A DNA stretch of 32,923 nucleotides from Chloroherpetonaceae bacterium (GTDB taxonomy: Bacteria > Bacteroidota > Chlorobiia > Chlorobiales > Chloroherpetonaceae): positions 1-32,923 of the forward strand of contig JANQGG010000031.1 of the NCBI GenBank assembly GCA_028277445.1, in the 5' to 3' direction. This document shows positions 1-32,923 of this stretch, in pieces. The notes beneath the pieces were generated by a model, which did no database searches, was not told the origin of the DNA, and saw nothing but the letters and a program-made list of their open reading frames with translations. Position 1 is the first letter of the stretch, and each line of letters opens with the position of its first letter. A program made the translations under genes and the position numbers.

Positions 1-556
<556 letters not shown>

Positions 557-676
557 AAAAGAGTTTAACTTCTTACCCTGCTCTCACTTTAGGTTTCAAA
601 GTGATTGACTTTTGGCTTTTAATAACTGCAACAATTTCAATGAACTTCTAACAAAAAAACATCTGAAATCAAAATT

Positions 677-867
677 TCAAACGAGCTTTCAATGTACGAA
701 ACTTATCTCTAACTATCAAACATTATCTTTACTTTTTTCATCTTTTTCGCCCTGTATTAATCAGGGTTGCAAGTATAAATACTCACCTTCACATTTCCAA
801 ATAAAATCAAATGCTTTGGATCAAAAACTCGGCAACGAACAAAAAATCAGACGAGCTTTCAATATAC
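677..867. repeat. duplicated 21-bp leader motif upstream of 16S
   Basis: Two copies of a 21-bp sequence with the shared core ACGAGCTTTCAAT lie in the same orientation at 677-697 and 847-867, matching at 19 of 21 positions with further similarity on both sides. One copy is in the predicted transcribed leader, about 70 nt downstream of the predicted start; the other lies about 50 bp upstream of the -35 element. In the direction of rRNA transcription the motif reads ATTGAAAGCTCGT. It may be an antitermination or processing element, or a remnant of a promoter duplication. The function is inferred from position only. Confidence 0.6.
772..800 (-). promoter_or_regulatory. probable rRNA operon promoter
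   Basis: Reading the minus strand, TTGGAA (800-795) is followed after exactly 17 bp by TATACT (777-772), a good sigma-70-type promoter. Transcription would start near 765, giving a leader of about 210 nt before the 16S 5' end. A small dyad, CCTGATTAATACAGG, overlaps the predicted start region (751-765). Nothing else in the leader has equally good spacing. This is a pattern match only. Confidence 0.5.
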
Positions 868-903
868 AAATCTTTTGATTTTCTGACAAGTAAAATCGCA
901 CCT

Positions 904-955
904 AAAAAAACAAAATTCCCCGCTTCTTTAATCGTTTAAATTGGGCAGGGGGATT
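904..955 (-). terminator. terminator-like hairpin upstream of the rRNA promoter
   Basis: On the minus strand AATCCCCCTGC (955-945) can pair with GCGGGGAATT (923-914), with one bulged base, and is followed by a T-rich run (TTTTGTTTTTTT to about 902). This has the form of an intrinsic terminator reading toward the 16S gene and could shield the rRNA promoter from read-through. No clear minus-strand gene ends here, so the transcript it would stop is unknown. Confidence 0.4.
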
Positions 956-1103
956 AATATAATATTCTGAAGTTAAACCGCCAAAAATTAAACCCCGTTT
1001 TCAAGATATTAATTTTTTGGTCATGTCTTGAAAGAAAGAGGATGCTAAAACAAAAGCCTCCTTATTAAAGAGCTAATGTTACTCTTCAAGCGATGAGCAA
1101 TTA

Positions 1104-1135
1104 TTGGGAATCCCAAATGAATGAAGATCATTCAT
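1104..1135. repeat. two abutting perfect dyads
   Basis: TTGGGAATCCCAA (1104-1116) is a perfect inverted repeat around a 3-nt centre. It is followed with no gap by ATGAATG-AAGAT-CATTCAT (1117-1135), a 7-bp inverted repeat with a 5-nt loop. Neither is followed by a T-run on either strand, so they do not look like terminators; protein-binding sites or RNA stems are possible. Confidence 0.5.
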
Positions 1136-1192
1136 ACCTAATATGGTTCTCTATAACTGTCTATATGTAACCGAATTATCTCCGAACTCATA

Positions 1193-1300
1193 ATGAAACT
1201 TGGAGGAACGGGTATAAATTTTGAGGAGGAAAAACATGAGGATATTACCCTTGGCGTTGCTAAAAGTAAATTAAAACCCAATAAAAAGAATGGCGATTAG
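1193..1300 (+). CDS. possible 35-residue small ORF
   Basis: An ATG at 1193 opens 35 codons ending in TAG at 1300. The product is charged and glycine-rich at the start (MKLGGTGINF, then EEEKHED). No clear ribosome-binding site precedes it and no family is recognised. The frame stays open upstream only to about 1157. It may be a chance ORF or the tail of a decayed gene. Confidence 0.15.
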   Translation: MKLGGTGINFEEEKHEDITLGVAKSKLKPNKKNGD

Positions 1301-1657
1301 TTCAATAATGCAAAAATTAACAGCAAAATGATCGTCTTATTTAATTAACCTTTCGTATAACCATCTGAAATAATCAGTAAACATAACTTGCCGCTTCTCA
1401 GTAATAGAAAAAACCACTAATCTTAAAGGAATGAAAATCGTTATCCAATATTCCAAACTTAAAAACCCCTTATAAAAACTAATATAGGGTTGATTTGGGT
1501 GAATAAAGGATTGGTTTTACAATGATTGGAAAGCAAACAATTAGATACATCTTTATTGCAGTCTGAGTTTTAACTATCCAAAGTAAAAAAACTAGCTGGA
1601 AGTAACAGGATGCAAACACCAAACGTTGGTGGATAGCATTTCTTAAAACAGAATAAA

Positions 1658-2479
1658 ATGAACAAAATAAACAGAATCATAGTGCTAATTGACTTTTCAG
1701 AATATTCGGAAAATCTGATCAATTTTGCATTTAGTATTTCTAAAATCATTAACGCAAAAGTTGTTTTTGTTCATAAAATTTCAGGCATCGCGCCTGCAAT
1801 AATAGATCATGAAATCAAAGACCAAATTATTAAAATAGAAACCAAAGAAGCTCATATAAACCTTAAAAAACTCGCTAAAGGCAGACTTTACAGCAACGAT
1901 TCATTTTATGTTAGCAAGAAGCCTATTCTCACTATATTAAAAGAACTTAAAAATGATCATTACCATGACTGGGTGTTTGCAGGCCTTAAAGGAACTGGCG
2001 CACTTAAACGCCTTTTCATAGGCAGCACTACAATCTCCATTATTGATGAATCTGATTTGCTGACTGTCGCCGTTCCGGCTCAATCTGAGATTCTTTTACC
2101 AAAAAAACTTCTTGTAGGGGTATCCCCAAAAAAATATCCGCTTAATAAACATCAGCTTAACTTAGTGCTTTCTTCGCTAAAAGGTCTAATTAATGAGTTG
2201 GAATTCTTTACAATTCTTAAAGACGATGATGACGAAGTAAAAGCCAATGATCAGCTTTTAGAGCTTCAGGCTGAATATCAATCCCACAATCCGGTCATTC
2301 AACTTTACAAAGGGAACAATGCATTAGCATTGTTAAAAAAACGAGTGGAACATACGGAAAATTCCTTTTTGGCGCTTCAGCAAGGTTCCCGCTCTCTCGC
2401 AGATAAACTATTTAGAAAATTTATGATTAATGAGCTGGTATATAGCGGTAAAACCCCTTTAATCGTTTTATCAACATGA
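1658..2479 (+). CDS. universal stress protein, tandem UspA domains
   Basis: The 273-residue product has the size of a two-domain Usp protein. The first half (about 1-145) opens with the typical beta strand and acidic loop (RIIVLIDFSEYSE) and contains a complete G-2x-G-9x-G-S/T nucleotide-binding motif (G, LK, G, TGALKRLFI, GST). The second half (about 148-273) keeps the fold-like pattern, starting at KKLLVGVSPKK, but the glycine motif has eroded to QGSRSLADKLFRKFM, so it probably does not bind ATP in the usual way. The stop overlaps the start of the downstream antiporter by 4 bp (ATGA), which implies translational coupling and suggests that this protein senses nucleotide or energy state for that transporter. 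The start is the first ATG; a weak inverted repeat at 1617-1631 may regulate the pair. The exact role is inferred. Confidence 0.85.
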   Translation: MNKINRIIVLIDFSEYSENLINFAFSISKIINAKVVFVHKISGIAPAIIDHEIKDQIIKIETKEAHINLKKLAKGRLYSNDSFYVSKKPILTILKELKNDHYHDWVFAGLKGTGALKRLFIGSTTISIIDESDLLTVAVPAQSEILLPKKLLVGVSPKKYPLNKHQLNLVLSSLKGLINELEFFTILKDDDDEVKANDQLLELQAEYQSHNPVIQLYKGNNALALLKKRVEHTENSFLALQQGSRSLADKLFRKFMINELVYSGKTPLIVLST

Positions 2480-4137
2480 ATTGGCTTTTTGACATCTCAC
2501 ATTATCCGTTTTACGAATTTACCATTATTCTGGCTTTAGCAACACTTTTAGGCGGGCTTGGACAGTTGTTAAAACAACCTTTGATTGTGATGTTTCTCGC
2601 GCTGGGAATTATTGTAAGCCCTTCTGTGCTCGATATTGTAAAATCTCCTGAGAAAATCCACTTACTAGCCGAAATTGGCATCTCAGTATTACTCTTTATT
2701 GTTGGGTTAAAATTAGATTTACGAATCATTAAGGCTGTTGGAAAAACCGCCCTGCTTACTGGCTTGGGTCAGGTTTTTTTTACTTCGCTGTTTGGATATT
2801 TCATAGGTCTTTTACTCGGTTTTTCAGCCTTGCATAGCTTTTATATTGCTGTAGCGCTGACTTTTTCAAGTACGATTATCATTGTTAAACTGCTCTCTGA
2901 TAAAAAGGAAATCGATTCGTTGCACGGTCAAATTGCTATAGGTTTTTTGATTGTGCAGGATATTGTGGTCATTCTTATGATGACTATTTTATCAGCTTTT
3001 CAGAAAGGCGTTGAAACGTCGCTTTCTGAGGATATTTTCATAACGCTTATTGCCGGTTTTGGACTGCTTGGTTTTACCTTCCTTGCCATGAAATGGATTA
3101 TTCCTCGCCTTAGCGCTTTTTTAGCTAAATCCCAGGAACTGCTTACCCTGTTTGCTATTGCTTGGGCGGTTACATTTGCTTCAGTCGGGGAACTTATCGG
3201 ATTTAGTAGTGAAGTGGGGGCTTTTCTGGCTGGTATGAGCCTGGCTTCATCAAGTTTTAAAGACGTGATCAGTACCCGGCTAACAACTTTGCGGGATTTC
3301 CTGCTGCTATTTTTCTTTGTAAACCTTGGTAGCAACCTCGATTTATCCATTATTGGAAGTCAATTGTATTCGGCTTTAACGTTTTCAATTTTTGTACTTA
3401 TTGGAAACCCTCTCATTGTGTTAATTATTATGGGGATAATGGGATATCGAAAGCGGACATCATTTTTAGCCGGATTGACGGTTGCCCAAATCAGTGAATT
3501 TTCTTTGATTTTTGCGGGCATGGGTCTTGCTGTGGGTCATATCACCAATGAAGTTGTAGGTTTGATTACTCTGGTTGGGCTGATAACCATTGGGCTTTCG
3601 ACTTACCTCATCTTGTATTCCCATCAAATTTATGAGCTACTTTCCTCGGCGCTGAATATTTTTCAACGCAGTAAAGATTATACCGAAATGGAAAACATCC
3701 ATGATGGACATAAACAATATGACGTGCTGATAATTGGTTTAGGACGATTCGGCAGAAGACTGGCTGAAATGCTTGATGCCCATCCGGGAATTACATATTT
3801 AGGGGTTGATTTTGACCCGAGTGTGATACGTGAATGGAAAGAAAAAGGGAAAGACATTATTTACGGCGATATGGAAGACCCTGATCTCTTAGAACAAATT
3901 CCATATGATAAAAGCAAGATTATCATTAGTTCTGTTGCAAGCAATGAACTTTCTCAACAGTTGAAAAAGATATTGGAAAGAAACCGGTATAAAGGTAAAC
4001 TTTTTGTTACCGCCCCTACTGACAAAGATTACAACTTGTTAAGAGATCATGGGTTAAAGGATGAAAATATTTTACAACCCCAACAAATGGCAGCTATAAA
4101 TTTTTATAAATCCTTTTTAATCAATAAAGTAGCTTAA
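2476..4137 (+). CDS. CPA2-type monovalent cation:proton antiporter with RCK/TrkA-N domain
   Basis: The 553-residue product has a long hydrophobic N-terminal domain (about residues 10-390, roughly 12 membrane segments) of the Na+/H+ exchanger type. It is followed by a cytoplasmic Rossmann domain (from about 415) that starts YDVLIIGLGRFGRRLAEML with the GxGxxG dinucleotide motif. This is the KefB/KefC/TrkA-N architecture: K+ or Na+ efflux in exchange for protons, gated by NAD(H) or another ligand on the RCK domain. There is a single RCK_N domain and no obvious RCK_C domain. The gene overlaps the upstream Usp gene by 4 bp. A Usp protein coupled to an antiporter is a known regulatory arrangement in bacteria. 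Ion specificity cannot be read from the sequence. The gene ends 163 bp before the convergent P-type ATPase; no clear terminator was seen in that gap. Confidence 0.88.
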   Translation: MNWLFDISHYPFYEFTIILALATLLGGLGQLLKQPLIVMFLALGIIVSPSVLDIVKSPEKIHLLAEIGISVLLFIVGLKLDLRIIKAVGKTALLTGLGQVFFTSLFGYFIGLLLGFSALHSFYIAVALTFSSTIIIVKLLSDKKEIDSLHGQIAIGFLIVQDIVVILMMTILSAFQKGVETSLSEDIFITLIAGFGLLGFTFLAMKWIIPRLSAFLAKSQELLTLFAIAWAVTFASVGELIGFSSEVGAFLAGMSLASSSFKDVISTRLTTLRDFLLLFFFVNLGSNLDLSIIGSQLYSALTFSIFVLIGNPLIVLIIMGIMGYRKRTSFLAGLTVAQISEFSLIFAGMGLAVGHITNEVVGLITLVGLITIGLSTYLILYSHQIYELLSSALNIFQRSKDYTEMENIHDGHKQYDVLIIGLGRFGRRLAEMLDAHPGITYLGVDFDPSVIREWKEKGKDIIYGDMEDPDLLEQIPYDKSKIIISSVASNELSQQLKKILERNRYKGKLFVTAPTDKDYNLLRDHGLKDENILQPQQMAAINFYKSFLINKVA

Positions 4138-4300
4138 TTTAAGTTTTCCTATCTCTTTTGGCTGAATGTTGTAATCAGAATAAGCCGGAGCTTAATACCG
4201 CACCACTTACTATTCTTGAAAACAATAACGCTTGAAAAAATCACCACAACATTTCATTACGCTACAATCTTATTTCTGATGTGCGCACTCGTTAAACGCT

Positions 4301-7021
4301 TTATGGCTTCAGGCGCTGTGTAGATAAGGATCGTTGTATGAATTTTTCTAGTTCGATGATAAGATATATTACAAAACTTGCACCCACTATTAAGGCCCAT
4401 TCCGCAAGCCCCAGCGGGGCAGTGCCGAAAGCAACGTTCATAAATGGCGCGTAAGTCAGCAGCAGTTGAGCTAAAATCATTCCTGCCACGCCCAACAGTA
4501 ACAACCCGTTTGAAAATACACCCATTTTAAACATGGAATACGTAAGCGATCGGCAATTAAACAAATAGAACAGCTCGCCAAAAACAAACATGTTAACGGC
4601 TACGGCTCTTGCTGCAGCCTCGCTTTCGCCATGCGAAAGTTCCCAATTATAAAGTCCGAACGCACCGATGGGAAGCATAATCCCCACAAGAAAAATTCGG
4701 AAAATAAGTTTCGGGGTTAGGACATGTTCTTTTGGGTTGCGTGGCAAACGCGCCATGATGCGAGGTTCTTTTTGCTCAAATGCCAGCATTAAACCAAGAA
4801 AAATGGCTGTTGTCATGTTTATCCATAGAATTTGAACCGGTGTGATAGGAAGGCCAACACCTGCAAAAATAGCCACTAAAATAACAAGCGCTTCCCCTAA
4901 GTTTGTGGGCAAGGTCCATGTAATAAACTTAACCAGATTGTCATAGACGCTTCGCCCTTCTTCAACGGCGGCTTCAATGGTTGAAAAGTTATCGTCGGTC
5001 AGTACCATATCCGCAGCTTCTTTGGCAACTTCCGTTCCTGTAATTCCCATTGCAATGCCGATATTGGATTGCCGAAGCGCCGGAGCATCGTTGACGCCGT
5101 CGCCTGTCATAGCGGTTACATAGTTTTTAGTTTGTAGGGCTTCAACCAAGCGCAGTTTTTGTTCAGGCGCAACGCGCGCAAAAACCGCGGTCGTCTCCGC
5201 TTCCTCAATCAGCTCTTCATCGGAAAGCGTCTCCAATTCCCGACCGCTTAATGCCTTAACTTTTTTTGTGCCGTTTGTTTGAAGGCCAAGTTGTTCGGCA
5301 ATGGCAACAGCCGTGCCAATATGATCGCCGGTAATCATTTTCACGCGAATGCCGGCTTTTTGGCAAGTACAAACAGACGCCACCACCTCCGGTCGTAACG
5401 GATCGATCATGCCTTGCAATCCGAGAAATGTCAAACCTCCGGAAACATCCTCATGCGAAATATGTTCTTGCGTTTTCGGTATTTCTAATTTGGCAAAAGC
5501 CAAAACCCGAAGTCCTTTGGCCGTCATATTCACAACGTGACGATGAACCTCGTCGGTATTAAGCTCTAGGGTTCTATTCCCATCCTCTAAAGTATCTTTA
5601 CAACGCGCTAAAACCTGCTCAACCGAGCCTTTTAAAAAAATTATTCTTGAAGAGCTTTGTGGCATATCATGCAATGTAGCCATATATTGATGTTCCGATT
5701 CAAACGGAATAGAATCAATGCGCGGCATGGACTCATGAAGCGCCTCAATGCTTAAGCCCGCTTTTGCCGCCGAGGTTATCAGCGCTCCTTCGGTGGGGTC
5801 TCCTTCAATTTTCCAGCCTTCATCTGTATTTATCAACCGGGCGTCGCTGCACAGCAAACCGGCTCGGAGGCATTCCATGAGTGTTTCATGCGTTTTAGGA
5901 TCAAATTTTTTTTCATCACACAAAAATTCCCCGCTCGGCGCATAACCTCCGCCGGTAACGGTAAGCATCTTGTTTCCGGCCAAAATATTTTCCACCGTCA
6001 TTTGATTTTGGGTCAATGTACCGGTTTTATCGGAGCAAATGACGGAAGTGCTTCCCAATGTTTCAACCGCAGGGAGTTTACGGATAATAGCGTGTCGAGC
6101 GGCCATTTTCGAAACGCCAATAGCAAGCATAATTGTCATAGCAGCAGGTAACCCTTCTGGAATTGAAGCCACTGCTAAAGCTACCGTAGCCATAAAAATA
6201 TCTAAAAGCGGATCGCCGCGAAATAAACCCAGTCCCACTGTTAGCATAGCAATCGTAAGAATTGCCCAAAGCAACATTTTGCTGAATTGTTCAATTTTTT
6301 TGGTAAGCGGGGTTGCCAAAACTTCCGCCGCCGAAATCAATTCATTGATACGCCCGATTTCCGTCTGATCGCCGATGGCTACAACGACGCCTGTCGCTGT
6401 GCCGTAGGTAACTAATGTAGAAGAATAAGCCATGTTTTTCCTGTCGGCAAGCACTGTATCGAGTAATAACGAATCGATTTGTTTTTGAACGGGAACAGAT
6501 TCGCCAGTTAACGCCGATTCAGCCACTTGCAATTCTCGCGATCTGATCAAGCGCATATCGGCAGGAACTTTATCGCCGGACTGCAACACAACAATATCTC
6601 CAACTACTAATTCAGATGCCGGAATTCTTTGCTTATAGCCCGCTCGAATGACAGTTGCTTCCGTGTCCATTGTTTTTGAGAGGGCTTCGATGGCTTTCAA
6701 TGCTTTGGATTCCTGAATGAATCCAATAACAGCGTTAACAAGCACCACGCCAAAAATAACACTTGAGTCTACCCATTCCTGAAGAAACGCAGTAATTACC
6801 GTAGCTGCCAATAAAAGATATATCAATGGTTGGTTGAACTGTGAGAGAAATAGCATGAAGGGGCTTTGCCCTTTTTTCTGCGATAGCCGATTTGCGCCGA
6901 AAGCTTGTTGTCGTTCTAAAACCTCAGATTCTTCAAGCCCAAAATCAGGTTTAACTTTAAGCTGTTCCAGAACTTCGTTGACTTGAAGACAATGCCATTG
7001 CTTATTCAAAAGGTTTTGCAT
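4301..7021 (-). CDS. type-II P-type cation-transporting ATPase
   Basis: The 906-residue protein has the full P-type layout: an N-terminal cation-ATPase domain, an actuator domain with TGES at 172-175, a phosphorylation site CSDKTGTLT with D331, and the hinge motif MTGDGVNDAPAL near 638-649. It has about ten membrane helices, four of them after residue 690. TM4 carries PEGLP (288-292) as in Ca2+ pumps, and TM5 has N707 and E710 in the positions of SERCA N768 and E771. TM6 reads INMTTAIF, so the position of the Ca2+-ligating SERCA D800 is alanine (A739). Together these suggest a SERCA/PMR1-like pump with altered ion selectivity, a pattern seen in many uncharacterised bacterial type-II pumps. 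AAGGA lies about 10 nt before the ATG. It is a single gene, convergent with the antiporter operon. Confidence 0.9.
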   Translation of the reverse strand: MQNLLNKQWHCLQVNEVLEQLKVKPDFGLEESEVLERQQAFGANRLSQKKGQSPFMLFLSQFNQPLIYLLLAATVITAFLQEWVDSSVIFGVVLVNAVIGFIQESKALKAIEALSKTMDTEATVIRAGYKQRIPASELVVGDIVVLQSGDKVPADMRLIRSRELQVAESALTGESVPVQKQIDSLLLDTVLADRKNMAYSSTLVTYGTATGVVVAIGDQTEIGRINELISAAEVLATPLTKKIEQFSKMLLWAILTIAMLTVGLGLFRGDPLLDIFMATVALAVASIPEGLPAAMTIMLAIGVSKMAARHAIIRKLPAVETLGSTSVICSDKTGTLTQNQMTVENILAGNKMLTVTGGGYAPSGEFLCDEKKFDPKTHETLMECLRAGLLCSDARLINTDEGWKIEGDPTEGALITSAAKAGLSIEALHESMPRIDSIPFESEHQYMATLHDMPQSSSRIIFLKGSVEQVLARCKDTLEDGNRTLELNTDEVHRHVVNMTAKGLRVLAFAKLEIPKTQEHISHEDVSGGLTFLGLQGMIDPLRPEVVASVCTCQKAGIRVKMITGDHIGTAVAIAEQLGLQTNGTKKVKALSGRELETLSDEELIEEAETTAVFARVAPEQKLRLVEALQTKNYVTAMTGDGVNDAPALRQSNIGIAMGITGTEVAKEAADMVLTDDNFSTIEAAVEEGRSVYDNLVKFITWTLPTNLGEALVILVAIFAGVGLPITPVQILWINMTTAIFLGLMLAFEQKEPRIMARLPRNPKEHVLTPKLIFRIFLVGIMLPIGAFGLYNWELSHGESEAAARAVAVNMFVFGELFYLFNCRSLTYSMFKMGVFSNGLLLLGVAGMILAQLLLTYAPFMNVAFGTAPLGLAEWALIVGASFVIYLIIELEKFIQRSLSTQRLKP

Positions 7022-7383
7022 AACTACGTTTTCCTTGTTCTATACACCTGATAAAAATCCTGATGTATTTCATTTGAACCGTTATTCCCTCCTATTATCA
7101 TGTTAATTATTTATGTGCATAGATAGCCCCACTTGGTCGCCAATAAAAACTTACCCAAAGCGAGGTTTTTCATAAAATAACTAGTGTTATTAATCCGGTG
7201 CGTATAGTTTAGGAATCAGAAGAGTTGATGTTTTCTAAAAAAACCGGTCATTGAATCGTGCCGAAATGCCGATTTTTCAGTTTGTATAACTCTTCGTTAG
7301 TTTTTCAGCAGCATTCAGCAAGCTGCCTGGTAACCAACTCAGGAAAGGAAATAATACTATAATTATAATGCCGGGTTAATATG
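7022..7383. other. gap between the P-type ATPase and the IS630 remnant
   Basis: About 360 bp with no gene recognised on either strand. It presumably contains the promoter and 5' leader of the minus-strand ATPase gene, but no promoter stood out clearly enough to place. Confidence 0.4.
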
Positions 7384-8058
7384 TTAATCATGTAATGACG
7401 GATATAACCGTTTTAATTTTACTGTTGTTTTTTCGTTTGTAAACTTCCAAATTATTTTTGATTCCTGAGAATTTCTATTTTTCTCCCATGATTTTACTTC
7501 TTGCTCAACTTTTTTTTGTTCCGCTATATGTTTGTTTAGCCATTGATGATTCAGAATATGAAATTCTAATTCAGCCCTATCTAACCAAGAAATATGTTTC
7601 GGGGCGTAAATAAATTCAAAACGCTCTCGTAATATCCTGGCCCTTCAGGGTCAAAACCTTTATAAAATGTGCCCAATCCGGCTTCTTTTTATTCTTTGCA
7701 AATTCACTATACGCTTCCCTTGAAAAGGTTCGTTAACCATACCGCGCATGATATATTCGCAACCCACCTTGGCTACCCGCCTCGGTTTAATAGAAATTGA
7801 AGAAACAACTTCAATGAGTTGTTTGGGGGATTCATCCATGCTAATAACCGGATATTGGCTATCCAGCGCCTGTTCAATATACGCTACCAATTAGCTGCTT
7901 TGTTGCGTTGAAATCACCCAACTTTTTACTTTTCATGGTTTAAGTTCGTTTTTTAAAGACCTCCGAACAGAAACATGTGAAATCTTATCAACATAATTGG
8001 GTTTAACAAGCTGATCTGGCAGTAATCTCAAACTCCATTTAGCATAACCCGAAGGTGG
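7384..8058 (-). pseudogene. decayed IS630-family transposase
   Basis: Conceptual translation of the minus strand, corrected for frame, gives a recognisable IS630-type DDE transposase. In order: an upstream segment PPSGYAKWSLRLLPDQLV (from 8058), a VRRSLKNELKP block, the first catalytic block YPVISMDESPKQL with its Asp/Glu, and a C-terminus with IYAPKHISWLDRAELEF (third acidic residue) and KLKRLYPSLHD before a TAA at 7384. The frame is broken by TGA at 7933-7935 (in a position usually Trp) and TAA at 7891-7893. An apparent internal deletion near 7663-7680 removes the segment with the second catalytic Asp, and at least one frameshift lies near 7640. The N-terminal helix-turn-helix region is not visible. 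No terminal inverted repeats were identified. Confidence 0.8.
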
Positions 8059-8135
8059 CTGGGGACAATGATTGGGACAATACCTTTATTACTAAAACCG
8101 TTTTAGCTTGGCAATTGTGTGATCCGTTATGATTC

Positions 8136-9830
8136 TTACGACTGGTTATCAACTTTGATCATTTGGTTATCAAATAATGGCTGATCATGGGTGACCGAAA
8201 TACCATCACGATAATTTTTTGCTTCCGCTATGAAGGAATTGAAAAGTGGATGGGGTTTATGCACTCTTGACTTAAGTTCGGGATGAAATTGAACGCCTAC
8301 AAACCATCGATGATTCTTCAACTCAATAATTTCAACCAATACACCATCGGGTGAAGTGCCCACAACTTCCAAACCATTTTCTATTAACTGATCTCTATAT
8401 GCATTGTTCAACTCAAAACGATGACGATGGCGCTCGTTAATTAAGTTCTTTTGATAGGCATGATACGAAATCGTCCCTTCCTGGATAATACAAGGGTAGT
8501 TACCCAGTCGCATCGTACCACCTTTTAACTTGATCCGTTTTTGATGCTCCATCATATCTATAACCGGATACTTGGTTTTCTTGGTAAATTCCGTAGAATT
8601 CGCCATATCCATATTGCACACATTCCTGGCATATTCTATAGTAGCACACTGCATTCCCAAGCAAATGCCAAAAAACGGGATATTGTTTTCCCGGACATAT
8701 TTAACAATCTCAATTTTGCCCTCAATACCTCGTTCTCCAAATCCCGGTGCAACCAAAAGACCGCTGGCGCCATCCATCGCTTTTTCTGCGGTGATCACGC
8801 CATTTTCAAGATCTTCGGAATGCAACCATGAAATTTCCACCTTGACATTGTTTGCTGCTCCAGCATGAACAAACGCTTCTACAATAGATTTATAAGCATC
8901 GGGATATTCGGCATATTTACCACAAACGGCAATCTTCACTATCCCGTCTTTCGGATATTTAATCTTATCGGTTAGCGTTATCCAATCGGTTAAATCCGCG
9001 GATTTAGATGATTTTAAGCCAAATTTTTTAAGTACCAGGGAATCTAATTTTTCTTTATGCAGGATTTGAGGGACTTCATAAATGGTTTCGGCATCGCAAA
9101 GCCCAACAACATCCGAATCACTCAGGTTACAAAACAGACCAATCTTGTGTTTGATATCTTTTGAGAGCGTTTTTTCGCTTCTACAAACCAGAACATCGGG
9201 CTGAATACCAATTTCCAGCAACATTTTTACACTATGCTGAGTAGGTTTGGTTTTTAATTCAGATGCCGATCTGATAAACGGAACCAGTGTTAAATGGATA
9301 TTCACCAGATTTTTAGACCCATACTGCAATTTCAATTGCCTCATGGCTTCAAGAAAAGGCAACGACTCAATATCACCAACCGTACCCCCGATTTCAGTAA
9401 TGATGACATCATACGAGCCATTTTTTGACAACTCAAGCATTTTAGACTTGATCTCATCAATGACGTGCGGCACAACCTGAACCGTACCACCCAAATACTC
9501 ACCGCGCCTTTCATTCTCTAAAACCGTCTGGTAGATTTTTCCCATCGTCATATTACAGGCCTGGGAGGTTGCTTCATCCAAAAATCGCTCGTAGTGCCCT
9601 AAATCCAAATCAGTTTCTGCGCCATCATCCGTAACATAAACTTCGCCATGCTGGTAGGGCGACATTGTGCCCGGGTCAACATTGATGTATGGATCGTACT
9701 TTTGTATGGCAACCCGTAACCCTCGAGATTTTAATAGCGCTCCTAGTGAAGCCGAAAGAATTCCTTTTCCTAATGACGATACAACACCACCAGTAACAAA
9801 TATATGTTTAACCCTTTTTTTACGCGACAT
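8136..9830 (-). CDS. pyrG: CTP synthase (glutamine-hydrolysing)
   Basis: The 564-residue protein converts UTP, ATP and glutamine to CTP. The N-terminal synthetase domain begins [17 protein letters not shown] (residues 8-24, including the P-loop) and contains [13 protein letters not shown]. The C-terminal class-I glutamine amidotransferase domain (about 298-540) has the oxyanion-loop region APGFGERG, the nucleophile in FFGICLGMQ (C390) and the His/Glu pair in VQFHPEL. Length is close to the usual 540-550 with a short C-terminal extension. It follows the glycosyltransferase gene by 112 bp on the same strand and may share its transcript. Confidence 0.97.
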
Positions 9831-9942
9831 GAGAAAAAATTCAATAATTGATAGGAAGGCTCTACAAAATAATTAAATCTTTGTAGTAAATAAAACCTTT
9901 AACATTACTTATACAAATTTCAGCTCATTAGAGCCTTTGTTA

Positions 9943-11076
9943 CTAAGTAAACTTGTAACGACGCCCTTTCCATAACGCCCCTTTCCCAAACTTGATCCAA
10001 CGCACCGAATTCATTGCAATTAAAATGAACATTGACATGGAAAGAACATGCAAAACACTTTCAAGCAAGGATAGCTTAAACCATAACGCAATTATGAGCC
10101 TTAAAAGAATTCCAATTAAAACATGACTCAATGGAAGATAAAAGTTTGCTAATGTGAACTCTCCATTAATAATAGCTTGCAGCAAAAAGCCAAACGGCGC
10201 GATATAAAACAGAAAACTTAGTGCGCTAATAACCGTAATAGCCGCCAGATTACTCCCTAATCCGGGAAATAAATTTTTTGAAAATCCTTCGTAGGTATCT
10301 TTGAAGTTCCGATACATTCGACACGACATTTCATCAATAGCTCTAAATACCATGGGTTTTCCGCCTGCGCGCTTAACGGCTTTGCATAACCATACATCTT
10401 CAACCAATGCATTCTTAACAGATTCGTGACCATTTATGGTTTCATACATTTTGCGCGTAAATAGCATAAACTGACCATTTGCAAAAACAAATGCCGACGA
10501 TTTTCTTCGCCATATAAATTTTATCGGCAAATAACACAGAACGCTAAAATGAATTAATGGCACAATAACTCGCTCCCAAAACGATCCCAATTCCTGATAT
10601 GGAATTAAGGTTAGCATATCCGCTTGATTTTGTTGCAATGCAGAAACCGAACGTGTTATGCTATGAGGTTTATGCCTGGTATCGGCATCTGTGAATAGCA
10701 GCAGATCACCTGATGCTTCCTGACTAAGTTGATGGCATGCCCAACACTTACCCAGCCAATCGTCGGGTAAATCTTTTCCGGTTAAGATTTTTAATTGAGG
10801 ATACTGATGCTGAAGCTCATTAAGTATCTTCGGGGTTTTATCTTCGGAGTGATCATTCAAAACCAGCACTTCGTAATTTGGGTAATTCTGATCCAATAAC
10901 GACATAATGCATGCGGCAATATTGGTCTCTTCATTCCTGGCAGGTACCATTACCGATACTTTTGGATAGTTAGCCGGAGAAGCTTTAGGTAATGATTTTA
11001 AATCAATGAAATTCTTGAGGAGAATAGCAAAAAAGACAATCAGGGAAAATGAAATACAAAGTTGGTAAATAAGCAT
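9943..11076 (-). CDS. family-2 glycosyltransferase, CrtQ/CruC-like (possible carotenoid glucosyltransferase)
   Basis: The 377-residue protein has an N-terminal membrane anchor (about 3-22), a GT-A domain with VSVMVPARNEETNI (41-53), the acidic site LVLNDHSED, and a DxD-type motif FTDADT (D130, D132). Several hydrophobic segments follow after about residue 265, and it ends WKGRRYKFT. The layout and the terminal WKGRxY motif resemble staphylococcal CrtQ and the green sulfur bacterial CruC group that glycosylate carotenoids. A chlorophyll synthase and a phytol kinase-like gene lie a few kb upstream, which fits pigment modification, but the substrate is inferred. The start codon lies directly after the T-run of the get3d terminator and has no Shine-Dalgarno sequence. 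The N-terminal anchor argues that the start is nevertheless correct. Confidence 0.8.
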   Translation of the reverse strand: MLIYQLCISFSLIVFFAILLKNFIDLKSLPKASPANYPKVSVMVPARNEETNIAACIMSLLDQNYPNYEVLVLNDHSEDKTPKILNELQHQYPQLKILTGKDLPDDWLGKCWACHQLSQEASGDLLLFTDADTRHKPHSITRSVSALQQNQADMLTLIPYQELGSFWERVIVPLIHFSVLCYLPIKFIWRRKSSAFVFANGQFMLFTRKMYETINGHESVKNALVEDVWLCKAVKRAGGKPMVFRAIDEMSCRMYRNFKDTYEGFSKNLFPGLGSNLAAITVISALSFLFYIAPFGFLLQAIINGEFTLANFYLPLSHVLIGILLRLIIALWFKLSLLESVLHVLSMSMFILIAMNSVRWIKFGKGALWKGRRYKFT

Positions 11077-11114
11077 AAAAATAAAAAAGGGCTATTGCAA
11101 AAAAGCAATAGCCC
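11077..11114 (-). terminator. intrinsic terminator after get3d
   Basis: A perfect 10-bp stem, GGGCTATTGC (11089-11098) and GCAATAGCCC (11105-11114), with a 6-nt loop, is followed on the minus strand by a run TTTTTTATTTTT. It begins 8 bp after the get3d stop codon. The run ends exactly at the ATG of the glycosyltransferase, so read-through or an internal promoter is needed for that gene. Confidence 0.92.
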
Positions 11115-11122
11115 CAAATCAT

Positions 11123-12358
11123 TTAAGCAGTTGTTGCTTCTGTTTGAGTTTCTTCTTGGGTTTTAGCGCCTTCAGCAGGCTGAACAAAATCAATGCAAAG
11201 CCATTTATCTTCAAATTTAGCTTCATCAGATTGTAAACCTGCAAGGAAGATTGGCAAGGTAATGGTTTTCTGATTATCACCGAGCCTGATTGTTAAATCG
11301 TCGCCTTGTTGAAGAACCTTGATATCCATACCGGTGTCGGCTAAGAAAGGCAATTTAATTTTTAGCTGGAAGTTGCCGCCATCAAGCTTCTTGATTTCAA
11401 TCGGATTTTCTTTGAAGTAGATTTCCGAAGGATCAGAATCGCCATAAACCTGATCAGACATTTTTCTGAGCATATCTAAACCTACGACTTCGCCTGGGAA
11501 CAACGGCGCTTTGGATACAGGGATCGGACTAAATGCTTCGTTGATCTCCCCAACATATTTTTGTTGGATTTTTTTCCACTCGTTGAGGTAACCGCTATCC
11601 TGCTCATCCGGCAACAATCTGTTGATCATCACGCGATCTACAGTAATACCATAAAGATTAAGATATGTCAAAGCACGCATCGACTCTTTGATAACCATTT
11701 TTTCTGCATTCATGACCAAACGAACCGATGTTTTGGAATTATCAGCCAAGATATCAATGATACCATCTGTTGCCGAGAACAATTGTTCAACCGCATCATA
11801 TACTTCAGCCGGTGCAACCATTTTATCAATATTTTTCGACATTTTGGACATCGGACGAATCAGAGGCTTAACTGCATATTTTTCAAGATTACGAATAAGC
11901 TTTAACACCCAACCAAACGTTTCAGGTAATGATAGCAAACGGAGAGTTTCGCCGGTAGGGGCGCAATCAACAACCAAGAGATCGTATTCCTGACTTCTTT
12001 CATATTCTTTGATATAAGACAGGGAGAAGAGTTCTTCCATGCCTGGTAAAATTCCCATCTCTTCAGCATATACATCCTCAATGCCTTTGCTGTGCATTAA
12101 TTCCGCAAAGTGAGCACGCACAACTTCCCAATTGGTATTTAAATCATTATAAACGCTTACTTCCTGTCCCCATAAGTTCTCTTTGACTTTAACAGGAGAT
12201 GGCCCGAGTTCAACATCAAGTGAATCAGCCAAACTATGTGCTGGGTCGGTAGACATAATTAATGTTTTCTTACCGCTCTCTGCAGCTCTTAGTGCGGTAC
12301 TTGCTGCAATAGAGGTTTTACCAACCCCACCTTTACCTGTAAATACAATAATTCTCAT
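11123..12358 (-). CDS. Get3d-type ArsA/Get3 ATPase with C-terminal alpha-crystallin domain
   Basis: The 411-residue protein starts [16 protein letters not shown], the deviant Walker A of the SIMIBI class (G8-T15). It continues with the switch-I motif [11 protein letters not shown] and the switch-II region [14 protein letters not shown]. After about residue 315 a small beta-rich domain follows ([19 protein letters not shown], then [18 protein letters not shown]), matching the ArsA_HSP20 / alpha-crystallin domain found in bacterial Get3 homologues. The metal-binding residues of arsenite pumps are not apparent, so it is unlikely to be an arsenite ATPase. Get3d proteins are known mainly from photosynthetic organisms; in green sulfur bacteria such ATPases have been linked to chlorosomes. 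Binding of hydrophobic helices or pigments is inferred. It is monocistronic, with a 175-bp leader containing a 6-bp inverted repeat (12386-12408) and a strong terminator. Confidence 0.88.
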
Positions 12359-12533
12359 AACTCTGTGACATCCTTTCTCAAAAAGAGAATCAATTAAGTT
12401 TAGATTCTAAAATAAATGGTGATGAATTTAAAAGAAACTTTTGTTAGAAAAAAATTTTCTAAGACCTTACTCATTTAAAAATGTTTATCCTGATAATTTC
12501 CTAATTCAAAGAACTACAAAAACCCTTAAACTT

Positions 12534-13061
12534 TTATTTTTTACGAACATGCTCTTTTTTTCTTGGTTTTTGCTTTTGAATGGTTTTTAAACAAAGCGGG
12601 ATAGAATCAACAACACACTCTATTGCTGATTTAGCATTTTCCGGATTACCCGGCAAATTAAGAATAAACGTGTTTTTTCTTAATCCGCTTAGACCTCTTG
12701 AAAACAACATTTTGGGGTAACGCTTCCGGGTTTCTTCACGTATTGCTTCTGAAACGCCCGAGAGTTCTTTATCAAGCACTTTAGCTGTTGCTTCGGGGGT
12801 GACATCGCGGGAAGAGCAGCCTGAACCACCTACCGTAACCACAACATCCATTTTTTCAATATCTGTGCATCTCAACAGCTCATCAACAATCGACTGCTCA
12901 TTATCAGGTACAACAGTTTGTATATGAACGTCAAATACTTCAGGATCAAACACATCTACTACCATCGGGCCGGTTTCGTCTTTATAAACACCTTGATAAG
13001 CTATATCGCTTACTGTAATAACTGCAACTTTAAATTTCCGTATATCTTTCACATTCATCAA
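12534..13061 (-). CDS. molybdenum cofactor biosynthesis protein, MoaB/MogA family
   Basis: The 175-residue protein is a single MoCF_biosynth domain. It has KVAVITVSDIAYQGVYKDETGP at the start, the substrate-binding loop VVVTVGGSGCSSRDVTPEAT and the closing LNLPGNPENA. This family adenylates molybdopterin (MogA-type) or binds it (MoaB). The usual TGGTGxxxRD loop reads VGGSGCSSRD, a mild variant that keeps the Arg-Asp and DVTPEAT parts. The C-terminus is lysine/arginine-rich (QKQKPRKKEHVRKK). It follows hisG by 75 bp on the same strand. MogA and MoaB cannot be separated from sequence alone. Confidence 0.85.
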   Translation of the reverse strand: MMNVKDIRKFKVAVITVSDIAYQGVYKDETGPMVVDVFDPEVFDVHIQTVVPDNEQSIVDELLRCTDIEKMDVVVTVGGSGCSSRDVTPEATAKVLDKELSGVSEAIREETRKRYPKMLFSRGLSGLRKNTFILNLPGNPENAKSAIECVVDSIPLCLKTIQKQKPRKKEHVRKK

Positions 13062-13136
13062 ATAGTGCAGTTAAACTTACAACATTTTTGAGAATTATCC
13101 GCATAATTGCCACAAAATGCCTTGAGCGCTAACGAA

Positions 13137-14024
13137 TTACAAGATTAATTTACTAATCTCGTATTCGAAAATACCTTCTGCGCCGGCGCGTTTTAACTCG
13201 GGAATTAAACGACGAACCGTTTTTTCTTCTACAATCACTTCCAATGCCACCCAGTTTTCATCCGTTAAATTCGAGACGGTTGGTTTTCTGAGAGCAGGGA
13301 TTTGGTCCATCACCCGTTTAAAATCGTCTTTTTTAAAATTCATTTTCAAGCCAACTTTGCCTTGTGCGCGAATAGCTCCTTCAAGCAGCATGGCAATATT
13401 TTCAATTTTTTCTTTTTTCCACGGGTCGTTCCAGGCCGCTTTGTTTGCAATCAGCTTGGTATTGCTTTCCAAAATGGTTTCAACGATCCTAAGCTTATTG
13501 GCTCTTAATGAATTTCCGGTTTCGGTAACTTCTACAATCGCATCCACTAACTCAGGGGGTTTTACTTCAGTTGCGCCCCAACTAAACTCAACATCTGCGG
13601 TGACGTTGTTTCTTGCCAGATAATCCTTTGTAATGTTAATGACTTCCGTCGCTACACGTTTACCTTCGAGATCTTTAACTGATTGAATTGAGCTGGATTC
13701 GGGGACTGCCAACACCCAACGAACCGGTCGCATAGAAGCTTTAGAATAAATTAAGTCGCATACTTCAACAACATCGGCGCCAGTTTCAATAATCCAATCT
13801 TTTCCGGTAAGGCCCACATCAAACGCCCCTTTTTCAATATAGCGTGCCATTTCCTGAGCGCGAATCAAAATAGCCTCAATTTCATCATCATCAATTGAGG
13901 GAAAATAGGAGCGGCTTGATACCGAAAAATGGAAACCTGCGTTTGCAAACAAATCTAAAGTAGACTCTTGCAAACTACCTTTAGGTAAACCGATTTTTAA
14001 AATTTGATTTGGTTTTTCTGACAT
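13137..14024 (-). CDS. hisG: ATP phosphoribosyltransferase, long form
   Basis: The first step of histidine biosynthesis: PRPP and ATP condense to phosphoribosyl-ATP. The 295-residue length is that of the long form (HisG_L), with a catalytic bilobed periplasmic-binding-like domain (about 8-215) starting [23 protein letters not shown]. It includes GLTGKDWI and [22 protein letters not shown], which contains the PRPP-binding region. A C-terminal regulatory ACT-like domain for feedback by histidine follows (about 220-295). The long form does not need HisZ. It sits between lpxH (57 bp) and moaB (75 bp) and not in a his operon. Confidence 0.95.
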
Positions 14025-14081
14025 GTAATTACAACTGAATTTAATATTAACTAATTGAGTAATCCCTTAAAAATCCCGCGT

Positions 14082-14894
14082 CTATTTGCTTATAAAATTG
14101 TGCGATAAACTTTGCTCTGGTACTAATGGCTCACTATAAAGTGTTTTACCATTTTTTGCATTAATAAGAGTCATCGTATTGTTTGCAAATACACCATATG
14201 TAGGTTTATCATCAATCCATGTGCCTAGATTCACATAATAACTTCTATGATTGTTTAAAGGCATAAGCTTTGGCACATGCCTGTGGCCGCAGATAAAATA
14301 ATCGAACGTTTCTTTTTTCAACAACTCATTGGCATAAATATACAAGCGTTCGTTTTCCCCATAATCTGAGGGTGAATAGGTGTGTTTCCGGCTTAAACGC
14401 GATAAATAATTCATTAAACCCACGCCAATATCGGGGTGGATTCCTTTAAATAACTTTAAATTAAATGAATTTCTAATGATGGCGCGATACAACTTGTAGC
14501 CGATATCGCCCTTGCCGATGCCATCGCCATGAGCCAAAATAAATTTTTTCCCGTTATGATTTAATTTTAACTGCCCATATATGGTTTTTAATCCCAGTTC
14601 TTCAGTGAAGTATGAACCCAGATAAAAATCATGATTGCCGGCTAAGTAGTAAACGTCAATACCTTTTCGCGTAAGATCAGTTAATCTGCCAAAGAAACGA
14701 ACATGCCCTTTTGGCACCACGTGCTTATACTCCATCCAATAGTCAAGGATATCCCCAACTAAGAATAAGGTTTTACCTTTTTGTTCTATTTCTTCAAAAA
14801 GGGATAATACCAGTTCCAGCTTTTCCTGTTCTTTTGACTTTTCCTGCAAGCCAAAATGGACATCGCTAATAAAATATAGATTTGACATCGACAC
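14082..14894 (-). CDS. lpxH: UDP-2,3-diacylglucosamine pyrophosphohydrolase-like metallophosphoesterase
   Basis: The 270-residue protein has the calcineurin-like phosphoesterase motifs in order: FISDVHFG (metal ligands D11, H13), FLVGDILDYW, LAGNHDFY, AHGDGIG and CGHRHVP. The signature following GD, with an aromatic/Trp residue, and the length fit LpxH/YbbF-type enzymes that hydrolyse UDP-2,3-diacylglucosamine to lipid X in lipid A synthesis at the inner membrane. This fits a Gram-negative cell. It starts 22 bp after the phytol kinase-like gene, so it is probably cotranscribed with the pigment genes. A related metallophosphoesterase with another substrate cannot be excluded. Confidence 0.83.
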   Translation of the reverse strand: MSMSNLYFISDVHFGLQEKSKEQEKLELVLSLFEEIEQKGKTLFLVGDILDYWMEYKHVVPKGHVRFFGRLTDLTRKGIDVYYLAGNHDFYLGSYFTEELGLKTIYGQLKLNHNGKKFILAHGDGIGKGDIGYKLYRAIIRNSFNLKLFKGIHPDIGVGLMNYLSRLSRKHTYSPSDYGENERLYIYANELLKKETFDYFICGHRHVPKLMPLNNHRSYYVNLGTWIDDKPTYGVFANNTMTLINAKNGKTLYSEPLVPEQSLSHNFISK

Positions 14895-14916
14895 ATTTTT
14901 CCATTCTTATTCTCGA

Positions 14917-15624
14917 TTATATGAACTGCGCAAGAATAATAACAGAAGCCGGGATGAAAAAGTTATCTAATTCTTTCGGACTTATACCTTCAGCTATTGT
15001 TGCAATTACCGAAAAAATCAAAATACGTGTAACATCAAAATATTGCGGGGCAAGAAACCACATAAAAAAGCACCCTGCTAAAAAACTGGCTGCAAAAACC
15101 GAAAGACTTCCTTCAACGCTTTTTTGACTCAACACCTTATATTTCATTTTCCCAAATCGAGTACCGATCATCGGAGCAATGCCATCACCCCAACCCAGAG
15201 CTGCCATTGCCATTATGCCTTCAAAACTTTTGTAATATAGCGTGCCGCATAAAATGGAGACAATCACAAAATAGAGCGGCCCTTTCAACAATTCCTTTCG
15301 ATCGCCGGTTCGGGTCATGGTACGAACCGCTTCATCATCAGGGTCGGCAAACAATCCTTTCATAACCAACAAAAATAACCACAACACCAGCACAGAGATA
15401 TTTAAGTACTCCGTGCCATCGCCATCTGTGTATAGCGACCAAAAGATAATTAAAGAGCCAGCACCAATATGGGTGATTTTTCGGCTGATATCTGGCGCCA
15501 ACCCATGCTTTTTAACAAAATAATCCATGAGCGCCACCAAGCCGAAAACATAGACAAACGTAAAAAAAGTCACGACCACGTTATTAATCAGTGCATCGTG
15601 ACTAAAAATTTGGATAAATAGCAT
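14917..15624 (-). CDS. phytol kinase-like (VTE5/dolichol kinase family) membrane protein
   Basis: The 235-residue polytopic protein has about six to seven membrane segments. The family signature is GWGDGIAPMIGTRFGKMKYK followed by QKSVEGSLSVF, the CTP-binding region shared by phytol, farnesol and dolichol kinases and CDP-DAG synthases. HKxGLAPDISRKITHIGAG near the N-terminus is also typical of VTE5. It lies 42 bp downstream of a chlorophyll synthase, whose prenyl-diphosphate substrate could be supplied by kinase-driven salvage of phytol, farnesol or geranylgeraniol. That adjacency is the best clue to its role; the alcohol is not known. Confidence 0.82.
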   Translation of the reverse strand: MLFIQIFSHDALINNVVVTFFTFVYVFGLVALMDYFVKKHGLAPDISRKITHIGAGSLIIFWSLYTDGDGTEYLNISVLVLWLFLLVMKGLFADPDDEAVRTMTRTGDRKELLKGPLYFVIVSILCGTLYYKSFEGIMAMAALGWGDGIAPMIGTRFGKMKYKVLSQKSVEGSLSVFAASFLAGCFFMWFLAPQYFDVTRILIFSVIATIAEGISPKELDNFFIPASVIILAQFI

Positions 15625-15666
15625 AGCTAATATGTGCTTTGGGTTAAGGAAGGCTTAGAACTTCTG

Positions 15667-16683
15667 TTAATTTCCTGCGAGCATAATTGAGGCGGCAATG
15701 ACATTGATTAAATAGAGTCCATTATTAACAATCAAATACCTTAAGAAAGACTTATGTTCTTTTACTTCACTTTTACCAACCAAATTTGAAAATCCCATTC
15801 CGGAAACACTTGCATCCAATGCTTTTGCGCCATTTTTCGGATCGTGGAAGAGCGTGATTTGCATGACTAAAATAATGATCAATGAGATCAACGAAACATA
15901 AAACATGATCTGAAAGCCCCAGTCATGCATCAAATAGACAAACCATATAAAAGGCACATCTACAAATACAAATGACACAAGATAGGTGTTTTTTGCGCCA
16001 ATCATAACCGGCAGTGATTTTAAACCGCCTTCTTTATCACCTTTTGCAGATTTAAAATCGTTTAAGAAAATCAAACCAATGGTCATGCAAGCATTGATAA
16101 TGGCCATATAAAAGACCTCTAATCGAATTTCGGTAAAAATGGCATTGCCGGAAAGCCAGGTAATAAAACTGTAACTTAATCCAACTGCCGGAGCTGAAGC
16201 CAAAACATTACGTTTAAGTTTAAATGGTGGCGCTGAATAAATATAGCCCATGAATAAGCCAACGACAATGGCCGTAATAATGATAAATCGTTGCTGTCCT
16301 TCGAACTGCAACCCTAAAACAACCCCAAGTAAAAGAGCCAGCGCACCAACTATCGACCAATTCCAAACAGCTTCTTTTTCACTTAAACGTCCTGAAGGAA
16401 TTGGACGGGAAGGTTCATTGACTTTATCCAAGAAGCGATCGTAATAATCATTAACGGATTGACTAAAACCCGTGCCAAGCGGACCATATAACACAATCAA
16501 AAGACCCAACAACAAGAAATGATACCAATTTAGCTCCATTGCCCCTGAAGCAATTGCACCGCAAGCGATTCCCTGAACTGCGCTGATCCAAGTAACCGGG
16601 TCAAGTAGCTCAATATGCGCTTTGATTTTATCTTTAATCGTTAAATCTGTTCTGAGAGGGAAATTGGATTCTAAGCCACTCAT
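15667..16683 (-). CDS. (bacterio)chlorophyll synthase, BchG/BchK/ChlG family
   Basis: A UbiA-type prenyltransferase of 338 residues that esterifies a (bacterio)chlorophyllide with a prenyl diphosphate at the membrane. It has DPVTWISAVQGIACGAIASG, the first Asp-rich motif in NDYYDRFLDKVNEPSRPIPS, a YIYSAPPFKLKRN motif characteristic of chlorophyll synthases, and the second Asp motif NDFKSAKGDKEGG, plus about eight to nine membrane helices. Green sulfur bacteria have three paralogues (for BChl a, BChl c and Chl a); which one this is cannot be decided here, though bchK is a reasonable guess. The reading frame is open up to 16785, but I chose the ATG at 16683 because AAGGA lies 5 nt before it and the upstream residues do not look like family sequence. 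Downstream genes follow closely (phytol kinase 42 bp, then lpxH). Confidence 0.9.
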   Translation of the reverse strand: MSGLESNFPLRTDLTIKDKIKAHIELLDPVTWISAVQGIACGAIASGAMELNWYHFLLLGLLIVLYGPLGTGFSQSVNDYYDRFLDKVNEPSRPIPSGRLSEKEAVWNWSIVGALALLLGVVLGLQFEGQQRFIIITAIVVGLFMGYIYSAPPFKLKRNVLASAPAVGLSYSFITWLSGNAIFTEIRLEVFYMAIINACMTIGLIFLNDFKSAKGDKEGGLKSLPVMIGAKNTYLVSFVFVDVPFIWFVYLMHDWGFQIMFYVSLISLIIILVMQITLFHDPKNGAKALDASVSGMGFSNLVGKSEVKEHKSFLRYLIVNNGLYLINVIAASIMLAGN

Positions 16684-16744
16684 GTTTCCTTGGTTCATTT
16701 TAAATCTCGGAAATCCTGGTTTTATTTTTTCATGATGAAAACGC

Positions 16745-16774
16745 TTATAACCTCGATGATCGCAATTTTTGCAA
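16745..16774 (-). promoter_or_regulatory. possible promoter of the chlorophyll synthase unit
   Basis: In the roughly 275-bp gap between miaB and the synthase, TTGCAA (16774-16769) and TTATAA (16750-16745) are separated by 18 bp on the minus strand. Transcription would begin near 16738, about 55 nt before the chosen start. This is a weak pattern match in AT-rich DNA. No clear terminator for miaB was found in the same gap. Confidence 0.25.
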
Positions 16775-16958
16775 ATGCTGTGCAATAAGAGGCTTTTTTC
16801 TAGAGAGAAAAATATTAAAAAGTTTCAAAAAACATAGCCTTTTTCTAACGTTATCAATAATTAGTTTTTTAATTACTTTTTTTCTTTTTCCAGATGCGTT
16901 TTCTATCGATGAATCTATAACGACCAGATTCACTGTTTGTGTTAATATGTTTTAAAAC

Positions 16959-18308
16959 TTAGCGTTCTGCTACAGCAATTAATGTTGCACCTGTAGCCTT
17001 CTGAATTTTAACATTCACTTTATCGCCAACGGTAGCCGAGTTTTTTGGAAACACCACTACACGATTTGTCGTTGTTCTCCCCATCCACTGATTTTGAGAG
17101 CGTTTGCTTTCCCCTTCAATTAAAACTTCAACGGTTTGTCCGATTGCTTTTTGAAATTCTTCGGCAGAAATTCGCCGTTGGACATCAATAACTTCTGTTA
17201 ATCGTCGTTGTTTGATATCGGCTAAAACATCGTCTTTTAAATCGCGCTCCGCCGAGGTGTTCGGCCTAACGGAATAAGCAAATGTAAAGGCATAATCGTA
17301 ACGAACTTCTTCAAGCAAAGACAATGTCTGCTGATGATCCTCTTCTGTTTCGGTGCAAAATCCGGTTATAATATCGGTTGAAATTTTACATCCTGGGATC
17401 AGGTCTTTGATTGTTTTAATTTTTTCCAAATACGCTTCACGCGTATGGCCTCGCTTCATCAACTGAAGCATTCTTGACGATCCGGATTGAACCGGCAAGT
17501 GTATCGAGTTACAAATGTTGGTTTGTTTTGCAATCGTTTCAATTAACTCATAAGACATATCTTTCGGATGAGACGTTGTGAATCGTATTCTCACCGAATT
17601 ATCCACATTACTAATTTCCTCCAATAATCCAGGAAATCCGGTTTTGCTCAGTTCATCAAAATATGAATTTACATTCTGACCTAAAACTGTTATTTCTTTA
17701 AAACCTTCGTTAATGATTTTTTCAACATCATTAAGAATCGAGGATTTGCTTCGGCTGCGCTCCCGACCACGTGTAAAAGGTACAACACAAAACGCACACA
17801 TGTTATTGCAGCCCCTCATTATTGAAATAAAGGCTGATATGCCTTTTTTACGAACCGGATTAATATCGGCATAGGTTTCTTCTAACGATAGCAACACATT
17901 GGCCGCTTTTTGACCGCCTTCCGCCAGTTCAATTAAATGCGGTAGAGAGCGGTAAGAATCAGGCCCGGCAATCAGATCCAATACATCTTCTTCCTTAAAC
18001 AGCTTATCCTTTAATCGCTCGGCCATACAGCCCAATATTCCCACGATTAAGGATGAATTGGTTTTCTTGATCGCTCTTAACTGCTGAAGCTTATGGCGTA
18101 TTTTCTGCTCTGCGTTATCCCGAACTGCACAAGTATTGAGAAAGATCAAATTAGCTGAATGCTCATCTTCAGAAATACAAAATCCCTGATCCGAAAGAAT
18201 CGAATGAATAATCTCCGTATCTGAAAAATTCATTTGGCAACCATACGTTTCAATATATACTTTTGGTTGAGAGTTGGTCTCCAAACTATTATCATGACGT
18301 TCTTGCAT
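16959..18308 (-). CDS. miaB: tRNA-2-methylthio-N6-dimethylallyladenosine synthase
   Basis: A radical-SAM methylthiotransferase of 449 residues that adds the 2-methylthio group to i6A37 of tRNAs. The N-terminal UPF0004 domain has the three auxiliary-cluster cysteines (C24 in YGCQMNFSD, C60 in LNTCAVRDNA, C94 in GCMAERL). The radical-SAM cluster motif CxxxCxxC is C167-C171-C174 in RGCNNMCAFCVVPFTRGRE. A TRAM domain occupies about 380-449. EVLIEGESKR and the absence of a MtaB- or RimO-type sequence favour MiaB. The start is 27 bp after the stop of the metallopeptidase gene. A TTATCCACA match inside the gene (17599-17607) is probably coincidental. Confidence 0.95.
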   Translation of the reverse strand: MQERHDNSLETNSQPKVYIETYGCQMNFSDTEIIHSILSDQGFCISEDEHSANLIFLNTCAVRDNAEQKIRHKLQQLRAIKKTNSSLIVGILGCMAERLKDKLFKEEDVLDLIAGPDSYRSLPHLIELAEGGQKAANVLLSLEETYADINPVRKKGISAFISIMRGCNNMCAFCVVPFTRGRERSRSKSSILNDVEKIINEGFKEITVLGQNVNSYFDELSKTGFPGLLEEISNVDNSVRIRFTTSHPKDMSYELIETIAKQTNICNSIHLPVQSGSSRMLQLMKRGHTREAYLEKIKTIKDLIPGCKISTDIITGFCTETEEDHQQTLSLLEEVRYDYAFTFAYSVRPNTSAERDLKDDVLADIKQRRLTEVIDVQRRISAEEFQKAIGQTVEVLIEGESKRSQNQWMGRTTTNRVVVFPKNSATVGDKVNVKIQKATGATLIAVAER

Positions 18309-18335
18309 ACTACTACTTGGTCTCCGAATAATGAA

Positions 18336-20531
18336 TTACTTCTCAGAATACAAATCAAGCTGGTCGTTAATCCACAAATGTTTGGCCTTAGCGCCAATCA
18401 ATTTATCGGCCGTCTTATGAGTCATGTTGGCAATCTTTTCGGCCTTTTCAAATTGATGTGTTCGTAAATACGATTGTAAAAGCAACATTTGCTTACGAAA
18501 CTCCACAACTGCAACATCAAATTCAGGTGCAGAGATAAGGCGCTCTATAACTTTACGATGGTTATAATATGTAAATAAACGTTCGGCTAAAAGCAGACTC
18601 AACAATGCCGATTGCCTGGCAGTCTGGTTTTCAGAGAGAGCCAAACTTATTTCCAGAAGCGTCTCTTCATCTGATTTAATTGAAGAAAACAAATTCATGG
18701 GTAATCCATACTCCACAGCAAGAAGACGATACCAAATCGCCAAACTGTAGCTATAGGATAGCGGGTTGTTTAGTAATCCCACAAAATCCAGTGAATCATT
18801 CCGGCTTAACCGTCCTGCTTGCCAAGCTGATGTGTTTAATATAAGATATTTTGCAGGAATTTGTTTTTCAATTCTTCTAACAAGCGAATCAGCAGTTAAT
18901 CGTGCAACTTCGAAAGGCACGTTTGAATTGAAAGCGGCGTCGTATAATTCGGTTTTGATCAGTCCGTATACTGCGCTGGAATTTTTACCATCCGTTAAGT
19001 CCAATATGCTACCAAACGCTTCTCTGGCCTGGCTAAAACGCCGCTTGTTTATGGCTTGGTTGCCCGCTTTAATTAACCTGGCTACGGTATGCGGGCATTG
19101 GGTTTGGAAAAGTGATTTACGCTCAAAACGGTACCGTGTTGCCTGCATCAAATCATCCGAAATTGGGATATTTTCTAACGATGCTTTCCAACCCTCAATC
19201 AACTCTTCAGGTGTTTGATTATAGACGTCTTTAAAATTAGCTCGTGCAAAAACCGATTTAAAGGCATCTATACCATGCGTTTGAATCAGGTATGAAACAA
19301 ACGATCCCATCAAGGTATAGCTTTTACTTCCCAGGCCTGTCCAAAACCCAAAAGCGCTGAGAAGCGTTTCGGGACGCTTTGGGGCAAGGTTCAATTTAAA
19401 CATGGCTGCCGAATACTCATTCAATGTCCAGTTCAGGGATTTGCTTTCATAGGCTTCTGCGATGCCTTCCAAAAGTCCAATGCTTTCAGATATTCCCAAT
19501 CCCGGAATGCCAAATTGCCCAAATAAAATATGAACCAGCTCGTGACGAATAGACCTCTCAAATCCCTCAAGGGTAATGTGAATTTCATTGCGCCAGATTT
19601 TGGTGAATTCCGTACGTCCGGCTCCCGTAAAGTGTTTCTTCACCACTTGATTTGGGTAAATGTATATTTTGATTTCAGGGACATACTCAAGTTTTAAACT
19701 GCGTTTAAGATATCTAATTTCATGGGTCAGCCTCCGGTTAATGTATGCTTTTTGTTCCGATGGCATTTCTTTAGGCGCATACCAACTCTCAGAAGGATTT
19801 ATCCTGAACAGGTGTTTCTCTATTTCCTGGTGTGAAGCTTCTATTCCCAGCGAATGATGATTGAAAAGAATAGCTCCCGCACTGATCACAATCCCGGACA
19901 AAATGGCAAATAAGCTCTGCCTGGATAGTTTCCTAATTAACCTTTCACGATAAGCCAGGCCAAACATCGCCACGCTCCACAAAAGGGTTTCAAGACGAAA
20001 AAGGATGTATCGGCTATCTATTTCAACAACTCTGTCGTAAATCGGGCCGGCAAAATACCCAAAGATGTGATTGAAAAAGTAAATTTGCGGCGAGCTATAA
20101 AACTGAATGCCAAGCGGCAGAAAAAGCACGCACAACCCTATCACAACATAAGCTGTTTTTAGCAAGCGCAATCCCATTGACTTCAACAGCAAGGCAAGGC
20201 TTGCGGAAAAAACGCTGCCAATAATCGGCCCAAGCAAATAGAAGAAAAACCCTTCCATCGGATTGCAATTTCGAATAAAGAGCATTGAAATCAGCATTAT
20301 GAGCAGAGGCAGGATTGTCGCTAAACCAATGTTAAGCCATAAGCTACCAGGTTGTTTTTCTGACAGAATGTACAAGCCAACGATCAGCGGGAAAAAAACG
20401 CCCTGAGCCAAAGCGAATTCATAGCCTAAAGTATTGAAGAGCGGTATTGCGGTAAGAAGCAAAGTAAAGCCCGCAATCAGGCTAAAAAAAATCAATGAAG
20501 ATGTGGAGAATTTCAACGAAGGTATGCTCAT
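18336..20531 (-). CDS. multi-pass membrane protein with peptidase-MA-like HExxH domain
   Basis: The 731-residue protein starts with about seven to eight membrane segments (to about 225). A soluble part follows, probably extracytoplasmic. It contains a gluzincin-type zinc site: H330-E-L-V-H334 in IRHELVHILFGQF, and a downstream glutamate, probably E355, in GLLEGIAEAYE, a spacing expected for peptidase-MA families. The C-terminal part (about 470-731) is helical and TPR-like, with repeated AREAFGSIL and ARLTADSL-type stretches. No substrate is known. It lies 15 bp downstream of the TPR/CHAT-like lipoprotein gene, so the two are almost certainly cotranscribed and may work together at the inner membrane/periplasm. 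The membrane topology and direction of the catalytic domain are inferred. Confidence 0.75.
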   Translation of the reverse strand: MSIPSLKFSTSSLIFFSLIAGFTLLLTAIPLFNTLGYEFALAQGVFFPLIVGLYILSEKQPGSLWLNIGLATILPLLIMLISMLFIRNCNPMEGFFFYLLGPIIGSVFSASLALLLKSMGLRLLKTAYVVIGLCVLFLPLGIQFYSSPQIYFFNHIFGYFAGPIYDRVVEIDSRYILFRLETLLWSVAMFGLAYRERLIRKLSRQSLFAILSGIVISAGAILFNHHSLGIEASHQEIEKHLFRINPSESWYAPKEMPSEQKAYINRRLTHEIRYLKRSLKLEYVPEIKIYIYPNQVVKKHFTGAGRTEFTKIWRNEIHITLEGFERSIRHELVHILFGQFGIPGLGISESIGLLEGIAEAYESKSLNWTLNEYSAAMFKLNLAPKRPETLLSAFGFWTGLGSKSYTLMGSFVSYLIQTHGIDAFKSVFARANFKDVYNQTPEELIEGWKASLENIPISDDLMQATRYRFERKSLFQTQCPHTVARLIKAGNQAINKRRFSQAREAFGSILDLTDGKNSSAVYGLIKTELYDAAFNSNVPFEVARLTADSLVRRIEKQIPAKYLILNTSAWQAGRLSRNDSLDFVGLLNNPLSYSYSLAIWYRLLAVEYGLPMNLFSSIKSDEETLLEISLALSENQTARQSALLSLLLAERLFTYYNHRKVIERLISAPEFDVAVVEFRKQMLLLQSYLRTHQFEKAEKIANMTHKTADKLIGAKAKHLWINDQLDLYSEK

Positions 20532-20546
20532 TGGCGACTTGATAAA

Positions 20547-22652
20547 TTAATAGCCATAGGCGCTATAGCCAATCCAGGAGAGATTGTTTTGCCGAATGTT
20601 TTCTTTGGCAAGCTTATGAAGCATATCGGCTATGGAATTGGATTTTGATAAAGCCAATTCAAACACGATTTTTTGTTCGGCAAGTTTTTGCCCTCTTAAA
20701 TCATGCCAAAGCAATACTTTTTCGCGTTGCTTTAAAAAAAAGTCCAGCGGAACATGTTTTATTTGCTCTGGCCTTATAAACTCCACATACCGGGCCGAAG
20801 GATTTTGAGCAGCCAATTGCAATTGTTTTGCTGATGTCAGATATGAGATTGCAACTTTTTCTTGCAAATAGGCATCGCGACCAAGGAGGTGAAACGGCAC
20901 TTCGATATTCGAAAAAATTATGAGCTGCTCAATATCTTCAAGCTCTTTTTCCAATCCGGCCACAAATACACGCGATAATTGTCTGCGATACACATTTGTC
21001 CATAACTCATCAGCTCTGGCATCTTCGTTTTCAATAAAATCCCATTTCAATTCGTCAATGGCCTCAGAGAGCGCTTCTTTAGCTAACCTGGCCTGAAAAA
21101 TGTTTGCTTTATTTCTTGCAATGAAAATAACCGTGACCTGATCATTCGAATAAAAGATATCGGCAGCTGCCACACCTTCAGGCAAAAGAGATTGCAGGCT
21201 TGGCAATGTAATGGGTATGGGCTGAAATATCTCGGCTAAATTCCGTTGGTTTTTTCTAAGGTCGCTGAGCTTGGAATAATAAAATCCCTGGAATTTCGAA
21301 AGCTCTCTTGAAAGCAAATTACGACGCACTTTTTGATCTTCCGACACCAAAAAGGCTGTCCTGTCTTTTAATTGCTGCAGAGCGCTGATGATGTGATAAT
21401 AGGTCTTCAGTTCAAGAACATCTTGCTTAAAGCCGGTAGGTATTGCCATTAAATTCAAAGAATTCAACATTTGGCGTTGCTCAATCATTTTTATGGCTTC
21501 GGTAACTTCATAGGCTTCCAAAAAACGATTTTGTTTGAGCAAAAGCGCGCTTAGTTGGTAAAACCCATCAAATATGCTTTCATTCACCACTTTTGGCAGT
21601 CCTTGAAACACGTATTCCTGATAAAGGCTTAATCCCTTTTTCAAATACTCAATGCGCTGAACCGATGAATAGCTTTTCTCCATACCCAATAGCGCATAGG
21701 CATAAACCATACCTTCAACATAATTTCTCTGCTTAAAGTAATTCAAGGCAATTTCTATATTTTGAGCTCGCCTTACCACCATGGCATTGGCTTCAAAAGC
21801 AACTTTTCTTTTGAGCATGTCATCATTGGTTAACTTGGCTTGCGCCAACGCTTTAAACATAAAAAAGCTGCCATTTCGGCGTTGATTTTCAACGCGCGAT
21901 AATGCATACGCGGTCTGGCTATAGATCTGGTATTTATCACGCGCATGTAATGACGATCCCTCTAAGCGTTTTGCCAGCGTGATAATTTTTTTAACCAACG
22001 CATTTATACTTTCTCGTGTTGGTTTACTAACCGGCGGTCTCGACCATATTTCCATTAAGCCGGCATAACCATGCATTTCTAATCTAATATCTTTGGCAGC
22101 GGATAATGTTTTATAGAGTCGGAATGCTTTGGTGGTGTTATCGGTTTTTTGATAAAGTTCCGCCAGCTCAACTTTGTCTTCAAGCGATAACGATGAACAG
22201 CTCTCATAGAGTTTGATGGCTTTATGGCTTTGGCGAATCTTCTTGTAAATTTGGGCTTGTTTTTTTAGGATCTCTTCTTTCTGAGAAAGACTGTCCGAAT
22301 TAATCAGTCTTAACGACTGCTCCAACGTGGATAAGGCCTCTTGAAAACGACCGATTTTTAGCTGAATGTTGCTTAGTAACGCATTTGATCTAAGCAATGA
22401 ATCGTTTCTTTGCATGGCGGAATCAAGAGCAATGGCGCTCTCGAGCGATTCAATTGCTTTGATGTAATTAAAACTTTCATCGTAGCCGACTGCTTCACGG
22501 TAAAAATTATCGGCCTTTTGCTGCTCTTTGCTGTAATCGTGCTGACAGGCCATTATAGCTATAACCACAGTAGCGATCACTAATGTCTTGAGAAAAAATC
22601 CAGACCTGTTATTTTTCAAACTATGTATAAAAGGGTTACGAAACATCTTCAC
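20547..22652 (-). CDS. TPR lipoprotein with degenerate CHAT-like C-terminal domain
   Basis: The 701-residue protein has a basic N-terminus, a hydrophobic stretch and a lipobox-like IAIMAC with C36, so it is probably a lipoprotein. From about 44 to about 450 it is built of TPR-like helical hairpins (for example KAIESLESAIALDSAM and EALSTLEQSLRLI). The C-terminal portion (about 495-701) follows the order of a CHAT peptidase domain: a VTVIFIARNKANIFQARL strand region, LWTNVYRRQLSR, IEQLIIFSNIEVPFHLL, VAISYLTSAKQL, and the closing LSWIGYSAYGY in place of the usual YYWAxFxLxG. The expected catalytic His-Gly and Cys motifs are not visible, so it is probably an inactive or strongly diverged CHAT domain. 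It is the first gene of the unit with the metallopeptidase and miaB. The CHAT assignment is by pattern recognition and should be tested by profile search. Confidence 0.6.
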   Translation of the reverse strand: MKMFRNPFIHSLKNNRSGFFLKTLVIATVVIAIMACQHDYSKEQQKADNFYREAVGYDESFNYIKAIESLESAIALDSAMQRNDSLLRSNALLSNIQLKIGRFQEALSTLEQSLRLINSDSLSQKEEILKKQAQIYKKIRQSHKAIKLYESCSSLSLEDKVELAELYQKTDNTTKAFRLYKTLSAAKDIRLEMHGYAGLMEIWSRPPVSKPTRESINALVKKIITLAKRLEGSSLHARDKYQIYSQTAYALSRVENQRRNGSFFMFKALAQAKLTNDDMLKRKVAFEANAMVVRRAQNIEIALNYFKQRNYVEGMVYAYALLGMEKSYSSVQRIEYLKKGLSLYQEYVFQGLPKVVNESIFDGFYQLSALLLKQNRFLEAYEVTEAIKMIEQRQMLNSLNLMAIPTGFKQDVLELKTYYHIISALQQLKDRTAFLVSEDQKVRRNLLSRELSKFQGFYYSKLSDLRKNQRNLAEIFQPIPITLPSLQSLLPEGVAAADIFYSNDQVTVIFIARNKANIFQARLAKEALSEAIDELKWDFIENEDARADELWTNVYRRQLSRVFVAGLEKELEDIEQLIIFSNIEVPFHLLGRDAYLQEKVAISYLTSAKQLQLAAQNPSARYVEFIRPEQIKHVPLDFFLKQREKVLLWHDLRGQKLAEQKIVFELALSKSNSIADMLHKLAKENIRQNNLSWIGYSAYGY

Positions 22653-22827
22653 TGATTAACGGCATATGGATGGTTTTATTTGACAATTGAACGTAATGCG
22701 TTTACTTATTGATGTATAATATGGACTTGTCCGGTTTAGGCTCGCGCAAGAATTTATTACTACAATTTTTCAAAAAAAAACAAATATTAATTATAACAGG
22801 GTTGTTAGGTTATATTTTTAATTCGTC

Positions 22828-23049
22828 ATGCGGTATTTAGGAATTGCAAAAAAAGAAAAAGGCTTAATTGTTTTACCTGATCAAAAAGATGATCAGTCGG
22901 TAACAGCATATTTTGAAGCATTTGAAATCGATGGCCATATTCTGTTGCTTCACCCCCCGGTTAGTCGCAAGCGCCAGCGACAAATTCGTGAATTAACACA
23001 GGACGCAATCAATCAACATAAACACATTTTTAAACAAATCAGAGATTGA
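22828..23049 (+). CDS. probable antitoxin partner of the Doc-like protein
   Basis: A small 73-residue protein, MRYLGIAKKEKGLIVLPDQK at the start, with an acidic middle and a basic helical end (RKRQRQIRELTQDAINQHKH). No DNA-binding fold is certain. The short length and the overlap of its stop with the start of the next gene (TTGA) suggest the antitoxin half of a toxin-antitoxin module. The start is ATG at 22828; upstream is the 175-bp divergent region shared with the lipoprotein gene. The function is inferred from context only. Confidence 0.55.
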   Translation: MRYLGIAKKEKGLIVLPDQKDDQSVTAYFEAFEIDGHILLLHPPVSRKRQRQIRELTQDAINQHKHIFKQIRD

Positions 23050-23447
23050 ACTGGATTACATTGGAAGAGCTTCTTTTTATTCATGAAGAAGTGGCTTATG
23101 AAATTAATTGCGATAACGGGATTTTAAATGCCGGTGGTTTGGAAACAGCGTTAGTCAGGCCATTTACGTCGTTCGACGGCCAGGAAATGTTCCCTGATGT
23201 TTTATCAAAAGTGGCAGTTTTAATTCACTCCATACTCGCCTTCCATCCCTTCGTTGATGGCAATACATGCGTAGCCCTGGTGGCTGCCAATGTGTGTTTA
23301 AAACTCAATCAACTGGAGCTTAAACCCTCAGAAGAGCACGCGGTTTTTTTATCATCCACAGCTCAGGGTGAAAAAAGCGTTGAAGATATTTTAGCATGGC
23401 TTGGCAAATATGTCTCTCCTGTAGAAAATAATTCCCTTAATGACTAA
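23046..23447 (+). CDS. Doc/Fic-family (death-on-curing) toxin with altered active-site motif
   Basis: The 133-residue product matches the size and helical pattern of Doc. The region GGLETALVRPFTSFDG precedes the Fic motif, which here reads H67-P-F-V-D-G-N-T-C (67-75). The canonical HxFx(D/N)GNKR has Lys-Arg where this has Thr74-Cys75. His67 is retained, but loss of the residues that bind the nucleotide phosphate predicts reduced or lost transferase activity. The only in-frame start near the family N-terminus is TTG at 23046, overlapping the stop of the upstream gene (TTGA). An ATG start would lose 48 residues. Expression is therefore probably by translational coupling. Confidence 0.78.
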   Translation: MNWITLEELLFIHEEVAYEINCDNGILNAGGLETALVRPFTSFDGQEMFPDVLSKVAVLIHSILAFHPFVDGNTCVALVAANVCLKLNQLELKPSEEHAVFLSSTAQGEKSVEDILAWLGKYVSPVENNSLND

Positions 23448-23525
23448 TTTCAGCGTCTGAATTGAAAACTAAAAAACCCCAAAGTCATGATATAAATTGT
23501 AGGAAAGATGATTATCATCAGATCA

Positions 23526-23589
23526 AATCCTGAAGGGATGTCATGATTATAGAATTAATTGCAAAACATCAACCAACCCCGAAGGGGTG
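23526..23589 (+). repeat. left flanking two-palindrome repeat unit of the RAYT
   Basis: Two imperfect palindromes lie about 34 bp apart: AATCCTGAAGGGATG (23526-23540) and AACCCCGAAGGGGTG (23575-23589). The spacer has the form TCATGATTATAG ... CATCAACC. The same two elements appear in inverted orientation on the other side of the transposase gene, so this is the left half of a REP/BIME-like unit. Confidence 0.7.
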
Positions 23590-23632
23590 AAACAAATACA
23601 ACTTCCCATGGAGGTCACAAACGAATAAATTA

Positions 23633-24094
23633 ATGGCTGGTACATTTTCACAAATTTATATCCAATATGTATTTGCAGTCAAAGGCCGAGAAAACCTGTT
23701 GCAAAAACCTTGGCGGGAGGATGTTTTTAAATACATCACTGGCATTATCAAAGGTAAACATCAAAAACCAATCATCGTTAACGGAGTAGCTGACCATGTT
23801 CATGCTTTTGTTGGAATAAGACCTGCAATGAACATATCAGATTTAGTTCGCGATATCAAAAACAATTCTTCCAATTTTATTAATGAACAAAAATTTCTGA
23901 AGGGGAAATTCAGCTGGCAAGAAGGATATGGGGTATTTTCGTATGCCCATTCACAAATTGATAGCGTTTTTCAATACATAGCCAAACAGGAAGAACATCA
24001 TAAACACAAAACCTTTAAAGAAGAATACATTTCCTTTCTTGAAAAATTTGAAATTGAATACAACGAAAAATATTTATTCGAATGGAGGGATTAA
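23633..24094 (+). CDS. REP-associated tyrosine transposase (RAYT), IS200/IS605 TnpA-like
   Basis: A 153-residue single-domain Y1-type HUH endonuclease. The metal-binding HxH is H55-V-H57 in ADHVHAFVGI, and the catalytic tyrosine is probably Y115 in SVFQYIAKQEEHH. The QEEHH tail, WQEGYGVFSY and EYNEKYLF near the C-terminus are typical of RAYT/IS200-like TnpA. There is no tnpB. It is a lone gene flanked by inverted copies of GAAGGG-centred palindromes, which is how RAYTs mobilise or maintain REP elements. A plausible ribosome-binding site (TGGAGG) lies about 20 nt upstream, which is rather far. Confidence 0.85.
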   Translation: MAGTFSQIYIQYVFAVKGRENLLQKPWREDVFKYITGIIKGKHQKPIIVNGVADHVHAFVGIRPAMNISDLVRDIKNNSSNFINEQKFLKGKFSWQEGYGVFSYAHSQIDSVFQYIAKQEEHHKHKTFKEEYISFLEKFEIEYNEKYLFEWRD

Positions 24095-24099
24095 ACTAT

Positions 24100-24168
24100 C
24101 ACCTCCTTCGGGGTTTGGATAATTTTTTCATTTCTCATAGACTACAATCTTTTCATCCCTTCGGGATT
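24100..24168 (-). repeat. right flanking two-palindrome repeat unit of the RAYT
   Basis: CACCTCCTTCGGGGTTT (24100-24116) and CATCCCTTCGGGATT (24154-24168) are the reverse complements, with some changes, of the palindromes on the left side and occur in the mirror order. The spacer also resembles the inverted left one (ATTGTAG versus ATTATAG). The left and right units therefore form one large inverted repeat around the transposase gene. Confidence 0.7.
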
Positions 24169-24267
24169 AAACACAAGTAAATTGAATGTGATTTATCCAA
24201 AAAAGGTTGATATTTCGTTTTAGTTTAAAGAGGGGATTTACAAGCGAATTTTAAAAAAACCATAAGG

Positions 24268-24510
24268 ATGAAATATCCAGATAATGACTATATATCTCAG
24301 CAAGGTTTGTATTGGCCCGAAGTTTTAAGAAAAGATATCCCAAAGTCAAAAACGGCATTACAACCAATTTACGAAGCATTTACAAATTCAATTGAAGCAA
24401 TACGCGATAAGCAAAAAATTGATACTGCACTCAATTTTCAATTGTTAAGAGGATATTTAAAAACTATTGCAATAAAGTTGATGCTGCCCTCCCATGGTAA
24501 AGTTTGTTAG
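24268..24510 (+). pseudogene. truncated GHKL-type ATPase N-terminus (remnant)
   Basis: The 80-codon frame begins MKYPDNDYISQQGLYWPEVL and contains ALQPIYEAFTNSIEAI, the N-box helix of Hsp90/MutL/histidine-kinase-type ATPases. After about residue 50 the family pattern stops and the frame ends at a stop at 24510. A complete domain would need a DxGxG motif and about 150 more residues, which are absent. It looks like the 5' piece left after a deletion or rearrangement next to the RAYT. Homology is from the N-box alone. Confidence 0.4.
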
Positions 24511-25333
24511 TATGCCCAGATCGCAAAATCAATTACATCTTTTTGAAACCACAGGCACAGAGCGATTAACCCAGCTTACCGAGCGCCATCAATTAAATCT
24601 GCAATTTAAAGCCCATCCCAGAACCAAGCGGTTAAGTATTAAAATCAAACCACCGCACTCTGTTGTTATTACTTCGCCAAAGCAAATCTCAAAAGCTGAA
24701 ATTGACCGGTTTATCCTAAATAACTGGGAATGGATTGAAAATACGGTGGAAAAACATATCACGCTAGCCAAGGCAAAAGGATTAATCGGAAAGAATAATG
24801 CAATGGATCAAATTCCTGAATGTTTTTCTCTTCGAGCAATTAATGAATCCTGGAAAATTGAACTAAACCTCAATTCAAACCTAAGCAATGAAGCTTTTAT
24901 TAAAGAGTTGCCTGGTAATGGATTGCAACTTACGCTTGGAGAAAAAAACCAAGCTGAATTAAGCCAGGGCGTTTTAAAGATGTGGTTAAAAACGAAAGCC
25001 GAGCTTACGCTTATTCCTCATCTCCATGAAATCAGCAAAGAAACCGGTTTGAAATTCAGAAACGCTAAAATTCGAGCTCAAAAAACGCGATGGGGAAGCT
25101 GTTCTTCGAAACAACACATCAATCTTAATCAACATTTGCTGTTTCTCCCGCCCGACCTGGTGCGTTACATCATGATTCATGAATTGTGCCACACCAAAGA
25201 AATGAACCACTCCAAACAATTTTGGACGTTGGTGGCGCATTATGAACCCAGGTTTGAGCGTATCGAACGCGCCTTAAAACATGCCCAGGCTTTAATTCCT
25301 CCGATACTCATTCAAGACATATCACTAGCTTAA
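24494..25333 (+). CDS. YgjP/DUF45-family metal-dependent hydrolase (M48-like)
   Basis: A 279-residue cytosolic-type protein with the YgjP hallmarks: HPRTKRLSIKIKPPHSVVIT near the front, RAQKTRWGSCSSKQHINLN, then the zinc site H229-E-L-C-H233 with a third ligand H239 in HTKEMNHSKQFW. The catalytic pattern is complete. The first ATG overlaps the end of the upstream remnant; an internal ATG at 24512 (MPRSQNQ) is an equally plausible start. No substrate is known. The family is common next to mobile or restriction-type genes, but its role here is unknown. Confidence 0.82.
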   Translation: MVKFVSMPRSQNQLHLFETTGTERLTQLTERHQLNLQFKAHPRTKRLSIKIKPPHSVVITSPKQISKAEIDRFILNNWEWIENTVEKHITLAKAKGLIGKNNAMDQIPECFSLRAINESWKIELNLNSNLSNEAFIKELPGNGLQLTLGEKNQAELSQGVLKMWLKTKAELTLIPHLHEISKETGLKFRNAKIRAQKTRWGSCSSKQHINLNQHLLFLPPDLVRYIMIHELCHTKEMNHSKQFWTLVAHYEPRFERIERALKHAQALIPPILIQDISLA

Positions 25334-25441
25334 TATAAGTTTAACCGTTACTTAACATTCGTTTTTTAGGTTTGGGGTTCATGCGGAAGAAAACCATAGC
25401 TCTTTTTCTTGAACTTTTTAAACCATTTTTTCGGAGGAGCA

Positions 25442-28201
25442 ATGAAAACAACCTTAACTCTTATTTCCCAAAAATTTTGGATTTTAATTTTAGGTTTTAT
25501 GCTGATGTCCTTACAAACAGGATTCGGACAAGGCAAAGGAATTTTTCATGGCGCTGTGATTGATGAAAAACTTCAATTACCTCTGCCAGGTGCAACCATT
25601 AAAGTAGAAGGCCAGCAACTTGCTACGGCTTCCGATCTATCCGGTAAATTTGATTTAAAATTAAATCCCGGTTCATATACACTTCAAATCACATACATCG
25701 GTTATGAACCTCAATCCGTTGCGGTTCAAATTGATGCCGGTCAAACCATTTCGAAAGACATCATATTAAAAAGCAAAGTTTTGAAAACCGGTGAAATTAT
25801 AGTCATCGGTCAATTGAACGGACAGGCAAAAGCCTTGAACCAGCAACGTGCGTCTTCAACCATTAAGAATATCGTTGCAGCCGATCAAATCAGCCGTTTT
25901 CCCGATCCAAACGTGGCCGAAGCCTTGCAGCGCGTTCCGGGCGTAAATGTTGAGCGAGACGAAGGCGAAGGCCGATATGTGTTTGTTCGAGGTCTTTCTC
26001 CTCAGTATACCAATTTAAGCATCAACGGCGAGCAAATTCCTTCACCGGAAGGCGGCGTCCGATACATGGCCTTGGATGCTATTCCTTCCGATCAGTTGGC
26101 ATCCATGGAAGTTACAAAAGCCTTAACCCCGGATATGGACGGTGATGCGATTGGCGGCAATGTAAATTTGATCACCAGAACTGCTGAAAGCCAGGATTTA
26201 AAAGTCAATGCTTTGATTGCCGGTGAATACACCAATCTTAACGCCGATTATGGCTATCAATCGGCTTTGGATCTTAGCCAACGCATCATGGATGGCAAAT
26301 TCGGCTACATGTTAAACCTGAGTTACCACCCAAGCCACCGAGGTTCGCACAAAAATGAAATGGATGATTGGGACATAGGCGGCAGCACCCAGTTACAAAC
26401 TTTTGAACTTCGCGATTATAACATTGAACGAAACCGCGTCGGCGTTTCAACCACATTGGACTATCAGTTTAATCCGAACAATATGGTTTACCTACGCGGG
26501 TTTTATAGCGACTTGCGCGAGCATGAAAATCGTCGCCGTTTGATCTTTGAATATGATGAAGATGATGACGAATGGAAAGTGGGTAAAAACATGAAATCCC
26601 GACCTGAAAACCAGGGTGTATATAACGTGAATTTTGGAGGCAGGCATGCTTTAGAATCCTTTAATCTGGATTATGAAGCCTCCTACTCCTATGCGCGCCA
26701 GGAAACGCCTCATGATCGCCGCGCAAAATTTGAAACCGGTGGGATGGATGCCGGAAGCATTGATATTTCTGATCCATTAGTGCCCAAGGTTTCTTTAACG
26801 TTGGATGGTGATGATTTCTGTTGGTGCGATCAAAACAGCGAGTTCGAGTTTGATGAGTACGAAGAATCCGAAACAATGGCCACTGATCAAAACATCACCA
26901 CAAAGTTCAATTTAACTTATCCGGTTCAATTTGGCAGTACTCCCGGAAAAATCAAGTTTGGCGCCAAACTGCGATTCAAAGAAAAAGATTATGATGTTTC
27001 ATCGTATGATGAGTGGGGTTACGAAGGCAGTGAGGATTTAACCTTGGATAAATTCCTTGGCGATTATGAATCCGATGACTTTGGCGATGGTGATTACAAA
27101 ACCGGTAGATTTCCTTCTGTTAAGAAGTTTCGTGATTTCTTCCTTGCCAATACTAGTGATTTTGAAAATGACCCGGAAAAAACCATCGAAGAACAAACCC
27201 TGGAAAATTATGATGCCACGGAAAATGTCTATGCCGGGTATCTAATGGGTGAATTCCAATTATCTAAAAATTTAATGATTTTAGGCGGTGTTCGCTACGA
27301 ATTTACGGATGTGGATTACACCGGTGGCCAATGGGATGCTGAGAACGACGCTGCCGTAAAAGTTGCCGGGCAAAACGATTATAGCTTTTTCTTGCCGATG
27401 CTTCACTTAAAATATAGCTTGGATAAATATACCAGCATTCGTGCTGCTGCCACGCTCTCATATGCCCGTCCAAATTTTGAGGAAATGGTTCAGGGAGCAG
27501 AATTTGATCTTGATGATAAGGAAGCCGATCTTGGCAATTTAAGTCTTGAACCTGTATCGGCGTTTAATTTTGATCTTTTTTCCGAACATTATTTTGGTAA
27601 TGTTGGCGTATTATCAGGCGGTTTCTTTTATAAAAGTTTAAGTGATTTTATCTACAAAAGAACATTTAATGGCACCTTCCGCGGTGTGGATGATGTTGAA
27701 ATCACCCAATCGGTTAATGGTGATGATGCATCGCTTTGGGGAATTGAACTGGCCTGGCAGCAAAACTTAACCTTTTTACCGGGCTTGCTTCAGGGACTAG
27801 GCGTCTATGCCAACTACACCTATACGAATTCAAGCGCAACTGTAAAAGAACTGGCCGGTTCGGATGAAAATGAAAGCGAGATCGATTTACCCGGTCAAGC
27901 TGAACATGTGGGCAATTTTGCTTTATACTATACCCGAGGTGGATTCAACGCCAGACTTTCTCTGAACTTTAATGGCGAATTCATTGAAGAAATTGATGGC
28001 GATGATTTGTACAAAATTGACGATCGTTTGCAAATCGATTTCTCCGCCAGCCAGCAAATTAACAATAATTTCAGCGTCTATACAGAATTTATCAACCTTA
28101 CAAACCAACGCCGGGTGGATTTCTACAACACCTTAGATACACCGGCAACCCGTGAGTTTTATGGGTTCTGGACTCGATTCGGGTTTAAATACAATTTATA
28201 A
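25442..28201 (+). CDS. TonB-dependent outer-membrane receptor with CarboxypepD_reg-like domain
   Basis: The 919-residue protein begins with a signal peptide (MKTTLTLISQ, hydrophobic stretch, cleavage probably after GFGQ). A carboxypeptidase-regulatory-like domain follows (about 30-110; GAVIDEKLQLPLPGATIKVEG). Then come a plug domain (about 135-260; RFPDPNVAEALQRVPGVNVERD and FVRGLSPQYTNLSINGEQIPSP) and a barrel to the end, closing FWTRFGFKYNL with a terminal hydrophobic residue. The sequence style resembles the TonB-Xanth-Caul subgroup of substrate importers. The frame is open from 25409 (TTG), but GGAGGA five nt before the ATG at 25442 fixes the start. It is followed 241 bp later by a phytase, so the substrate may be phytate or its products. 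Confidence 0.92.
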   Translation: MKTTLTLISQKFWILILGFMLMSLQTGFGQGKGIFHGAVIDEKLQLPLPGATIKVEGQQLATASDLSGKFDLKLNPGSYTLQITYIGYEPQSVAVQIDAGQTISKDIILKSKVLKTGEIIVIGQLNGQAKALNQQRASSTIKNIVAADQISRFPDPNVAEALQRVPGVNVERDEGEGRYVFVRGLSPQYTNLSINGEQIPSPEGGVRYMALDAIPSDQLASMEVTKALTPDMDGDAIGGNVNLITRTAESQDLKVNALIAGEYTNLNADYGYQSALDLSQRIMDGKFGYMLNLSYHPSHRGSHKNEMDDWDIGGSTQLQTFELRDYNIERNRVGVSTTLDYQFNPNNMVYLRGFYSDLREHENRRRLIFEYDEDDDEWKVGKNMKSRPENQGVYNVNFGGRHALESFNLDYEASYSYARQETPHDRRAKFETGGMDAGSIDISDPLVPKVSLTLDGDDFCWCDQNSEFEFDEYEESETMATDQNITTKFNLTYPVQFGSTPGKIKFGAKLRFKEKDYDVSSYDEWGYEGSEDLTLDKFLGDYESDDFGDGDYKTGRFPSVKKFRDFFLANTSDFENDPEKTIEEQTLENYDATENVYAGYLMGEFQLSKNLMILGGVRYEFTDVDYTGGQWDAENDAAVKVAGQNDYSFFLPMLHLKYSLDKYTSIRAAATLSYARPNFEEMVQGAEFDLDDKEADLGNLSLEPVSAFNFDLFSEHYFGNVGVLSGGFFYKSLSDFIYKRTFNGTFRGVDDVEITQSVNGDDASLWGIELAWQQNLTFLPGLLQGLGVYANYTYTNSSATVKELAGSDENESEIDLPGQAEHVGNFALYYTRGGFNARLSLNFNGEFIEEIDGDDLYKIDDRLQIDFSASQQINNNFSVYTEFINLTNQRRVDFYNTLDTPATREFYGFWTRFGFKYNL

Positions 28202-28222
28202 GTTTATCGAAATCTTTTTACA

Positions 28223-28248
28223 AAGCCACCTCATTATAGGGGTGGCTT
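28223..28248 (+). terminator. terminator-like hairpin after the TonB receptor
   Basis: AAGCCACC (28223-28230) and GGTGGCTT (28241-28248) form an 8-bp perfect stem with a 10-nt loop, starting 22 bp after the receptor stop codon. There is no tight T-run directly after the stem; T-rich sequence comes about 13 nt later, so termination is plausible but not certain. Read-through into the phytase would fit a shared regulon. Confidence 0.45.
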
Positions 28249-28274
28249 GATAATGACGAGGTTTTGTTTTTGTC

Positions 28275-28320
28275 GCTCCTGCGAAAGCAGGAGCCTATAG
28301 ATGCCTGCCTGCACAGGCAT
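28275..28320. repeat. two adjacent palindromes in the receptor-phytase gap
   Basis: GCTCCTGC-GAAA-GCAGGAGC (28275-28294) is a perfect 8-bp dyad with a GAAA loop. ATGCCTG-CCTGCA-CAGGCAT (28301-28320) is a 7-bp dyad that follows at once. The first matches the widespread CTCCTGCGAAAGCAGGAG type of intergenic palindrome known from many bacterial genomes. More copies would be expected elsewhere in the genome. Confidence 0.6.
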
Positions 28321-28442
28321 GACCTGGTTGGTTGATGAACTTTCAATTAATGAATTCGTCATTATTTATTCGTGTTTTAGGCAAAGCTCGAGAAAAATTT
28401 TATTCGCGATTTTCTGATCAAACAATAACTTCTCAACACATC

Positions 28443-29567
28443 ATGAAACCAAACCATTTGCATTGGAACTTTGCATTTACAGCTCTACTGATTTTGCTTT
28501 CTTTTGCCGCATGCAATCAGCAAAAGCAATCCCAACAACCCGGATTAAATAAATCCAAGGATTACCCTGTTGCATTCATCAAAGAAAGCTTTCTTACAGC
28601 GCGGGATGAAGCCGACAATGTAGATTCCCCGGCTATTTGGAACTTCTCCGATACGGTGAATTGGATCATTTCAACAGCTAAAGAAACCGATGCCTTACTT
28701 ATTCATGATGCGGCAACCGGAGCATTTATTAAACGTGTTGGCAAGTCCGGTAAAGAGCTGGGCGAACTTGAGCGTCCAAACGGCGTTGCGGTTATTGATA
28801 GCTTTGCGGTAGTGGTAGAGCGCGATAATCGCAGGGTTCAGGTGTTTGGATTGCCCGACTGCAAACCGATCGGGATAATTGGCCAAAATGCACTCGTCCG
28901 CCCGTATGGATTAAGTGTTGTTAAGTATGACGATCATCAATACGATCTTTATGTTTCCGATAATTATGAAACCGCTACTGAAGAAACTCCGGCTGATAGC
29001 GCTTTAGGTGAGCGCGTGCATCACTATCGTTTTAGTATTAACGAGAACGCTGTTTCTTCGGAGCTCATTCGAAAATTTGGCGACACTGCCGGCAATGGCG
29101 TTTTAAAAACCGTGGAAAGTCTCATTGTGGATCCCACCTACAACGCCATCATGATTGCCGATGAGCACCATTCTCAAAAAAATATTAAAGTCTATAACCG
29201 CGACGGCTCATTTACCGGTAAAATTTTAGGAAAAGGTTTGTTTAAAAATGAACCGGAAGGTATTGTGCTTTATGTAGCCTCCGACAGTACCGGTTATTGG
29301 ATTTTTACCGATCAGGGCCATGAGACCAATATTTTTCATGTGTTTGATCGGGCTTCACTAAAACATATCGGGGCATTTTCAGGCGAAAAAACCCGAAATA
29401 CCGATGGCATTGCCTTAACACAATACGGTTTTGGAAATTTCCAAAAAGGCGCGTTTTACCCGGTTCACAACGACGGAAACATTGCTGCGATATCGTGGCA
29501 AGCCATAGCCGACTCACTGAATCTTAGCCTGTTAAATGTGTTGAAATATTCTTCAGAAGAAAATTAA
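28443..29567 (+). CDS. beta-propeller phytase, lipoprotein
   Basis: The 374-residue protein resembles 3-phytases of the beta-propeller type, which release phosphate from phytate with Ca2+. A lipoprotein signal (FTALLILLSFAAC, C24) anchors it to the membrane. The mature part has the phytase pattern DEADNVDSPAIWNF, YLVISTAKET-like TAKETDALLIHDAATG, RPNGVAVIDSFAVVVERDNRRVQVF, VRPYGLSV, YVSDNYE and GYWIFTDQGHETN. The frame is open back to 28332, but the ATG at 28443 begins the signal peptide and is preferred. The receptor gene lies 241 bp upstream on the same strand; the pairing of a TonB receptor with a beta-propeller phytase is known in several Gram-negatives. The likely role is phosphate scavenging at the cell surface. 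No Pho box was searched for computationally. Confidence 0.82.
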   Translation: MKPNHLHWNFAFTALLILLSFAACNQQKQSQQPGLNKSKDYPVAFIKESFLTARDEADNVDSPAIWNFSDTVNWIISTAKETDALLIHDAATGAFIKRVGKSGKELGELERPNGVAVIDSFAVVVERDNRRVQVFGLPDCKPIGIIGQNALVRPYGLSVVKYDDHQYDLYVSDNYETATEETPADSALGERVHHYRFSINENAVSSELIRKFGDTAGNGVLKTVESLIVDPTYNAIMIADEHHSQKNIKVYNRDGSFTGKILGKGLFKNEPEGIVLYVASDSTGYWIFTDQGHETNIFHVFDRASLKHIGAFSGEKTRNTDGIALTQYGFGNFQKGAFYPVHNDGNIAAISWQAIADSLNLSLLNVLKYSSEEN

Positions 29568-29695
29568 GATCGGAACACAACTGTTTTTTATTCGTTAGCC
29601 TTTATATTATCATGGATTTACAAATGATAGCATCATTGATGATGTGTTTAGCACATAATAACATTATATCATAATAGTTTCCATTTATTAACCCA

Positions 29696-31054
29696 ATGGA
29701 TGATAGTATAACCGAGATCCTTATCATAGTTGCTCTTATACTTGCTAACGGATTTTTTGCTCTTCTTGAAATTGCTTTAATTTCATCTAAAAAAACGCGC
29801 CTCCAGCAACAAGCTGATTTAGGTGATAAAAAAGCCAAATTAACGTTAAAACTAACCGATGAGCCTGGTCGGTTTCTTTCTACCATACAAGTTGGCATTA
29901 CCTTGGTGGGTGTTTTAACCGGTGCATTCGGCGGCGCAACTCTGGCCGAACCTCTTGCTGATTTTTTTCGCGATATCGGATTTCAAACCGAATACAATGA
30001 TAATATCGCGTTTGGATTAGTGGTTATTGTCATCACGTATCTAACAATTGTTCTGGGTGAATTGGTACCCAAGCAAATAGGCATGAGCAACCCTGAGCGT
30101 ATAGCAGTTTCGCTATCCGGGCTTACGGCCATGCTTTTAAAAATTGCCTCGCCCATTGTTGCGCTCCTTAGCGGAAGCGCTTCATTTGTATTGAAAATCC
30201 TTAGAATCAAACTTAAATCCGAACCGACTGTCTCGGAGGAAGAAGTTAAATTTTTACTCAAACAAGGGACTCAGAGCGGGGTTTTTGAAGCGGTTGAGCA
30301 AGATATGGTTTTCCGGGTGTTTCGAATGAGCGACAAACGCGCAAGCACCATCATGAATCCGAGAAACGAGATTGAATGGATCGATCTTAACGACCCAGCC
30401 GATGACATCAAAAAACAATTGATGGAAAGCACGCATTCCAGATTCCCTGTTGCCAATGATGATCTGGACAATATCATCGGTATTGCCCGTACCAAGGATT
30501 TTACGATGGAAGGCTTTAACGACCCAAACCAGGATTTAAAAAAACTCATCAAAAGTAAGCTCCGAAAACCCATTTATGTTCCCGAAACCATTCCTGCCTT
30601 TAATGTTATGGAATCCTTAAAAAAACATCGCGAGCATATGGCTCTGGTGATTGACGAGCACGGAAGCATACAGGGCATTGTAACCTTAAATGATGTTTTG
30701 GAGGCCATTGTCGGCGATATTCCTTATGAAGATGAACCTGAAGACGAAGCCCCGATCATACAACGCACAGAGAACACCTGGATTGTTGAAGGCATGATCC
30801 CGATTGATGAGTTTTTTGCTCATTTTAATGTTAAACTTTCTAATGACGAGGAAGATAGCAGCTATGAAACCCTAGGCGGTTTTATCATGACAAAATTAGG
30901 CAAAGTGCCTTCCCCAACGGATAAATTTCAAGCCTATGACCTTCAATTTGAAGTGCTGGATATGGACGGAAAACGTGTTGATAAGGTGATGATAACTGCG
31001 CCGCTATTGAAACAAAATCAAGCGGAAGAGAACAAATCGGTAGATAAGCTCTAG
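29696..31054 (+). CDS. CNNM/CorC-HlyC family transporter (hemolysin-like)
   Basis: The 452-residue membrane protein has an N-terminal DUF21 (CNNM) domain (about 1-190) with LANGFFALLEIALISSKKTRLQQ and four hydrophobic segments. A CBS-domain pair follows (about 205-335, including MNPRNEIEWID and LVIDEHGSIQGIVTLNDVLEAIVGD), then a CorC_HlyC domain (about 350-435; WIVEGMIPIDEF and YETLGGFIMTKLGKVP). Such proteins take part in Mg2+/Co2+ efflux or homeostasis; the old name hemolysin is historical. It is a single gene; a 6-bp dyad (AATGAT-AGC-ATCATT, 29623-29637) lies about 60 bp upstream. No terminator was seen before the DnaA-box region. Confidence 0.9.
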   Translation: MDDSITEILIIVALILANGFFALLEIALISSKKTRLQQQADLGDKKAKLTLKLTDEPGRFLSTIQVGITLVGVLTGAFGGATLAEPLADFFRDIGFQTEYNDNIAFGLVVIVITYLTIVLGELVPKQIGMSNPERIAVSLSGLTAMLLKIASPIVALLSGSASFVLKILRIKLKSEPTVSEEEVKFLLKQGTQSGVFEAVEQDMVFRVFRMSDKRASTIMNPRNEIEWIDLNDPADDIKKQLMESTHSRFPVANDDLDNIIGIARTKDFTMEGFNDPNQDLKKLIKSKLRKPIYVPETIPAFNVMESLKKHREHMALVIDEHGSIQGIVTLNDVLEAIVGDIPYEDEPEDEAPIIQRTENTWIVEGMIPIDEFFAHFNVKLSNDEEDSSYETLGGFIMTKLGKVPSPTDKFQAYDLQFEVLDMDGKRVDKVMITAPLLKQNQAEENKSVDKL

Positions 31055-31065
31055 TTTTTAACAAG

Positions 31066-31193
31066 TTATCCACACCCGAAACAACTTACTCGCAACTCAT
31101 TTTAACACCATGATTTCAGTTAAACTGTTATAAATAAATCAATTAACAGCATTTAATTAAATCATCAACGTCTTTAACCACACGTTATCCACA
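31066..31193 (+). promoter_or_regulatory. DnaA-box cluster in AT-rich DNA
   Basis: Two perfect TTATCCACA DnaA boxes lie in the same orientation at 31066-31074 and 31185-31193. A one-mismatch TTAACCACA is at 31174-31182, directly before the second. The DNA between them (about 31110-31165) is very AT-rich. Such spacing of exact boxes suggests DnaA binding, either at an origin or as a titration/regulatory site. No dnaA, dnaN or recF is in the window, so this is not proven to be oriC. Confidence 0.5.
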
Positions 31194-31282
31194 TTTTGTA
31201 AAAAAGGCGTCATGATCCCTAATTATTTTGAGCCGCTAATTGTGATAATGGGATATCGCTTAGGGGATAACTTCGCCAATCT

Positions 31283-31296
31283 CCTGAGTTTCGCAA
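31283..31296 (+). repeat. IS1634-type left inverted repeat
   Basis: CCTGAGTTTCGCAA; identical over 14 bp to the complement of the repeat at 32905-32918. It lies just past the 3' end of the transposase gene, so termination of that gene occurs close to the element border. Confidence 0.88.
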
Positions 31297-31305
31297 TGCA
31301 ACACC

Positions 31306-32829
31306 CTAGTAATACTTTTTGAGGATGGAATAAACCAGTTTTTGTTCTTCATCCATTTTTAATATTACATTCTTAGGCTGTTTAGTTTCCGGTAAAGTAA
31401 AGCTGATCTGATACATGTTTTTGGTTAATTCTGTAGCCCTTTGTGGAGATAGCGTGCACTTTTCTTTTTTCAGAATTCTCTCGAGTTCCTTTAAAATACT
31501 ATAAGCGGTAAATGAGATACAGATATGGGCTTCTATACGATGCTTTAACCTATGATAAATTGGTCTTATTCGAAGATCTGTTTTTGATATCCTAAATGCC
31601 CGTTCAATATGCCATAAGTTTGCATAATTATCTATGACAGTACTTGCCTTTAGTTTTGTATTGGTCAAGTAACCTTTTAAGCCATCCCACTTTTTGTCAG
31701 CATTGAACTTATCGTAATCGATTTTTATTTTGACCTGTCCTTCAAGCTGTAGATATTTATTATAGCCCCTTTTGTTGATATTGCTTTTGGTCAGTTTTCC
31801 GGCATTTAGATTTTTTTCCAGTCTTGCCAGACCCCGTTTTCTATTATTTTCATCTTTCTTGGCCCTTTTATCGGAAAAAGAAATAATAAGTTTTTTACCA
31901 TCATCTTTGTTTATTGTGGCATGTTCTCCAGTTTCAAGGTTCAGAGCCAATATTTTATCTTTTATTGCATTACTCTGGTTTTTGATCCTAGCCCCAAGTA
32001 TATATTGATAGCCTTCTTTTTCCAGGCCGGTAATGTTATCGGTCGTTAATAATCCTGCATCTGCAACTACGATAGGCCTATTAAGTTTATACCGTTTCTC
32101 AAATTTCCTGATAAAAGGGAGCAGCGTATGCCCTTCGTAAATATTGCCTTCATAAATATCATAACCGATAGGATAACCACCGGAACTAACCAACAAACCT
32201 AAATAAATTTGAGGGTTTTGATGTTTGCCTACTTTTGAGAAACCGGTTCTCCGTAAGTCATCCTCATCTGATGCCTCAAAATGAAGCGTCGTCATATCAT
32301 AAAATACAATCCCAATATTACCGTCCTGAACTTTCAATGTATGGTTGAATGCAATTTGCTCTACTTGCTCCTTATATTTGCTATGGAGTTTGTCCAAAAA
32401 TCTATATATCTCATCTTTATGTATTTCTACCCCTTGATATCTGCTCAAATAATCTATGGTCTTTAATTTGCTCCCTGGGCTTATTATTCGGGTAATAACA
32501 AGATGTCGGAAAAGTTCTTCTTTAATAACAGAGAAACCAATCCCATTATAGATCCTTCCTAAGATTAATTCAGGGCCTATAACGCTTATCTGATCATTTG
32601 ACAAATTCGAAAGAAAATCATCAACCAGTTGGTCTTGTTCGGATATGAACAAACTAGCTTGAGCCTTAAGCTTAGAAATCTCATCCCTGGCTTTTAACTT
32701 TAAACGGGCTATTTCTTCAGGGGTGCGTCCAGAACCAAAACTTTTTAAAACCTTATACTTACCTCCATATTTGGAGATAATTTGAATGCTAGTCGTCCCA
32801 GACCGATTTTTTAACTCTCGTATGAACAT
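31306..32829 (-). CDS. IS1634-family DDE transposase
   Basis: The 507-residue protein has the IS4-superfamily layout of IS1634 members: VFYDMTTLHFE with the first catalytic Asp (about residue 177), PIVVADAGLLTTDNI with the second Asp, an insertion-rich central part, and a C-terminal NLWHIERAFRISKTDLRIRPIYH with the catalytic Glu in the Y-x-x-x-x-x-IE-x-x-F pattern. Length is within the family's usual range and no stops or frameshifts are seen, so it is likely intact. It is the only ORF of the element and runs between the inverted repeats. A hairpin abuts the start codon (see 32831-32855). Confidence 0.92.
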   Translation of the reverse strand: MFIRELKNRSGTTSIQIISKYGGKYKVLKSFGSGRTPEEIARLKLKARDEISKLKAQASLFISEQDQLVDDFLSNLSNDQISVIGPELILGRIYNGIGFSVIKEELFRHLVITRIISPGSKLKTIDYLSRYQGVEIHKDEIYRFLDKLHSKYKEQVEQIAFNHTLKVQDGNIGIVFYDMTTLHFEASDEDDLRRTGFSKVGKHQNPQIYLGLLVSSGGYPIGYDIYEGNIYEGHTLLPFIRKFEKRYKLNRPIVVADAGLLTTDNITGLEKEGYQYILGARIKNQSNAIKDKILALNLETGEHATINKDDGKKLIISFSDKRAKKDENNRKRGLARLEKNLNAGKLTKSNINKRGYNKYLQLEGQVKIKIDYDKFNADKKWDGLKGYLTNTKLKASTVIDNYANLWHIERAFRISKTDLRIRPIYHRLKHRIEAHICISFTAYSILKELERILKKEKCTLSPQRATELTKNMYQISFTLPETKQPKNVILKMDEEQKLVYSILKKYY

Positions 32830-32830
32830 A

Positions 32831-32855
32831 ATTTTGGGCTTGCAACACCCAAAAT
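32831..32855 (-). promoter_or_regulatory. hairpin at the transposase start codon
   Basis: On the minus strand ATTTTGGG and CCCAAAAT form an 8-bp stem with a 9-nt loop that ends one base before the ATG. In read-through transcripts it would hide the ribosome-binding region, a known way for IS elements to limit transposase made from outside promoters. The region holds no clear Shine-Dalgarno sequence. Confidence 0.5.
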
Positions 32856-32904
32856 TAAAAACAACCTCTTAAATATCAAGGCTTGTAGAGGATTCTGTGG
32901 AAAC

Positions 32905-32918
32905 TTGCGAAACTCAGG
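32905..32918 (-). repeat. IS1634-type right inverted repeat
   Basis: The complement of CCTGAGTTTCGCAA, perfect over 14 bp with the left end. It lies about 75 bp upstream of the transposase start codon, so the element's own promoter should lie between the two. The window ends 5 bp outside it. Confidence 0.88.
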
Positions 32919-32923
32919 AAAAA

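Follow-up and report, generated by a model that had tools for sequence, protein, structure and literature searches.

A TPR lipoprotein with a core-less CHAT domain encoded beside a membrane HExxH peptidase in Chlorobiales

The window, a stretch of 32,923 nucleotides from a Chloroherpetonaceae bacterium related to the green sulfur bacteria (contig JANQGG010000031.1), carries two genes whose products probably cooperate in the envelope of some lineages, though neither strictly requires the other. One product is a TPR lipoprotein descended from the TPR-CHAT proteases, in which the CHAT domain, to judge from the residues that are missing, is catalytically dead. The other is a membrane peptidase with an intact gluzincin-type active site. 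Both open reading frames (ORFs) were found where the earlier note had placed them, on the same strand and 15 bp apart; that of the lipoprotein starts with GTG and has an in-frame ATG two codons in. The genes, with a third downstream of them, are as follows.

20547..22652, reverse strand: TPR pseudo-CHAT lipoprotein gene (ORF, 701 aa)
18336..20531, reverse strand: peptidase gene (ORF, 731 aa), encoding a membrane gluzincin-type metallopeptidase
16959..18308, reverse strand: miaB (UPF0004, Radical_SAM and TRAM matches), 27 bp downstream of the peptidase gene

The first protein had been described as lipid-anchored with TPRs, and the description stands: the TPR matches are significant in a single-sequence Pfam scan, and the lipobox, which reads ...VVIAIMAC36, ends in a cysteine shared by the 29 relatives. 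The protein is predicted to face the periplasm. Three regions can be delimited.

22545..22547, reverse strand: lipobox cysteine C36, invariant in 29 relatives, the presumed site of lipid attachment
21231..22532, reverse strand: TPR/helical-repeat region, approximately residues 41-474 (Pfam TPR matches; helix pairs in the model)
20550..21209, reverse strand: pseudo-CHAT domain, residues 482-701 (hhalign against CHAT domains; landmark spacing)

Recognition of the CHAT domain required family profiles, since single-protein family scans gave neither a CHAT call for the lipoprotein nor a confident peptidase call. PF12770 was not matched by the window lipoprotein in hmmscan, CHAT was absent among the Pfam families matched by the 29 relatives, and neither PHROGs nor a single-sequence search of genome_contigs with the locus returned a match. 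A PF12770 search of the bacterium's own genome has one match only (G000:C24:69641-70537, L001), in a different ORF of 1201 aa. When the 29-member lipoprotein family was instead compared by hhalign with 29-30 CHAT domains, 29 from the phylum to which the genome's own was added in some comparisons, the probability was 85-94% and p 2e-8 to 5e-6, as against p ~0.4 in the reversed control. The CHAT-like order of motifs reported in the earlier note thus scores far above background. The N-terminal CHAT region (LiivPdg..lPFeaL..yL.e.y.vsYlpSa) is present in the family, with hhalign p 2e-8 to 6e-7, the N-terminal third of CHAT mapping to approximately residues 552-618 of the lipoprotein, and artificially shortened CHAT profiles score no better in hhalign than the full CHAT profile.

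A blind search and a structure model lead to the same place. The profile of the last 302 residues of the lipoprotein (400-701), run against 394 genomes of the phylum, finds the full-length short form, which lacks the core, in Chlorobiales only. Outside the order it gives partial matches (E 1e-3 to 5e-14, at approximately profile positions 20-220), and 13/13 of those in genomes also searched for PF12770 sit in CHAT-bearing ORFs. The AlphaFold (AF2) model of the lipoprotein, a confident one (pLDDT 89.1, pTM 0.85), has Craspase TPR-CHAT and human separase as its best Foldseek matches in the PDB (E ~1e-6, prob 1.00), so that the overall TPR-CHAT architecture and fold is recognized, although whole-chain TM-scores of 0.26-0.36 make this a match of architecture and not a close superposition. 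Profile comparison, blind search and model agree that the protein is a true TPR-CHAT descendant.

What has disappeared is the middle of the domain. From the conserved Ser landmark (vSYLxSa) to the terminal W-x6-G, members of the lipoprotein family span 77-91 residues, as compared with a median of 216 residues in genuine CHAT domains, and approximately 125 residues of the CHAT core, including the His and Cys strands, are gone from all the relatives aligned. No conserved His or Cys occurs at the catalytic His (THG) and Cys (SAC) sites in the 29 relatives. The sole nearly invariant His of the domain, H588 (28/29), lies in P-F-H-L-L-G at the CHAT 'PFeAL' position, off the dyad site, so the absence of visible catalytic residues remarked on earlier holds for the family. 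At the C-terminal end, G700 of W693-x6-G700 is invariant and W693 is retained in most members. In hhalign the C-terminal end of the lipoprotein found no counterpart on CHAT (p 0.75), so we infer from the W-x6-G end, the spacing and the predicted secondary structure that the last 60 residues correspond to the strand-helix-helix-strand of the CHAT C terminus. Placement of this end on the CHAT His region, as in the global mode of hhalign, was judged less likely, in that the conserved W and the spacing then mismatch.

With the TPR-CHAT proteases (Craspase TPR-CHAT, separase-like fold; PF12770) the lipoprotein therefore has in common the succession of TPR array and alpha/beta CHAT domain, the N-terminal CHAT motifs, the C-terminal W-x6-G end and its best structural matches. 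It departs from them in being an exported lipoprotein and in having lost the core residues that carry the catalytic pair; it was seen in no CRISPR context, and its sequence does not reach PF12770 in hmmscan. Among the papers searched, none contains every term for a TPR lipoprotein with an inactive CHAT domain.

The second gene encodes, as the earlier note had it, a multi-pass membrane protein with a gluzincin site, in which the following parts are distinguished.

19863..20531, reverse strand: seven-helix membrane domain, residues 1-223 (AF2 helices; positive-inside pattern; conservation)
19530..19544, reverse strand: H330-E-L-V-H334, predicted zinc-binding/catalytic motif, with H330, E331 and H334 invariant in 22 diverse relatives
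19467..19469, reverse strand: E355, probable third zinc ligand (L-L-E-G-I-A), with E355, G356, A358 and A360 invariant
18348..19094, reverse strand: helical repeats of TPR-like kind at the C terminus, residues 480-728 (paired helices in the model; TPR_19 weakly matched in relatives)

The 22 relatives in which H330, E331, H334, E355, G356, A358 and A360 are all invariant come from 14 families, and the protein thus has the gluzincin combination of HExxH and a downstream Glu ligand as a family-wide property. Zinc binding would follow from this motif. Peptidase_MA_2 (PF13485) is weakly matched by 7/11 Chlorobiales relatives (best E 6.6e-7) and TPR_19 weakly by 4/11; the window peptidase itself reaches 12.7 bits against Peptidase_MA_2, under the curated cut-off of 32.4. 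Where tested, the family has no Pfam or NCBIfam match over cut-off, and a PDB sequence search with the peptidase gave nothing significant. The AF2 model (pLDDT 84.7) comprises a catalytic domain and helical repeats besides the seven hydrophobic helices, but Foldseek against the PDB gives no match with E <= 0.001, and the fold assignment accordingly rests on motif and profile. Within the membrane domain the loop PQxFFFNHxFGxxxGxxYD is strongly conserved, but it is modelled with low confidence. The positive-inside charge pattern predicts an N-in, C-out topology, which would place the catalytic domain in the periplasm. Relative to the Peptidase_MA_2 gluzincins, with which it shares HExxH and the downstream E in an xEGxA context, the window peptidase adds, at the N terminus, the seven-helix domain, which has a conserved loop peculiar to it, and, at the C terminus, the helical repeats.

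The peptidase is found in 132/394 sampled genomes of the phylum (about a third), nearly always as one near-full-length copy, and in 12/98 genomes of the order. The TPR pseudo-CHAT protein is present in 70/98 genomes of the order by profile (71/98 by single sequence, a count that includes two weak matches that may be TPR-only) and in 8/12 of those that bear the peptidase. In seven of these eight genomes (G000, G088, G090, G091-G094), which span four genera and three families, the two genes adjoin; in the eighth, G087, they lie approximately 1.16 Mb apart. The TPR protein was not found in the other four peptidase-bearing genomes (G089, G095-G097). The 86 genomes of f2, the largest family of the order, have no peptidase, and most retain the TPR protein, its gene lying in the miaB region. 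With start codons picked mechanically, the ends of the pair overlap by approximately 11 bp in G088, G092 and G094 and are separated by 3 bp in G090. miaB follows the pair in the window and in G088 and is missing from its flanks, which are different ones, in G090 and G092; it is probably a syntenic neighbour outside the pair, as had been supposed. An alignment of Chlorobiales includes seven named relatives, among them Thermochlorobacteriaceae, Chloroherpetonaceae and other Chlorobiales MAGs.

Adjacency in 7/8 genomes and four genera, in changed surroundings and often with overlapping ends, makes a functional link between lipoprotein and peptidase likely. That two unrelated genes adjoin by chance could appeal to their separation in G087 and to the occurrence of each alone elsewhere, but this explanation is already disfavoured and highly improbable, given that the adjacency recurs in three families with differing flanks and with overlapping or near-overlapping ends. 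The earlier suggestion that the pair forms a unit consequently survives in part: the genes stay together in most genomes that have both, but their separation in G087 and the solitary TPR protein of most f2 genomes argue against a dedicated, obligate system. Since each gene is found without the other, both proteins must also have separate roles, and the TPR protein must have one of its own where it persists without the peptidase.

On the forward strand of the window, beyond the pair, a 73-aa ORF runs into the beginning of a Doc/Fic-family ORF at 23046-23447 (region 22828-23447) that carries the motif HPFVDGNTCVAL. The two look like a phd-doc type toxin-antitoxin pair, and no search gave an identification for the candidate antitoxin, the 73-aa ORF. 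An IS200-like Y1 transposase ORF follows at 23633-24094 (+). A second HExxH-type protein, with a YgjP-like metallopeptidase domain, is encoded at 24494-25333 (+) and is apparently unrelated to the lipoprotein/peptidase pair.

Outside Chlorobiales the peptidase keeps other company. In 20/33 non-Chlorobiales genomes checked, from eight families (f7 5/5, f28 4/4, f34 6/7, and one each in f20, f38, f41, f45 and f53), the peptidase match comes immediately before that of the T9SS plug gene (NF052315) on the same strand, as judged from match coordinates; in the four cases read at ORF level (L103, L105, L107, L108) the two reading frames overlap or abut. Immediately ahead of the peptidase gene, these four loci have members of a single gene family (DUF3078 in L105). 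SprA is present in 132/132 peptidase-bearing genomes, and the peptidase in 0/92 SprA-less ones. From these associations comes an alternative in which the peptidase serves type IX secretion and outer-membrane traffic, for example in the removal or processing of proteins associated with the translocon, and the lipoprotein, an envelope scaffold in its own right, became an operon neighbour in Chlorobiales without direct partnership. It is in line with the persistence of the TPR protein in f2 genomes that have neither SprA nor the peptidase. We regard it as possible but doubtful: 86/92 SprA-less genomes belong to one family, because of which the co-occurrence may reflect one event, 170/302 SprA-bearing genomes do without the peptidase, and the adjacency of TPR and peptidase genes in rearranged surroundings would need some other reason. 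Moreover, in the seven Chlorobiales tested (G000, G087-G090, G092, G097) no plug gene was found over cut-off, though SprA is present; the plug there may have been lost or be too divergent.

In three f29 genomes the gene after that of the peptidase belongs to a single lipoprotein family, whose members carry a GWxTD domain.

L098:3794-5257: GWxTD lipoprotein gene, Pfam-confirmed
L101:3474-4835: GWxTD lipoprotein gene, Pfam-confirmed
L106:3279-4763: GWxTD lipoprotein gene

Among the papers searched, none pairs the GWxTD domain with type IX secretion. That the T9SS plug, GWxTD and TPR lipoproteins might be hidden relatives was considered and rejected, their similarity being of a signal-peptide-like kind only. 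In further families the neighbours are presumably a murA-like gene and a glycosyltransferase-like gene.

Such a mixture of neighbours, with a peptidase family that is usually single-copy and full-length, would also suit a general housekeeping peptidase of the envelope, engaged, like BepA, in quality control of proteins of the outer membrane or the cell wall, its neighbours reflecting co-expression and not a dedicated partner. BepA, a periplasmic metalloprotease with TPRs, likewise joins an HExxH peptidase to TPR-like repeats in the envelope, and it is among the weak Foldseek matches to the peptidase model, at an insignificant E of 0.11. BepA differs from the peptidase in membrane domain and family. 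General co-expression seems too unspecific to account for so recurrent and close a coupling to exported lipoproteins (TPR pseudo-CHAT, T9SS plug, GWxTD), and the housekeeping explanation is rather improbable.

The reading that we prefer, tentatively and as something short of probable, is that of a metallopeptidase that works in the envelope with lipoprotein partners differing between lineages, the partner in Chlorobiales being a dead TPR-CHAT adaptor or regulator. The peptidase would be an inner-membrane zinc metallopeptidase of the gluzincin type, its catalytic and helical-repeat domains in the periplasm, and its substrates would be proteins of the envelope or secreted ones. The dead TPR-CHAT lipoprotein would be lipid-anchored in the same compartment and, where the genes stay together, would serve as adaptor or regulator of the peptidase. 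It would then interact physically with the peptidase, in the manner of NlpI and LbcA, the TPR lipoprotein adaptors of the periplasmic proteases Prc and CtpA (PMC5686067, PMC8764530). NlpI-Prc and LbcA-CtpA are the closest working precedents, and the likeness to them is one of logic only, a TPR lipoprotein beside an envelope protease, here by gene adjacency. In contrast to those systems, the partner is a membrane HExxH protein and not a C-terminal processing (S41) serine protease, and the Chlorobiales lipoprotein bears a pseudo-CHAT domain. We consider unlikely a fuller version, a periplasmic proteolysis module whose membrane gluzincin, from a family without a name, is guided by a lipoprotein made out of a decommissioned caspase-like CHAT protease, the ancestral job of the peptidase being tied to the T9SS plug.

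The lipoprotein clearly exemplifies the reuse of a pseudo-enzyme: a caspase-like domain has lost its catalytic core and yet has been retained, in an exported lipoprotein, across most of an order. The peptidase represents a membrane metallopeptidase family, widespread in the phylum, with an invariant active site and with no Pfam or NCBIfam entry that claims it over cut-off where tested. Since the peptidase gene recurs beside that of the T9SS plug, a role in type IX secretion lends itself to direct test.
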